This document shows positions 1 through 64,000 of a stretch of 64,000 bases of DNA, one piece after another. Within the stretch, counting starts at the first letter, position 1, and each line of letters starts with the position of its first letter. The stretch lies in assembly GCA_022340805.1 (NCBI GenBank), contig JAJDNF010000036.1, forward strand, positions 1 to 64,000. Reading direction: 5' to 3'. A model generated the notes under the pieces. The model saw nothing but the letters and a program-made list of their open reading frames with translations, was not told the origin of the DNA and did not search any database. Source of the DNA: Chromatiaceae bacterium (GTDB taxonomy: Bacteria > Pseudomonadota > Gammaproteobacteria > Chromatiales > Chromatiaceae). The translations under genes and the position numbers were made by a program.

Positions 1-41
1 CACGCCTTCATCTGCAATCTCCGTCTAAGCGCTGGCATCCA

Positions 42-401
42 TTACCTGCGACCACCACCAGATCGTCCGTGGCCGCCGCTGCTCATTCCCTGACTGCCCG
101 AACCAGGCATCTGCGAACGGCCGTACGATTTCGTCTGGGTCTCGTACTGCTTATGTTCGCGTGTCTGCACCTGATTGCGCACCTTTTCCCCGGATCCAGC
201 CCCGGAAGAATCGTACAGGCGCTGGCGCGCTTGTTCCTGCTCACGGTTTTGCACCTGGTCTTGCGCAGCGACGATTTCCCGCAGCTGCTGGCTGTTTATA
301 CTATCAAGGGTCGGGGCGTCAGCTGCTATCGTTGCACCCGCAGAAAGCAGCATTGCGGAAAATGCGACCGAACCGAACACCTCGTAAGACGATTTGAACA
401 T
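42..401 (-). CDS. Small secreted Gln/Gly/Ser-rich protein, unknown function
   Basis: A 119-residue protein that I do not recognise. It starts with a lysine, then a hydrophobic stretch ending in an Ala-rich site (about residues 10-27, ATIAADA), a good signal peptide, so it is probably periplasmic. The mature part is rich in Gln, Glu and Arg (about 40-95), then becomes a Gly/Ser/Arg tail (about 97-119) with a GGHGRSGGGRR end. It lies divergent to the response regulator gene, so the two may share a control region at 402-524. A second secreted Gly/His-rich protein lies on the far side of the two-component pair. Function unknown. Confidence 0.6.
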   Translation of the reverse strand: MFKSSYEVFGSVAFSAMLLSAGATIAADAPTLDSINSQQLREIVAAQDQVQNREQEQARQRLYDSSGAGSGEKVRNQVQTREHKQYETQTKSYGRSQMPGSGSQGMSSGGHGRSGGGRR

Positions 402-524
402 CTCACTCCCTCATGAATGGTTTCTCTATTTGCAGGATGCACGAGGCCGGTTTCGCAGCTATTTCCGGCATGCGGTAAATTGTTTCGATCTGTTTCCGAC
501 GACCACCGCGCCACGATCGCGGTT

Positions 525-1253
525 ATGCAAAGCACAGCCAAACACATCCTCGTCGTAGACGACGACAACAAGTTGCGGGACCTGGTCATTCGCTATCTGA
601 GCGGCGAAGGCTTTGCGGTGTCCGGAGTTGCAGACGGCGCGAGCATGGATCGTCACCTGGACAAGAACCCGGTCGACCTGATCGTGCTGGACCTGATGCT
701 GCCCGGCGAGGACGGCCTCTCGATTGCGCGCAGGCTACGCAGCACCACGAATACCCCGATCATCATTCTTTCGGCGCGCGGCGATGAGGTTGACCGCATC
801 GTCGGGCTCGAAGTCGGCGCTGATGACTACCTGCCCAAACCGTTCAACCCACGTGAGCTGCTGGCCCGAATCCGCGCTGTGCTGCGCCGCCTGGACGGCC
901 AGATGGCCGAACAGGAAGTGGCCGCCGAGGAGAAGCAGTACAGTTTCGGCGACTTCACCCTGGACATTCGATCGCAGAGCCTGATCCGGGACAATGAGGT
1001 CGTCGACCTGACGGCCGGCGATTTCGCGCTGCTCGAGGCCTTTGCGTCGCGACCCAACCGGATCATGAGCCGCGACGGACTGATCGAACTGCTGAAAGGC
1101 TATGAGCGCTCGCCTTATGACCGCAGCATCGACGTCCGCGTGACCCGCCTGCGCAAAAAGATCGAACCGAACCCGGAGCATCCGCAATATATCCGCACGA
1201 TCTGGGGCAAAGGCTATATGTTCACGCCGCAGGGCAACCCGGTCCCGCAGTGA
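525..1253 (+). CDS. OmpR-family response regulator
   Basis: A 242-residue DNA-binding response regulator. The receiver domain (about 6-120) has the acidic pocket DDD at 12-14, the phospho-acceptor Asp at 56 (VLDLMLPGEDG) and the Lys of the KPF motif. A winged-helix OmpR/PhoB effector domain follows (about 140-238, with DVRVTRLRKKIE and the IRTIWGKGYMF wing). The frame is open back to 417, but the receiver fold begins right after the ATG at 525, so I chose that start. The stop overlaps the GTG start of the sensor kinase by 4 bases (GTGA), so the two are translationally coupled. It is closest to OmpR by order and motif; the target genes are unknown. Confidence 0.93.
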   Translation: MQSTAKHILVVDDDNKLRDLVIRYLSGEGFAVSGVADGASMDRHLDKNPVDLIVLDLMLPGEDGLSIARRLRSTTNTPIIILSARGDEVDRIVGLEVGADDYLPKPFNPRELLARIRAVLRRLDGQMAEQEVAAEEKQYSFGDFTLDIRSQSLIRDNEVVDLTAGDFALLEAFASRPNRIMSRDGLIELLKGYERSPYDRSIDVRVTRLRKKIEPNPEHPQYIRTIWGKGYMFTPQGNPVPQ

Positions 1254-2581
1254 GCCGGCTGATCCGTCCTGCGACCCTGCTCGGCCGCACCATTCAGGCG
1301 CTGGCGCTGGCCTTTCTGCTGTTCGGACTGTTGGCCACGGCACTGCTCGAGTTCACACTGGTGCGACCCAATACCAAACAGGCGGCCGACGACCTGGCCG
1401 CGTTTCTGGTTCTGGCGGCACAGATCTGGGTCGAGCTGCCGCCCTATACCCGCCCGGATTACGAGAGGGAGATGATGGACAGGCATCATCTGCGGATCCT
1501 GCAGGCCGAGGCCCCCTATCCAGCACAGGCAGGCGTCCATTCTTATCTCAGTTACCTCGAATCGGCACTGGCCGACCATCTGCATCAGGCGATCCAGATC
1601 CACCAGCATCCGGATTATCCCGGCTGGCTGTGGGCGGACCTGCCGATGGGCGGACGCATGCTGCGCCTGGGGTTCCGGGAGAGCCGGCTGCAGAACCCCA
1701 CCGTGCTGATCCTGCCCTTCCTGGCGGTCACCGGCCTGTTCATCGCGTTTGCATTGTCGGTAATGCTGGTACGCCGTGTCACCCGCCCGCTGGCCGCGAT
1801 GGCAGAGGCGACCCATCGGATCGGCGAAGGCGATTTCAGCGCGACGATCCCGGAAACGGGGCCGCGTGAGATCGCCGATCTCGCGCGCAAACTGAACCTG
1901 ATGGAGAACCAGATCCGGGAGCTGCTGGAAAACCGCACCACCCTGCTGGCCGGGATCTCACACGATCTGCGCACCCCGCTGGCACGTATGCACCTCGAAC
2001 TGGAACTGCTCCAAGGTGCGCAAAACGGGGAACTCGTCGACGGCCTGCGCAGCGACATCGCCGAGATGGAGAAACTGATCTCGCAGACGCTGCTGCTCGC
2101 CAAGGGCCTGGGCGGCGAGGTCGAGGACGAGGTGGACATCAACGCGCTGCTCGACGGCATCGCCGCAGACTTGCGCAAGTCCGGCGGTGAGATCGTCTTC
2201 CAACCCAAGCACGGCTGTGTGCGCAAGGTGAAAACCAACGCCCTGAAGCGGGTCGTAAGCAACCTGGTGGAAAACGCGGTGGTCTACAGTGACGGCCTGC
2301 CGGTTAAGCTGGAATGCACCTGCGACGGCGAAGGGGTCGAGATACGCGTCATCGACCAGGGGCCGGGCATCCCTGCGTCGGAGCACCAAGCGGTGTTCCA
2401 GCCGTTTCATCGCCTGGAAAATTCACGCAGCAGGGCTACCGGTGGCAGCGGCCTTGGCCTGGCCATCGTGCATCAGCTCTGCCGCGCGAACGGGTGGAGT
2501 ACCCAAATCATCTCGCCACCTGGGGGCGGCACGGTCTTCCGTGTCCACCTGCCGGGCAAGGGCAACCACCTTCAGCCCTGA
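1250..2581 (+). CDS. EnvZ-like sensor histidine kinase
   Basis: A 443-residue membrane sensor kinase, partner of the preceding regulator. Two membrane segments (about 14-36 and 150-172) bracket a periplasmic sensor region of about 110 residues. HAMP follows (about 173-226), then the dimerisation/phospho-acceptor helix with His 238 (GISHDLRTPLARMHLE), then the ATPase domain with N box (NLVENAVVYS), G1 (DQGPGIP) and G2 (GGSGLGLAI). It uses a GTG start inside the regulator stop codon. The order and the H-box sequence resemble EnvZ; the stimulus cannot be read from the sequence. Confidence 0.93.
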   Translation: MSRLIRPATLLGRTIQALALAFLLFGLLATALLEFTLVRPNTKQAADDLAAFLVLAAQIWVELPPYTRPDYEREMMDRHHLRILQAEAPYPAQAGVHSYLSYLESALADHLHQAIQIHQHPDYPGWLWADLPMGGRMLRLGFRESRLQNPTVLILPFLAVTGLFIAFALSVMLVRRVTRPLAAMAEATHRIGEGDFSATIPETGPREIADLARKLNLMENQIRELLENRTTLLAGISHDLRTPLARMHLELELLQGAQNGELVDGLRSDIAEMEKLISQTLLLAKGLGGEVEDEVDINALLDGIAADLRKSGGEIVFQPKHGCVRKVKTNALKRVVSNLVENAVVYSDGLPVKLECTCDGEGVEIRVIDQGPGIPASEHQAVFQPFHRLENSRSRATGGSGLGLAIVHQLCRANGWSTQIISPPGGGTVFRVHLPGKGNHLQP

Positions 2582-2588
2582 GCGGCGC

Positions 2589-2969
2589 TCACTCGCTCTC
2601 CAGGATCTTCTCGACCACCGCCTGGCTCGGTCCGCCCCGGCCCTTGCTGCTGCCGGTCCGACCACCCCGATAGGCGGGGCCTTTGCCCTTCTTGCCACCG
2701 GCCGACTCATGTCCGCCAGCGTCGCCATCCTCATGGTCGTGGCTGTCCGTGTCGTGGCTGGCGGCATCATGGCTGTCACTGTCATGGCCACCACCGGCCC
2801 CTGCGGGCGGACCACCTCCGCCGTGCCCGCCCTTGCCACCTGCGGCGTGGGCCTGCGGTATACCGACGACGCCAGCCTGCCAGGCCAGGTCCTCAGGAAC
2901 CGGTCCCCGGAACAGCACCAGCGCGGATACCGTCGCAGCGAATAAACGCCTGGTGAATATCATGCGCAT
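2589..2969 (-). CDS. Secreted His/Gly/Asp-rich small protein, unknown function
   Basis: A 126-residue protein with a signal peptide ending near AHA-AG (about residue 42). The mature part is a Gly-rich run followed by repeated His-Asp-Ser units (HDSDSHD, SHDTDSHDHEDGD, about 60-85) and a Lys/Gly/Arg-rich end. His/Asp repeats of this kind often bind divalent metals, but that is inference here. It converges on the sensor kinase with only 7 bases between stop codons. With the protein at 42-401 it makes a pair of low-complexity exported proteins around one two-component system, so either may be a target or accessory of it. Family not recognised. Confidence 0.55.
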   Translation of the reverse strand: MRMIFTRRLFAATVSALVLFRGPVPEDLAWQAGVVGIPQAHAAGGKGGHGGGGPPAGAGGGHDSDSHDAASHDTDSHDHEDGDAGGHESAGGKKGKGPAYRGGRTGSSKGRGGPSQAVVEKILESE

Positions 2970-3032
2970 CTACCTAACCTCCCGGGCGATTGCCGCCACG
3001 GTCCCGGGACGCGTTTCCGTGGCGGCTTGGCG

Positions 3033-3239
3033 TCATTTCTCCAACCGGCTACTGGTCGGCTCTGCCACCGACGATGCGGACTCCACGTCCGAACCGATGA
3101 CGCCGTCATGCACGAACTCGATCACCTGAACCGCGTCGTCCGCGGCCTGGGGAAACAGGTAGATCCCCGAAAGGTCCGTGGTGACCTGCACTGCAGCGCC
3201 GTCGTCGTAGTCCTGCACCAGCGCCGCCGTGGATATCGC
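3033..3239 (-). pseudogene. C-terminal fragment of an unrecognised gene (possible)
   Basis: An open frame of about 69 codons with no convincing start. It is bounded upstream by a stop that falls inside the MtrB/PioB remnant on the other strand. The readable part (QDYDDGAAVQVTTDLSGIYL, then FPQAADDAVQVIEFVHDG) looks like real acidic protein sequence. I do not recognise the family. It probably is the tail of a gene whose front was lost with the front of the divergent porin. It could also be chance. Confidence 0.3.
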
Positions 3240-3867
3240 TTATCAGCCGGCCGAACGCCTCTCCCTGGGGGCCACTTACGAGGTAAGCGAGGACGACTAC
3301 GATGCGACCCGCGTCGGCCTCACCGATGCAAGAGACACCGTCGCCACACTGGATGCCAGCTACCAGGCAAGCGAAGACCTGGACTTGCACGCCTTTGTCG
3401 GACGGGAGACCTATGAATCGCATCAGGCCGGCAGCCGGGTCCCGGACAGCGCGGATTGGTTCGTGACGAACAACGATACGGTCGACAGCGTCGGACTCAG
3501 GTTACTCTGGAGGCGAAACACCCGCCTGGAACTCGGTACGGACTACACCTTCAGCCAGTCCACCGGCGAGGTCAGCATGCAGAGCGACAACGCGCTGCCT
3601 GCGCTAAAGCAGTTTCCCGACCTGGAGTCCAGACTGCACAGCTTGAGGATCTATGCCGACTACAAGTGGCGCAAAGACACGACCGTCAAGCTCAGCTATC
3701 AGTACGAAAAGTACGAAAGGTACGAAAGGTACGAAAGGTACGACGAAGACGACTGGACGATCGATGGCCTCGGTCCGAGCTCGATCCCCGAGGTATTGCT
3801 GCTTGGCGAGCAGAACCCGAGCTACAGTCAACACGTGGTCGGGGTGTCACTCGCGATCCGGTTCTGA
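3229..3867 (+). pseudogene. MtrB/PioB-family outer membrane porin, C-terminal remnant
   Basis: About 212 codons that read as the last third of a decaheme-associated MtrB/PioB beta-barrel, the porin that holds multihaem cytochromes in the outer membrane for extracellular electron transfer. Signs are alternating barrel strands, LTDARDTVATLDASYQAS, ADYKWRKDTTVKLSYQYE, the IPEVLLLGEQNPSYSQHVVG segment, and a C-terminal Phe. Family members are usually 600-750 residues. Here the frame is closed by a TAG at 3208-3210, and the sequence before it is not porin-like, so the N-terminal part is gone. The GTG at 3229 is just an internal Val codon. No MtrA-like cytochrome is nearby. The family call is fairly sure; loss of function is inferred. 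Confidence 0.75.
3703..3743 (+). repeat. 9-bp tandem repeat, about 4.5 copies
   Basis: The unit TACGAAAGG is repeated at 3703-3711 (with one change), 3712-3720, 3721-3729 and 3730-3738, with a partial fifth copy. In the porin remnant it codes YEK-YER-YER-YER. The unit length keeps the frame. It looks like slippage expansion. Confidence 0.9.
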
Positions 3868-3907
3868 AGCCGCAGCGACCCTGACCGGCGCCGTGATGCC
3901 GATTTTT

Positions 3908-5734
3908 TTATCGGGCCGGCGGACCCGGCATCTCCAGCAGCGCGGCATGATGACCGGCATACCAGAACGGCTCGGCCTGGGCCTGCTGGCGGGCGAGGTC
4001 GGCAGCGGCGAGCGCCTTCTCGACCAGGTCGGGAGCATCGCTGTGCGCGGCCAGACGGATCAACACGGCTGAGGGTGCCGGCAGCGCACCCTCGGCCATT
4101 GCGGGCTCTTCACCCAGGCCCGGCAGCAACGGCTGGTCGTCCATCCTCCATCCGCCGGGGCCTTGGTAACGCTGCCAGGCCAGGTGCAGCAATGCGGCGA
4201 CCAAGGTCCGGTCGACCGGGTCGTGGCTCAGCTCGGCATAACGGTCCATTCCATAGGCGACATAGGCATAGTCTTCGAGCGAGGCCTCGCCCAGTGGCTG
4301 ATCGTTGGCGAGCGCACGCCGCAGCCTCTGGCCGTCCCACAGCCGATCCTTCAGAAAATCGCGGGTCCGTTTGGCAGCATCGCGAAAGAGCGGATCGTCC
4401 CAACGCTTTGCGGCCTGCGCGAACGCGGCCAGCATCAGGCCATTCCAACCCGCCAGCTCCTTGCGATCGACCGGCAGCACGCGCTGCCCGCGCACCGCGA
4501 GCAGACGTGCGCGGATCGACGCGATACGCGCCGCCAGATCCGCCTCGGTCTGCCCGGTCGCCGCGGCGATCTGCGCCAGGCTCTCACCCCGGCGCGGCAG
4601 ATGCCCGCCATCCAGCGGGGCCAGATCCTGCATACGCCAGTATCGCCGGGCCAGCGCAGTGTCCGCCTCGCCGAGCACCGCGTGCAGCTGGTCGACCGTC
4701 CACAGGTAGACCCCACCCTCCTCCCCGGCCCCGTCGACCGCGGAAAAGCTGGCCACATAGCCACCCTGCGGGCCGGTCATCTCGCGGGAGACGAACTGGA
4801 GGGTGTCATGCGCGACCTCGGCATAGTCGTCCCTGCCCAGCACCTGCGCGGCGCGCAGGTAGACCTCGGCCAGCTGCGCCTGGGTGTACAACATCTTTTC
4901 GAAATGCGGCACCTGCCAGGAGGGGTCCACGGTATAGCGAAAAAAGCCGCCGGCGAGATGATCGCGCAACCCCTCGCCGGCCATCTTGTCCAGGGTCAGC
5001 GTGAGGAACTCGGCCAGCTGCTGATTGGGTGCGGCGGCCTGCAGATCGAGCAGAGCGAGCAGCTGCGGCGTCATCGGAAACTTGTTCTGGTCGCCGAAGC
5101 CACCCTCCATCGTATCGGCGATGCTGAGGGCCTGGCGCAACAGATCCTGCTGCAGCACCGGCCCGGACAGCGGCTCGACCTCGGCCACCTGCTCCCTGTT
5201 CAGCATCAGCTGCAGCAGCGTGCGTCGCGCCAGATTGCGCATCTGTCCGCGTTCGTCCTGCCAGGTGGTGTTCAGGCGCTGCAGGGCCTGCTGAAAGCGT
5301 TCGGGCGGCAGATAGGTCATGCCGATCAGCGGGTACCCCTCGGGGGTCAGAAACACGTTCAGTGGCCAGCCGGCGTGGCCCTGGGTCTTCTCGACGAAAT
5401 CGATCAGGTAGGCATCCAACGCACCGTTGAGTTCGCGATCCACCTTCACCGGGACGAAATAGGTATTCAGAATGTCGGCGATCTTCGCATTGCGGTAGCT
5501 CTCACGCTGCATCACGTGGCACCAGTGACAGGAAAAGTAGCCGCTCGAAATGAACAGCAGCCGACCCTCCTTGCGCGCCAGCTCGAGCGCCGCGGGACCC
5601 CATTCCTGCCATGCCACGGGGTCGTTGCCATGCATGGCGAGGTACGGCGAGGGGTGATCGCGCAGCTGGTTTTCGAGTGCCAGGACCGGGCCGGCAAGGA
5701 CCCAGACGAGCAGCAGGTGGAATGTCCTGACCAC
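3908..5734 (-). CDS. Secreted DUF255 (YyaL/SSP411-type) thioredoxin-fold protein
   Basis: A 608-residue protein. It has a signal peptide (about 1-20, LLLVWVLAGPVLALEN), then a DUF255 thioredoxin-like domain (about 22-190) with the motif CHWC at 69-72 within YFSCHWCHVM. The rest (about 220-608) is the alpha-helical, six-hairpin glycosidase-like half typical of the family. I chose the GTG at 5734 because a strong AAGGGGGG ribosome site lies just upstream and the signal peptide begins there; the frame stays open far upstream but inside tatC. Most family members lack a signal peptide, so export is notable. It follows tatC by 19 bases in the same direction. The reaction is unknown. Confidence 0.82.
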   Translation of the reverse strand: MVRTFHLLLVWVLAGPVLALENQLRDHPSPYLAMHGNDPVAWQEWGPAALELARKEGRLLFISSGYFSCHWCHVMQRESYRNAKIADILNTYFVPVKVDRELNGALDAYLIDFVEKTQGHAGWPLNVFLTPEGYPLIGMTYLPPERFQQALQRLNTTWQDERGQMRNLARRTLLQLMLNREQVAEVEPLSGPVLQQDLLRQALSIADTMEGGFGDQNKFPMTPQLLALLDLQAAAPNQQLAEFLTLTLDKMAGEGLRDHLAGGFFRYTVDPSWQVPHFEKMLYTQAQLAEVYLRAAQVLGRDDYAEVAHDTLQFVSREMTGPQGGYVASFSAVDGAGEEGGVYLWTVDQLHAVLGEADTALARRYWRMQDLAPLDGGHLPRRGESLAQIAAATGQTEADLAARIASIRARLLAVRGQRVLPVDRKELAGWNGLMLAAFAQAAKRWDDPLFRDAAKRTRDFLKDRLWDGQRLRRALANDQPLGEASLEDYAYVAYGMDRYAELSHDPVDRTLVAALLHLAWQRYQGPGGWRMDDQPLLPGLGEEPAMAEGALPAPSAVLIRLAAHSDAPDLVEKALAAADLARQQAQAEPFWYAGHHAALLEMPGPPAR

Positions 5735-5753
5735 AATCCCCCCTTGGCCGGCC

Positions 5754-6983
5754 TCAGCCGTCGAGCTGCCCCAGGATGTTGCGCGCAACCTTGATCTGCT
5801 CGGCATTGCCCTCGCTGAGGATTTCGTAGAGCAGTCGGCGCGCCTCGCCATAGGCCTCGGTTGCACGCAGCGCAGCGACCTGCTCAAGTTTCGCCTCCAC
5901 CATCGCCTCGCTCGCCGAGCGTGCCGGGAAGTCTTCCTCGTCGAGCATGTCGGCGCTGTCCGCGGCGGTCCACCCGTCGGCATCCGGGGCGGCGTCCCGG
6001 GCGTCCTCGGCAGCACCGGCACTCGTCGCGTCCGCGTCGTCGTCCGACGCTGTGGACGCGCTGCCCGCATCTTTCGCGGACGACGCGTCGAGGGCCTCGA
6101 ACTCGGCCTCGATGCGCGCGAACTCGTCCTCCATCTCCTGCCCGTCGAGTGGCTTGAAATCACCGTTCGGCTGCCTGCCAGGGCCGGCCGCAGTCTGTAC
6201 CGCAGGCTCCCTGCCTGCGCCGGGCGCGGCATCGCCGGACTCGTCCGGGCGCCTTCGATCACGCATCAGGATGCGCGAGAAAAACAGCCCGACCTCGAAC
6301 AACAACCACATCGGCAGGGCCAACAGGGTCTGCGAGATCACGTCCGGTGGGGTCAGCAGCATACCCAGCACGAACGCGCCAACGATCACGTAGGGACGCT
6401 TCTCGGCCAGCGTCTCCGGCGTGGTGACACCCGCCATCACCAGCAGGATAGTGGCGATCGGCACCTCGAACGCCATGCCAAAGGCAAAGAACAGCCGGAT
6501 CGCTATATCCAGAAAGTCGGCGATGTCCGGCATCACCTTGACATCTTCCGGGGTCACTCCGACCAGGAACGGGAACAGCAGCGGCAGCACCACCAGGTAG
6601 GCAAAGGCCCCGCCGAGATAGAACAGCACGATGCTCGACACCAGCAGCGGGATCGCCAGCCGTTTCTCGTGCTGGTACAGGCCGGGCGCAATGAAGCTCC
6701 AAAGCTGATACAGGAGATACGGCATGGCGACGAATACCGCCGCCACGAAGGCGAGCTTCAACGGCGTGAGGAATGGCGACAGCACCTTGGTGGCCACCAT
6801 GGAGTTGCCTTCCGGCAGCGCGTTGATCACCGGTTGGGCGAGTACGTGAAAGATGTCGTTGCCGAACGGGAACAGCGCCAACAGCAACACCACTACCGCC
6901 AAAACCATGCGCATCAGGCGGTCGCGCAGTTCGATCAGATGGCTGATGAAGGGCTGCTCGGGCAGCGAGGCGTTGTCACTCAT
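5754..6983 (-). CDS. tatC: Sec-independent translocase TatC with long C-terminal extension
   Basis: A 409-residue protein. Residues 1-240 are a normal TatC: the conserved FISHLIELRDRL start, six membrane helices, and the signal-peptide receptor region for folded, twin-arginine substrates. Typical TatC ends near residue 250. Here an acidic Ala/Asp/Ser-rich linker follows (about 241-358), and then about 50 residues (VEAKLEQVAALRATEAYGE, RRLLYEILSEGN) that resemble the C-terminal helical domain of FimV. The start at 6983 gives the family N-terminus and overlaps the end of tatB by 8 bases. The operon order is tatA-tatB-tatC, then the secreted DUF255 gene. Confidence 0.95.
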   Translation of the reverse strand: MSDNASLPEQPFISHLIELRDRLMRMVLAVVVLLLALFPFGNDIFHVLAQPVINALPEGNSMVATKVLSPFLTPLKLAFVAAVFVAMPYLLYQLWSFIAPGLYQHEKRLAIPLLVSSIVLFYLGGAFAYLVVLPLLFPFLVGVTPEDVKVMPDIADFLDIAIRLFFAFGMAFEVPIATILLVMAGVTTPETLAEKRPYVIVGAFVLGMLLTPPDVISQTLLALPMWLLFEVGLFFSRILMRDRRRPDESGDAAPGAGREPAVQTAAGPGRQPNGDFKPLDGQEMEDEFARIEAEFEALDASSAKDAGSASTASDDDADATSAGAAEDARDAAPDADGWTAADSADMLDEEDFPARSASEAMVEAKLEQVAALRATEAYGEARRLLYEILSEGNAEQIKVARNILGQLDG

Positions 6984-7305
6984 GTCGGTCTTCGGGAGGC
7001 GGGGCAGGCTTCTTGTTCGCCCCAACCGCAGACGCGGTTTCGCTCTTGATCTCGTCGAAGCTCTTCTTGGTATCTTCGACGATCTCGTGCAGCGGATTGC
7101 TCTGCTTCTGCTTTGCGAGGATCTGGCGCAGTTCGTCGGCCTTCATCTCGCGATCGATGTCCGCTTTCACCGAGTTGATAAACTTTCGCCCGCGGCCGAC
7201 CCACATTCCGGCCGTGCGCGCGAGCTTGGGCAGACGTTCCGGCCCAACCACGAGCAAGGCCACGACACCGATCACTACCAGTTCGAGGAATCCGACGTCG
7301 AACAT
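6976..7305 (-). CDS. tatB: Sec-independent translocase TatB
   Basis: A 109-residue protein with the TatB layout: a short N-terminal membrane helix (FLELVVIGVVALLVVGPERL, about 6-25) with the family's Glu and Gly-Pro hinge, an amphipathic helix (LPKLARTAGMWVGRGRKF), and a charged cytoplasmic tail. It forms the substrate-receptor complex with TatC. It lies 24 bases after tatA and its end overlaps tatC. Confidence 0.95.
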   Translation of the reverse strand: MFDVGFLELVVIGVVALLVVGPERLPKLARTAGMWVGRGRKFINSVKADIDREMKADELRQILAKQKQSNPLHEIVEDTKKSFDEIKSETASAVGANKKPAPPPEDRHE

Positions 7306-7329
7306 GTCAATGCCCTTCGCCCGGGTGTT

Positions 7330-7566
7330 TTATTGCTTGTCCTTTTCGCGCGTGGCCTCGCCATTGATGACCTTGTCATCGGCCTTTTCCAGGCGCTCCG
7401 GCGAACTGTCGGCGTTCTTCTCGTCGTCGCTCATGGCCTTCTTGAAGCCCTTGATCGCATTACCCAGGTCACCGCCCAGGTTGCGCAGGCGCTTGGTCCC
7501 AAACAGCAGCAGCACGATCACGAGAACGATTAGCAACTGCCAGATACTGATTCCACCAAAACCCAT
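7330..7566 (-). CDS. tatA: Sec-independent translocase TatA
   Basis: A 78-residue protein. The membrane helix ([20 protein letters not shown], about 6-25) ends at the [20 protein letters not shown] amphipathic segment, the TatA/E signature. It forms the pore-like oligomer of the Tat system. The ATG at 7566 gives the standard [10 protein letters not shown] start; the open frame upstream is not TatA-like. It is the first gene of tatABC, 140 bases after hisE, as in Pseudomonas where hisIE precedes tatABC. Confidence 0.95.
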
Positions 7567-7706
7567 GTCTATCTCCGCTGATGACCCACTCTGTCGATGG
7601 TGGGTTCGAAAACTCGCTGCATGATACCTCAAGGCCGCGGCAGTGTGCTGCGATCCGCAAAACAGGGCGGTGAGCGCACCACATGCAGCCGTTTCACGGT
7701 CGACCG

Positions 7707-8024
7707 TCAGTCGCCGCGCGCGGCCTTCTCCTCGAGCCCGGAGAGGCCGAAACGACGCTCCAGCTCGGCAGTCACGTCGGCGGGGTGCAGGCCCTGGTGC
7801 GCTAGCAGGACCATGCAGTGAAACCACAGGTCGGCCGTCTCATAGACGATTTTCTGCCGATCGCCGTCTTTCGCGGCGATTACCGTCTCGGTCGCCTCTT
7901 CGCCGATCTTTTTCAGGATCGTGTCCAGGCCCTTGTGGTACAGCCTGGCGACATAGGAGCTGTCGGGATCGGCCCCTTTACGCTGTTCCAGCACCGCCGC
8001 CAGCCTGTCCAGTGTATCGCTCAT
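7707..8024 (-). CDS. hisE: Phosphoribosyl-ATP pyrophosphatase
   Basis: A 105-residue stand-alone HisE, second step of histidine synthesis (PR-ATP to PR-AMP plus pyrophosphate). Family residues include [18 protein letters not shown] and the [13 protein letters not shown] helix of the MazG-like all-alpha fold. The ATG at 8024 gives the usual [17 protein letters not shown] start. hisF ends 52 bases upstream, so there is no room for hisI, which often sits between them. Confidence 0.95.
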
Positions 8025-8076
8025 GTGCCCCTCCCGGCGATTTGCCCAGGCCTCACCCGGGCGGCCCCGCCCCCGC

Positions 8077-8835
<759 letters not shown>

Positions 8836-8908
8836 CAGGTCGTTCCTCGTCGGTCAGGCTGTGCCTGCAAAAAAGCACCTGGCATGGCCGGGGCTGCGCC
8901 TTTGCGCG

Positions 8909-9649
8909 TCACCCCTGCGCCAACTCGTCCGCCAGGCGCTGTCCTTCGGCCAGGTCCAGCGTGCCCTCGTAGATCGCACGGCCGGTGATTGCGCCGATGA
9001 TGTTGTCGCTGTCCGCCTCGCACAGCGCACGAATATCGTCGATGCTGGTGATGCCACCCGAGGCGATCACCGGGATGCGGATCGCGTTCGCGAGCTTCGC
9101 GGTCGCTTCGATATTGACGCCCTGCATCATGCCGTCGCGGCTGATGTCGGTGTACACGATCGCATCCACCCCGTCGTGCTCGAAATGCTGCGCCATGTCG
9201 ATCACGTCGTGACGCGACAATTTCGACCAGCCCTCGACCGCCACCTTGCCGTCCCGCGCGTCGAGCCCGACGATGATGTGGCCGGGAAACTGCAGGCAGA
9301 TCTCGGACACGAAGTGCGGCTCGCGGACCGCCTTGGTACCAAGGATGCACCATCGTACGCCGGCATCCAGGTAGGCCTCGATCGTCTCTGCGTCACGGAT
9401 GCCGCCGCCAACCTGGATCGGCAGGTCCGGAAAGGCCTCGGCGATACGTCGTACCGGCTCCGCATTCAGCGGCCGCCCGGCGAACGCCCCGTTCAGGTCG
9501 ACCATGTGCAGCCGGCGCGCACCGGCGTCTACCCAGCGCTGCGCGACCTGCAATGGATCGTCCGAGAACACAGTGTGGTCCTCCATGACGCCTTGGCGCA
9601 GGCGCACGCACTTGCCGTCTTTGAGGTCGATAGCTGGTATCAGGATCAT
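8909..9649 (-). CDS. hisA: Phosphoribosylformimino-AICAR phosphate isomerase
   Basis: A 246-residue barrel, the fourth step of histidine synthesis (ProFAR to PRFAR). Markers are [20 protein letters not shown] with the catalytic Asp, IQVGGGIRD, and [13 protein letters not shown]-like [11 protein letters not shown] with the second Asp. The ATG at 9649 gives the conserved N-terminus; the 26 codons upstream in frame are not family-like. It sits between hisH and hisF. Confidence 0.97.
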
Positions 9650-9735
9650 GGTATGGTGCTCTAAACGATGAATCGGCCGCGGTTGCGCGCCGGATCGTAC
9701 CCCACCCTCGAGAGGGCCGGACCGCATGGAGTCTC

Positions 9736-10377
9736 TCAGATACTCCAGTTCACGAAGTTACTCAACAACTGCAAGCCGACGTCCGCGCTCTTTTCAGGAT
9801 GGAACTGCGTGGCGAAAAGGTTATCGCGGGCAATCGCGGCGGTAAACCGCACGCCGTAGTCGGTGGTCGCCGCGATCAGCGAGACATCCTCCGGCACCAC
9901 CCTGTAACTGTGCACGAAATAAAATCGGCTTCGATCCGGAATGTCCGCCCACAACGGGTGCGACAACTGCTGCTGAACCTGACTCCAGCCCATGTGCGGG
10001 ATCTTTAGCGGCAGGCCATTGTCACCCATCGCCAAGCCATCGAATCGCCTGACCTCGCCGGCGAACAAGCCGAGCAGCGCAGTGCCATCATTTTCCTCTG
10101 AGCGCTGCATCAACACCTGCAATCCCATGCAGATGCCGAGAAACGGCTTCGTCCTGGCCGCACGCAGCACCGCCTGGTTGAGGTGGTGCTCGCCGATTGC
10201 GGCCATGCAGTCACGCGCCGCACCCTGCCCCGGAAAGACCACCCGGTCGGCCGCAGCGATATAGCTGGGATCATCGGTGACGCGCACCTCGGCGTCGCCG
10301 GCGACATGCTCCACCGCCTTCGACACCGAGCGTAGATTACCCATGCCGTAGTCGATGACGGCAATCTTCTGTGCCAC
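9736..10377 (-). CDS. hisH: Imidazole glycerol phosphate synthase, glutaminase subunit HisH
   Basis: A 213-residue class I glutamine amidotransferase feeding ammonia to HisF. The nucleophile Cys is in FLGICMGLQ, and the His and Glu of the triad are in ATQFHPEKS near the C-terminus. The N-terminus [14 protein letters not shown] is typical. It uses a GTG start, 11 bases after hisB. Confidence 0.97.
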
Positions 10378-10388
10378 GCGTGCGTCCT

Positions 10389-10979
10389 CTACAGACTGCC
10401 CTTGGTGGACGGAATGACGTCGCCAAGGCGGGCATCGGGCTCGATCGCCATGCGCAGCGCGCGGCCGAAGGCCTTGAAGATGGTCTCCGCCTGATGGTGC
10501 GCATTGGTCCCGCGCAGGTTGTCGACGTGCAGGGTGACACCCGCATGGTTGACGAAGCCCTGGAAGAACTCGTGGAACAGATCAACGTCAAAGCCGCCAA
10601 TCATGCCGCGTGTGAACTCGACCCCGTACACCAGCCCGGGACGACCCGACAGGTCGAGCACGACCCGCGAGAGTGCCTCGTCGAGCGGCACGTAGGCATG
10701 GCCATAGCGCCGCAGTCCCTTCTTGTCGCCGACCGCCTTGGCCAGGGCCTGGCCCATCGTGATGCCCAGATCCTCGACCGTGTGATGCGCATCGATATGC
10801 AGGTCACCCTTGGCGAGGATCTCCAGGTCGACCAGGCCATGCCGGGCAACCTGGTCGAGCATGTGCTCGAGGAACGGCACACCGGTGTCGAGCCGCGCGA
10901 TGCCGGTGCCATCGAGATCGATCGACACAGCGATCTGCGTCTCTAAGGTGTTGCGTTCAATGCTGGCGCTGCGGGCCAC
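10389..10979 (-). CDS. hisB: Imidazoleglycerol-phosphate dehydratase
   Basis: A 196-residue monofunctional HisB (no phosphatase domain as in E. coli). Metal-binding His clusters are present: [24 protein letters not shown] and HVDNLRG plus NAHHQAET. It uses a GTG start followed by the family's ERNTLETQI. It heads the compact hisB-hisH-hisA-hisF-hisE run, 133 bases after dtd. Confidence 0.97.
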
Positions 10980-11112
10980 CGATAGCTCCGAGATTTGGCG
11001 GGTGATCTAGAGTGTGATTCTACGCGAATTCGCCGAACTGCGGGCAATCTCCACGGCTCAGGCGGGCAGCGGGCCCCGGCTCGGTCGCGCGGCGCGGATT
11101 TGCCAGGATTGG

Positions 11113-11550
11113 CTAAGACGCCAACCAGAAGGTCACGGGCCCGTCGTTGACCAGGCTGACCTGCATATCGGCACCGAATCGGCCGCTGCTCACCACGCCC
11201 GCGCGTCGCCGCGCCTGGTCGAGCATGTAACCGAACAAACGTGCACCCTGGTCCGGCGATGCCGCGGCCGAAAAGCTCGGTCGGCGACCCTTGTGCGTAT
11301 CCGCCGCCAGGGTGAACTGCGGCACCAGCAACAGTCCGCCACCGGTGTCCAGCAGGCTGAGGTTCATCTTGCCCGCAGCGTCCGGGAACACCCGGTAGGT
11401 CAGCAGCCGCTCGAGCAGGCGGTCGGCGTGTGCCTCATCGTCGTCTTTCTGCACACCGACCAGCACCAGCAGGCCCCGGCCGACACGGCCGATCGACTCC
11501 CCCTCGACCGTGACCTCGGCGCGCGATACCCGTTGCAGCAGTCCAATCAT
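11113..11550 (-). CDS. dtd: D-aminoacyl-tRNA deacylase
   Basis: A 145-residue DTD, full family length, which removes D-amino acids (and Gly from tRNA-Ala) by proofreading. Key motifs are the N-terminal [17 protein letters not shown], the [10 protein letters not shown] segment (SQxT-like), and the C-terminal [11 protein letters not shown] with the Gly-Pro pair. The ATG at 11550 fits the family start. It is upstream of hisB in the same direction and divergent from the DUF1631 gene. Confidence 0.95.
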
Positions 11551-11687
11551 CGGCGTCCCCATCTGCCGTTGTCGGCCAGTGGATTTTCCCATCCCGCTCA
11601 AGGAAATGCACTTGCGCACCGATGAACAGGGTAATATCTCGACTCTTTACGTGACGGGCATGTCGCCCGGCGACGGACTGCGGATTG

Positions 11688-13946
11688 ATGCAAGCGAACA
11701 CAAAAAAAATCCTCGCCGATTGGCAGGATGAAGTCACCCAGCAGCTGGTCCTGGGCTTCCGCCACCTGTTCGAATCCTCGAGCCAGGTGCTGCTCGAATT
11801 CGCCGATGCGGCCGAGAACAACCGTCTCCAGCGCCTGTTCTTCGACGCACAGCGCGAGTTCTACCTGAAGGAAGAGACCATCGTCGGTGAGTTCGAGCAC
11901 AACCTGCGCAACAGCCTGATGTCGTTTGCCAGCGGTCCGTCGAATACCAACAGGCTGGGCGCCGACACGCTGAGTCTCGTCGAGGTCGAGGACTATGAGC
12001 GCTCACTGGCCCTCGAGACCATCGCCACGCGCACCGTCGACAGGCAACTCGGCGAACTGCACGGTCTCGCGCAGCGACTCTCTGCGCTACTCGGCGGCCG
12101 CCCCATTCCGATCGATCAGGTGCCGGCCAACCCGCTGCAGATCATTCGCATATTCGACCCCGTCAGCCGCAAGCTGGAGGTCGAAAAAGAGGTCCGGCTG
12201 GTTTTTTACACCCTGTTCGACCGATACGTGATGAGTCACCTGGGCGAACTTTATGCCTCGTTCAACCGTCGCCTGATCGACCTTGGCATCCTGCCCAACA
12301 TCAAGTTCGAATATCAGCGCTTCGGCGTGGACTCAGGAGGCACTGCACCACCGGCGGGCCGCGCGCCCGGCCCCGCTGCAGCAAGCGCGCCGCCCGCCGG
12401 TGAGGACACAGTCGCCGCGGAGGGCTATGCGGACGAATCCGGTGCGCTTCCGCGCCTGCGCCCGACAACACCGAGCTCAGCGGAGACCCTGTCGGCGATC
12501 AGTTCGCTGCTGATGGCCAAGCGCCAGCATCAACGCCCGGCTCAGTCCCTGCACACCTCGGTGCCGATCACGCCGAGCGCCGCCAACGTGGGGGAGGCAA
12601 TCGCCGATATCCGCGTGCTGCAGGAGGCCCCGCATCCCATACCAATACCGACTGGACCGGTCAGCGCCAAGGTGGTTGCGATCGACGCATCGCTGCTGCT
12701 GAAGGTCAAGAACGCGCTCGAGAAGCAGCGCCAGGTCATCAAGAGCCTGGTGGGCAAGGACAAACTCGATCGCCACGAAGAAGATGTCATCGACATCGTC
12801 GGTATGCTCTTCGAGGCGATGCTGAACGAAAAGCTGTTGCCCAACTCGGTCAAGACACTGCTGAGCCATCTGCACACCCGCTACCTGAAGATCGCGGTGC
12901 AGAGCCAGGACTTTCTCGAGAACACCAACCACCCGGCGCGCAGGCTGTTCGAGCGCATGCTCGATGCCGGTATCCGCTGGGTCCGCGAAGACAATCTGCG
13001 CGCCGGCATCTACCCACAGCTACAGGAAACCGTCACCCGGATACTGCGCCAGGAGTCCCTCGACGACAGCTTTTTCGTCGGCCTGATCGAGGACCTCGAC
13101 AAGGCGGAAAAGAAGCTCGAACAACAGTCCAATGCCGCCGAGGAACGCACGCTCGAGGCCGAGCGCGGACGTGCGCGCCTCGAGCAGGCCAAGGCGATCG
13201 TCAAACAGACCATCGACGATATTGGCGGAGATATCGAAGTGGCTCCGGCAGTCGTCACCTTTCTGACCACGACCTACGCCGACTACCTAACGCTGCTGCT
13301 GCTGCGCAGCGACCTCGACATCGAGTCGACCACCTGGAGCAATGCCTACAGTGTCGGCGAGGCACTGGTTGCAGCCGCCGTCTACGCGGCCAAGGGTCAA
13401 CCGCTCGGCAAGCCGATGCGCGACGACCTGACCAAGCGTCTGGAGACTACCGTGGGCAGCCTGATCCCGCACCACGAACAGAACATCCGCCGCGTCATTG
13501 ACGCGCTGGACCAGGCTCCAGAAAAGCCCGCCACAGCCACTGGCGAACCGGCAAGACCTGCGAAGCAGACAGTGCCGCCCACGCCGGTGCCAGCCCCGGC
13601 CAAGACCCGCGAAAGTCCGAAGGAGGAAGCGCAGGCGCCGGTCACAGAAGATGACCAGCATGTCGCCGAAAAACTGATGCGCGAAGCCGGCAACTGGTTC
13701 GTGATGCAGGCTGAGGAAGGCAAAAAGGGCGAACAGGCCGTGAAACTGCTTTGGGTTAACCCGCATACACGCAACATGCTGTTCGTCGATCAGCACGGCG
13801 CAAAGGTGGCACTGATGCCGGCCACCACGGTGGCGCGCAAGATTCGGGAAGGCAAGGTCCGACCCATGCAGCAGGAGACCTCGAGCTTCGTGGCCAGGTC
13901 GCTGCGCCGCATACGACGCGCGCTCGAAGATTCCGTCAATGTCTGA
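11688..13946 (+). CDS. DUF1631 family protein
   Basis: A 752-residue cytoplasmic protein of the DUF1631 family, sometimes mislabelled thymidine phosphorylase. It is mostly helical (LGFRHLFESSSQVLLEFADA at the N-terminus, FFDAQREFYLKEETIVGEFE next), with a disordered Pro/Ala linker (about 222-300), a coiled coil (about 460-515, rich in Glu/Lys/Arg), another Pro/Lys linker (about 620-660) and a C-terminal domain of about 90 residues (WFVMQAEEGKKGEQAVKLLW) like those in other DUF1631 proteins. I prefer the ATG at 11688 over the TTG directly before it. A PilZ gene follows by 18 bases, which suggests cyclic-di-GMP signalling. Biochemical role unknown. Confidence 0.85.
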   Translation: MQANTKKILADWQDEVTQQLVLGFRHLFESSSQVLLEFADAAENNRLQRLFFDAQREFYLKEETIVGEFEHNLRNSLMSFASGPSNTNRLGADTLSLVEVEDYERSLALETIATRTVDRQLGELHGLAQRLSALLGGRPIPIDQVPANPLQIIRIFDPVSRKLEVEKEVRLVFYTLFDRYVMSHLGELYASFNRRLIDLGILPNIKFEYQRFGVDSGGTAPPAGRAPGPAAASAPPAGEDTVAAEGYADESGALPRLRPTTPSSAETLSAISSLLMAKRQHQRPAQSLHTSVPITPSAANVGEAIADIRVLQEAPHPIPIPTGPVSAKVVAIDASLLLKVKNALEKQRQVIKSLVGKDKLDRHEEDVIDIVGMLFEAMLNEKLLPNSVKTLLSHLHTRYLKIAVQSQDFLENTNHPARRLFERMLDAGIRWVREDNLRAGIYPQLQETVTRILRQESLDDSFFVGLIEDLDKAEKKLEQQSNAAEERTLEAERGRARLEQAKAIVKQTIDDIGGDIEVAPAVVTFLTTTYADYLTLLLLRSDLDIESTTWSNAYSVGEALVAAAVYAAKGQPLGKPMRDDLTKRLETTVGSLIPHHEQNIRRVIDALDQAPEKPATATGEPARPAKQTVPPTPVPAPAKTRESPKEEAQAPVTEDDQHVAEKLMREAGNWFVMQAEEGKKGEQAVKLLWVNPHTRNMLFVDQHGAKVALMPATTVARKIREGKVRPMQQETSSFVARSLRRIRRALEDSVNV

Positions 13947-13964
13947 TCTCGACAAGGGGTAATT

Positions 13965-14309
13965 GTGGACGACCGCCGCAAGAGCAACCGAATAGACGCG
14001 CACGATGTGGGTTTGCGCGTCCGCAACGGCATCGACAAGGAGCCGCTCGGAGTCATCGGCAACCTGTCGCTGGGTGGGATGATGCTGATTACCACGCAGC
14101 AGTTGTTTACCGATGGAATTCTGCAGCTGCGCATCGACCCCCCGGCCGGATACGAGAGTGGGCCGATTTCGTTGGGCGTCAAGGTCCTCTGGTGCATCCC
14201 CGCAAACAGCCCGGACGAATACTGGGCGGGGCTCGAGACCATCGACATCAACCCCGCCGACCAGGAGGCCTTGTCGCTGTTGCTCGATTACCTGGCCGAA
14301 ACCAGCTAA
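13965..14309 (+). CDS. PilZ domain protein (cyclic-di-GMP receptor)
   Basis: A 114-residue single-domain PilZ protein. Both ligand motifs are present: the Arg motif at the N-terminus (DRRKSNRIDA) and N-L-S-L-G-G at about 29-34, fitting D/N-x-S-x-x-G. Hydrophobic strands follow (LGVKVLWCIP, EYWAGLETID). It uses a GTG start with AAGGGG just upstream. It is probably co-transcribed with the DUF1631 gene, and the GGDEF-EAL gene lies about 600 bases downstream. The output partner is unknown. Confidence 0.92.
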   Translation: MDDRRKSNRIDAHDVGLRVRNGIDKEPLGVIGNLSLGGMMLITTQQLFTDGILQLRIDPPAGYESGPISLGVKVLWCIPANSPDEYWAGLETIDINPADQEALSLLLDYLAETS

Positions 14310-14920
14310 GCCGACCTGCTGGAGTCGGCGCTACAACGCCACCGTGTAGCAGCCGCCCGGTCCTGCAGCTTGCGCAGGGTGCGTCAGGCGCGCGCCTTAG
14401 CACACAGGATAACAGCGGTTACCCCGCGATTCGCGCAATGCATTGCACCCAAGATTTCGCCCTCACTTCTGGTGCGTTTCATGGCATGCAGCTCACCGCC
14501 GAACAGGTCTGCCCGGATCAGCGAGATGGCGCGCCATCAGCAGTACCTGGAATCCCGTTGAGACCTAAATAAAGCCCTCGTGGTGCCGCAATCAGTGAGG
14601 GGACTAGCAGTTCCTGACGGCTGCACCGGCAGACCTACCCGCACAACGAATCGCCTCCGCGGCGGAGGCACGACCGGTTGGCTGAGACAGGTGGCAGATG
14701 GTTGACGAAAACAACAATACAAACGGATACACCCCAGATGTCGAAGCCGACACGCCACGGAACGCCTGCCCCACCACTTTCGGCAGACACGGCCCAGAGC
14801 AGTGCCAGGCTGCCACCTTCATCGACGGCCGCGCCATTGCAAGGCCGCAGCGTGCACTTGGCGAGTGCGGCGAGTGCGGCGAGTGCAGCGAATGATGGAT
14901 CGCGCTAGGGGAAACGCCTG
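14310..14920. other. Long intergenic region between PilZ and GGDEF-EAL genes
   Basis: About 610 bases with no secure gene. It holds a hairpin at 14653-14669 (GCCTCCG-CGG-CGGAGGC) and a 9-bp repeat GGCGAGTGC at about 14859-14890. Two overlapping small frames are open on the + strand: 14698-14895 (65 codons, ending in a GECGECGECSE-type repeat) and 14678-14908. Neither has a convincing ribosome site or known family. The promoter of the GGDEF-EAL gene should lie here. Confidence 0.5.
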
Positions 14921-17602
14921 ATGCCTCCGGCAAAGTCCGACAAGGGTTCGCGCCGCGCGATGGGGGCACGCATGCGCCGCCTGGTGCTGGCGACCACCCA
15001 ACGCCCGGCGGTGGTCCACGACAGGCTGCCGGAAAGCACCGCCACGGCGGGACTCTCCGACCAAGCGGCCGCGACCCAGGCCGAGAAATCACCCGCGGGG
15101 CTGGACGCCAGCGCGATCGCGCAACTGCGCAGACTCGGGAGCAAGCGCGGTCAGGATGTGCTGGCCCGGTTGGCACGACTGTTTCTCGACAATGCCGCAC
15201 AGCTGACGGCCGCACTTCGCGAAGCGGCCAGCCGACAAGATATCCAGGCGGTCGCGCAGTCGGCACACGTGCTGAAATCGGCCAGCGCCAACCTGGGCGC
15301 GTTGGTTCTTTCCCGACACTGCGCCGCGATCGAGCGGGCCGCACGTGCCGGACAGATCGAGCAGTTCGACACCCTGCTGCGCGAATTCGAGCCCGTCGCC
15401 AGTGCCGCAACACACTCGGTCGAATGCTTGTTGACGACTGAGGTCAGGCAGCCAGACACAGCGCGACCCGCCGTGCGGCCGGCAGTTCGCAGGAAACACA
15501 TCCTGATCGTCGATGACGACGCGGCCTTCCGGCTCGCGACCCGTGAGGTGCTCGAATCCGAAGGCTTCGATACCAACGAGGCCGCCAGCGGCGACCAGGC
15601 CCTGGCGATCATCGGCGATCAGCAGCCCGACCTGATCCTGCTGGATGCACTGATGCGTGGCATGGACGGTTTCGAGACCTGCCGCCGCATCCGCCGGCAC
15701 CAACGCGGCCAGACACTGCCGCTCATCATGGTGACCGGGCTGGACGACGTCTCTTCCGTGGAGCAGGCATTCCATGCCGGAGCGACCGGCTTTGCCACCA
15801 AACCGGCCAGCTACCCGGTGCTGATACAGCAGATGCATTTCATGCTGCGCGCCAGCGAGACCGAGTCGTCGCTGCGCGAACACAAGGCCGTGCTGCAGGC
15901 GGCGCAGCGGGTTGCACGACTTGGCTACTGGCGCTGGGACCAGGCCACCGGTCTGTTCGAACTGTCGGAAAACCTGCGCGAGATGTGCGGCATCCCGCAA
16001 CAGGACTTCCCCGGCACGCCAGAGGCCTTCCTGCGCATGATCCATGGCGACGACCGCGCGCGTGTCGACGCGCACCTTCGGGCGGCAGTGAGCGATCGGC
16101 AACTGCAGGCGTTCGACTACCGAATCCAAGGGCAGCGCGAGCAGCCTCTGGTGGTACAGCAGGATCTCGAACACATACCCACCGCAAACGGCTTCAGCCT
16201 GCTCGGGACTGTGCAGGACGTTACCGAGCAGCGCAGGGACGAAGAACGCATCCGCAGAATGGCCTATTTCGACGCGTTGACGGGGTTGGCCAGCCGCAGT
16301 CACCTGATGCAGCACGTCGAGGACACGATCAAGATCGCACGCCGACGCGAGGAACACTTCACGATACTGTTCCTCGACCTCGACGGCTTCAAGGACGTCA
16401 ATGACAGCCTGGGACACGACGTCGGTGACCTGATGCTGGTCAGGATCGCCCGGCGTCTGCAAAGGGTGATCCGCGACGTGGATTTCGTGGCCCGGCTCGG
16501 CGGTGATGAATTCTGCATCCTGCTCGACGACAACGGTGACGAACTCGACGCGGCCGAGGTCGCCACGCGCTGCCTGGAGATCGTCAACCAGCCCATCGAC
16601 CTGGCCAGACAACGCTGGCGACCACAGGTCAGTATCGGCCTGGCACGCTTCCCCGAGGATGGAGACACCGCCGGCCTGCTGCTCAAGGCCGCGGACAGCG
16701 CCATGTATGCCGCCAAACAGAATGGCAAGCACCGCTATGCCTTCTACCGGCCGCAAATGACCGAGGAGGCCGAGCGCCGCCTGCGCAACGAGCAGCTGTT
16801 GCGCGAGGCGTTGGAGAAGGGCGAGTTCGAGATCCACTACCAGCCGCAGATCGATCTGCACAGCGGGCAGATCGTCGCGGTCGAGGCACTGACACGCTGG
16901 CGTCATCCGCAACTTGGCCTGGTCATGCCGGGTGACTTCATTCCGACTCTCGAACGCATCGGCCTGATTCGCGATCTGGGCAACTGGGTGATGAGGACGG
17001 CTTGCCATCAGGCGATGGCCTGGATGGCCGAAGGGATTCCCGAGATGCGCATTGCGGTAAACATATCGCCACTGCACTTTCACGACCCCGGACTGCTCGA
17101 GGCGGTACAAAGCGCGCTTGCCGCGGCGGCGCTCCCCGCGCATCTGTTCGAGATCGAGATCACCGAGAGCTCGGTGCAGTCGGGCAGCAGCGCGCTGCAG
17201 GTCCTGCGGCAGTTGCGGGCACTCGGCATACGCATATCGATCGACGATTTCGGCACCGGCTATTCATCGCTGGGTTCGCTGAAGCACCTGCCGATCAACA
17301 GCCTGAAGATCGACCGGGTGTTCGTCGCCGACATGCTCGACAACGACCAGGATGCAGTGATGCTCGGCACCATCGTCGCGATGTCGCACGCGCTCGGCTA
17401 CGCGGTGGTCGCCGAAGGGGTCGAGCAACGCGAGCAGGCCGCGGTGCTGGCCGCCCTCAACTGCGATCACGCGCAGGGATACCTCTTTTCGCGCCCGCTG
17501 GCGGCCGAGCAGATCCCCGCCCTGATCGCCCGCGGAAGTTTCATGCCTAGCGAGTTACCGGTGCCGTCGAGGCCCACGGCCGCTGGAGGCAGGGATGCCT
17601 GA
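14921..17602 (+). CDS. Hybrid HPt-REC-PAS-GGDEF-EAL cyclic-di-GMP enzyme
   Basis: An 893-residue cytoplasmic signalling protein. In order: an HPt domain (about 62-150, His 116 in SAHVLKSASANLGA), a receiver domain (about 192-308, Asp 242 in LILLDALMRGMDG), a PAS domain (about 325-435), GGDEF (about 440-605, intact GGDEF at 527-531 with an RxxD inhibitory-site match at 518-521), and EAL (about 620-870, EAL at 655-657 and DDFGTGYSSL). Both catalytic signatures are intact, so it could make and break cyclic-di-GMP. A phosphotransfer domain ahead of its own receiver is an unusual order. Start: AGGGGA lies just before the ATG. It overlaps the HDOD gene by 8 bases. Confidence 0.93.
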   Translation: MPPAKSDKGSRRAMGARMRRLVLATTQRPAVVHDRLPESTATAGLSDQAAATQAEKSPAGLDASAIAQLRRLGSKRGQDVLARLARLFLDNAAQLTAALREAASRQDIQAVAQSAHVLKSASANLGALVLSRHCAAIERAARAGQIEQFDTLLREFEPVASAATHSVECLLTTEVRQPDTARPAVRPAVRRKHILIVDDDAAFRLATREVLESEGFDTNEAASGDQALAIIGDQQPDLILLDALMRGMDGFETCRRIRRHQRGQTLPLIMVTGLDDVSSVEQAFHAGATGFATKPASYPVLIQQMHFMLRASETESSLREHKAVLQAAQRVARLGYWRWDQATGLFELSENLREMCGIPQQDFPGTPEAFLRMIHGDDRARVDAHLRAAVSDRQLQAFDYRIQGQREQPLVVQQDLEHIPTANGFSLLGTVQDVTEQRRDEERIRRMAYFDALTGLASRSHLMQHVEDTIKIARRREEHFTILFLDLDGFKDVNDSLGHDVGDLMLVRIARRLQRVIRDVDFVARLGGDEFCILLDDNGDELDAAEVATRCLEIVNQPIDLARQRWRPQVSIGLARFPEDGDTAGLLLKAADSAMYAAKQNGKHRYAFYRPQMTEEAERRLRNEQLLREALEKGEFEIHYQPQIDLHSGQIVAVEALTRWRHPQLGLVMPGDFIPTLERIGLIRDLGNWVMRTACHQAMAWMAEGIPEMRIAVNISPLHFHDPGLLEAVQSALAAAALPAHLFEIEITESSVQSGSSALQVLRQLRALGIRISIDDFGTGYSSLGSLKHLPINSLKIDRVFVADMLDNDQDAVMLGTIVAMSHALGYAVVAEGVEQREQAAVLAALNCDHAQGYLFSRPLAAEQIPALIARGSFMPSELPVPSRPTAAGGRDA

Positions 17603-18473
17603 ACCGTCGCGTGCCAGCGGCGCGCCACCGTCGCGGCGGCCGCTCGGCATGGACCGGGTGCCGGTCCTGCCTCCAGGGGCACCCTTTCTGCTCGAGGCCC
17701 TGCACGACGACGACCTCAGCTTCACCGCGATCGCGCGCGCGATCGAGCGGGTGCCCAGCGTCGCGGCTAGACTGCTGGCGCTGGCCAATTCTGCCTGGTC
17801 GTCGCCTGCCAGCCCGGTCACGTCGATCGAGGTGGCCTGTGCCCGGCTTGGGCTGCGCGTCGTGCGCACCGCCAGCATTGCGCTCGCGGTATCCCAGCCA
17901 TTCAATCCGGCGCGCTGCCCGGCCTTCATTGCCGCGACCTTCTGGACAACGGCGCTGCTCAACGCGGAGGCCGCGAGCTGGCTCGCGCAACAGTTCCTGC
18001 CGCCCGCACAATCCACGGTGCGGACCGCCGGACTCTTGGCCAATCTGGGCCTGGTCTGGCTGGCCGAGGCCCTGCCTGCAGAGACGGCGCTCGCGCTGGG
18101 CACGGCGGACCGCATCGCCCCGGGCAGCACCGACCTTCGCCTGGCCGAGCGCTGCGGCCTCGGTTACGTCGAGGCAGGCACGCTGCTGGCCGAGGCCTGG
18201 CGCCTGCCGGAAAACCTACGTGATGCGATCGCGCGGCAGTTGCACAGCGATGCGCAGCTCACGCCGCTGTGCCAGCTGGTCAGCGCCGCAATCCACATCG
18301 TGCGGATTCTGCGCCACCGCCAGCCATGGGAGACCGCCGACGAGCGACTGATACGCCTGGGCCTGGATGCGGCGCTGCAGGAGGCCGCCCGCCAGCACAT
18401 GGTGGCGATACATACCAGGACCACGGCGCTGGCCGAGACGCTGTTCGGCCGCGGTGCTGGATGCAGCCGGTGA
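17595..18473 (+). CDS. HDOD domain protein
   Basis: A 292-residue protein with an HDOD fold (about 28-225): LSFTAIARAIERVPSVAARL, LLALANSAW, and IEVACARLGLRVVRTASIAL. HDOD is a non-catalytic relative of HD phosphohydrolases, and the metal-binding His-Asp pair is replaced (LLANLGLVWLAEAL). Such proteins are signalling adaptors. It starts inside the end of the GGDEF-EAL gene, so the two are translationally coupled and probably act together. Confidence 0.85.
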   Translation: MPEPSRASGAPPSRRPLGMDRVPVLPPGAPFLLEALHDDDLSFTAIARAIERVPSVAARLLALANSAWSSPASPVTSIEVACARLGLRVVRTASIALAVSQPFNPARCPAFIAATFWTTALLNAEAASWLAQQFLPPAQSTVRTAGLLANLGLVWLAEALPAETALALGTADRIAPGSTDLRLAERCGLGYVEAGTLLAEAWRLPENLRDAIARQLHSDAQLTPLCQLVSAAIHIVRILRHRQPWETADERLIRLGLDAALQEAARQHMVAIHTRTTALAETLFGRGAGCSR

Positions 18474-19424
18474 TCAGGACAGCGCCGCGACGAAATCGTC
18501 GGTCGCCTCGACCAGGCGACGGCGCGTGTCGGGCTCGGCGGCCGAATGCCCGGCACCCGCAATGATCGACAACTCGCTGCCCGTCCAGGCGTGGTGCAGC
18601 TCCCAGGCGTTCTCGAGCGGACAGATCGCATCGTAGCGACCATGCACGATCACGCCGGGGATGCCGGCCAGCCGGCCAGCATCTTCGAGCAACTGGTTGG
18701 GGCGCAGGAAGCTCTGGTGCATGAAATAGTGGCACTCGATCCGCGCCATGCTCAGCGCCACGTGCGGCTGGGCGAAGTGCGCGGCAACGCGCTCGTCCGG
18801 CAGCAGGGTCGCGGTGCGTCCCTCCCACACCGACCAGGCCTTGGCCGCGGCCAGACGACGCAGTTCATCGGAACCGGTCAGCAGCCGATGATAGGCGCCC
18901 AGCATGTCATCACGTTCGGCGGGATCGATCGGACTGACGAAATCTTCCCAGTAATCGGGGAACAACTGGCTGGCGCCGTGCTGGTAGAACCAGGCGATCT
19001 CGTGCGGCCGACACAGAAAGATGCCGCGTAGCACCAGCGCGCTGACCCGCTCGGGGTGGGTCTGCGCATAGGCCAGCGCGAGCGTCGAGCCCCAGGAACC
19101 CCCGAATACCAGCCAGCGATCGATCCCGAGATGCTCGCGGATTCGCTCGATGTCGGCGACCAGGTCCCAGGTCGTGTTGTTACGCAGCTCGGCATGCGGG
19201 GTCGAACGACCGGCACCACGCTGATCGAACAGCACGACGCGGTAGCGCTCGGGATCGAAGAAGCGCCGGTGATACGGCTCGCAGCCGGCTCCAGGGCCGC
19301 CGTGCAGGAACACGGCAGGCAATCCCTCGGGATTGCCGACCTGTTCCAGGTACAGCGAATGAATGTCGTCGACGGCCAGGTGCTCCGCCCGGTAGGGGCG
19401 GATCTCGGGATACAGGTCTTTCAT
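18474..19424 (-). CDS. pip: Prolyl aminopeptidase (proline iminopeptidase)
   Basis: A 316-residue alpha/beta hydrolase of peptidase family S33. The oxyanion segment is VFLHGGPGAGC, the nucleophile Ser lies in VFGGSWGSTLAL, the Asp in VHGRYDAICP, and the His in IAGAGHSAAE. It removes N-terminal Pro from peptides. The ATG at 19424 gives the family-like MKDLYPEIRPY start; the ATG at 19445 is the alternative. It ends one base after the HDOD stop, converging with it. Confidence 0.93.
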   Translation of the reverse strand: MKDLYPEIRPYRAEHLAVDDIHSLYLEQVGNPEGLPAVFLHGGPGAGCEPYHRRFFDPERYRVVLFDQRGAGRSTPHAELRNNTTWDLVADIERIREHLGIDRWLVFGGSWGSTLALAYAQTHPERVSALVLRGIFLCRPHEIAWFYQHGASQLFPDYWEDFVSPIDPAERDDMLGAYHRLLTGSDELRRLAAAKAWSVWEGRTATLLPDERVAAHFAQPHVALSMARIECHYFMHQSFLRPNQLLEDAGRLAGIPGVIVHGRYDAICPLENAWELHHAWTGSELSIIAGAGHSAAEPDTRRRLVEATDDFVAALS

Positions 19425-19473
19425 AGGCTCGAAGTCTAGCGCCATTGCCGACGCAGGTCGCGCGCCGACCCGG

Positions 19474-21285
<1,812 letters not shown>

Positions 21286-21370
21286 CGGGATTCACCAGAC
21301 TGCTAAGTGGGAAAAGGCGCGAGATTATACCCGTGTAGCGGGCGCAGCGATATCTCGTCACCACCGCGAT

Positions 21371-21949
21371 TCAGTCCGCGGCCGGATCCGCGGCCTGTTT
21401 CGCCCGCATCCGCTCGAGCAGCAGGCCTGCATCCAGATTGCCGTTGGCTGCAGCGCGTTCGAGCCAGACCATCGCCTGCGCGTGGTCGGCGCTGGTGCCG
21501 ATACCCTCGGCCAGCATCACACCAGCCAGAAACTGGGCGCTCGGCAGACCCTGCCCGGCCGCCTTCAGCATCCAGCCGAGCGCCTCCGCATCGTTGCGGG
21601 TCGCGCCGTTGCCGCTCACCAGGCAGTGCGCCAGATTGAATTGCGCCTCAGCCAGGCCGGCCTCGGCCGCGTGCCGGTACCAGGCCACCGCACGTACCGG
21701 ATCGAGCGGGAATCCGCCCATCCCATGATCGAACCCCGAGCCGACATTCAGCTGCGCCCAGGCATCACCGGCCTGCGCAGCGCGCAGCAGGTCCGCTGCG
21801 GCGGGCACGCCCGCGGGGTCCGCCGCGGGCGCTGTCTCCGCCAACCCCGGCCCGGCCGCCAGGCAAGCGGCAAGGAGCAGCCCGGTGCAGCGGTTGCTGG
21901 GTCGGAAGGCCGCGTTGAAAACTGTGGATAACTTTGTGGATTGTTTCAC
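21371..21949 (-). CDS. Secreted Sel1-like repeat protein
   Basis: About 192 residues. A signal peptide (CTGLLLAACLAAGPGLAET) is followed by Sel1/TPR-like repeats: WAQLNVGSGFDHGMGGFPLD, AVAWYRHAAEAGLAEAQFNL, ALGWMLKAAGQGLPSAQFLA, and MVWLERAAANGNLDAGLLL. Such repeats mediate protein contacts. The start is uncertain: the GTG at 21949 places the signal peptide best, while the ATG at 22021 would add 24 residues. Neither has a clear ribosome site. Role unknown. Confidence 0.75.
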   Translation of the reverse strand: MKQSTKLSTVFNAAFRPSNRCTGLLLAACLAAGPGLAETAPAADPAGVPAAADLLRAAQAGDAWAQLNVGSGFDHGMGGFPLDPVRAVAWYRHAAEAGLAEAQFNLAHCLVSGNGATRNDAEALGWMLKAAGQGLPSAQFLAGVMLAEGIGTSADHAQAMVWLERAAANGNLDAGLLLERMRAKQAADPAAD

Positions 21950-22157
21950 CGGCCGCGCGCCCGTGGTAGCCCGCAGCCATTTAGGACGCCTAAACCGGCA
22001 AATTAACACCTTGTTTTTCATAATCTTAACTGCAGCTCCTGCGATTCGTCGGCGAATTGACGCGGATAGCGGCAAAAAGCCCCGTGCGTCAGGTGTGAAT
22101 AAATGTGCCGGCGCATGCTCCAATCCGCGCTGCCAATCTGCCCAGCGGTGAGAATCC

Positions 22158-22556
22158 ATGACCCAAGCAATCGTCGACACCTGGCTAGCCCGTTTCGTCA
22201 ACTCCGCGCTCGCGCATGACCTGGACGCACACATGGCCATGATAGCGCCCGATGTGCTGGTATTCGGCGTACCCGGCTTCGAAACCCTGGAATTTGCCGA
22301 CTGGTACCGTCAGTGCGAGCACGAGTTCCCTCAGGGACTACTCACCGGGCTGACATACGACCGGCTCAAGATCCGCACCGCCGCCCAGGATCACGTCCTG
22401 TTCAAGGCGTTGGAGACCAGCCGCACCCGGGATGGCAACAGCACGCGGCAGGCGGTCGAGATGCTGATTCGGCATGACGCGGGCAGCGCGACCTGGAAAT
22501 TGAAACAGATGCGCCTGCTGCCCGAGGACGAAGCGCGGCGCGACGGACTGATCTGA
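22158..22556 (+). CDS. NTF2-like (SnoaL-type) protein
   Basis: A 132-residue protein with the cone-shaped NTF2-like pattern: an N-terminal helix (VDTWLARFVNSALAHDLDAH), a conserved MIAPDVLVFGVPG strand, then LKIRTAAQDHVLFKALETSR and a C-terminal strand WKLKQMRLL. The fold houses varied enzymes and binding proteins; no specific active site is recognised. It lies between divergent and convergent neighbours and appears to be a single-gene unit. Confidence 0.7.
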   Translation: MTQAIVDTWLARFVNSALAHDLDAHMAMIAPDVLVFGVPGFETLEFADWYRQCEHEFPQGLLTGLTYDRLKIRTAAQDHVLFKALETSRTRDGNSTRQAVEMLIRHDAGSATWKLKQMRLLPEDEARRDGLI

Positions 22557-22579
22557 TCCGCGCGGCGACGGCGGACGGT

Positions 22580-24706
22580 TCAGCTGGTTCGGAAGCGGCC
22601 TATCAGGCCCTGCAGCCTGGTCGCCACCGCGGTCAGTTCGCTGGTCGAGGACTCGAGATCGTGGGCACCCTGACTGGTCTGCTCGGCGATCTCGCTGATC
22701 GCCACCATGGTCCGATTGATCTCGTCCACGCTGCGGCTCTGCTCGACCGCGGCCCCGGCGATACTCCCCGAGGTGTGCGAGATGGTCGCGATGCTGGCGG
22801 TGATCTCCTCGAGGCTTTGCCGGGTCTCGTCGGCGTGCTGCACGGTATCGCGTGCCTGGCCACGCCCGGCGTCCATCACGCTGACCGCATGCCTTGAGGC
22901 CTGTTGCAGACGCTCGATCATGCCCTGGATCTCCTCAGTGGATTCCTGGGTCCGGCTTGCCAGGCTGCGCACCTCGTCGGCCACCACTGCGAAACCGCGT
23001 CCCTGCTCGCCGGCGCGAGCGGCCTCGATGGCCGCGTTCAGGGCCAGCAGGTTGGTCTGCTCGGCGATGCCACGGATCACGTCGAGGACGCCGCCGATGC
23101 GTTCACTGTCCTGCTCGAGTTCGTGTATTACCGTTGCCGCCTGCTCGACTTCCGCGGCCAGGCGGGTGATCTGCGACTGCGTCTTGGTCAACACTGACTG
23201 GCCCCGCTCGGCCGACTGCTGGGCCGAACTCGCGGCCTGCGCACCGGTCTGGGCCATGCCTTGCACCTCGTGCGCAGCGCTCAGCATCTGGGTGGTAGCG
23301 GCGGCAACGCGCTCGGTTTCCTCGCGCTGGCGCTGCGTCCCGGCACTCGCCTGCTGACTGACCGTGGTCATCTGGCTGGCCGCGCTGCTCACCCGGCCCG
23401 CGGTCTCCGACACCTCGCTGATGGTACGCCGGACCTTGGCCAGGAAATTGTTGAAGGCCTCCGCCAGGCGCGCCAGCTCATCACCGCCCTTGAGTTGGAG
23501 TTCACGGGTCAGGTCGCCGTCACCGCTGGCAATCTCCTGCATGGCCGAAACGGCCGTATTGAGCTTGTTGCTGATTCTGCTGCTGCTCCACCAGGCGACC
23601 AGCGTACCGGTCACCAGGCCGGCAAGCAGCAGGACCCACACCAGACCGCGCGTCGCCGCGGCGGAATCGGCCAGCTCGACACTCTGCGTGCGGATCTGGT
23701 CACGCAGGCCCGCGACCAGCGCGTGCGCCTTCTGCGACAGGCCGGCTACCAGTGGCCCGATCTCGGTGCGCACCAGGTACACGTCCGTGTACGCCTGTTC
23801 ACCGCCGTGCACATCGAAGATCTTGTGCAGCGCCTCGATATAGGCGCCGCGTGCGCTGGTGAGCCGCTCGATCGCGTCGGCCTGCTCGAAGGTCAGGCGA
23901 TCTTCGACCGCCGCCGCCTGCAGGCGGTCGAGCGCCAGCTGGTTCTGCTGTAGATAGAGTTCGGTGTTCTCGCGTAGCGCATTGTCACGAAAAGCCAGAA
24001 ACCCGCGCATGCCGTTGATCACCTGACCCCAGGTGTAGCGCAGGTCCTGGATCGCGCCGAGTACACCGATACGCGCCTGAAGCCGGCCAATGGCCTCGCT
24101 GTCGACGACCGCGGTCAGGCTCCCGTATTCGTCGCGCGGTGCCGAGGCCAGCGCATTCAGATCGGCAATGATCTCTTCCTGTGCCTCCTGCTCCGAGGTC
24201 AGCATCTCTCCCATCGCCTGCAGGATCTCCATGTGGCGCGGGTTCAGGAATTGCTCGGCCAGCGACATGGCCGGCATGTTCTTGGCGCTCGAAGCGGTCA
24301 GTTCGAGGATCCGCGGCTCGTGGGCGGAGAATTTCTCGACCCCGTCAGCGATCGCCGCAAAGGTCACGATCGACGCCGGGTCGCCGAGTTTCTGCAGCGC
24401 CTCGCGCGCGGTCGCCAGTGCAGTCGACAACTCACGATTGTCGTGCTGGTACTGGTCGCGGTGCGCCGCCTCGCCGCTCTTGAGATAGAAGCCCATCGAG
24501 GCCGCGGACCTGTGCACCTGGTTTTCCAGTTCCATCACCGCGAGCACCGCCGGCTGTATGCGCTCTACGACCCCGCGCGCGTTGTGCTCGGTTCGCGATG
24601 CCCCGCGCAGCCCGGCAAGCGAGACAGCCAACAGGACCAGCAGCACTATGCCGAATGCCGCGCGCAGTTTCTGCTTGATGGACCAGGCGTCCAGGAGACC
24701 GTTCAT
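22580..24706 (-). CDS. Methyl-accepting chemotaxis protein
   Basis: A 708-residue chemoreceptor. Membrane segments at about 16-33 and 354-373 enclose a large, mostly helical sensor region of about 320 residues. HAMP follows (about 374-430), then a long signalling coiled coil with the hairpin tip [20 protein letters not shown] and [15 protein letters not shown]. There is no C-terminal CheR-tethering pentapeptide; it ends IGRFRTS. No chemotaxis operon adjoins it. The ligand is unknown. Confidence 0.95.
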
Positions 24707-24806
24707 CGCTCTACCATCCCACTCTCTCTAAGGCAGGGCCCTGACGAGCCCTGTGGGAGGTTAGCGACCGACCCTGGCGGGCCTTAAGAACGCGGACTAA
24801 CCTGGA

Positions 24807-25238
24807 TCAAGTACCGCTGGGGCGGTAACCCATCGACTGAGACCCGGTCAGGTCCCAGGAGAAGGTGCAATCCAGCTCGGACAGTACCGCGATCATCCCG
24901 GTCTCGCCGTCGCGCAGGATGATCGACAGCGGCGAGCGACGACCGAAGCGCCGGTGGCCCTGGCGCACCCAGCGTCCCGACATGCGTGGATTCAGCGGAT
25001 AGGTGGTGCGCAGCGCATCGGCGATGCGCAACAGATAGCCGGCACGGCGCAGGGTCTCCGGGTCGTCTGGCAGCACATCGCTGCCCTCGCGGAATTTGTT
25101 TAGCGCCCGCGCGCGGACGTTTTCCGGCAGACACAGGACGCCCTGGATCTCGCGGGTTTCCAGCTCCCACGCATCCAGGAGCCCCATCACCGCCCGGGTG
25201 ATCTCGCCAAGCGCCTGTTTTTGCTCTATTTCACTCAT
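24807..25238 (-). CDS. ParS/MbcA/Xre-type antitoxin-like protein, no toxin beside it
   Basis: A 143-residue protein whose C-terminal half looks like the toxin-binding domain of ParS/MbcA/Xre antitoxins: LRIADALRTTYPLNPRMSGR, then HRRFGRRSPLSIILRDGETG, matching the family's F-G-x-R-S/T-P-L core. The N-terminal half has the helical KQALGEITRAVMGLLDAWEL. I chose ATG 25238, which has GGAG at good spacing. The usual RES-domain partner is absent on either side. It may be a solitary regulator. Confidence 0.6.
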   Translation of the reverse strand: MSEIEQKQALGEITRAVMGLLDAWELETREIQGVLCLPENVRARALNKFREGSDVLPDDPETLRRAGYLLRIADALRTTYPLNPRMSGRWVRQGHRRFGRRSPLSIILRDGETGMIAVLSELDCTFSWDLTGSQSMGYRPSGT

Positions 25239-25402
25239 TGTCACTACTCCGGCAAGGGCCGCTCGCGACCGTCGCTGCCAAGGGGTTTGGGGACGCCGAA
25301 ACCACGTAATTTAGTCGGATATTAGCACCAACTGCCGGGATACCTTAACCCCGCGCCCGTCAAGGGTGAACGCCGCGCGCCAGCAGGCCCCGGCCGTCCA
25401 GC

Positions 25403-25846
25403 TCAGGCAGAGAACAGGCGCCGCCACCAGCGCCGACGGCCGGCCGGTTGGCGCGCCGCCTCGAGATCTACCGGTGCCACACGGCTCAGCACCCAGCCAG
25501 GCAGCGGCGGGTTATTGCTGTAGCCGCAGGAGACGCCGAGATTGTGCGGATCGTAGACCTTGATCATCGCCGGCTCGCGCGGATTGTCGGCATACACGAT
25601 CCCACAGTAATCGTGCTCATGCTCGCGTCGCAGCAGCTGGTCGATCTCGTCGACGAAGCGCAGTAGTTCCCGTTCACTCGCCACCTCGCCGGGCGGTGGC
25701 TCGCCCACTGCGTAAACGAACCAGCCGGCCGGTGCGGCACGCACCCTTTCCCACAGCGCGTCCAGCTGCGGCCAGCGCAGGGCCGAGGTGAAGCTGCCGC
25801 GAAAGGCTGTCATGTAGGGATTGTCGGCGGAATCGGTATCTGTCAC
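25403..25846 (-). CDS. Conserved-looking hypothetical protein
   Basis: A 147-residue protein that I do not recognise. It looks soluble and globular, with WPQLDALWERVRAAPAGWFV and YAVGEPPPGE near the front, LLRREHEHDYCGIVY, and a well-formed KVYDPHNLGVSCGYSNNPPL segment. It ends in a basic tail (RRRWWRRLF). The start is GTG. It is 164 bases upstream of the antitoxin-like gene in the same direction, but it does not look like a RES toxin. Confidence 0.65.
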   Translation of the reverse strand: MTDTDSADNPYMTAFRGSFTSALRWPQLDALWERVRAAPAGWFVYAVGEPPPGEVASERELLRFVDEIDQLLRREHEHDYCGIVYADNPREPAMIKVYDPHNLGVSCGYSNNPPLPGWVLSRVAPVDLEAARQPAGRRRWWRRLFSA

Positions 25847-25950
25847 GAGAGGCCCTGCCGCGCGCGGCTGTTAAGCGCCGATAAGATGCCAGCATATCGC
25901 CTGCAACGCTATACTTGCGCGCCTTACATCCACGTCCACGCGAGCGAGCC

Positions 25951-26835
25951 ATGAGCGCCCTATACCACTCTGAGATTTCTGGACTGCGACTCATCAACCG
26001 TGGCAAGGTCCGCGACGTGTACGAGATCGACCGGGACCACCTGCTGATCGTCACCACAGATCGCCTGTCCGCATTCGACGTCGTGCTGCCACAGCCGATC
26101 CCCGGCAAGGGCGAGGTACTGACTCGGGTGGCGAGTTTCTGGTTCGGCCGCACACGCGACATCATCCCCAATCACCTCAGCGAGCTGCCACTCGACCAGG
26201 TCGTCACCGACCCGGCCGAACGGGCCGCGCTCGGCGACCGCGCGATGGTGGTCAAGCGGCTCAAGCCGCTGCCGGTAGAGGCGATCGTGCGTGGCTATCT
26301 GATCGGCTCGGGCTGGAGGGACTACCAGGCCAGCGGAGCTGTCTGCGGCATCAGCCTGCCGCGTGGACTACGCATGGCCGACAGGCTGCCGCAGCCGATC
26401 TTCACGCCCTCGACCAAGGCCGGGCTCGGCGATCATGACGAGAACATCGATTTCGAACGCACTGTGCAACTGCTCGGGGCGGAGCTGGCCGCCCAGGTGC
26501 GCGATGCCAGCGTACGCATCTACAGCGAATGCGCCGCGTATGCGCTGGAACGCGGCATCATCATCGCCGACACCAAGTTCGAATTCGGACTGGACGATGC
26601 CGGCACCCTGCACCTCATCGATGAGGTGCTGACGCCGGACTCGTCGCGCTTCTGGCCTGTCGACCAGTACCAGCCGGGCTCCAGCCCACCGAGCTTCGAC
26701 AAGCAGTACCTGCGCGACTACCTCGAGACGCTCGACTGGGACAAGACGCCGCCGGGTCCGATGCTGCCGCAAGAGGTGATCGAGCGGACTGCCGAGAAGT
26801 ACCGCGAGGCCGAGGCCAGGCTGACCGGCCGCTAG
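25951..26835 (+). CDS. purC: SAICAR synthase
   Basis: A 294-residue phosphoribosylaminoimidazole-succinocarboxamide synthase (purine pathway, CAIR plus Asp plus ATP). Markers are [47 protein letters not shown], and [13 protein letters not shown] with [14 protein letters not shown]. It is the longer PurC form, close to yeast Ade1 in length. The ATG at 25951 gives the family start. Confidence 0.97.
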
Positions 26836-26875
26836 GCGGGTGACTGCCGCCTGCTGACCACCTCGATACCAAACC

Positions 26876-27124
26876 ATGAGCACACCCCGCATCACCCTGT
26901 ACAGCACCCGCAACTGCCCGCACTGCCGGCGCGTGAAACAATACCTGCAGCAGCGCGGGCTGCGTTTCCAGGAACTCGACGTAGAGCACAATGCGCGCGC
27001 TCGCAAGGCCTTCGCGCGAATGGGGGCACGTGCAGTGCCGGTGACCATGATCGGCGACCAACGCATCGACGGCTTCGACCGCCAGCGCATGGATGCGCTG
27101 CTGCGCGGGACTGGCAGCGCTTGA
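26876..27124 (+). CDS. Glutaredoxin family protein
   Basis: An 82-residue thioredoxin-fold protein. The redox motif C-P-H-C is at about 14-17 (STRNCPHCRRVKQYL), and the cis-Pro loop is AVPVTMIGDQRIDGF. It probably reduces disulfides or mixed disulfides using glutathione. Its stop overlaps the TTG start of srkA by 4 bases, so they are coupled. purC lies 40 bases upstream. Confidence 0.88.
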   Translation: MSTPRITLYSTRNCPHCRRVKQYLQQRGLRFQELDVEHNARARKAFARMGARAVPVTMIGDQRIDGFDRQRMDALLRGTGSA

Positions 27125-28098
27125 CGCCTCCCTACGAACGCCTCACGCCCGACCTGATCCTGGATGCCGTTGCCCGCACCGGCCTGATGCCGGACGGGCA
27201 TCTGCTGGCACTGAACAGCTACGAAAACAGGGTGTTTCAGGTCGGCCTGGACGATCAGTCGCCTATGGTCGCCAAGTTCTACCGTCCGGCCCGCTGGAGC
27301 GACGCGGCGATCCTCGAAGAACACCGCTTCGCGATCGAGCTGGCGGCGCAGGAGATTCCGGTGGTCGCACCCTGGCGGGCCACCGATGGCTCGACCCTGT
27401 TTCACCACGAAGGCTTCCGCTTCACCCTGTTCCCACGGCGCGGTGGTCGCGCCCCCGAGGCCGGCGACCTCGACCAGCTGGAATGGATCGGTCGTTTCGT
27501 CGGCCGCATTCACCTGGCGGGCCAGGCCCGTCTGTTCAGTCACCGGCCGACGTTGGCGCCCGCCAGCATGGGCTGGACAGCGCGCGACGACGTCATGCGC
27601 AGCCCGCTGTTGCCGGCACACGAGCATGACGCCTATGCGCAGGTCAGCGAGCGGCTGCTGCGCGAGATCGAGCGGCGATTCTCCGCGGTCGAGGCCAAAC
27701 CCATCCGCCTGCATGGCGACTGCCATCACGGCAATATCCTGTGGACCGACCAGGGCCCGCACTTTGTAGACCTGGACGACTGCCGCAATGGCCCGGCCGT
27801 ACAGGACCTGTGGATGCTGCTGCATGGCGACCGTACCGAGCGCACCGTGCAGTTGAGTGCGATGCTCGATGGCTACAGCCTGTTTCACGAATTCGAACCG
27901 CGCGAACTTGCCCTGATCGAGCCGCTACGCGGCCTGCGCATGATCCATTACAGCGGCTGGTTGGCGAAACGCTGGGGCGACCCGGCGTTCCCGGTGGCGT
28001 TCGCGTGGGCGGCTGAGGGCCATTACTGGTCACAGCACGTCCAGGATCTGCTGCATCAGCTGGAGGTCCTGGATGAACCCCCACTGCGCCTGTATTGA
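27121..28098 (+). CDS. srkA: Stress response kinase A (YihE/RdoA family)
   Basis: A 325-residue protein kinase-like fold. The front holds LALNSYENRVFQVGLDD and the ATP Lys in MVAKFYRPARW. The catalytic loop is LHGDCHHGNILW, and the metal Asp is in FVDLDDCRNGP. In E. coli SrkA limits stress-linked toxicity downstream of Cpx, and it lies next to dsbA. Here a glutaredoxin gene occupies that place, joined by a TTG/TGA overlap, which again suggests a redox-stress link. Confidence 0.93.
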   Translation: MTPPYERLTPDLILDAVARTGLMPDGHLLALNSYENRVFQVGLDDQSPMVAKFYRPARWSDAAILEEHRFAIELAAQEIPVVAPWRATDGSTLFHHEGFRFTLFPRRGGRAPEAGDLDQLEWIGRFVGRIHLAGQARLFSHRPTLAPASMGWTARDDVMRSPLLPAHEHDAYAQVSERLLREIERRFSAVEAKPIRLHGDCHHGNILWTDQGPHFVDLDDCRNGPAVQDLWMLLHGDRTERTVQLSAMLDGYSLFHEFEPRELALIEPLRGLRMIHYSGWLAKRWGDPAFPVAFAWAAEGHYWSQHVQDLLHQLEVLDEPPLRLY

Positions 28099-28107
28099 TC
28101 GTCGCGG

Positions 28108-28500
28108 TCAGCCGACCACGCGTCGCCAGTAGGTTGAACGCCAGTAGTACAACACGGTCGTGTCTTCGTACGGGTAGGAATCAGCATATTTCTGGCCGCG
28201 CTGCGGCTCTTCGATATTATCGCGGGCGACATCGATCGGACGCCATTGTTCGTCACGCGGCTCGCCCTCGAACGCCGTGCGGGTCTGTCCGACCTTGCGG
28301 CGTTCCGCGGACCCCAGCCTGGCGTAGTTGCGCTGCGCCTCGACCAGGCTGACGTGGTTGGCGCTGCCAGGCATGGTCGGGAAGCGCAGCTGGTCCAGGC
28401 TGTCCTCCCAGCCACAGATCGGACATAGCTGGTTGAACCCGGGCTGGTAATCGAACACCCGGTGACCGCAACAGGGACAGGGAAACTTGTTGGAATACAC
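28108..28500 (-). CDS. CPCC family cysteine-rich protein
   Basis: A 130-residue protein with a zinc-ribbon-like front: CPCCGHRVFDY then LCPICGWEDS (Cys pairs about 8-11 and 26-29). This is the CPCC domain signature, usually ending in W-E-D. The remainder (RNYARLGSAERR, a Tyr-rich end) is as in longer members. I chose GTG 28500 because GGGAG lies just upstream and the Cys domain begins close after. Function of the family is unknown; metal binding is likely. Confidence 0.75.
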   Translation of the reverse strand: MYSNKFPCPCCGHRVFDYQPGFNQLCPICGWEDSLDQLRFPTMPGSANHVSLVEAQRNYARLGSAERRKVGQTRTAFEGEPRDEQWRPIDVARDNIEEPQRGQKYADSYPYEDTTVLYYWRSTYWRRVVG

Positions 28501-28630
28501 GAACTCTCCCGATGATCTCACCTTCCCACTATACAATCATCGCCGGCGGCGGGTTCTCAAGGCGCCGTGGTGACACACAGCCACGTCGCAAGAGCGGTTA
28601 CAATCGCCGCTAACCTGGAGGGGCAGGACA

Positions 28631-29482
28631 GTGCACGACTCACCTCAGATTACACCAAGGATCATGGTGACCACCGATTTCAGCATCGAGAGTGAGCGCG
28701 CGTTCTACCATGCACTCGCCTTCGCGGTCCGGCATCAGGCCCGCCTGACCCTGCTGCACACGGGCTCCGAGAGTCGCGATGCGGTCCCCTGGGAGCTTTT
28801 TCCCGGCGTACGCGACACCCTGGCCCGCTGGGGCCTGCTGGAAGCCGACGCACCACGCTCCGCGGTAGCCGAGCAGCTGAGGCTCGGCGTCGCCAAGATG
28901 GCGATGCGCGACGACGACCCACGCCAGGGCATTACCGACTACCTGCGCAAGCACCCAACGGATCTGCTGGTGATGGCCACCGAGGGACGTACCGGCCTGG
29001 CACGGCTGTTCAACTCCTCGGTGGCCGACACGGTCAGCTACACGACCAAGAGCCATACCTTGATGCTGCCCAAGCATGCGCCCGGTTTCATCGATCCCAA
29101 GACCGGCAGATCGAGCCTGCAGCGCGTGCTCTGTGCCCTGGATGCGGAGACGGATCCGCGACCGGCATTGAGCTATCTCGGGGAGTGGCTGGACATCCTC
29201 AGCGGTGACAACACCGTGGAGGTCCTGGTACTGCATACCGGCGAACCAGATCGCGGGCCCGAATTGCTGCTGCCGCAGCATCCGAATCAGGTGTGGCGCG
29301 AGGAAACAGCTGCAGGCGAGCCGCTGGCTGCGATCTGTGCGGCGGCACGTGCACTGAATGCCGGATTGGTGGCAGTCTCTGCGCGCAGCCCACTGCGCCT
29401 GATCGCGCGGATGCGCGGCAGCCTTAGCGACAAGATCATGCGCGAGCTCGGCCTGCCGCTGCTGTCGATCCCGCCGTTCTGA
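28631..29482 (+). CDS. Tandem universal stress protein
   Basis: A 283-residue protein with two Usp-like halves. The first (about 8-148) starts RIMVTTDFSIESERAFYHAL and ends with DLLVMATEGRTGLARLFNSS (the G-x-x-G-x-phosphate region) and VADTVSYTTKSHTLMLP. The second (about 160-283) is shorter and more divergent (LQRVLCALDAETDPRPALSY). It uses a GTG start with a strong GGAGGGGC site. It probably binds nucleotide in the first half. Confidence 0.85.
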   Translation: MHDSPQITPRIMVTTDFSIESERAFYHALAFAVRHQARLTLLHTGSESRDAVPWELFPGVRDTLARWGLLEADAPRSAVAEQLRLGVAKMAMRDDDPRQGITDYLRKHPTDLLVMATEGRTGLARLFNSSVADTVSYTTKSHTLMLPKHAPGFIDPKTGRSSLQRVLCALDAETDPRPALSYLGEWLDILSGDNTVEVLVLHTGEPDRGPELLLPQHPNQVWREETAAGEPLAAICAAARALNAGLVAVSARSPLRLIARMRGSLSDKIMRELGLPLLSIPPF

Positions 29483-29584
29483 CCGAAGCCATTGCGTCAC
29501 GGCCACGCGCGCCGGTCACGGGCCGGGAACCGGCATTGTGGGCGACTGTGGCCACTGGCCGAACAGCGACACGGGTCGGCAACG

Positions 29585-29608
29585 AAAAAGGGCGCCGCAG
29601 CGCCCTTT
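29585..29608 (-). terminator. Rho-independent terminator after fba
   Basis: Perfect stem GCGCCC/GGGCGC extended by AAA/TTT, with a 4-base loop (29587-29595 pairs with 29600-29608). Read leftward it ends in a run of five T. It lies 21 bases after the fba stop and should end the tkt-gap-pgk-pyk-fba transcript. Confidence 0.85.
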
Positions 29609-29629
29609 CTCTGGCTCATGCCGGGTGAC

Positions 29630-30694
29630 TCAGTTGACCTTAGGATCAAGCTCGCCGGACAGGTAACGGTCGGTCATCGCCTCGAGGCTCAGGACCTTGA
29701 TCTTGGATGCGTTGCCCGCGGTACCGAAGGCCTCGTAACGATCTTTGCAGATCTGCTTCATACCCTTGGTCGCAGCGGCCAGGAATTTACGCGGATCGAA
29801 CTCTTTGGTGTTCTCGGCCAGGAACTTGCGCACTGCACCCGTGGATGCCATGCGCAGGTCGGTATCGATATTGACCTTGCGCACCCCGTGCTTGATGCCC
29901 TCGACGATCTCCTCGACCGGTACGCCATAGGTCTCGCCCATGGTGCCACCGTACTGGTTGATCATCGCCAGCCAGTCCTGTGGCACCGACGAGGAGCCGT
30001 GCATCACCAGATGAGTGTTCGGAATACGCGCATGGATTTCCTTAATGCGCTCGATCGCAAGGATGTCCCCTGTCGGCGGACGGGTAAACTTGTAGGCCCC
30101 GTGCGAGGTACCGATCGCGATCGCTAGCGCGTCCACGCCGGTCTTCTTGACGAAGTCCGCGGCTTCTTCCGGATCGGTCAGCAGCTGGCTGTGGTCCAAC
30201 ACGCCCTCGGCACCGATGCCGTCCTCTTCACCGGCCATGCCGGTCTCGAGGGAGCCCAGGCAGCCCAGTTCGCCTTCAACCGAGACACCACAGGCGTGCG
30301 CCATCTCGACCGTGCGACGGGTGACATCGACGTTGTACTCGTAAGATGCCGGGGTCTTGCCGTCTTCACCCAGCGAGCCGTCCATCATCACCGAGCTGAA
30401 ACCCAGCTGGATCGAACGCTGGCAGACGGCAGGAGAGGTGCCATGGTCCTGGTGCATACACACCGGGATATGCGGAAATTCCTCGATTGCCGCCAAGATC
30501 AGGTGGCGCAGGAAAGGTGCGCCGGCATATTTGCGCGCACCGGCAGACGCCTGCACGATGACCGGCGAGTCGGTCTCGTCAGCCGCTTCCATGATGGCGC
30601 GCATCTGCTCGAGGTTGTTGACGTTGAAAGCGGGTACACCGTAGCCGTGTTCGGCGGCGTGATCTAACATTTGACGCAGGGAAATCAGTGCCAT
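29630..30694 (-). CDS. fba: Class II fructose-bisphosphate aldolase (Calvin-cycle subtype)
   Basis: A 354-residue zinc aldolase, often called CbbA/FbaA in autotrophs. The His ligands and catalytic Asp lie in [11 protein letters not shown]; other motifs are [21 protein letters not shown] and [11 protein letters not shown], and the phosphate loop [10 protein letters not shown]. It acts on fructose-1,6- and probably sedoheptulose-1,7-bisphosphate. It is last in the tkt-gap-pgk-pyk-fba cluster, 24 bases after pyk. Confidence 0.96.
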
Positions 30695-30718
30695 TGTCTG
30701 CTCCTTGTACTGAGAGTC

Positions 30719-32182
30719 TCAATCAAAATTTATGTCGTTCGTTAACGAGACATGCTCGCCAACGCGTACGATCTTCATCACGTTCGTACCACCCGATACG
30801 CCGTTCAGATCGCCCTTGGTGATGACCACGAGATCGTCGTCGCGCACCGCACCACGACGCTGAAGCTCTTCGATGACCTCGGTGTTTGCGCGGCGCGAAT
30901 CGATGCCGGGCTCGAGGTCGAAACTGACGGGATACACCCCCCGGTACAGGGTGACTTTTCTACGCGTGGCCACATGACCCGTCAAGGCATAGATCGGAAT
31001 ACCCGAGGAAATGCGTGACATCCACTTGCAGGTCGATCCGGACTCGGTCAACGCCGCGATCGCCGCCACGCCGAGGTGATTGGCGGTATACATGGTCGAC
31101 ATCGCGATCGCCTCGTCGATCCGCCCGAACACCGAGTGCAGGCGGTGATCCGACTTGCGCGTCTGTGACTGCTTTTCCGCCTCCTTGCACACCCTGTCCA
31201 TCGCCTCGACGGCCTTGGCCGGGTACTTGCCGGCAGCCGATTCCGCCGACAACATGACCGCATCGGTGCCATCGATTACCGCGTTGGCCACGTCGAACAC
31301 CTCGGCCCGTGTCGGAATCGGATTCAGGATCATCGACTCCATCATCTGGGTCGCAGTGATCACGACACAGTTCATCGAGCGTGCGGTACTGATCAGGCGC
31401 TTCTGCACCGCGGGCAGTTCGGCGTCGCCGATCTCCACCCCGAGGTCACCACGCGCCACCATGATCACGTCGGACGCATCGACGATCTCCTCGATGCAAT
31501 CCAGCGCCTCGGCGCGTTCGATCTTCGACACGATGCCGCCCTCGCCGCCCGACTCGCGCAACAGCTGGCGGGTGACGTGCACGTCCTCGGCCGAGCGCAC
31601 GAACGAGACTGCCACGTAGTCGGCCTCGATGCGCGCAGCAAACTTGATGTCCTCTTTGTCCTTGTCGGTCAGCGCCGGCGCGGAAAGTCCGCCGCCCAGC
31701 TTGTTGATGCCTTTGTTGTTGGACAAAATGCCGCCGATCACGACCTTGCAGCGCACCTCGGTGCCGTAGACCTCGTCGACCCACAGCACGATCAGCCCAT
31801 CGTTCAGCACCAGGGTATCGCCGCGCGCGACCTCGCGGTGCAGGGTCGCGTAGGTTACACCGACGCGTTCCTGGTCTCCCTTCTCGAGATCCCAGTCGGT
31901 ATCCAGGATGAAGCGGTCATCCGGCGCCAGCTCGATCTTGCCGTCGACGAACTTGCCGCAACGGATCTTCGGACCCTGCAGGTCGATCAACACGCCGACC
32001 TGGCGTCCACTGGCTCGTGCCCGGTTGCGCACCCAGTCGGCACGCCGTTCGTGATCATCGTGGCTGCCGTGGGACATGTTCAGCCGCACAACATCCACGC
32101 CGGCGCGCAGAACCTCATCCAGCACCTTGGGGTCGTCGGTTGCCGGACCCAGTGTCGCTACGATCTTTGTGCGTCTAAGCAT
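30719..32182 (-). CDS. pyk: Pyruvate kinase
   Basis: A 487-residue pyruvate kinase (PEP plus ADP to pyruvate plus ATP). Markers are RRTKIVATLGPATDD, RLNMSHGSHDDHE, the metal/PEP site MVARGDLGVEIGDAEL, and VITATQMMESMI. The effector domain is complete at the C-terminus. An AAGGAT site lies before the ATG. It is inside a carbon-fixation type cluster, as in several autotrophic proteobacteria. Confidence 0.97.
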   Translation of the reverse strand: MLRRTKIVATLGPATDDPKVLDEVLRAGVDVVRLNMSHGSHDDHERRADWVRNRARASGRQVGVLIDLQGPKIRCGKFVDGKIELAPDDRFILDTDWDLEKGDQERVGVTYATLHREVARGDTLVLNDGLIVLWVDEVYGTEVRCKVVIGGILSNNKGINKLGGGLSAPALTDKDKEDIKFAARIEADYVAVSFVRSAEDVHVTRQLLRESGGEGGIVSKIERAEALDCIEEIVDASDVIMVARGDLGVEIGDAELPAVQKRLISTARSMNCVVITATQMMESMILNPIPTRAEVFDVANAVIDGTDAVMLSAESAAGKYPAKAVEAMDRVCKEAEKQSQTRKSDHRLHSVFGRIDEAIAMSTMYTANHLGVAAIAALTESGSTCKWMSRISSGIPIYALTGHVATRRKVTLYRGVYPVSFDLEPGIDSRRANTEVIEELQRRGAVRDDDLVVITKGDLNGVSGGTNVMKIVRVGEHVSLTNDINFD

Positions 32183-32193
32183 CTATCCTTCTC

Positions 32194-32217
32194 GCGGGCA
32201 GGCCGATCGCCGCCCGC
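32194..32217 (-). other. Stem-loop in pgk-pyk junction
   Basis: GCGGGC (32194-32199) pairs with GCCCGC (32212-32217), and inner GGC/GCC can pair as well. No T run follows, so it is not a classical terminator. It lies between the pgk stop and the pyk ribosome site. Confidence 0.6.
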
Positions 32218-32225
32218 TGATCAAA

Positions 32226-33407
32226 TTACTTTTTTGCGGCTTCCTCGAGCATGGCCACTGCCGGCAGGACCTTGCCCTCGAGATACTCAAGGAAGGCGCC
32301 GCCTGCGGTCGAGATGTAGGACACCTTGTCGTAAATGTCGTACTTCTGGATCGCGGCGATCGTGTCACCGCCACCCGCCAGGCTGAAGCCTGCCGCGTTG
32401 GCAATCGCCATCGAGACCGTCTTCGTGCCCTCGCCGAACTGGTCGAACTCGAACACGCCGACCGGGCCGTTCCATACGATCGTGCCAGCCTTGGCGATGA
32501 TCTCTGCCAGCTCCGCCGCGGACTTGGGGCCGATGTCGAAAATCATCTCGTCGTCGGTGACGTCGTCCGCGCTTTTCAGCACGGCCGGTTCGTTCTCGGC
32601 GAAATTCTTGCCGACCACCACGTCGACAGCGATCGGGATATTGGCACCACGAGCCTGCATTTTCTTCATCAGGGCCTGAGCGGTCGGTACCAGGTCCGCC
32701 TCGCACAGCGACTTGCCAACGTTCTTGCCAGCCGCCAAGAGAAAGGTGTTGGCGATGCCGCCGCCGACCACCAGCTGGTCGACCTTTTCGGACAGTGCCT
32801 CAAGCACGGTCAGCTTGGTCGAGACCTTGGAGCCGCCCACGATCGCGACCATCGGACGCGCCGGGTTGGCCAGCGCCTTCCCCAGGGCGTCGAGTTCTTC
32901 GGCGAGCAACAGGCCGGCGCAGGCCACCGGTGCAAACTTGCCGACGCCGTGGGTCGATGCCTGCGCGCGGTGCGCGGTACCGAAGGCATCCATTACGAAG
33001 ACGTCACACAAGGCCGCGTATTTCTTCGCCAACCCCTCGTTGTCCTTCTTCTCGCCGGCGTTGAAGCGCACGTTTTCGAGCAGCACCACCTCGCCGGCGG
33101 CGACGTCGAATCCGCCATCAATGTAGTCCTTGATCAGGCGGACGCTCTTGCCGAGCTTGGCCGACATGTCCTCGGCGATCGGCTGCATGGAGTTCTCTTC
33201 ATCCGCCTTGCCCTCTTCCGGGCGGCCGCGATGCGACATGACCATCACCTTGGCGCCGGCCTTCGCACAGTGCTCTATGGTCGGCATGGAGGCAGTGATG
33301 CGTGCGTCCGAGGTAACCTTGCCATCCTTGACCGGCACGTTGAGATCGGCGCGAATGAGCACGCGCTTGCCGGCGAGATCGAGGTCGGTGAGCTTGATGA
33401 AAGACAT
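32226..33407 (-). CDS. pgk: Phosphoglycerate kinase
   Basis: A 393-residue phosphoglycerate kinase of full length. Motifs are [42 protein letters not shown], the hinge [13 protein letters not shown], and the C-terminal GGGDTIAAI. It serves glycolysis and, here, probably the ATP-using step of the Calvin cycle. It lies between gap and pyk. Confidence 0.97.
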
Positions 33408-33445
33408 GATACGAACTCCCTAAACAGGTCCGGATGTTAAGTGTT

Positions 33446-33502
33446 GAGTTTTGAACTTTGCGTACCGGCAGTGAGCGCCCCGTCCGGCAAAACCCACAAC
33501 TC
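33446..33502. repeat. Imperfect intergenic inverted repeat
   Basis: GAGTTTTG..TTGCGTACCGG on the left mirrors CCGGCAA..CACAACTC on the right. The spacer is about 15 bases. It is in the gap-pgk gap and is AT-richer than its surroundings. It may be a dispersed repeat or an RNA element; other copies were not found in this window. Confidence 0.4.
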
Positions 33503-33526
33503 AAGACTCACGCGTTGCAACAGGAT

Positions 33527-33555
33527 GGGCCGCAGCAACAGGACTGCTGCGGCCC
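33527..33555 (-). other. Perfect stem-loop after gap
   Basis: An 11-bp perfect stem (GGGCCGCAGCA at 33527-33537 with TGCTGCGGCCC at 33545-33555) and a 7-base loop, 8 bases after the gap stop. Read leftward there is no T run. It probably protects or processes the gap message rather than ending it. Confidence 0.75.
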
Positions 33556-33563
33556 GATCCGCA

Positions 33564-34595
<1,032 letters not shown>

Positions 34596-34615
34596 CTACA
34601 AATGCATGAAAGACG

Positions 34616-34654
34616 AGGTGGCCGGCCGACGCTGCTCGCCTTGACCGGCCACCT
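34616..34654 (-). other. Stem-loop in tkt-gap junction
   Basis: AGGTGGCCGG (34616-34625) pairs perfectly with CCGGCCACCT (34645-34654) around a 19-base loop. No T run. It lies between the tkt stop and the gap ribosome site. Confidence 0.7.
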
Positions 34655-34666
34655 GTATTGGTTTGC

Positions 34667-36655
34667 TTAACCCGCGACCTCGTCGATCGCCTTGCCGACG
34701 TTCTCCGCGGTAAAGCCGAACAGTTTGAACAGCTCGCCGGCCGGTGCCGACTCGCCGAAGGTATCGATTCCGATCACCTTGCCGCTGCTGCCGACATACT
34801 TCCACCAGCCATCGGTGACGGCCGCCTCGACCGCGACACGCGCGGTGACCGCCGCGGGCAGCACCGATTCCTTGTAGGCCGCTTCCTGCGCGTCGAACAC
34901 GCTGGTGCATGGCATAGAGACCACGCGCACCTTCTTGCTGCTGGCCGCGGCCGCCTCGACCGCGATGCCGACCTCGGAGCCGGTCGCGATCACGATCACG
35001 TCCGGCGTGCCGTCACAGTCGCGCAGCACGTAGCCGCCACGGTCGATGTTGGCGATCTGCGCCGCATCACGGCTCTGGAACGGCAGGCCCTGGCGGGAGA
35101 AGATCAGGCAGGTCGGACCGTTGTGCTTCTCGACCGCCTTGCGCCACGCGACCGCCGTTTCGACCGTGTCGCAGGGACGCCAGACATCCATCCGCGGGAT
35201 CATGCGCAGGGTCGGGATCTGCTCGACCGCCTGGTGGGTCGGGCCGTCTTCGCCCAGACCGATGGAGTCGTGGGTGAATACGAAGATCGACTGGATCTTC
35301 ATCAGTGCCGACATGCGGATCGCGTTGCGCGCGTATTCCGAGAACATCAGGAAGGTCGCGCCGAACGGGATGAAGCCACCGTGCAGCGCGATGCCATTCA
35401 TGATCGCCGACATGCCGAACTCGCGCACACCGTAGTTCACGTAGTTGGCGGCTGGCATGTCGCCGCGCATCGGCTTGTAGCCAGACCACTCGGTCAGGTT
35501 CGAGCAGCCCAGATCGGCCGAACCGCCAAACAGTTCCGGCAGCGCCGCCGCGTAGGCCTCGATCGAGGCCAGCGATGCCTGGCGCGTGGCCGGCGACTTG
35601 GCGTCGCTGTTGCACTGCGCGACAAAGGCGTCCGCCTTGGCGGTCCAGTCGGCCGGCAGTTCGCCGGCCATACGGCGTTTGAACTCGGCTGCCAGCTCCG
35701 GGTGAGCCGCTTCATAGGCGGCGAACTTCTTGTTCCAGGCGGCCTCTGCAGCGGCACCCTTTTCCTTCGCATCCCAACCCTTGTAGACATGGGCAGGAAC
35801 TTCGAACGCCGCATGATCCCAACCCAGTGCGGCCTTAGTCAGGTTGATCTCTTCCTGGCCGAGCGGCGCGCCGTGACAGGCGTGACTGCCGGCCTTGTTC
35901 GGCGACCCAAAACCGATCGTGGTCTTGCAGCAGATCATGGTCGGTTTGTCGGTCATTGCCTTGGCAAATTCCAGCGCCTTGGCGATCGCGGCCGGATCAT
36001 GCCCGTCGACGTCCGGGATTACGTGCCAGCCGTACGATTCGAAACGCTTCGGCGTGTCGTCGGTGAACCAGCCGTCGACGTGACCGTCGATCGAGATGCC
36101 GTTGTCGTCCCAGAAGCAGATCAGTTTGCCCAGGCCGAGCGTACCGGCCAGCGAGCAGGCCTCGTGCGAGATGCCCTCCATCAGGCAGCCGTCGCCGAGG
36201 AACACATAGGTGTTGTGGTCGACGACCGTGTGGCCGTCGCGATTGAACTGTGCGGCCAGCGCGCGCTCGGCGATCGCCATGCCGACCGCGTTGGTGATGC
36301 CCTGACCCAACGGACCGGTGGTGGTCTCGACGCCCGGTGCATATCCGTACTCCGGATGACCCGGGGTCTTGGAGTGCAGCTGACGGAAGTTCTTCAGGTC
36401 GTCGATGGTCAGCTCATACCCGGTCAGGTGCAGCAGGGAGTAGATCAGCATCGAACCATGGCCGTTCGACAGCACGAAGCGGTCACGGTCAGCCCAGTGC
36501 GGATTGCCCGGATTGTGCCTCATGTGGTCGTTCCACAGCACCTCGGCGATATCCGCCATACCCATCGGAGCGCCCGGATGACCGGAATTGGCTTTCTGAA
36601 CAGCGTCCATACTCAACGCGCGGACCGCGTTGGCAAGCTCTCTGCGTGAGGACAT
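34667..36655 (-). CDS. tkt: Transketolase
   Basis: A 662-residue transketolase, full length. It has the [18 protein letters not shown] front, the thiamine-diphosphate motif [18 protein letters not shown], the pyrimidine domain with [15 protein letters not shown], and the C-terminal domain ending [10 protein letters not shown]. It moves two-carbon units in the pentose phosphate and Calvin cycles. It heads the tkt-gap-pgk-pyk-fba cluster. GGAGGGACTC lies just before the ATG. Confidence 0.97.
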
Positions 36656-36968
36656 GAGTCCCTCCTGTCAAAGACTAAGAATTCTCCGCCCCCGGACCGC
36701 AGCCCGGGGCGAACTGATTCGTTTTAATGCCAGGCCTGCCGTGCCTTGGCGAAGCGAGTGGCGGTGGTGTGTTGCACCTGCGCGACGGCGTCGTTCTGCC
36801 TCCGACGCAACCCCGGCCCGATGACCATAAAAAGGTCGGGTATTCTCACCTAGTCACTGGAACAGGGGCAAGAAGGGATTCCCCGAATATTCAAATACAC
36901 CTATAAGCGCAGGAAATCAGCGCCTCATAGAGTCGCAAGCGGCTGTTTTGTATAGGAATATTATTGGA
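36656..36968. other. Intergenic region upstream of tkt
   Basis: About 310 bases without a gene, AT-richer than its surroundings at 36840-36965. It should hold the promoter of the carbon-fixation cluster and possibly a LysR-type (CbbR) site, but I see no pattern clear enough to place one. Confidence 0.4.
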
Positions 36969-37523
36969 TCATCCGATCCACTTGATTGAGCAGCCCATGC
37001 TCGGGATCTGCTCGGAGGGTCCTTTTCCGGTCTCCGCGACCTGCTTCATCGCCTCGAAAAGGTCGCGCCGGGTGTCCGCCGGGGCGGTCTCTTTACGGCT
37101 CGCATCGAGTTGCCCGCGATATTGCAGGCCGCCGGCGGCATTGTAGCCGAAGAAGTCCGGGGTGCAGACGGCGCCGTAGGCCCTGGCGACGTCCTGCGTG
37201 CGGTCAATCAGGTAAGGGAACGGGAATCCCTTGCTCGCGGCCAGGCGCTGCATGTTGTCAAACGAGTCCTCGGGATAGTCGGTGGGATCGTTGGACATGA
37301 TCGCGACACAGTTCACACCCAGCGCCTTGAGGTCGACGGCATCGCGCACGATGCGATCGATCACGGCCTTCACGTACGGGCAATGATTGCAGATGAACAT
37401 CACCAGCAGTCCCTTCTCGCCCATGCACTGATCGCGGGACCAGTCACGTCCATCGACACCCGGAAGGTTAAAGTCCGGTGCCGGCTTGCCGAACTCACAT
37501 ACCGGCGTCTGCAATGAAACCAT
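36969..37523 (-). CDS. Peroxiredoxin-like (AhpC/TSA fold) thioredoxin family protein
   Basis: A 184-residue cytoplasmic protein of the thioredoxin/peroxiredoxin fold. It starts with FGKPAPDFNLPGVDGRDWS, then the active-site-like FICNHCPYVKAVIDRIV (Cys-Pro with an upstream Cys, C-N-H-C-P-Y). CVAIMSNDPTDYPEDSF and CTPDFFGYNAAGGLQYRGQL follow. It belongs to a widely found family of uncharacterised redoxins. It is divergent to metK and 313 bases upstream of tkt. Confidence 0.88.
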   Translation of the reverse strand: MVSLQTPVCEFGKPAPDFNLPGVDGRDWSRDQCMGEKGLLVMFICNHCPYVKAVIDRIVRDAVDLKALGVNCVAIMSNDPTDYPEDSFDNMQRLAASKGFPFPYLIDRTQDVARAYGAVCTPDFFGYNAAGGLQYRGQLDASRKETAPADTRRDLFEAMKQVAETGKGPSEQIPSMGCSIKWIG

Positions 37524-37593
37524 TGGCTAGTCCTCTTAATCCCGTTCCCGCAGCGCGTCATTCTTCCAGAATGCGGAATATGCCTCAACCGTG

Positions 37594-37599
37594 TAAAAT
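37594..37599 (+). promoter_or_regulatory. Possible -10 box of metK
   Basis: TAAAAT in the context GTGTAAAATC, 64 bases before the metK start. The same ten bases occur before the ahcY riboswitch. No good -35 box is visible. No SAM riboswitch was recognised here. Confidence 0.3.
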
Positions 37600-37663
37600 C
37601 GCGCGCCCCAGCGTGCTCGACACAGAAACGCCGCTACGTCTTTGAAAACAGCAGGAGTAAGCG

Positions 37664-38836
37664 ATGTCCCGTAATTTCATCTTCACCTCGGAGTCGGTCT
37701 CCGAGGGCCATCCGGACAAAATGGCGGACCAGGTCTCTGACGCCATATTGGACGCGATCCTGGCCGAAGACCCGCACGCCCGCGTTGCCTGCGAGACCCT
37801 TTTCAAGACCGGCATGGCGGTCATTGCCGGCGAGATAACCACCAGAGCGAAGCCCGACTACGAGCAGATCATCCGCCAGACCATCAACGACATCGGCTAC
37901 GTCAGCTCCGATATGGGCTTCGACGGCAATACCTGCGCGGTGCTGACCGCGATCGGCGTGCAGTCGCATGACATCAACCAGGGCGTGGACCGCGCCAGGC
38001 CGGAAGACCAGGGCGCCGGGGACCAGGGGCTGATGTTCGGCTACGCGACCAACGAGACCGAGGTGCTGATGCCTGCCGCCATCCTGTATGCCCACCGCCT
38101 GGTCGAGCGTCAGGCCGAGGTGCGCAAGAAGGGCATACTGCCGCTGCTGCGCCCGGACGCGAAGTCGCAGGTCAGCCTGCATTACGTCGGCGGCAAACCG
38201 GTTGCAATCGATGCCGTAGTACTGTCGACCCAGCACGCAGCCGAGTTCAGCGGCGCGGCGCTGCAGGAGGCGGTGATGGATGAGATCATCAAGCCGATCC
38301 TGGACCCGACCGGACTACTGACCAAAGACACCCGTTTTCACATCAATCCGACCGGCAGCTTCGTGATCGGCGGGCCGATGGGAGACGCCGGCCTGACCGG
38401 GCGCAAGATCATCGTCGACACCTACGGCGGTGCAGCGCGCCACGGTGGCGGCGCCTTCTCCGGCAAGGATCCGTCCAAGGTCGATCGCTCGGCCGCCTAC
38501 GCCGGCCGCTACGTGGCCAAGAACATCGTCGCCGCCGGTCTGGCCGACAAGTGTGAGATTCAGGTCTCGTACGCGATCGGCGTGGCCGAACCGACCTCGA
38601 TCATGGTCGACACCTTCGGCACCGGCAGCGTCACCGACGAACGCATCACCGAGCTGGTCCGCGAGCACTTCGACCTGCGCCCCTACGGTATCCTGCGCAT
38701 GCTCGACCTGCTCAACGCGAAACAGATCAAGTACCGCAAGACGGCTGCCTACGGCCACTTCGGCCGTGAACACGAGGGCTTCACCTGGGAAGTCACCGAC
38801 AGGGCCGACGAACTGCGCGAGGCCGCCGGTATCTGA
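37664..38836 (+). CDS. metK: S-adenosylmethionine synthetase
   Basis: A 390-residue MetK, full length (Met plus ATP to SAM). It has [18 protein letters not shown], the [12 protein letters not shown] hexapeptide-type motif, [19 protein letters not shown], and the metal and K+ sites in the expected places. An AGCAGGAGT ribosome site lies before the ATG. It begins the SAM/SAH/methionine group metK-ahcY-metF and ends in a bidirectional terminator. Confidence 0.98.
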
Positions 38837-38854
38837 CCGGGTGCGCGTGCACGC

Positions 38855-38885
38855 AAAAAAGCCGACCCGGCGGGTCGGCTTTTTT
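38855..38885. terminator. Bidirectional rho-independent terminator
   Basis: GCCGACCC (38861-38868) pairs with GGGTCGGC (38872-38879) with a 3-base loop. Six A precede and six T follow the stem. It can end metK rightward and the DUF2189 gene leftward. Confidence 0.93.
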
Positions 38886-38955
38886 GTTGCTGGGGAAGAC
38901 ATCCCCGGCAAGATGGTCGCGATCACTGCATCGCCGGCCGGCGCGACCCTGGTTC

Positions 38956-39729
38956 TCAGTCCGCCTTGACCGTCTCGCGATAGGCGTGCCAAGTGGCATG
39001 GCCGATCAACGGCAGGACGATCACCAGACCGATGTAGGCGGTGGCGAAGCCGACCAGCACCAGGCCCACGATCAGCGCGCCCCACAGGACCATCACGCCC
39101 TTGTTCTGCACCACCGCGGCCACACTGGTCAGCGCGCTGGTGATCGCATCGGTCCCGCGGTCGAGCATCATCGGCAGCGCGACCACACTGGCCGAGAACA
39201 CGATGGTCGCGAATATCGAACCCACCGCGCTGCCGACTGCGAGGAACTCGACCCAGCCCAGCACGCCCAAGTCTTCACCGATCGGGAAAAACACATGCAC
39301 CATCGAGGCCGCGCGCGCCCAAACCAGCAGCACGACCAGCATGACCAGTGCGAACAGAAGCTCGTTGCGCAGATGGTTGCGGCTCTCGGTCCAGCACATG
39401 CCCAGTCGCGGCTCGCGCCCCTGTTCGAGCTGTCGACTGATCGAATACAAACCGAAGGCCAGTACCGGCCCGGCCAGGATGAAGGCCATGCCGAGCGTGA
39501 ACAGCGCCACCACATTGCCCCCTGCCCAGGCCAGCGCAGTGACCACGTAGGCGAACACCGCAAGCCCGATGCCGTAAGTGAGACTCTGCGCTCGGGCACG
39601 GTTTAGGTCTCGCCAACCCAGCCGGAGCCAGCGCAGCGGCGCATCCAGCCCGAGCCGGTTCGACGGGTAAAAAAGTGGTTCAATCTGAGGGTCAGTCCCT
39701 TCCGGGCGGACCACACCTGGTTCTGCCAT
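38956..39729 (-). CDS. DUF2189 family membrane protein
   Basis: A 257-residue inner membrane protein with about six hydrophobic helices: YGIGLAVFAYVVTALAWAGG, FTLGMAFILAGPVLAFGLYS, LLFALVMLVVLLVWARA, FLAVGSAVGSIFATIVFSAS, and a paired set near the end. The cytoplasmic front (RWLRLGWRDLNRARAQSL) and YSISRQLEQGREP loop fit DUF2189. AGGAGGAATCT precedes the ATG. The function is unknown. Confidence 0.85.
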   Translation of the reverse strand: MAEPGVVRPEGTDPQIEPLFYPSNRLGLDAPLRWLRLGWRDLNRARAQSLTYGIGLAVFAYVVTALAWAGGNVVALFTLGMAFILAGPVLAFGLYSISRQLEQGREPRLGMCWTESRNHLRNELLFALVMLVVLLVWARAASMVHVFFPIGEDLGVLGWVEFLAVGSAVGSIFATIVFSASVVALPMMLDRGTDAITSALTSVAAVVQNKGVMVLWGALIVGLVLVGFATAYIGLVIVLPLIGHATWHAYRETVKAD

Positions 39730-39936
39730 AGATTCCTCCTGATTTGGTGCGCGCCCCGTTCAGCGGGGTCTGGCTATGTGCCGTCTTGAGCGGCTGTCCT
39801 GGAAAATAGCGCATAAACCCGGCCCCGGGCAGTAGTTTTTTGCCACTCCGCCCCCCCGGCCCGCACTTTTTCTGACCCGTGCCGGCTCAATACCCCAAAT
39901 CACATGGTCAAAACCCCACTCTGCGGCACAGATGTG

Positions 39937-39942
39937 TAAAAT
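39937..39942 (+). promoter_or_regulatory. Possible -10 box of ahcY
   Basis: TAAAAT in GTGTAAAATC, about 75 bases before the SAH riboswitch core, matching the box before metK. The -35 region is weak. Confidence 0.3.
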
Positions 39943-40012
39943 CTCGCTCTCTCCCAGGTCACCGGGCTCGAGTTTCACGGCACTGCCACGCCACCAGGGA
40001 GACCACAATTCC

Positions 40013-40088
40013 TCCCCGAGGGGCGCTGCAACCTGATGAAAATCAGGCCAGGCTCGGCGGCGGATACAGCGATAGCAAACGGCGCTCA
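40013..40088 (+). promoter_or_regulatory. SAH riboswitch upstream of ahcY
   Basis: The leader fits the S-adenosylhomocysteine riboswitch. P1 is CCGAG (40016-40020) with CTCGG (40053-40057). The conserved GGGCGCTGCAACC follows. P2 is CCTGAT-GAAA-ATCAGG (40032-40047), followed by CCAGGCTCGG. A downstream AAACGGCGCTCA (about 40077-40088) can pair back with GGGCGC to make the known pseudoknot. SAH binding turns on ahcY, which removes SAH. The start codon is 31 bases after the aptamer, so control could be at translation. Confidence 0.93.
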
Positions 40089-40118
40089 CTCACGTTTATT
40101 GAACAGGAGTCAACAACC

Positions 40119-41525
40119 ATGAGTGAGTTCACCGATTACAAAGTTGCCGACATGTCGCTGGCCGAATGGGGCCGCAAAGAGATGCGCATCGCCGAGACCG
40201 AGATGCCCGGCCTGATGGCGCTGCGCGAGAAATACGGCCGCGACAAGCCACTCAAGGGCGCGCGCATCACCGGCTCGCTGCACATGACCATCCAGACCGC
40301 AGTGCTGATCGAGACCCTGATCGAACTCGGCGCGCAGGTGCGCTGGTGCTCTTGCAACATCTTCTCCACCCAGGATCACGCCGCCGCCGCGATCGCCGCC
40401 GTCGGCATCCCGGTCTATGCCTGGAAGGGCGAGACGCTGGAGGAATACTGGTGGTGCACCGAGCAGGTGCTGAACTGGCCAAACGGTGAGCTGCCCAACA
40501 TGATCCTCGATGACGGCGGCGATGCGACACTGCTGGTACACAAAGGGGTGCAATACGCCAAGGCCGGCGCCGTTCCGGAACCCAAGGCTGACGATCCGGA
40601 GGAATGGCAGGTCATCCTCGGCGTGCTCAAGCGCAGCCTGGCCGAAGACCCAAGGCGCTATCAAAAGATGGCCGAGTCGATCCGTGGCGTGACCGAGGAG
40701 ACCACCACCGGCGTGCATCGTCTGTATGAAATGATGAAGCACGGCGAACTGCTGTTTCCTGCGATGAACGTTAACGACTCGGTCACCAAGTCCAAGTTCG
40801 ACAACCTGTACGGCTGTCGCGAGTCACTGGTCGACGGCATCAAGCGCGCCACCGATGTGATGATCGCCGGCAAGATCGCGCTGGTGTGCGGTTACGGCGA
40901 CGTCGGCAAGGGTTCAGCCCAGTCGCTGCGCGGCCTCGGCGCGACCGTGTGGATTACCGAGATCGACCCGATCTGTGCCCTGCAGGCGGCGATGGAGGGC
41001 TACCGCGTAGTCACAGTGGAAGACGCCGCACCGGTCGCGGACATCTTCGTCACCACCACTGGCAACAAAAACATCATCCGCCACGAGCACATGGCCGCGA
41101 TGAAAGACGAGGCAATCGTTTGCAACATCGGTCACTTCGACAATGAGATCGATATCGCCAGCGTCAAGAAATACCAGTGGGAAAACATCAAGCCGCAGGT
41201 CGATCACATCATCTTCCCGGATGGCAAGCGCATCATCCTGCTGGCCGAGGGGCGGCTGGTGAACCTGGGATGCGCCACGGGCCACCCGAGCTTCGTGATG
41301 TCCGCCTCGTTCACCAACCAGGTGCTTGCGCAGATAGAGCTGTTCGCCAAGCGCGACCAGTACCCCATCGGCGTCTATGTGCTGCCCAAGGCCCTCGACG
41401 AGGAGGTCGCGCGACTGCACCTGCAGAAGATCGGCGCCAGGCTCACCGTACTGAGCCAGGACCAGGCCGACTATATCGGTGTACCGGTCGAGGGTCCCTA
41501 CAAGGCCGATCATTATCGTTACTGA
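40119..41525 (+). CDS. ahcY: S-adenosylhomocysteine hydrolase
   Basis: A 468-residue NAD-dependent adenosylhomocysteinase (SAH to adenosine plus homocysteine). It has [35 protein letters not shown], the NAD motif [17 protein letters not shown], and the end [10 protein letters not shown]. The ATG at 40119 follows AACAGGAGT and gives the family start; the longer frame upstream is the riboswitch. It is the expected target of the SAH riboswitch and is followed by metF. Confidence 0.98.
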
Positions 41526-41541
41526 TCCAGGACCGTGCAGG

Positions 41542-41581
41542 CACAGAGAACCCGGGGCACCAGCCCCGCGGGTTCCCTGTG
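41542..41581 (+). other. Stem-loop between ahcY and metF
   Basis: A long hairpin: CACAG, GAACCC and GGGGC on the left pair with GCCCC, GGGTTC and CTGTG on the right, with a bulge and an ACCA loop. No T run follows, so it probably allows read-through into metF while stabilising or trimming the ahcY message. Confidence 0.7.
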
Positions 41582-41606
41582 ATATGCGCGGCGGCACGGC
41601 ATAGAG

Positions 41607-42464
41607 ATGAATACGAAAGACAGAATCTTCAGCTTCGAGCTGTTCCCTCCGAAGACCGAGAAAGGCATTGCCAATCTGCGTGAGGCAGTGACCACACTGA
41701 ACTCACGCAACCCGGCGTTCTTCTCGGTGACCTACGGTGCCGGCGGCTCGACCCAGACCAACACCTTCGCAACCGTCGACTGGATCAAGGATCAGGGCAT
41801 AGATGTCGCCCCGCATCTGTCATGCGTTGGCAGCACGCGTGATGAGCTGCTCGATATTCTTCGACGTTATGCATCCCAGGGCATCGACCAAATCGTCGCC
41901 CTGCGCGGCGACTTGCCATCTGGCGCCGGCCGCGGTGCAATCGGCGATCTCAATCACGCCAACGAGCTCGTTGCGCTGATCCGCACGCACTTCGACCGGG
42001 CCTTTCGCATAGAGGTGGCCGCCTATCCGGAGATGCATCCGCAGGCACCCAGCTTCAGCCGCGACCTGGACAACTTCAGGCTCAAGGTCGAGGCCGGGGC
42101 CGATTCGGCGATCACCCAGTACTTCTACAATGCCGACGCGTACGCGGCATTCGTGGATGCCTGCGCAAAGCGCGGCATCGACATCCCGATCGTGCCGGGC
42201 ATCATGCCGATCACCAACTTCAGCAATCTGGTACGTTTCTCCGATGCCTGCGGCGCAGAGATACCGCGGTGGCTGCGCAAGCGCCTCGAGGGCTATGGCG
42301 ACGATACCGATGCGATCCGCAAGCTAGGTACGGAAGTGGTCACGCGGCTTTGTCGACAACTGCTCGACATGGGTGCACCCGGACTGCATTTCTATACCAT
42401 GAACCAGGCCGAGCCGACGCTGGCGGTGTGGGACAACCTTGGCCTCGCCGGATCGCTTGGCTAG
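41607..42464 (+). CDS. metF: 5,10-methylenetetrahydrofolate reductase
   Basis: A 285-residue FAD barrel enzyme that makes methyl-THF for methionine synthesis. The front is FSFELFPPKTEKG with the catalytic Glu, then FFSVTYGAGGST, IVALRGDLP, and the FIGVAAYPEMHP-like IEVAAYPEMHPQAP. GADSAITQYFYNAD and PGIMPITNF are also present. It lies 81 bases after ahcY. Confidence 0.97.
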   Translation: MNTKDRIFSFELFPPKTEKGIANLREAVTTLNSRNPAFFSVTYGAGGSTQTNTFATVDWIKDQGIDVAPHLSCVGSTRDELLDILRRYASQGIDQIVALRGDLPSGAGRGAIGDLNHANELVALIRTHFDRAFRIEVAAYPEMHPQAPSFSRDLDNFRLKVEAGADSAITQYFYNADAYAAFVDACAKRGIDIPIVPGIMPITNFSNLVRFSDACGAEIPRWLRKRLEGYGDDTDAIRKLGTEVVTRLCRQLLDMGAPGLHFYTMNQAEPTLAVWDNLGLAGSLG

Positions 42465-42519
42465 CGTGGTCCGCCGGCAACGCGCTCTATCACCAGGCGA
42501 TCCGAAGGCTCCACTCGGC

Positions 42520-43245
42520 ATGCGTATCCCACGCATCTTCATCGAACGCGATCTGCGTCCAGGCAGCGCGGCCGAACTCGACGAACGCGCCTTGCGTTAC
42601 GTCAGCCAGGTGCTGCGCCTGCGTCCGGGTCAATCGATCGTGCTGTTCAACGGCGACGGGATCGATGTCGAAGCGGTGCTGACACGCTGTGACCGCAAGG
42701 CCTGCGTGGCGCAGCTTGGGCAGGCCCAGCCAGCGGAACCGCCCGCCGCCCTGCAAATCCATTTGGGCGTCGGTATCTCGCGCGGCGAACGCATGGATTT
42801 CGCGATCCAGAAATCGGTGGAGCTTGGTGTGTTCGCAATCACGCCGCTGCTGACCGAACGCGGTGTCGTGCAGCTCCGGGCCGAGCGCCAGGCCAAGCGT
42901 ATGGCGCATTGGCAGGGTGTCCTAGTCAGTGCCTGCGAACAGAGCGGACGCAGCCGGATGCCGACCCTGCATCCGTCCGCCACACTCGGCGACTGGCTGG
43001 CAACTCAGCGCGATGGCCTGATGCTGTACCACCGGGCAGCCGACACGCTGGCCAGCGTGCCGCATCCAGGTAGCTCACTCAAGCTGTTGGTCGGCCCGGA
43101 GGGGGGATTGAGCGAGGAAGAACGTGCGATGGCGCTGGCCAGCGGCTTCCGGGGCGTCCGACTTGGGCCACGCGTGCTGCGCACCGAGACCGCACCGCTC
43201 GCGGCTATCGCCGCCATCCAGGCCCTTTGGGGTGATTTTCGCTGA
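42520..43245 (+). CDS. rsmE: 16S rRNA (uracil-1498-N3)-methyltransferase
   Basis: A 241-residue SPOUT methyltransferase. The N-terminal PUA-like part has RIFIERDL and HVLRLRxGD-like YVSQVLRLRPGQ. The SPOUT knot has SACEQSGRSRMP, LLVGPEGGLSEEE, and LGPRVLRTETAPLAAI. The ATG at 42520 is taken because the family begins MRIPRIF. It uses SAM, fitting its place beside metK, ahcY and metF. Confidence 0.96.
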   Translation: MRIPRIFIERDLRPGSAAELDERALRYVSQVLRLRPGQSIVLFNGDGIDVEAVLTRCDRKACVAQLGQAQPAEPPAALQIHLGVGISRGERMDFAIQKSVELGVFAITPLLTERGVVQLRAERQAKRMAHWQGVLVSACEQSGRSRMPTLHPSATLGDWLATQRDGLMLYHRAADTLASVPHPGSSLKLLVGPEGGLSEEERAMALASGFRGVRLGPRVLRTETAPLAAIAAIQALWGDFR

Positions 43246-43261
43246 ACGCCCCGCAGCACGA

Positions 43262-43717
43262 TCAGGGGGCCGGGAGCTGCGCCTGCAGGTAGTCGATGTC
43301 GGGCACCATCAGTTCCTCACCCGCAACCGACAAAGTCATCCGCACCGGCGACTCGCCATGCGTCCCGCTATGCGCCGACTCGACGGCCTCGCGATTGACG
43401 CGCAATAGGCGCGGAATTCCCTGCGCCACGAGCCCCAGCAACGGCCAGCCCCGTTCCGGGTCTAGCGCGTAGCAGACCGCGATGCGCTGCCGGATGCCGG
43501 CACCAATGTCCGGACGCCCCAGCATGCGTTCGAAATCAATCACCAGGATATCGCGCTGGTGCCAGTTCACCCTACCCTTCAGCCAGGTCGGGGCATCGGC
43601 GACCGGGTCGGGTTCACGGTAACCGATAATCTCGGCGACCGTGGCGTTGGGCAGCAGCAGGCGACCCTCACGCATCGGGATCAACATACAGCGGATTTCG
43701 CTATCGATCCGCCTCAC
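43262..43717 (-). CDS. chpC: ChpC-like CheW domain protein
   Basis: A 151-residue single CheW-like domain (MREGRLLLPNATVAEIIGYR, LKGRVNWHQRDILVIDFERM). It should link the receptor array to the kinase ChpA. It overlaps the chpA stop by 4 bases (GTGA), so it is translationally coupled. In Pseudomonas chpC follows chpB; here it follows chpA directly. Confidence 0.87.
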   Translation of the reverse strand: MRRIDSEIRCMLIPMREGRLLLPNATVAEIIGYREPDPVADAPTWLKGRVNWHQRDILVIDFERMLGRPDIGAGIRQRIAVCYALDPERGWPLLGLVAQGIPRLLRVNREAVESAHSGTHGESPVRMTLSVAGEELMVPDIDYLQAQLPAP

Positions 43718-46700
43718 AGCGCCGCATCCGCGAGCACTGTATAGATGTTTTCGAGAAGCTCGGCCTCCTGGTAGGGCTTGCCGAGGTAACGCTTGACACC
43801 CAGTTCGAGCGCGCGGTTACGGTGTTTGTCGCCGGTCCGCGAGGTGATCATGATGATCGGGATATCTTTGAGTTCAGGCGTGCTGCGCATATGCCGCGCC
43901 AGCTCGTAGCCGTCCATACGCGGCATCTCGATGTCCAGCAGCATCACGTCCGGGCGCTGCTCCTGCAACAAGGTCACCGCGTCTACACCGTCCTTTGCGG
44001 TCACCACGTGCATGTTGTGGCGCTCCAGCAGGCGACTGGTAACCTTGCGAACGGTGATCGAATCGTCGACCACCATTACCGACACACCCTTGCTCATTGG
44101 GGCGACAGACTCTAGCTTGGCCGTCGGCTGCTGTGTACTGTCGATGCGGACCAGGCTGTTAGTGTCCAGGATCAGTGCTATCTGGCCATCTGCCAGGATG
44201 GTGCCACCGGTGAACCAACGCACCGTACTCAACTGCGCACCGATCGATTTGACGACGATCTGCCGGTTACCGAGCAGACCGTCCACCTGGATGGCCACCC
44301 GGTGCTCGCCCGAGCGCACCAGCAGCAGCGGCAGCCAGCGAACGCCATCAGTGAGATGCGGGGCCTGGCTGCCCAGCATGCTGCCGAGGTAGCGTACGCT
44401 GTAATTGCGTCCACCATACTGAAAGCCTTCCTGCTCACCGGCGTAGATGGCGCGCAACTCTTCGGTCGCGATGCGCACCACCCCGTCCATGCTGCTGTGC
44501 GGCACGGCGAAGATCTCCTCGCCAACTGTGACCAGCAATGCATCGGTGATCGCCAGCGTGAACGGCAGGCGGATGGTGAAACTCGTGCCGCGCCCCGGCT
44601 GGGAGTCGATCTCCAGCGTGCCGCCGAGTTGCTTGACCTCGGTCAGCACCACGTCCATCCCGACACCGCGACCGGATACCTGTGACAGCTCCTGCGCAGT
44701 CGAGAATCCGGGCTGCATTATGACTTGGTACAGGTCGTCGTCCTCGATCGCGGCGTCGGCGTCGATCAGGCCGCGTTCCACGGCCTTGGCGCGGATGCGC
44801 GCACGGTCCAAGCCAGCGCCGTCATCCGAGAGGGTGAGCACGACATCGGTTCCCTCTCGGGCCAGCTGCAGCGTGATCAGGCCCTCAGGCCGCTTACCGT
44901 TGGCAAGGCGGGCATTGGCATCCTCGATGCCGTGCGATACCGCGTTTCTGAGCAGGTGCTCGAGCGGGCTCATCATGCGCTCGAGGATCGCGCGGTCCAT
45001 GTCTTCCTCGCCGCCGATCACTTCCAGATTCGCCTGTTTGCCGACGCTGTGGCTGGTCTGGCGCACGACGCGTTCGAGGCGCGGGACGCGGCTGGAAAAC
45101 TTGACCATGCGGGTGCGCAGCAGGCTGTCCTGCAGGTCGGTGGTCACGCGTGCCTGCTGCAGCAGCAGCGTGTCCGTGTCGCGGCTCAGATCGTTCAGCG
45201 ACTGGCCGAGGTTTGACAGGTCTTCGACGGTCTCGGACAGCGCACGTGACAGCTGCTGAATCGCCGAATAGCGATCCATTTCCAACGGGTCGAAATCGGC
45301 CCGCGCCTCACCCTCACGCTCATGCCGCGACAGGATCTGGGCCTCGGTCTCGAGTTCGAGGCCGCGCAGCTGGCTGCGCAGGCGATCGATAGTCTGGCGC
45401 AACTCACCGAGGTTGAACGCAAAGCTGTTGTTCTGCTGCTCGATACGTGCCCGATAGATACTGACCTCGCCGGCATTGTTGACCATATGGTCGAGGGCCT
45501 CGGAGGCGACACGCACCCGCTCGCTGCCAGTGATCGGGGCCGGCGGTTCTTCGGGGATCGGCCGGCGCGGTACGAAGCCTTCGCCCTCCAGGATCTGCTC
45601 ACCACTTGGAAACTGCACGATGCTCGACTCTTCGTGAACCACGGCACCGAGCGCCGCCTGCTCACCATCCGCCGCACCCTCGATCATGAAGCTGGAATCG
45701 CCGAGCAGTTCCGAGTCGGTCATCAACTGCGAGTCGGTAAGCAATTCGGAATCGTCGTCCAGATCTTCATCGGACGGAAACTCAGACGTCACCGCCTGCT
45801 CGGGCGGAGCCATCGCGGGCTCTCGATCGATCGCCGGGGGCTGCGGTTCCATGGCCGTCTCGTCGGCCGCGACGTCCTGCCAATCCCGGCCGTGCGCAGC
45901 ATTTTCCAGGCGTTCGATCATGATCTGATGCGCGGCTGGCATGTCACCGCCGATCAATCGGTCGATGTCCTGGGCCAAGGTGTCGGTTGCGTGCCTCACG
46001 AGCTGCTTGAGGCGTCCATTTCCTTCGAGACGTTGCTCGACCACGCTCTCCAACACCGACTCGAGCGCATGACTGAGATCACCGACCGGTGCCACCCCGG
46101 CCAGGCGCGCCCCACCCTTCATGGTGTGCAGGGTGCGCTGCAGCTTCGCAACAGGCCGCCGATCATCGACAGCCACTTCCCAATCGGCCAGCTCCTTCTC
46201 TAAGGCCTCGAGCAGTTCCTTGGCCTCGTCGAGGAAGACCTCGAGCAATTCCTGATCGAACACCTCCAGCGACTGCGCCTCACCGCCCGTCCGTGCCTGC
46301 TGTTCGGGGTGTGCAATTCGACCCACCCAACCGGCGACCTCATCGCGCAGCGGCTCCCAATCCGGCACCTCGAGATGCGGATCCTCCACCGAGGCCAACA
46401 ACGCCGACAGCAACTGGTGGCTGCGGCCGAGCAGGTCTAGGGTGCCGGCATCGGCACGCCGATGCTGGCCATACATGACGTTGCCAAGCTCCTCGAGCGC
46501 CTCTGCAAGCTCGGCCATCGGCGCCATGCCAGCTGCACGCGAACTGCCACGCAGCGTGTGCATGGCACGCCGCACATCGTCGTCGAACTCGATACCGTCA
46601 TGGCGCGCAGCACTGCGTGCGATGAAATCTGCGATTACGTTGAGGTGGCCGAGCGCCTCGTTGATGAATACCGCGTTCAGGCTCGAATCGGCCGCGGTCA

Positions 46701-49611
46701 TCGAGGGCGATTCGAACTCGCTGAATTCGGAATCCTGCACCTCGGCTGCCGTCAGGATCGACTCGTCCGCCGTGTCCTGCTCGACGCTGCCCGGATTCGC
46801 CACCTCTTCGACTGCCGCGCTAGCCTCTGTAAAGGTCCCTGCCCCGGCCCGCGGCTCGACAGCCTCTGCCGGCCATTCCAGCACAACCGCTTCGGCGCCC
46901 TGCGCGGCCTTTTCGAAGACCTCCTCGCCATTGTTGCCGTCGAACTGTTCCGAGGATTCGGTGGCCGGCTCCAGAACGATTTCAGCTGGTGCGGCCAATT
47001 CCGGCTGGGGCGCCTCGACCGCGACCTGTTCGGCAAGCGCGGGGGGCTCCTCGAGCACAGGTTCCTGTTCAACGGGGACCGCGGGCGGAATCAGCTCTGC
47101 ACTTGCCGCTTCTTCGGCCTGCGGTTGAGCGGGTGCTGCCTCGGCCGGCACCTCGACATCCGCCAACTGGGCCGGCTCGGATTCAGCGAGTTGCGACTCG
47201 AGATGCCCCGGCTCGACGGGTTCGGGCTTAGCCGCGACAGACTCGGGCACCGCGGACGGTTGCGCCGCAGCCGTCCCGGAGGCCAGCGCAAAGGCCTGCT
47301 CGGACAGCGCCGACACATCGGTGCCGGGTTGCCCGGGCTGCGCACTCTCATCGACCAGCGCCGGCAGCACAGCGACCGCCCCGTCCATCAGTCCGAGTAC
47401 CGCTGGTGACGCGGCAATGGTGCCGTCGATGACCCGGTTCAGCAGGTTCTCGACCGACCATGCGAACTCGCCGATGTTGTGCGCACGGACGATCCTGCCG
47501 CTGCCCTTGAGGGTGTGGAAAGATCGGCGCATGGTCAGCAGCGCATCGCGGTCCTGCAGGGCTTCGCGCCAGCGCGGATAGCAGTCCTGAATTACCTGCA
47601 GTTCCTCGCGCGCCTCCTCATTGAAGATCTCGAGGATCTCGGGGTCGATCTCTTCGGCCTGCGCGCTTTCGACGACGGCTGGCGGCGCAGAGTCTGCCGC
47701 GCTCTGGCCGATCGGCTGCTCCGCTGCCGAATCGCTTGGCATTGCCGGCTGCGCGACCTCGGCTACCGGCGGCAACGGATGCTGGTCTGCCCCGATTTCG
47801 GCCTCTGCCCACGACGGTTCTTCAGCGACCGGCGCCTCCTCGGCCATGGCCTGCTGTCCGGCCTCTGCCGGCACGGTTTGCTCGACCGTCGGCGGGGCGG
47901 ACTGCTCGCCCTCCGCGTGGTGCAGCCCGAGCCGGCACAGTGCCGCCTCGGCGTAGCTGAACAGCTTGGACCGGTCACTGCCCGGTTCGATTGCCGACTG
48001 CATGTACAGCTCGGCACTGATCACCACGTCAGCCAGCGCATCGCGCTGATCGGCGTCGGGCACCGGCATCTGACCGCTTGCCAGCCCGGCGATGTATGGT
48101 TTCAACTCGTTCAATAGACGACCGGCCTCGGGCAGCTCCAGCATCTGCAGCACACCGGCAACCATGTGCAGGCGCGCGGGAACCTCGTTGAGGAGTTCCG
48201 GATGGGTGGGCTTGTCCAGGTACTCGAGCATCGAGTCCTTGATCTTGGCCAACTCGACCAGAGCCTCGTCGACCGCCGCCCGCACGTGCTGCTGCATCTC
48301 GCCATACGACAGCGACTGAGAGACGACCCCTTCCATCGGCTCGTCGAAATCGACCAGGAGGTCACTGTCCGAGCCAAGGCTGGTCAAAGATGACTCCACG
48401 AACAACAGATCCGAGGCCAGGGCCATCAGGCGCTCGTCACTGAGCGGCGTGCCAGACTTCTCCGCCTCGCGCAGGGCCTCGCAACGATGCTTCAGGCGGG
48501 TGCGCAGCTCGCCGCGCCCCACCATCCCGAGGGTATCGCCGATGCGCTGAATCGGTTGCGCGAGACCCGTGAGGCGGCCAAGCTGGCTGCGGTCACTACG
48601 GATATACAGGTCGAGCTGGTCCTTCACATCGCGCAGATCCTGTGCCAAGGCCTCACCCACGGCATCGAAGAGCTCGCGATCCGGCGCACCGAGGGATCCG
48701 AGCGCAGTTCCTTCCGCCTGCTGCTCGGGAAAGGTGTTGACCAGATCGGCGGCACGTTTGACCGCCACTACCGCAGGGTCAGTCGAATCTGAGCGCGCAA
48801 TGTAATACAGCATGTTCTTCAGCAGATCGACCGGGAAATCGAGCATGGCCGACTCCTCACCCTGATCGATCACCTGCTTGAACACGCGGTCGAGTTTGCC
48901 GAACAGCGGCTTGACCGCAAGCGCCGGAGCTTCCTTGTCGTCGGTCAGCACCACGGCCAGAGCCTCGGCGGCATCCAGCAGGCGACGCAAGCGGGCTGTC
49001 CCCGCTGCACTGTTGAGCACGTCCAGTACGTCGCGGATCTGGCCCAGCGAGTCCGGCACGTCCTGGCCGCGTATCCAGCTCAACAGGCTACGATGATAAC
49101 GACTACGCTGCACGTGTATGAGATGCGGCAGCTCGCGGTTGCCGGATCCTGGACGCACCGTCTCCGCAGCGATTACCGCGTTCAGCTTGGGGGCAAACAG
49201 CGAGGTCTCGGAGACCAGCGGGGCCTCGCGTGCAGCGCGCAGGTCGTTCATCAGCGGAAGCAAGACCAGCGGGACATCGGCGCCACCACCCTCGATCTTC
49301 TCCAGATAGGCGGGCAGTTGCACCATGCCGAGCATCAATGCCTCGGCCGCCGGCTCGATGCGCTTGGCCTGCCCCTGCGAGAGTGCGAGCGCCAGCTGTT
49401 CCATCTCGTCGGCCAGCATCGCCGCGCCATAGACCTGGACCATCTCCAGTGCCCCATGCACGTGGTGAAGCAGGTCGACACACTGATCCAGCCGTGACGG
49501 CTGACCCTCGGCGAAATCCTCCAGCGAGGTGCGGGCCTCGCGCAGGGTCTGATCCAGTTCGCCGCGGATCCAACGGAGTGCGCTTCGGTCCTGTCGCAGT
49601 TCTGGGAGCAT
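43714..49611 (-). CDS. chpA: Hybrid chemosensory kinase ChpA (type IV pili)
   Basis: A 1965-residue CheA-type hybrid kinase. An N-terminal FimL-like helical part (about 1-560) precedes three HPt domains with His at about 699 (SFHTLKGSGR), 1018 (AMHTLRGSSR) and 1162 (TLHTMKGGAR). They are separated by Ala/Pro/Glu-rich linkers (about 560-650 and 770-960). Then come the CheA dimer and ATPase domain (about 1365-1690, HLLRNAVSHGIED and GRGVGMDVV), a CheW domain (about 1690-1825) and a receiver (about 1842-1960, Asp near 1892). Pseudomonas ChpA has more transfer domains (eight). It controls pilus motility with PilG and PilH as outputs. Confidence 0.95.
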   Translation of the reverse strand: MLPELRQDRSALRWIRGELDQTLREARTSLEDFAEGQPSRLDQCVDLLHHVHGALEMVQVYGAAMLADEMEQLALALSQGQAKRIEPAAEALMLGMVQLPAYLEKIEGGGADVPLVLLPLMNDLRAAREAPLVSETSLFAPKLNAVIAAETVRPGSGNRELPHLIHVQRSRYHRSLLSWIRGQDVPDSLGQIRDVLDVLNSAAGTARLRRLLDAAEALAVVLTDDKEAPALAVKPLFGKLDRVFKQVIDQGEESAMLDFPVDLLKNMLYYIARSDSTDPAVVAVKRAADLVNTFPEQQAEGTALGSLGAPDRELFDAVGEALAQDLRDVKDQLDLYIRSDRSQLGRLTGLAQPIQRIGDTLGMVGRGELRTRLKHRCEALREAEKSGTPLSDERLMALASDLLFVESSLTSLGSDSDLLVDFDEPMEGVVSQSLSYGEMQQHVRAAVDEALVELAKIKDSMLEYLDKPTHPELLNEVPARLHMVAGVLQMLELPEAGRLLNELKPYIAGLASGQMPVPDADQRDALADVVISAELYMQSAIEPGSDRSKLFSYAEAALCRLGLHHAEGEQSAPPTVEQTVPAEAGQQAMAEEAPVAEEPSWAEAEIGADQHPLPPVAEVAQPAMPSDSAAEQPIGQSAADSAPPAVVESAQAEEIDPEILEIFNEEAREELQVIQDCYPRWREALQDRDALLTMRRSFHTLKGSGRIVRAHNIGEFAWSVENLLNRVIDGTIAASPAVLGLMDGAVAVLPALVDESAQPGQPGTDVSALSEQAFALASGTAAAQPSAVPESVAAKPEPVEPGHLESQLAESEPAQLADVEVPAEAAPAQPQAEEAASAELIPPAVPVEQEPVLEEPPALAEQVAVEAPQPELAAPAEIVLEPATESSEQFDGNNGEEVFEKAAQGAEAVVLEWPAEAVEPRAGAGTFTEASAAVEEVANPGSVEQDTADESILTAAEVQDSEFSEFESPSMTAADSSLNAVFINEALGHLNVIADFIARSAARHDGIEFDDDVRRAMHTLRGSSRAAGMAPMAELAEALEELGNVMYGQHRRADAGTLDLLGRSHQLLSALLASVEDPHLEVPDWEPLRDEVAGWVGRIAHPEQQARTGGEAQSLEVFDQELLEVFLDEAKELLEALEKELADWEVAVDDRRPVAKLQRTLHTMKGGARLAGVAPVGDLSHALESVLESVVEQRLEGNGRLKQLVRHATDTLAQDIDRLIGGDMPAAHQIMIERLENAAHGRDWQDVAADETAMEPQPPAIDREPAMAPPEQAVTSEFPSDEDLDDDSELLTDSQLMTDSELLGDSSFMIEGAADGEQAALGAVVHEESSIVQFPSGEQILEGEGFVPRRPIPEEPPAPITGSERVRVASEALDHMVNNAGEVSIYRARIEQQNNSFAFNLGELRQTIDRLRSQLRGLELETEAQILSRHEREGEARADFDPLEMDRYSAIQQLSRALSETVEDLSNLGQSLNDLSRDTDTLLLQQARVTTDLQDSLLRTRMVKFSSRVPRLERVVRQTSHSVGKQANLEVIGGEEDMDRAILERMMSPLEHLLRNAVSHGIEDANARLANGKRPEGLITLQLAREGTDVVLTLSDDGAGLDRARIRAKAVERGLIDADAAIEDDDLYQVIMQPGFSTAQELSQVSGRGVGMDVVLTEVKQLGGTLEIDSQPGRGTSFTIRLPFTLAITDALLVTVGEEIFAVPHSSMDGVVRIATEELRAIYAGEQEGFQYGGRNYSVRYLGSMLGSQAPHLTDGVRWLPLLLVRSGEHRVAIQVDGLLGNRQIVVKSIGAQLSTVRWFTGGTILADGQIALILDTNSLVRIDSTQQPTAKLESVAPMSKGVSVMVVDDSITVRKVTSRLLERHNMHVVTAKDGVDAVTLLQEQRPDVMLLDIEMPRMDGYELARHMRSTPELKDIPIIMITSRTGDKHRNRALELGVKRYLGKPYQEAELLENIYTVLADAAL

Positions 49612-49628
49612 GCGGGTGTCGTCCTTTC

Positions 49629-51683
49629 TCAGCCAACCATTGCGTCGTCATCCGGCAGCTTGAAGCGCGCCACCGTCTGGCGCAGCTGCTCGGCCATCTT
49701 TGCAAGAGTCTCAATCGATTGAGTCGTCTGCTCGGTGCCCTCGGAGGTCTGGCTGGTGATCTCCTGGATGATGTTCATCGTGTCGTTGATCGAGCCCACC
49801 TCTTGCGACTGCTGCTGCAGCCGCGAGGCGATCGCCTGCGTGACCGTGGCGATGTCCTGTGAGACCTGCTCGATTCTCTGCAGGGCCTCGCCGGCGTCCT
49901 CGGCCAGCTGAGCACCACTCACCACCTCGGAGGTGCTCGATTCCATCGAGCTGACTGCCTCGTTGGTATCGGCTTGAATCGTCTTGACCAACGCATCAAT
50001 CTGCTTGGTCGCATTCGCCGAGCGCTCGGCGAGCCGCTGAACCTCGTCGGCCACCACGGCGAAACCACGCCCGGCCTCACCCGCCATTGCCGCCTGCATG
50101 GCCGCATTCAGCGCGAGGATATTGGTCTGGTCAGCAATGTCCTCGATCAGTTCGACGATGTTGCCGATCTCCTGCGAGCTCTCGCCCAGGCGCTTGATCC
50201 GCTTCGAGGTCTCCTGGATCTGCTCGCGGATATTGTCCATGCCCGAGATCGTACGCCGCACCGTGGCGCCTCCGGCCGCCGCAATGTCCACTGATTGCTG
50301 TGCGATGGCGGCCGAATTGTTCGATTCCTCGGCCATCTCGCTCATCGCCTGGGCCATCGTACGCACCGTATCAGAGGCCTTCTCGATCTGGTTCCGCTGG
50401 TGGTCAGAGGCCTCTTCGAGACGCAACGCGGTACCCCTGGTCTCCTGAGCCGATGCGGATACGCGCACCGAGGTCTCGTTGATCGTCGTGACCAGGCTGC
50501 GCATCTCCTCCACAGCCTGGTTCACCGAGTCGGCGATCGCTCCGGTGATGTCCTCGGTAACGGTCGCCTCGATGGTCAGGTCTCCGTCGGAGAGGTCGAC
50601 CATCTCGTCGAGCAGGCGGCGGATAGCGGCCTGGTTGCGCAGGTTCTGCTGATCAGACTGCTGGGCCCGTGCCCGAGCCTCGCGCAGCAAGGCGAGTCCG
50701 AGCAGCAGCAGGAACACGGTGGCCAGCAGGCCAAGCACCGTCACCAGCGCGGGGCCGACCGAAACCGGCCCGATCTTTGCCAGGTAGCGATCACTGCTGT
50801 AGGCCTCGGCCAGCGCTGAGGTGGCCGTGTCGAGCGCATCAGAGGTGGGCGTGACCTCGCCGGTTGCTTCGAGCGCAGGTAGAATATTGGGTGCGGTCTC
50901 GATAATCTCGGCGACGTGATCGTTTATCGAGCGGAACAACTTGGCCGCCTCGGCGAGCTTCGCCTCGGCCTCTTGGTTGTCGATGCGTTCGACGTTGAGG
51001 CCGGTATCGCCGGTCAACATGCCATTCAGCACGCGACCGAAACGCTCAGTATCCTGACTGAACTGGTCGATCGCGGCCGCCGTCTCGGCACCGCCGCCGA
51101 GGACACGACTGACGTTGTCGCGCAAACGCTGCGCAAGCATGAGCTGGCGCGAGGCCACGTACACCTGCTGCTGGTCGGCCTTGGAACCGACCAGGATGCG
51201 CACGACGTCCTCCGACACCTTCTGCAACCCCGGTATGGTGTTGTTGATCACCTCGACGAATTCGCGAATCGACAGGATAGCGTTCTGGTTGAGCAGGATC
51301 TCATCGACGTAGGCGCGCAGGGCCAGCCAGCGGTTCTCCACTTCATGCAGAGGCTGCGCGACGGCCTCTGGCGAGGCCGGCAGGCCGGCCTGCGGCGCGC
51401 CGTTCTTAAGTTCATCCATCAGCGTGATGAATCGGTCCCTGGTCTGACGCAAGCGTCCGAACGATGTCTGACTGCCGGCCGATGCCTCGAGGGCATATTT
51501 AGCGATCTTCTGGCCGAGCACCTGCTGTTCGGACACTCGCACGAGGTACTGCTCGCCGTGCCCCTCGATTCGCGACACGTAGGCGAACGCGGCGATGGCC
51601 CCGACGATCGTGATCAACAGCAGCCCGGTAAGCAGGGGTATCGTGCGGTTGCCTTCTGTAGTCTTCTTGACCGTACTCTTCAT
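49629..51683 (-). CDS. pilJ: Pilus chemoreceptor PilJ
   Basis: A 684-residue receptor. Membrane segments at about 17-36 ([20 protein letters not shown]) and near 318-338 ([20 protein letters not shown]) bracket the type IV pili-type sensor region (PilJ-like helical pair, with [18 protein letters not shown]). HAMP and a signalling coil follow, with tip [20 protein letters not shown] and [18 protein letters not shown]. It is one of the core parts of the Pil-Chp pathway and lies 17 bases before chpA, where pilK is found in Pseudomonas. Confidence 0.95.
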
Positions 51684-51949
51684 AAATCGTTTCCTGAGAC
51701 AGTTAGCACGACCTTAGCGGAACTCTGGATCGACGGACGTTTCTGGCGGAACGTCGAGACGACTCCGGCAGCCGCCGCAACAGCTGGTCGGTACAATTGT
51801 GGACTGAGCGCATCGCCATCGGATCCGAACGAGCGGGGAACGTCTTGACAAGCGGTGTCAGCACTTCCCTGCAGACTCCGCTGAATGGCAGCTCCATATG
51901 TCCGAATCATTTTTGCCCCTTGCCCAATCGACTTTGCATGCCGACTCAC
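51680..51949 (-). CDS. Small frame between pilI and pilJ (doubtful)
   Basis: An 89-codon frame that fills the pilI-pilJ gap. Its GTG overlaps the pilI stop by 4 bases and its TGA overlaps the pilJ ATG by 4 bases, the pattern of translational coupling at both ends. The product ([20 protein letters not shown] at the front) has no recognised domain. Its third-base composition is close to even, far less GC-rich than the neighbours, which argues against coding. It could be a decayed gene or chance. Confidence 0.3.
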
Positions 51950-52506
51950 CCGGCCGCGGATCGAAATTCAGGATCCGCCGCCAGGGCATGCATGCTCAAC
52001 ACCGGCCACACACCCCCGTCGACGCTGAATGCCTCGTACACATATGCGCCGAGCACACCTTTCATTCGGGCATTCGGCAGGCGCTGCTTCAAACTGAAGT
52101 GGCGCATGCCCTGAACCGACGGAACCAACAGACCCACCACCAGTCCGCGCAGCCGCAACACAAGGATGCGGCTCGCCTTGGAAGGCACCACGGCCTTGGC
52201 GCCGAGAAAAACCTGCAGGTCGATCACCGGCAGCAGACTGCTGCGAACGTTGGCCAGACCAAGCATCCAGGCCTTCGAACCGGGCACGCGCGTGATCCGA
52301 TCCTGATACGGGAGCATCTCACTCACCTCACTCATAGCCGCGGTCACGCGCACGCCGGCAACACTGAATACGAGGCCATTCCAGATATCCGTCACCGGAG
52401 CAGATTCCGGCAGGCGCTTGGCCGCCTCCCGGCTGCGCTGCTCGATATCGCTCAGCACACCGAGCACATCAACAGCCGACAGGGTATCTTCTAAGAGTTG
52501 CAGCAT
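51946..52506 (-). CDS. pilI: Chemotaxis coupling protein PilI
   Basis: A 186-residue CheW-type adaptor: a helical front (LLEDTLSAVDVLGVLSDIEQ), then FSVAGVRVTAAMSEVSEMLP, VPGSKAWMLGLANVRSSLLP and VIDLQVFLG. It couples PilJ to ChpA. The ATG at 52506 gives MLQLLEDTL; the longer upstream frame lies in pilH. It is 5 bases after the pilH stop. Confidence 0.93.
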   Translation of the reverse strand: MLQLLEDTLSAVDVLGVLSDIEQRSREAAKRLPESAPVTDIWNGLVFSVAGVRVTAAMSEVSEMLPYQDRITRVPGSKAWMLGLANVRSSLLPVIDLQVFLGAKAVVPSKASRILVLRLRGLVVGLLVPSVQGMRHFSLKQRLPNARMKGVLGAYVYEAFSVDGGVWPVLSMHALAADPEFRSAAG

Positions 52507-52511
52507 AGCGT

Positions 52512-52874
52512 TCAGGTAAGCAGTTCTTTCAGTGTCGAGAGCAGTTCGCGACCATCCACTGGTTTGACCAGATAGCCTTTCGCGCCCTGCCGCAAGCCCC
52601 ACTCCCGGTCAGTCTCCTGGTCCTTGGTGGTCACCATCAGTACCGGGATGTGCCGGGTCTTCGGATCACGACTCAATTTGCGCGTGGCCTGAAACCCGTT
52701 GATCCCGGGCATTACTACGTCCATCAGTATCGCATCGGGCGACTGCGCCTTAGCGGCCGCGATACCTGCCTCCCCATCCGAGGCAGTCAGCGCCTCATGA
52801 CCGCCCTGTTGAAGGATCTTTGCCAACACATGCAGTTCGGTGGGCGAATCGTCGACGATCAGAATCTTGGCCAT
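52512..52874 (-). CDS. pilH: Twitching motility response regulator PilH
   Basis: A 120-residue stand-alone receiver. Acidic pocket ILIVDDSPTE, phospho-acceptor in AILMDVVMPGINGFQATRKL, the switch MVTTKDQETDREWGLRQGA and the Lys of YLVKPVDG. It counters PilG in pilus control, by homology with retraction. It lies 36 bases after pilG and 5 before pilI. Confidence 0.95.
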   Translation of the reverse strand: MAKILIVDDSPTELHVLAKILQQGGHEALTASDGEAGIAAAKAQSPDAILMDVVMPGINGFQATRKLSRDPKTRHIPVLMVTTKDQETDREWGLRQGAKGYLVKPVDGRELLSTLKELLT

Positions 52875-52910
52875 TTGTCTCGTTTATTCCAGTCAGCGGA
52901 TCCGCGAAGA

Positions 52911-53312
52911 TCAGGCGGCTCGAGCCGCGTGCTTCTTAATCGCGCCAAGGAGTTCGTCGCGCGTAAACGGCTTGGTCAGGTACTGCTCCGAGCCGACGAT
53001 CCGGCCGCGCGCCCGATCGAACAGGCCATCCTTGCTCGACAGCATGATCACCGGGATATCCCGGTACAGTTCGTTGTGCTTGATCAAGGCGCAGGTCTGG
53101 TAGCCATCGAGGCGCGGCATCATGATGTCGACGAAAATTAGATCGGGATGGTTGTCGGCAATGATCGACAGCGCCTCAAACCCATCCGTAGCGGTCAGAA
53201 CCTCGCACCCTGCCTTGGTCAGCAAAGTCTCGGCGGTGCGACGAATCGTCTTGCTGTCGTCGATCACCATGACCTTCAGTCCACCGATATTAACTGCGTC
53301 ATCACTGCTCAC
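52911..53312 (-). CDS. pilG: Twitching motility response regulator PilG
   Basis: A 133-residue stand-alone receiver, near PilG length. It has LKVMVIDDSKTIRRTAETLL, phospho-acceptor in IFVDIMMPRLDGYQTCALIK, PVIMLSSKDGLFDRARGRIV and YLTKPFTRDELLGAIKKH. The frame is open to 53387, but the GTG at 53312 follows an AGAGGGG ribosome site and gives the family length. PilG promotes pilus extension and cAMP signalling in Pseudomonas. It is the first gene of the Pil-Chp run. Confidence 0.95.
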   Translation of the reverse strand: MSSDDAVNIGGLKVMVIDDSKTIRRTAETLLTKAGCEVLTATDGFEALSIIADNHPDLIFVDIMMPRLDGYQTCALIKHNELYRDIPVIMLSSKDGLFDRARGRIVGSEQYLTKPFTRDELLGAIKKHAARAA

Positions 53313-53344
53313 ACGCTGCCCCTCTGTATACTGAATCGCTTGAG

Positions 53345-54130
53345 TCACTGGCGTGGCACCACCGTGGTCAGCCCCCAGAGCTGCCACATCTGCATGCCAC
53401 CCCGGTAATACTTGATTTTCTCGCTTGGATATCCCAGGTTAGCCAGGCTCCGAATGGCGCGCGGCGACTGCCCACAGGAAGGCCCATTGCACCACAACAC
53501 CAGGTCCTTCGCCGCGGTAAAATCCCACAGGTCGGTCTTGTTGCTGGTATCGGCCCAACCCCAGTCCTCGAGGAGTCCCTCGATCGCCCCAATCTCGCCG
53601 CGTTCCTTGGCCCCCAGGATTTTAAGCAACGCCACCAGTTCCGGGTCGTTCCGGTCTTTGCCGAACAGGGTGAAAGGATAGTTCACTGATCCAGGAATCG
53701 TACCCTTGCGGTGCCAGGACTCAGTGCGCGCGTCGATCAGCACCCCGCTGCCATCGCGCAACTTGGTTTCCATGAAGTCGAACATCTCGACCTCACCGAT
53801 GACCGCGACACCGGGCACAGGGACGATCGGCTGGATGCAAAACGGCGGGCACTTGCGCGCGGTTTTGGCAAAATACCCTTTGAGCTCGTAGTCCGGATCC
53901 TGGACGCGCTGGACTTTTACCGAGCGACCTTCATGGATGACGTGCAGGAAAGGTTTACCCTCGACCAGCGGGATAAAATCCGTGGTCTCTCCAACCCTTA
54001 CCTCATCCGCTGCATGGCTCGCACCGAGCGAAAGAAAGGCTATGCCGGCGATCCATCCGATGCGCCGCGCAGAGCGCACCGGAAACCTTTGAGCAAGGCG
54101 ACGGACTACAGCAATAATGTTCCAAATCAC
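53345..54130 (-). CDS. Secreted rhodanese-domain protein
   Basis: A 261-residue exported protein. A signal peptide (about 20-41, IGWIAGIAFLSLGASHAADE) is followed by a linker with a Cys pair (ARKCPPFCIQPIVPVPGV) and a rhodanese domain (about 110-258) with VLIDARTESWHRKGTIPGSV and the active loop VLWCNGPSCGQSPRAIRSL, where Cys is the expected sulfur carrier. Periplasmic rhodaneses of this kind are common in sulfur-oxidising bacteria. It begins inside the stop of the small gene upstream (GTGA overlap), so they form a pair. Confidence 0.87.
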   Translation of the reverse strand: MIWNIIAVVRRLAQRFPVRSARRIGWIAGIAFLSLGASHAADEVRVGETTDFIPLVEGKPFLHVIHEGRSVKVQRVQDPDYELKGYFAKTARKCPPFCIQPIVPVPGVAVIGEVEMFDFMETKLRDGSGVLIDARTESWHRKGTIPGSVNYPFTLFGKDRNDPELVALLKILGAKERGEIGAIEGLLEDWGWADTSNKTDLWDFTAAKDLVLWCNGPSCGQSPRAIRSLANLGYPSEKIKYYRGGMQMWQLWGLTTVVPRQ

Positions 54131-54534
54131 GGATGCAAATACCTGTCTATGATCTTGCCGCGCAAATCCTCCATCGAGGCACCTGCGCTGTAATCGAGAA
54201 AAATCTCTTCGCGACTGCGTTCGGGCAACCTGCGATAGAAGCTGTAAGTGCCCACGTGCTGGTCCTTCAGCGATGCCTCAAAATCGGCGCGCGAGGCCAG
54301 GGCCTGCCCGGCGCGCGGCCCTTCCTTCTGCGTCGCCAGAGCGCCACCATCCCCCTGTGTATCGGTCGGAGCGGCCTCGACCTTAGTGACTTCCCTGTTG
54401 AGTTGTTGCAGATAAGCGTCTTCGGCAGCCTGTACCCATGGCGACAACAGGCACAACAGCGCCGCGCCGCAAAGGTGGCGAAGAAATCGATATAGGGGCA
54501 TTCTGCTACACGGTGAAGGGGTCGTTCGGCTCAT
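54127..54534 (-). CDS. Small exported protein paired with the rhodanese
   Basis: About 135 residues. After a hydrophobic segment with a cleavage site (CGAALLCLLSPWVQAAEDA) comes a hydrophilic part with DFEASLKDQHVGTYSFYRRL, PERSREEIFLDYSAGA and a helical end. The family is not recognised. I chose ATG 54534 for its GGAGGAG site; ATG 54501 would give a tighter signal peptide. It overlaps the rhodanese start, so both are likely made together in the periplasm. Confidence 0.7.
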   Translation of the reverse strand: MSRTTPSPCSRMPLYRFLRHLCGAALLCLLSPWVQAAEDAYLQQLNREVTKVEAAPTDTQGDGGALATQKEGPRAGQALASRADFEASLKDQHVGTYSFYRRLPERSREEIFLDYSAGASMEDLRGKIIDRYLHP

Positions 54535-54728
54535 TGCTCCTCCGCACAATCGCCTGACGCCACAACCGTCTCGGTCCACCACAGCATACAAGAGCTAAGT
54601 GGCAGTGTTTCAAAGAGAAAATAGCAAGCACCCCAGGGCGTCTGCAACAATACTCAGGCGTCGACCCTATGGCTATCGGCCGTAGATTAGAAATGTGAAC
54701 CCCCGATCATTTTGGAGGCACCCAGTAA

Positions 54729-55679
54729 ATGGCTTTCTCGCTCGGAGTGGTGATGGATCCAATCGCCAAGATCAAGGTCCACAAGGACAGCACGTTCGCC
54801 ATGCTGCTCGAGGGGCAGCGGCGCGGATGCCCGATCTGGTACATGGAGCAGGGTGACCTCGCGCTGCGCGACGGTCGCTGCATCGCACACATGCGCTCGC
54901 TCGAGGTCCGCGACGCCCGCGAACAATGGTTCAGCCTGGGCGAGTCACGCACCCAACCGCTCGACGAGCTCGATGTGGTCCTGATGCGCAAGGATCCGCC
55001 GTTCGACATGGAGTACGTTTACACCACATATCTGCTGGAACAGGCCGAGGCGCGCGGCAGCCTGATCGTCAACCGCCCGGGCGCCTTGCGCAATGCCAAC
55101 GAAAAGCTGTTTACGGCCTGGTTCCCCGAGGTCTGCCCACCAACCCTGGTGAGCCGACGGCACGCCGACCTCGCCGCGTTCATCGAGTCCCACCAGGACG
55201 TGATCCTCAAGCCGCTCGACGGCATGGGCGGCGCATCGATCTTTCGCGTGCGTGCGGGTGACCTGAACCGCAACGTTATTATCGAGACACTTACCACCCA
55301 CGGAACCCGTTACACGATGGCGCAGCGATTCATCCCGGAGATCCGTGACGGCGACAAGCGGATCATTGTGGTCGACGGCGAACCTGTCCCCTATGCGCTG
55401 GCACGGGTCCCCAGCGCAGGCGACAACCGCGGCAATCTCGCCGCGGGCGGCAGCGGCAAAGGCGTCCCACTGAGTGACAAAGACCGTGAGATCGTGGAGA
55501 CTGTCGGCCCGCGTCTGCGCGAACAAGGGATCCTGTTTGCCGGTCTGGACGTCATCGGCGATTTCCTGACCGAGGTGAACGTTACCAGCCCGACCTGCAT
55601 ACGCGAACTCGATCAGCTATACGGCCTGAACATCAGCGCCACATTGATGGATTGCATTGAGCAGAAACTCGCAGTATGA
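54729..55679 (+). CDS. gshB: Glutathione synthetase
   Basis: A 316-residue ATP-grasp ligase, full length (gamma-Glu-Cys plus Gly). It has LGVVMDPIAKIKVHKDSTFA, VLMRKDPPFDMEY, VILKPLDGMGGASIFR and VTSPTCIRELDQLYG. GGAGG lies 10 bases before the ATG. As in Pseudomonas it is beside the pilG operon, here divergent, with the rhodanese pair in between. It ends in an ATGA overlap with apbE. Confidence 0.97.
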   Translation: MAFSLGVVMDPIAKIKVHKDSTFAMLLEGQRRGCPIWYMEQGDLALRDGRCIAHMRSLEVRDAREQWFSLGESRTQPLDELDVVLMRKDPPFDMEYVYTTYLLEQAEARGSLIVNRPGALRNANEKLFTAWFPEVCPPTLVSRRHADLAAFIESHQDVILKPLDGMGGASIFRVRAGDLNRNVIIETLTTHGTRYTMAQRFIPEIRDGDKRIIVVDGEPVPYALARVPSAGDNRGNLAAGGSGKGVPLSDKDREIVETVGPRLREQGILFAGLDVIGDFLTEVNVTSPTCIRELDQLYGLNISATLMDCIEQKLAV

Positions 55680-56737
55680 GAACACCTGCCTTGCCGCGGC
55701 TCTGCGGCCTCCTTCTCGGATTGACGGTAGCTCTGGGGTTGGCCGGTTGCGACACACAGGACCCGGTCTCGCGTGGCCGGATCTTCGCCTTCGACACCAC
55801 CATGGATATCACACTGATCGGCGTCAACCGGCAGCGCGCCGACGAGATCACTAAGATTCTGGCAGGCGATATGCTCTATATGGAGCAGGCTTGGCGCGCA
55901 TGGGGCCCCAGCCCGGTGTCCCGAATGAACGCCCTGTTCAACGAGAGTGATGCCCCGTTCGCGGCGCCACCGTCGGTACTGCCCCTGCTGCGGCTGTCCA
56001 AGACGCTTTCCGAGCGCAGCGGTGAACTGTTCAATCCGGCGATCGGCCATCTGATCCGCGCCTGGGGTTTCCAGGGCAGATCGGCCGATTGCCTGCGGCC
56101 ACCATCGCAGGACCTTATTGACCAGATCGTCAGCGCGAAACCCAGCATGCGCGACATCAAGATCGACGGATTCCGGGCCTCCTCGTCCAATCAGATGGTC
56201 AAGCTGGACTTTCGCGCGATCCAGAGAGGCTTCGCGATCGACCGTGCCATTGCCAGGCTGCAGGAACTGGGGATCAAGAGCGCGAGTATCTCTGCCGAAA
56301 GCAGCCTGCGGGCTATCGGTTCGCGTGACGGACACCCGTGGAGCGTCCCGGTGCGTGGTGCCGAGGTCGGCGGCGTGCTCGCCACGGTGCAGATCGAGGG
56401 CAACGAGGCCGCCTTTACCGTCACCGCGGACAGGCACAAGTTCTCCTGGGAGGGCAAGGTATACCACGACATCATCGATCCGCGGACAGGCTATCCGGCC
56501 GACCAAACGCAGTCGGTAACCGTCCTCTATCCCGACGCGTCCACGGCCGATGCTGCGGCGACGGCCCTGTTCGTCGCCGGCCCCAATGACTGGCACCGGG
56601 TGGCCAGAGAGATGGGCATACGCTATGTGATGCTGACCGACAACCAAGGCCGCATCCACATGAACCCGGCCATGCAGGCCCGTGTTAAGCTGAACGCCAA
56701 GAATCGGGAAATAATCATCAGCGAACCGCTGAGCTAG
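55676..56737 (+). CDS. apbE: ApbE-family FAD:protein FMN transferase, lipoprotein, divergent active site
   Basis: A 353-residue exported lipoprotein (lipobox LAGC near 24). The ApbE fold is clear: FAFDTTMDITLIG, LDFRAIQRGFAIDRAI, and the conserved YHDIIDPRTGYPADQTQSVT then ASTADAAATALFVAG. The family uses FAD to attach FMN to Thr of NqrC/RnfG-type targets. The usual flavin loop Gly-Gly-Asp/Asn is replaced by AESSLRAIG, and GGIAKG by RAIQRG, so activity is uncertain. It is coupled to gshB by ATGA. Confidence 0.85.
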   Translation: MRTPALPRLCGLLLGLTVALGLAGCDTQDPVSRGRIFAFDTTMDITLIGVNRQRADEITKILAGDMLYMEQAWRAWGPSPVSRMNALFNESDAPFAAPPSVLPLLRLSKTLSERSGELFNPAIGHLIRAWGFQGRSADCLRPPSQDLIDQIVSAKPSMRDIKIDGFRASSSNQMVKLDFRAIQRGFAIDRAIARLQELGIKSASISAESSLRAIGSRDGHPWSVPVRGAEVGGVLATVQIEGNEAAFTVTADRHKFSWEGKVYHDIIDPRTGYPADQTQSVTVLYPDASTADAAATALFVAGPNDWHRVAREMGIRYVMLTDNQGRIHMNPAMQARVKLNAKNREIIISEPLS

Positions 56738-56758
56738 GGACCCGCGACGCGACCGACC

Positions 56759-57649
56759 GTGGACATTACAGGCAATCTGGCGACCAAGCGCTCAGGCGAT
56801 GCCTTTGGGTTCGCCTTCGTGGCCGCGTTGGCCGTGCATGCCTTCGTGATCCTGAGTGTCAGTTTCGACGTCACGCGCGAGAAACCACCGTCACCCGAGC
56901 GCACCCTCGACATCACGCTGGTGCAACCCAAAACCAAACCAAAGCCGGTGGAGAACCCCGACTTTCTGGCCCAGCAGAGCCAGGAGGGCGGTGGCGACAA
57001 GACCATCAAGGAGCGGCGCACCAGTCCGCTGGGGAACCCCTCGGCTGACCCGATCCCGCACCCGGCCCTGGAACTGGAGCGCTCCGGCGCCGCCGAACCC
57101 GAACAGAAGCCGAAACCCGAGATCATCGCCACCACCGAGGCGCCACGCGCCGTACCTACGTCGCCGCCCAAACCGACCGTACAGGCCAAACCGCGCGCCA
57201 AACTGAGTCAGTTGCTGGCCAGCACCCAACTGGAAATCGACAGGCTGACCGCCGAACTGGACAGACGCAACCTGTCAGCCTCGCGCCAGGAGCGACGCAA
57301 GGCGGTCAACGCGAGTACCCAGGAGTACCAGTACGCCGCCTATCTCGAGGCCTGGCGCAGCAAGGTAGAAAAGATCGGCAACCTGAACTACCCGGACGAG
57401 GCGAAACGTCGAAGGTTGCATGGCAACCTGCTGATGCACGTCGCGGTGCGCGCCGACGGCAGCATCGAGCGGGTCCGCGTGGTGCGTTCATCCGGGCACA
57501 AGCTGCTGGATGATGCCGCCGTACGGATCGTGCGCTTGTCGGCACCTTTTGCCCCCTTCCCGCCGGAAATCCGTCAGCAGGTGGACATCCTCGATATAAC
57601 CCGGACCTGGCAGTTTCTGGACGGCGACACCTTGTTTTCCTCGAATTGA
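56759..57649 (+). CDS. TonB-like energy transducer (TonB3-like by synteny)
   Basis: A 296-residue TonB-family protein. Its front has a membrane helix (FGFAFVAALAVHAFVILSV, about 16-35), then a Pro/Lys-rich periplasmic span (about 40-155), a short coiled region and the TonB C-terminal domain (about 220-290, LNYPDEAKRRRLHGNLLMHV and VRADGSIERVRVVRSSG). In Pseudomonas the gene in this position (tonB3) is needed for twitching motility, so a pilus role may apply. GTG start. It lies between apbE and yqgE. Confidence 0.87.
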   Translation: MDITGNLATKRSGDAFGFAFVAALAVHAFVILSVSFDVTREKPPSPERTLDITLVQPKTKPKPVENPDFLAQQSQEGGGDKTIKERRTSPLGNPSADPIPHPALELERSGAAEPEQKPKPEIIATTEAPRAVPTSPPKPTVQAKPRAKLSQLLASTQLEIDRLTAELDRRNLSASRQERRKAVNASTQEYQYAAYLEAWRSKVEKIGNLNYPDEAKRRRLHGNLLMHVAVRADGSIERVRVVRSSGHKLLDDAAVRIVRLSAPFAPFPPEIRQQVDILDITRTWQFLDGDTLFSSN

Positions 57650-57692
57650 ACCCCCACTTGCTGTGTGACAACCCGCGCACGATACTTTTGTC

Positions 57693-58256
57693 ATGAACCA
57701 GACCGCGTCGCTGAAAAACCAATTACTGATCGCCATGCCGAACCTGCAGGATCCGAATTTCGCCCGCACGGTGACCTATATCTGCGAGCATGGTGATCAC
57801 GGTGCGATGGGTATTGTCCTGAACCGACCCACCGATCTACGACTCGTCGATGTCCTCAGGCACATGCAGATCGAGGGCGGCCTCGGTGAGGCAGGCGAGC
57901 AAATCGTGTACCTCGGGGGTCCGGTGGAAGAGGAACGCGGCTTTGTGCTGCATACCCGTACCGAGCCCTGGGGCTCAACCTTGGCGGTCAATGCGGACAT
58001 CAGCATCACGACCTCCCGCGATATCCTGGAAGCCATGGCGCGCGGCGACGGGCCGGCGCAGGCCTTGGTCGCACTTGGTTATGCCGGCTGGGGCGCCGGT
58101 CAACTGGAGCGAGAACTGCAGGAGAACGCCTGGCTCAGCGGTCCGGCAGATCAATCGATTCTGTTCGAGCTGCCGGCCGAGCAGCGTTGGGAGGCCGCGG
58201 CGCGGCTGCTCGGCATCGACGTCAATCTGCTGAGCGGTGAGGCCGGACACGCCTGA
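57693..58256 (+). CDS. yqgE: UPF0301/AlgH family protein YqgE
   Basis: A 187-residue YqgE/AlgH protein. Typical motifs are LKNQLLIAMPNLQDPNFART, VTYICEHGDHGAMGIVLNRP, VYLGGPVEEERGFVLHT, ALGYAGWGAGQLERELQEN and ILFELPAEQRWEAAARLLGI. The molecular role is not settled. Its TGA shares an A with the ruvX ATG (TGATG), so they are coupled. Confidence 0.96.
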   Translation: MNQTASLKNQLLIAMPNLQDPNFARTVTYICEHGDHGAMGIVLNRPTDLRLVDVLRHMQIEGGLGEAGEQIVYLGGPVEEERGFVLHTRTEPWGSTLAVNADISITTSRDILEAMARGDGPAQALVALGYAGWGAGQLERELQENAWLSGPADQSILFELPAEQRWEAAARLLGIDVNLLSGEAGHA

Positions 58257-58654
58257 TGGGCGTGTTGCTGGGTTTCGACTACGGCACGCACAAGATCGGG
58301 GTTGCCGTGGGGCAACCGCTCACCGGCACCGCCACCCCCCTCGAGACCCTCCCGATGGTCAACCGCAGGCCCGACTGGGCGCGTATCGGACGCCTGCTCG
58401 AGGAGTGGCGTCCGGAAAGCCTGGTGGTCGGCCACCCTTTCCAGATGAACGACCGCGAGGCCAGCAATGCCGAGGGCGCGAAGCGCTTTGCACGCCAGTT
58501 GCACGGCCGTTTCCATCTGCCGGTGCACTTGGTGGACGAGCGCCTGACCAGCCGCGAGGCGTGGAGCCGCCTCGGCAAAGAGGCGGGAAAGGACCAGACC
58601 AGGGTAGACTCTTACGCCGCCAAACTGATCCTGGAAACCTGGCTCAATGACTGA
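58256..58654 (+). CDS. ruvX: Holliday-junction resolvase-like protein YqgF/RuvX
   Basis: A 132-residue RNase H-fold protein, also reported to process pre-16S rRNA. LLGFDYGTHKIGVAVGQPLT gives the first Asp, VVGHPFQMNDRE and HLVDERLTSREAW give the Glu, and TRVDSYAAKLILETWL gives the last Asp. It overlaps yqgE by one base and pyrR by 8 bases. Confidence 0.95.
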   Translation: MGVLLGFDYGTHKIGVAVGQPLTGTATPLETLPMVNRRPDWARIGRLLEEWRPESLVVGHPFQMNDREASNAEGAKRFARQLHGRFHLPVHLVDERLTSREAWSRLGKEAGKDQTRVDSYAAKLILETWLND

Positions 58655-59183
58655 AAGCACCTTGTTTATGAAGCACGATGCCATCCTCGACCTGATTCGC
58701 GGAATGGCCGAGGTACTGCGTAACCGCCTGCGTGACCGCGCGCTCGGAGATCCAGCCATGATTGGCATCCATACCGGGGGGGCATGGATCGCAGAGTATA
58801 TGAATACCATGCTCAACTTGGGACAGCCGAGCGGTCTGCTGGATATCAGCTTCTACCGCGACGACTTCACACAGATAGGCGTGAATCCCCAAGTCCGGCC
58901 ATCGAAGATCGATTTCGATGTCGATGGCCGCAACATCGTCCTGATCGATGACGTGTTGCACACCGGGCGCACCATCCGCGCGGCGATGAACGAGATCTTC
59001 GACTTCGGCCGGCCGGCCAGCATCACGCTGGTGACCCTGATCGAGCGCAGCGGACGCGAGCTGCCGATCCAGCCGGACGTGATCGGGCTGAGCCCGCCGC
59101 TGGGCCTGAACGACCGCATCAAGCTGAATGGCCCCGATCCACTGAGTCTGGAGATTTTCCACGGCCCGCGGACAGGGCGATAG
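58647..59183 (+). CDS. pyrR: Pyrimidine operon regulator PyrR / uracil phosphoribosyltransferase
   Basis: A 178-residue type I PRTase with MIGIHTGGAWIAEYMNTMLN and the PRPP loop NIVLIDDVLHTGRTIRAAM. In many bacteria it binds pyr mRNA to control attenuation, and it may salvage uracil. Near pyrB in Pseudomonas it acts in pyr control. It overlaps ruvX and lies 23 bases before pyrB; no attenuator hairpin was clear in that gap. Confidence 0.95.
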   Translation: MTESTLFMKHDAILDLIRGMAEVLRNRLRDRALGDPAMIGIHTGGAWIAEYMNTMLNLGQPSGLLDISFYRDDFTQIGVNPQVRPSKIDFDVDGRNIVLIDDVLHTGRTIRAAMNEIFDFGRPASITLVTLIERSGRELPIQPDVIGLSPPLGLNDRIKLNGPDPLSLEIFHGPRTGR

Positions 59184-59206
59184 GCACAGCTGTACAATAA
59201 CGCGCG

Positions 59207-60193
59207 ATGTCAACCCAGCGATCGCAAAATCTGCAGCTCAACGAACACGGCCGCCTGCGTCACTTCCTGACCATCGATGGGCTGAGCCGCGAGTTGCTGC
59301 TACAAATCCTCGACACCGCCGAATCTTTTGCCACACTGCCCGGCCGACCGGTGAAAAAGGTCCCGCTGCTGCGCGGCCGGATCATTACCAATCTGTTCTT
59401 CGAGAACAGCACGCGCACGCGCACGACATTCGAACTCGCCGCCAAGCTACTGTCTGCAGACGTCATCAACTTCAACATCAGCACCTCGGCGACCACCAAG
59501 GGTGAGACCCTGCTCGACACGCTGCGCAACATCGAGGCGATGCACTCGGACATGTTCGTGGTGCGCCATGCACAATCTGGTGCCGCCCACTTCATTGCCG
59601 AGCATGCGTCGCCGCGAGTCAGCGTGATCAACGCAGGGGACGGCCGGCATGCGCATCCCACCCAGGCGATGCTCGACATGTTCACCATCCGCAAGCACAA
59701 GGGTGACTTCACCCCGCTGCGTGTGGCAATCGTCGGCGACGTGCTGCATTCACGCGTCGCCCGGTCACAGATCCTGGCCCTCAATACCCTGGGGGTAAGC
59801 GAAGTTCGCATCGTCGGCCCGCGCACCCTGCTGCCCACCGAGGCGCGCTCGCTCGGGGTACACGTTTACCATGACCTCGCCGAAGGCATTCGGGACGTCG
59901 ACGTGGTGATCATGCTGCGCCTGCAGAACGAGCGTATGGACGGCGCCCTGCTGCCCAATGAGCATGAATATTTCCGCCTCTACGGGCTGACCGACGAGCG
60001 CCTTGAAAATGCCAAGCCCGACGCGATCGTGATGCACCCCGGGCCAATAAACCGCGGGATCGAGATGGACTCGGCGGTTGCCGACGGTCCCCGGTCGGTG
60101 ATTCTCCAGCAGGTCAGCTATGGCATAGCGGTGCGAATGGCCGTGATGTCGATGGCCATGCAGTCACAGGCCGACTTGGGGACTGAGGCATGA
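59207..60193 (+). CDS. pyrB: Aspartate carbamoyltransferase, catalytic subunit
   Basis: A 328-residue ATCase (carbamoyl phosphate plus Asp). The carbamoyl-phosphate loop is [20 protein letters not shown], and [15 protein letters not shown], the Asp-site residues, and [15 protein letters not shown] are present. With the class A ATCase arrangement of Pseudomonas, the next gene's product is a structural partner. It overlaps pyrC' by ATGA. Confidence 0.97.
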
Positions 60194-61476
60194 GCATCAG
60201 CATCATCAACGGTCGTCTGATAGACCCTGCACACGGCATCGACGATCGACTCGATCTGCACATCGACGGTGAGGTCGTGGTCGCGGTTGGCGACGCGCCC
60301 GCGGAGTTCGCCGCTGACGAGATCATCGATGCGCGCAACCAGGTGATCTGCCCCGGACTGGTCGACCTCGCCGCCAGCCTGCGCGAGCCCGGCTATGAAC
60401 ACAAGGCGACCCTGGCCAGCGAGGCAGCGGCCGCCGCGCGCAGCGGTATCACGACGCTGTTGTGCACCCCGGACACTAATCCGGTGATCGACAACGCGGC
60501 CGTGGTCGAGTTGATTCATCGCATGGCGCGTAAGCTCGCCCAGGCCAGGATCCTTGCCACCGGTGCCCTCACCCGCGGACTGAACGGCGAGCACCTTTCC
60601 GAGATGGCGGCGCTGAAGCAGACCGGATGTGTCGCGGTCAGCAACGCCCACTACCCACTGGCCTCGACGCTGGTGGAGCGGCGAGCGCTTGAGTACGCCG
60701 CCACGTTCGGCCTCACGGTCTTCCTGCGCTCCGAGGATCGCCATCTGCGCGCCGGCGGCTGCGTCCACGAAGGTGTCGTCTCGACGCGGTTGGGCCTGCC
60801 CGGCATACCATCGGCGGCAGAAAGCGTTGCAGTCGCACGCGACCTGGCGCTCGCCCAACACACCCAGGCCAAGGTGCATTTCCGCAACCTGTCCACGCAG
60901 ACCGCGGCACGCATGATCCGCGAGGCACAGGCGTCGGGGATCCTGGTCACTGCCGACGTCGCCGCGCACCAGTTGCACCTGACCGATATGGACGTCGACG
61001 GCTTCGACGCCGAGTGCCATGTATCACCGCCGTTCCGCACCCTGAGCGACCGCGAGGCGCTGCGTCGCGCGGTCGCCGACGGAACCATCACCGCGATATG
61101 CTCGGACCACCAGCCTCATGAACCCGACGCCAAGCAGCGTCCATTTCCCGAGACCGAGGCCGGCATCTCGGGCCTTGAGACACTGCTCGGCCTAACCTTG
61201 CGCCTGGTAGAGGAAAAAGTACTCGACCTACCCACCGCACTGGCCCGGGTCACCCAGGGACCAGCCGACATACTCGGCCTGCCATACGGCCGCCTAGGCA
61301 TCGGGTCGCCTGCCGACGTATGCATCTTCGAGCCGGAGCAGCGCTGGACGCTCGATTCGGCAGACATGCTCAGCGAGGGACGCAATACACCCTTCGACGG
61401 TTGGGACTTTCCTGGGCGCATCAGTCATACCATCTTCAACGGCCGCGTGGTCTACCGAGCCACGGATAAACGCTGA
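60190..61476 (+). CDS. pyrC': Dihydroorotase-like subunit PyrC' with lost metal site
   Basis: A 428-residue class I dihydroorotase homologue. At the metal motif, where active enzymes have DPHVHLREPG, it reads [10 protein letters not shown]: the two His are Ala 61 and Ser 63. The later IHCED-type site reads FLRSEDRHL, and CHVST reads FRNLST. It is therefore probably inactive, as in Pseudomonas PyrC', which serves to hold the ATCase assembly together. An active dihydroorotase must be elsewhere. It is coupled to pyrB (ATGA) and to pyrK (TGATG). Confidence 0.93.
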
Positions 61477-62336
61477 TGGACAGAGCACACCGCGATACGA
61501 TCCTGGTCGAAGACGCCGAGATCCTGAGCCACGAGCCGCATGCCGGCGAGCAATACGTGATGCGCGTCCGGGCACCCGGCTGTGCCCGGCGGGCGAGGCC
61601 GGGTCAGTTCGCTCATCTCACGGTCGACCCGCAGCGACCGATGCGACGCCCGATCTCGATCATGCGCGCATCGGCGGCAGACGGCTGGGTGGATTTCCTC
61701 TACAAGGCCGTCGGCGACGGTACCCGGCTGCTTGCCGCGCGCCGCCGCGGCGAGCAGATCAGCGTGCTGGGACCTATCGGTGTCGCGTTCGAGATCCGCG
61801 AGCGGCGCCCGCTGCTGATTGGCGGCGGCGTGGGCATGCCACCGATGATCTTCATCGCCGAGTCGCTCAGATACAGCGACAGCAAGCCCTTCGTGGTGCT
61901 CGGTTCCGAGGTACCCTTCCCGTTCACCGCCAGACCCTCGCAGTTCCCGCTGCCCGGCCTCCCCGACGGCGTGATTGCGGCGATGCCGCTACTCGAAGAC
62001 TGGAAGATCCCCAGCCGCCTGGCCAGCCTGCAGGGCTATGCCGGATGCCACCAGGGGTACGTCACCGATCTGGCTCGCTATTGGCTGGATGGCTTGAGCG
62101 ACCGGGAACGTGCGGAGGTCGGTGTATACGCCTGCGGTCCGCACGCAATGCTCGGCGCGGTGGTGAATCTGGCCCGCGAATATGATCTTCCGGTTCAGGT
62201 CTCCCTGGAGGAATTCATGGCCTGCGCGGTCGGTGGTTGCGCGGGTTGCGTCGTCGAGGTCAGCACACCGGGCGGCCCGGCCATGAAGCGCGTGTGTGTC
62301 GATGGTCCGGTATTTGATGGCTATACGGTCTTCTGA
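61476..62336 (+). CDS. pyrK: Dihydroorotate dehydrogenase electron-transfer subunit (PyrK-like)
   Basis: A 286-residue ferredoxin-reductase-like protein. A FAD domain front (RARPGQFAHLTVDPQRPMRR, PISIM) is followed by the NAD part (LLIGGGVGMPPMIFIAESLR) and a 2Fe-2S cluster with Cys at about 250, 255, 258 and 274 (FMACAVGGCAGCVVEV, KRVCVDGPVF). Such subunits pass electrons from class 1B PyrD to NAD. No pyrD is in the window. The gene overlaps pyrC' by one base, so it belongs to the pyr operon. Confidence 0.9.
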   Translation: MDRAHRDTILVEDAEILSHEPHAGEQYVMRVRAPGCARRARPGQFAHLTVDPQRPMRRPISIMRASAADGWVDFLYKAVGDGTRLLAARRRGEQISVLGPIGVAFEIRERRPLLIGGGVGMPPMIFIAESLRYSDSKPFVVLGSEVPFPFTARPSQFPLPGLPDGVIAAMPLLEDWKIPSRLASLQGYAGCHQGYVTDLARYWLDGLSDRERAEVGVYACGPHAMLGAVVNLAREYDLPVQVSLEEFMACAVGGCAGCVVEVSTPGGPAMKRVCVDGPVFDGYTVF

Positions 62337-62412
62337 TCTGCGTGGGCCGAATTGGCGATGAGGCCCTTCCGCGCCAGCCTCACTCCCGATAACCGGCAAT
62401 TCTGTCCCAACC

Positions 62413-64000
62413 TCAATGCAAGGATGACTTCCTGAGAGGCGGTGGGGAGCGATGACCACTCACGTAATTTAAAATCGTGCGGACCAACACGTCCTGCATC
62501 ACCGGCTTCACCAATTGATCGTGCATGCCTGCAGCCAGCGATGCCTTTCGCTCCTCTGGCGAAACATGCGCCGTCAGGCCAATGACCGGCACCTGCGCGC
62601 CGGCCTTGCGCATGCTGCGTGTAGCCTGCCTTCCGTCCATCTGCGGCATCTGCACATCCATCAGCACTACGTGAAACCGCTCCTGGCCGCCATTCAGGAC
62701 CGCTGTCAAAGCGTCTTTGCCATTGCCCACCGTCGTGACCTCCGCACCCTCGGCCCTAAGCAGGGATTCAACAACGGTAAGATTGATCTGAGCATCATCT
62801 GCGACAAGTACCCGCACACCGTTCAGGTGCGTCCCCTGGCCCGCAACAGGCAACCGATCGTCGACAGGCACCTCCACTGAATCCTGCACCTCCCGCAGCG
62901 GCAGCCGTAACTCGAACTCGCTCCCGGCACCCGATTCGCTGTGCACCAAAATGTCGCCTCCCATCAAGATCGCCAGTGTATTGCTGATGCTTAGACCCAG
63001 TCCCGTGCCCTCGCGGTTGCGACCAGATGGGTCAGATCCCTGGTCAAATGGCTTGAACAAGCGGGCAATCTGCGCCGCAGACATCCCGATGCCGGTATCC
63101 TTTACCTTGAATGAATAGTTGTCGCCACCTCTGCTGACATCCAGCGTGACGCGGCCATGCTCTGTAAACTTGACGGCATTGCTCAACAAATTGATGAGTA
63201 TCTGCTGCAGTCGGAATCCATCACCGATCACGCGCTCGGGGACATCCGCGGCTATGACCACTGGCATATCCAGACCTTTGAGGTCGATCCGCGGCTTAAG
63301 CATTGCCGCGGATTGCAGAACCGCCTTGCGTAATTTGAAAGGCTGCTCCTCAATTACCAGTTTGCCAGCCTCGATCTTCGAAAGATCCAGAACGTCATTG
63401 GCGATGTTCAGCAGGTGCTCCCCGGCTTCCAGGATCTGTTCAAAGGTGGTCGCAACCCTTCGGTTCTGACTCTGCTGCAGGCCAACCTGCGCCAACCCAA
63501 GGACTGCGTTCAGCGGCGTGCGGATCTCGTGACTCATATCGGCGAGAAAGCGGCTCTTCGTTTGCGCCTGCTTCTGTGCCCGATTGCGCGCCGCGACCAG
63601 CTCGCCGGTGCGCTCGCGCACTTCTGCCTCGAGGTGATCGCGATGCCGCGCCAAAGCACGTTGGACAGTTCGCACCTCGCTGACGTCCTGCATCATCCCC
63701 ACAGCACGCAGTGCTCTCTCCGCCCCCACCACATCGAATTCTGCAATTGCATGGATATCGAGTTGCCTCTCCCCGATAAGCAGCCGGAACTCCACGTCCA
63801 TACTTCCACCGGGTCGTCCACCGCGCCACGCCTTCAGTACCGCGCGCTTGTCCTCCGGGTGGACGAATGCGAGAAACTCGGCCCAGGTGTTCACGTGCGC
63901 AAGCAGGCCGTGAATCCGGCTTGCACCCTGACTGATATCGAAGCGCCCTTCGACCGGACGCCCGGTCCAACTTGCGACACGCGCCATCGCCTGGGCCAAC
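62413..64000 (-). CDS. Hybrid sensor histidine kinase, 5' end outside window
   Basis: At least 528 residues; the front is cut by the window edge. In order: a PAS-like domain (DISQGASRIHGLLAHVNTWA), a coiled coil, HisKA with the phospho-acceptor in ADMSHEIRTPLNAVLGLAQV, the ATPase domain (LLSNAVKFTEHGRV, KDTGIGM, GTGLGLSI), and a receiver (VRVLVADDAQIN, VLMDVQMPQMDGRQATRSM, LVKPV). The tail is hydrophilic. It converges on the pyr operon. Confidence 0.93.
   Translation of the reverse strand, partial: LAQAMARVASWTGRPVEGRFDISQGASRIHGLLAHVNTWAEFLAFVHPEDKRAVLKAWRGGRPGGSMDVEFRLLIGERQLDIHAIAEFDVVGAERALRAVGMMQDVSEVRTVQRALARHRDHLEAEVRERTGELVAARNRAQKQAQTKSRFLADMSHEIRTPLNAVLGLAQVGLQQSQNRRVATTFEQILEAGEHLLNIANDVLDLSKIEAGKLVIEEQPFKLRKAVLQSAAMLKPRIDLKGLDMPVVIAADVPERVIGDGFRLQQILINLLSNAVKFTEHGRVTLDVSRGGDNYSFKVKDTGIGMSAAQIARLFKPFDQGSDPSGRNREGTGLGLSISNTLAILMGGDILVHSESGAGSEFELRLPLREVQDSVEVPVDDRLPVAGQGTHLNGVRVLVADDAQINLTVVESLLRAEGAEVTTVGNGKDALTAVLNGGQERFHVVLMDVQMPQMDGRQATRSMRKAGAQVPVIGLTAHVSPEERKASLAAGMHDQLVKPVMQDVLVRTILNYVSGHRSPPPLRKSSLH

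Follow-up and report, generated by a model that had tools for sequence, protein, structure and literature searches.

The TatC of a gammaproteobacterial family carries a FimV-type domain at its C-terminus

The tatC locus and the translocase core

Accounts of the Tat pathway generally present TatC as a minimal subunit that is much the same everywhere; it has six transmembrane helices, and its N- and C-termini both lie in the cytoplasm. The window, the whole 64,000-nucleotide stretch of a Chromatiaceae contig that was analysed, encodes a TatC that is considerably longer. Its tatC is a single minus-strand frame (6983..5754) of 409 residues and a stop codon, the protein starting MSDNASLPEQPF and ending NILGQLDG; the earlier note on this DNA had placed the open reading frame at 5754-6983 without naming a strand, and it is found there on the minus strand. 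The gene stands last in the order hisB-hisH-hisA-hisF-hisE-tatA-tatB-tatC, the his names having been read from the ORFs. The features of the locus are as follows.

7330..7566, minus strand: tatA, 78 residues counted from the likely ATG, with a Pfam TatA_B_E match in 7330-7590
6976..7305, minus strand: tatB, 109 residues, Pfam TatA_B_E
5754..6983, minus strand: tatC, 409 residues and stop, ATG at 6983, overlapping the end of tatB by 8 bases
6264..6983, minus strand: TatC translocase core, residues 1-240, with Pfam TatC at 14-224 and E106 and D214 invariant
6156..6263, minus strand: first part of a predicted acidic disordered linker, residues 241-276, modelled with low confidence at 249-275 and fast-evolving
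6069..6152, minus strand: conserved acidic linker helix, residues 278-305, family motif PLTDEEMEAELD, predicted as helix at 281-305 with pLDDT ~88
5901..6068, minus strand: second part of the predicted acidic disordered linker, residues 306-361, pLDDT mostly <50
5760..5900, minus strand: FimV-type three-helix domain, residues 362-408, assigned from TIGR03504, hhalign, PDB 4MAL/4MBQ, AlphaFold2, Foldseek and VIA

Judged by profile coverage, the TatC core of this protein is complete. PF00902 aligns over its whole length (model positions 1-208 of 208) with residues 14-224 (E 8.5e-69, 231.9 bits against a cut-off of 25.1), TIGR00945 with residues 13-229 (226.7 bits, cut-off 132.7), and the E. coli-type model PRK10921 with residues 9-252. 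E106 (in GLYQHEKR) and D214 (in TPPD) are invariant in an alignment of 23 sequences; we take them, E106 being the first cytoplasmic-loop glutamate, to be among the conserved residues of the TatC signal-peptide site. The limits of the Pfam, TIGR00945 and PRK10921 models put the beginning of the extension at about residues 240-253, in agreement with the earlier suggestion that everything from about 241 onwards is extra to TatC.

When the neighbourhoods of 27 loci were compared using the window genes as queries, no constant extra partner was found beside tatC; a downstream gene that we label DUF255-type adjoins it in some members only. In several purple sulfur bacteria (L042, L044, L045, L046, L048 and L057), tatA and tatB were not found between hisE and tatC, and TatA/B-type genes lie elsewhere in these genomes. 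At 11685-14309 on the plus strand of the window are a 753-residue protein, DUF1631-like by reading, and then a small ORF that reads as PilZ-like, a pair that adjoins the his-tat genes and is divergent from them.

Identity of the C-terminal domain

The last 50 or so residues had been noted as resembling the C-terminal domain of FimV, and this resemblance is borne out by several kinds of profile comparison. Using hmmscan, TIGR03504 (FimV_Cterm) aligned over all 44 of its positions (1-44/44) with the last ~45 residues, scoring 19.6 bits (E 6.9e-4) when the whole protein was searched and 24.3 bits (E 2.4e-5) for the tail alone. In both searches the window tail falls under the curated cut-off of the family (30.65 bits), which counts against reading it as a docking domain of the FimV type. 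The TatC place is over that cut-off in 17 of 53 genomes of the window's family, reaching 47.5 bits (G042), three of the 17 exceeding it only together with their neighbours in frame. All 44 distinct TatC tails, chosen by a C-terminal motif pattern that was not seen to drop any tailed ORF, are matched by TIGR03504 (E<=1, best 4.4e-11); of the other NCBIfam families, the next one matches 10 of the 44, at best with E 0.0027.

With a profile built from 26 FimV C-termini, the median score of the 44 tails was 23.5 bits, the window tail obtaining 18.5 and the lowest, L022, 9.9. A control set of 4,400 composition-shuffled tails yielded 3,288 scores, the best of them 12.6 bits, so that the L022 tail scores below the best shuffle, a second point against the docking-domain reading. 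In a comparison of profile with profile, hhalign aligned the tail and FimV profiles over 51 gapless columns with a probability of 97.9%, E 3.5e-13 and a score of 60.9, the highest score among 200 column-permuted profiles being 18.4. Against the sequences of the PDB, the tail profile had a single significant match, FimV of P. aeruginosa (4MAL/4MBQ, E 4.2e-8), followed by a match at E 0.02. The FimV match came from the alignment alone, as the single window tail found nothing in the PDB sequences at E <0.07, and no Pfam model matched it. In the reciprocal search, the TatC-tail profile recovered TatC tails first (E <1e-22), and FimV-type domains followed from E 4e-11 onwards.

Together, these profile results identify the tail domain as a homologue of the C-terminal TPR ("FimV") domain of FimV/HubP. 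Two other explanations of the similarity were considered and rejected. A chance resemblance of a charged, helical tail is ruled out by the shuffles, the column-permuted profiles, the PDB sequences and the reciprocal search; a general TPR, rather than FimV, is ruled out by the distance to the next NCBIfam family (10/44, best E 0.0027) and to the next PDB match (E 0.02).

Structure prediction describes a compatible fold. AlphaFold2 modelled the 60-residue tail (23 sequences) with a mean pLDDT of 90.7 and helices at 8-25, 29-42 and 45-59, and the same three helices appear in the full-length TatC model with pLDDT ~95, behind a largely disordered linker. The six best Foldseek matches to the 60-residue model are all FimV TPR3 chains (E 0.036-0.15, probability 1.00), five of them at an rmsd of 2.6 Å or less and none at E<=0.001. 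VIA-align placed 4MAL at Z 10.4 (rmsd 4.4 over 59 residues) and 4MBQ at Z 10.1 (rmsd 0.4 over 49 residues), with other helical proteins close behind (Z 8.9 and below); a VIA Z below ~13 can be common for helical bundles, and small helical domains easily obtain middling structural scores. The tail is thus modelled as the three-helix TPR3 fold of FimV, and since other helical proteins follow so closely in the structure search, its identity as FimV is not decided by the fold alone.

Distribution and conservation of the tail

A TatC match was obtained in 53 of 58 sampled genomes of the window's GTDB family, and the tail accompanies all 53 of these TatCs, which represent 46 genera. It lies in TatC's own open frame in 51 of the 53, and on another contig in G009 and G049, the two contig ends of the split tatC of G049 overlapping in sequence. 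The five genomes without a TatC match (G001, G013, G017, G021 and G032) are each in at least 160 contigs, and no family genome has a second TatC core at E<=0.001. Named carriers include Thiocystis violacea, Thiorhodococcus, Allochromatium warmingii, Chromatium weissei, Sedimenticola and Candidatus Thiosymbion.

Outside the family, no FimV-type domain was found on any TatC among the matches listed or opened. Of 35 non-family genomes, 28 have a TatC, and none shows a FimV_Cterm match at TatC among the matches listed (to ~E 6e-4). The tail profile matched 241 of 369 genomes of the class; among the matches listed (to ~E 1.2e-6), those with E <1e-22 are exclusively family tails (from G000, G015, G016 and G049), and after them, from 4e-11 on, every match that was opened is another protein. 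At 28 non-family loci from the class and phylum searches (L155-L180, L205 and L206) the matched frame contains no TatC core, and ten further short non-family frames comprise nine that are FimV-like or fragmentary and one other small membrane protein (L188). Across 398 genomes of the phylum, the window's own match was joined at E<=1e-9 by two others, neither of which has a TatC core. The FimV-type tail on TatC is therefore, as far as sampled, a feature shared by one family.

This breadth also disposes of the suggestion that the tail arose by a frame accident or is a local artefact, as it is with 53 of 53 family TatCs and is conserved as protein. The earlier note had named two findings that would speak against its proposal, the lack of a FimV_Cterm profile match and the absence of the tail from close relatives; a match is present, and no tail-less TatC was found in the family.

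The small membrane protein of L188 (84-677, minus strand), from genome G371 outside the family, has 197 residues, hydrophobic segments and a FimV-type domain at its end; it is not FimV and has no Pfam match at E 1e-4. In the light of this case, the FimV-type domain may have moved more than once.

Within the genus of the window, mean amino acid identity is 0.78 for the core, 0.74 for the FimV-type domain, 0.59 for the linker helix and 0.38 for the rest of the linker, and mean dN rises in the same order (0.148, 0.197, 0.289 and 0.649). Synonymous differences are high (pS 0.55-0.66) and no dN/dS ratios are therefore given. Linker, domain and core keep the same order of divergence in two other groups. 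The FimV-type domain is thus conserved nearly like the TatC core, while the linker outside its helix evolves freely. That the tail is an ordinary appendage for stability, or an evolutionary relic with no specific partner, is very improbable: acidic C-terminal extensions without the domain do occur on TatCs of other families, which speaks for it, yet here the domain is held almost as tightly as the core beside a freely changing linker, and no loss of the tail is seen among the 53 family TatCs.

Divergence from the FimV domain

The residues that distinguish the TatC domain from that of FimV were read against 60 FimV-type domains that a profile search with no motif filter had located in all 60 loci; 44 of them fit the helix-1 pattern used earlier. 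The 26 FimV C-termini mentioned above had been picked from 31 loci by a pattern holding much of the helix-1 signature, which makes signature counts in that set partly circular. Tails and FimV have core positions in common, among them L366, A381, R382, L385, G392, Q396, A400 and L404. Nine helix-1 residues of FimV (T364, D367, L368, A369, A371, M375, G376, D377 and G380) are kept at 86-100% across the 60 domains, and no residue of this signature reaches 50% in the 44 tails, G376 standing at 38% and A371 at 31%. Conversely, R373, Y386, V399, N402 and I403 are near-invariant in the tails (at least 95%) and variable or different in FimV, Q406 is present in 90% of tails versus 51% of FimV domains, and R401 in 88% versus 26%. 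The net charge of the 44-residue domain has a median of 0 (-4 to 3) in the tails versus -6 (-9 to -3) in the 60 FimV-type domains. The TatC tails show neither the FimV helix-1 signature (TKLDLA.AY..MGD) nor its acidic charge.

Two studies count the FimV domain among the main domains with which HubP/FimV binds its clients (PMC12918733, PMC9061725), the second reporting that PdeB docks on a negative surface of the FimV domain. DgcP (PMC7033161) and FlhF (PMC11236974) are likewise reported to interact with the cytoplasmic or C-terminal part of FimV/HubP. Because the signature and the acidic charge are gone from the TatC domain, which has near-invariant residues of its own, and PdeB uses the negative surface of FimV, the TatC domain probably binds something other than FimV's partners; its exposed residues are read from the alignment register rather than from coordinates.

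The acidic linker and a possible role within the translocase

The stretch that joins core and domain (241-362) contains 32 acidic residues (20 D, 12 E) and 11 basic ones (9 R, 2 K). A match of the linker to MSCRAMM_ClfA (E 0.21) was taken as low complexity. The linker-helix motif pattern occurs in 41 of 52 tailed TatC ORFs and in 14 of 59 other TatC ORFs; two of the 14 (L021 and L058) are contig-cut copies of the tailed G049 gene, and the other 12 include Thioalkalivibrio. A PLTDEEMDAELD-like acidic helix motif was seen in the C-terminal extensions of domain-less TatCs at L079, L093, L095, L061, L062, L064, L074, L075, L090 and others. Since the motif is also found on TatCs without the FimV-type domain, the acidic helix may have preceded that domain, and the tail may comprise two modules, perhaps of two ages.

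The FimV-type domain could instead serve TatC itself, the tail binding TatB or TatA, the cytoplasmic face of TatC or another tail, and so tuning oligomerisation or signal-peptide access. Such a role is unlikely, although it would sit well with the presence of the tail on the only TatC found per genome and with the separate conservation of the acidic linker helix, also on some TatCs lacking the domain, and a neutral domain with conserved arginines could conceivably meet acidic segments. Against it, the domain is missing from those non-family TatCs that were examined, several members keep the tail with a tatC that does not adjoin tatA and tatB, and the AlphaFold2 model of the full-length single chain (pTM 0.51) gives no contact evidence.

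FimV, pili and flagella

A further possibility, which takes up the earlier note's suggestion of a tether to a cytoplasmic or polar partner, is that the Tat translocase is brought to the cell pole by its tail, which would either bind FimV/HubP or compete for FimV's clients. In its favour, 56 of 58 family genomes have a listed FimV_Cterm match in a protein other than TatC, and the conserved arginines of the neutral TatC domain might allow it to pair with an acidic FimV domain. The acidic disordered region and FimV-type domain of TatC together resemble the cytoplasmic half of FimV/HubP, as outlined in PMC12918733, and TatC-mCherry gathers at the poles of E. coli in the presence of substrate according to PMC3732296. 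The same source weighs in the other direction, however, as E. coli TatC, whose model has 258 positions and no tail, reaches the poles anyway. The helix-1 signature and acidic charge are also gone, while PdeB is reported to dock on a negative surface of FimV (PMC9061725). In addition, the tail is kept in eleven genomes that are at least 98% complete and lack FlhF over the cut-off. Polar placement by the tail is thus quite unlikely.

FlhF is found over its cut-off in 60 of 96 family genomes, and the eleven tailed, near-complete genomes without it (G010, G014, G016, G023, G029, G031, G043, G046, G047, G049 and G051) rule out polar flagella as a requirement for the tail. A PilT-family match is present in 95 of 96 family genomes; FimV_Cterm outside TatC (56/58) and PilT are both near-universal, and their presence therefore carries no information on a tether.

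The earlier note had also pointed to a Pil-Chp system in this genome, and it was right to do so: a cluster of that type lies inside the window (53387..43714, minus strand). Its presence is no evidence of a link to the TatC tail. The cluster (43714-53387) encodes two response regulators, a CheW protein, a PilJ-type MCP and a 1965-residue kinase with Hpt, HATPase, CheW and receiver domains. A separate FimV-like protein is encoded in the window's genome at a locus read as asd-fimV-truA (L119). A second, of 712 residues, is found on contig C48 of the same genome (L120:2608-4746, minus strand) with a FimV_Cterm score of 42.1 bits, over the cut-off; each of the eight other genomes of the genus has matches like it, in frames of 593-757 codons.

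Proposed role

On balance, the reading we favour, by a modest degree, is that the sole TatC found per genome bears a TPR docking domain of the FimV type, attached in the cytoplasm by a long acidic tether, and captures a dedicated partner. As both ends of TatC are cytoplasmic, the domain would lie in the cytoplasm, hanging on its ~120-residue tether under the TatBC receptor complex. There it would capture one dedicated, putative cytoplasmic partner through a face that is absent from FimV (R373, Y386, V399, R401, N402 and Q406), bringing partner and translocase together as HubP/FimV does for its clients. Since eleven tailed genomes of at least 98% completeness lack FlhF over the cut-off, the partner should not depend on polar flagella, and it would be expected throughout the family rather than as a flagellar part. 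Put more strongly, the tail would be a landmark-type receptor built into the family's sole TatC, a repurposed HubP/FimV domain with a new face that couples Tat to a dedicated cytoplasmic partner; this fuller version is put forward tentatively, as a possibility more doubtful than probable.

No description of a TatC-FimV fusion was found in the open-access papers searched. TatC and FimV_Cterm are both known families, and it is their fixed combination on the TatC of a whole family that appears undescribed there. The findings suggest a transfer of the docking domain of FimV/HubP to a different machine, on which it acquired a new face. If the fuller version is true, a partner system with no known counterpart in other Tat pathways would position or gate the export of folded proteins. 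Whether Tat export has a set place in the cell has been argued from tagged E. coli proteins. With a protein-docking domain fixed on the only TatC found throughout a family that includes purple sulfur bacteria, some of them cultured, partner capture by the translocase becomes directly testable.

Comparison with known systems

Canonical TatC of the E. coli type (PRK10921/TIGR00945/PF00902) has the same complete translocase core as the window protein, and TatCs outside the family share its his-tatABC gene order, whereas the window TatC has ~155 extra residues with a FimV-type domain at their end. Closer in form are the TatCs of Thioalkalivibrio (L079, L093 and L095) and Halothiobacillus (L080 and L100), which likewise carry a long acidic C-terminal extension, in Thioalkalivibrio also with the PLTDDEMDAELD helix motif; unlike the window TatC, these extensions end without a FimV-type domain. 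The channelrhodopsin KnChR, annotated in PMC7902849 with a peptidoglycan-binding FimV region at residues 410-690, is by this annotation, like the window TatC, a membrane protein with a FimV region in its C-terminal part.

The nearest relative of the tail is FimV/HubP itself (TIGR03504; P. aeruginosa FimV TPR3, 4MAL/4MBQ), which has, like the TatC tail, a three-helix, TPR-type cytoplasmic C-terminal domain. In both proteins the domain follows an acidic disordered stretch and is anchored to the inner membrane, by TatC in the window protein and, in FimV/HubP, by a single transmembrane helix accompanied by a periplasmic LysM domain. The TatC tail differs from the FimV domain in lacking the helix-1 signature and the acidic charge, and in having near-invariant residues of its own, R373, Y386, V399 and N402.
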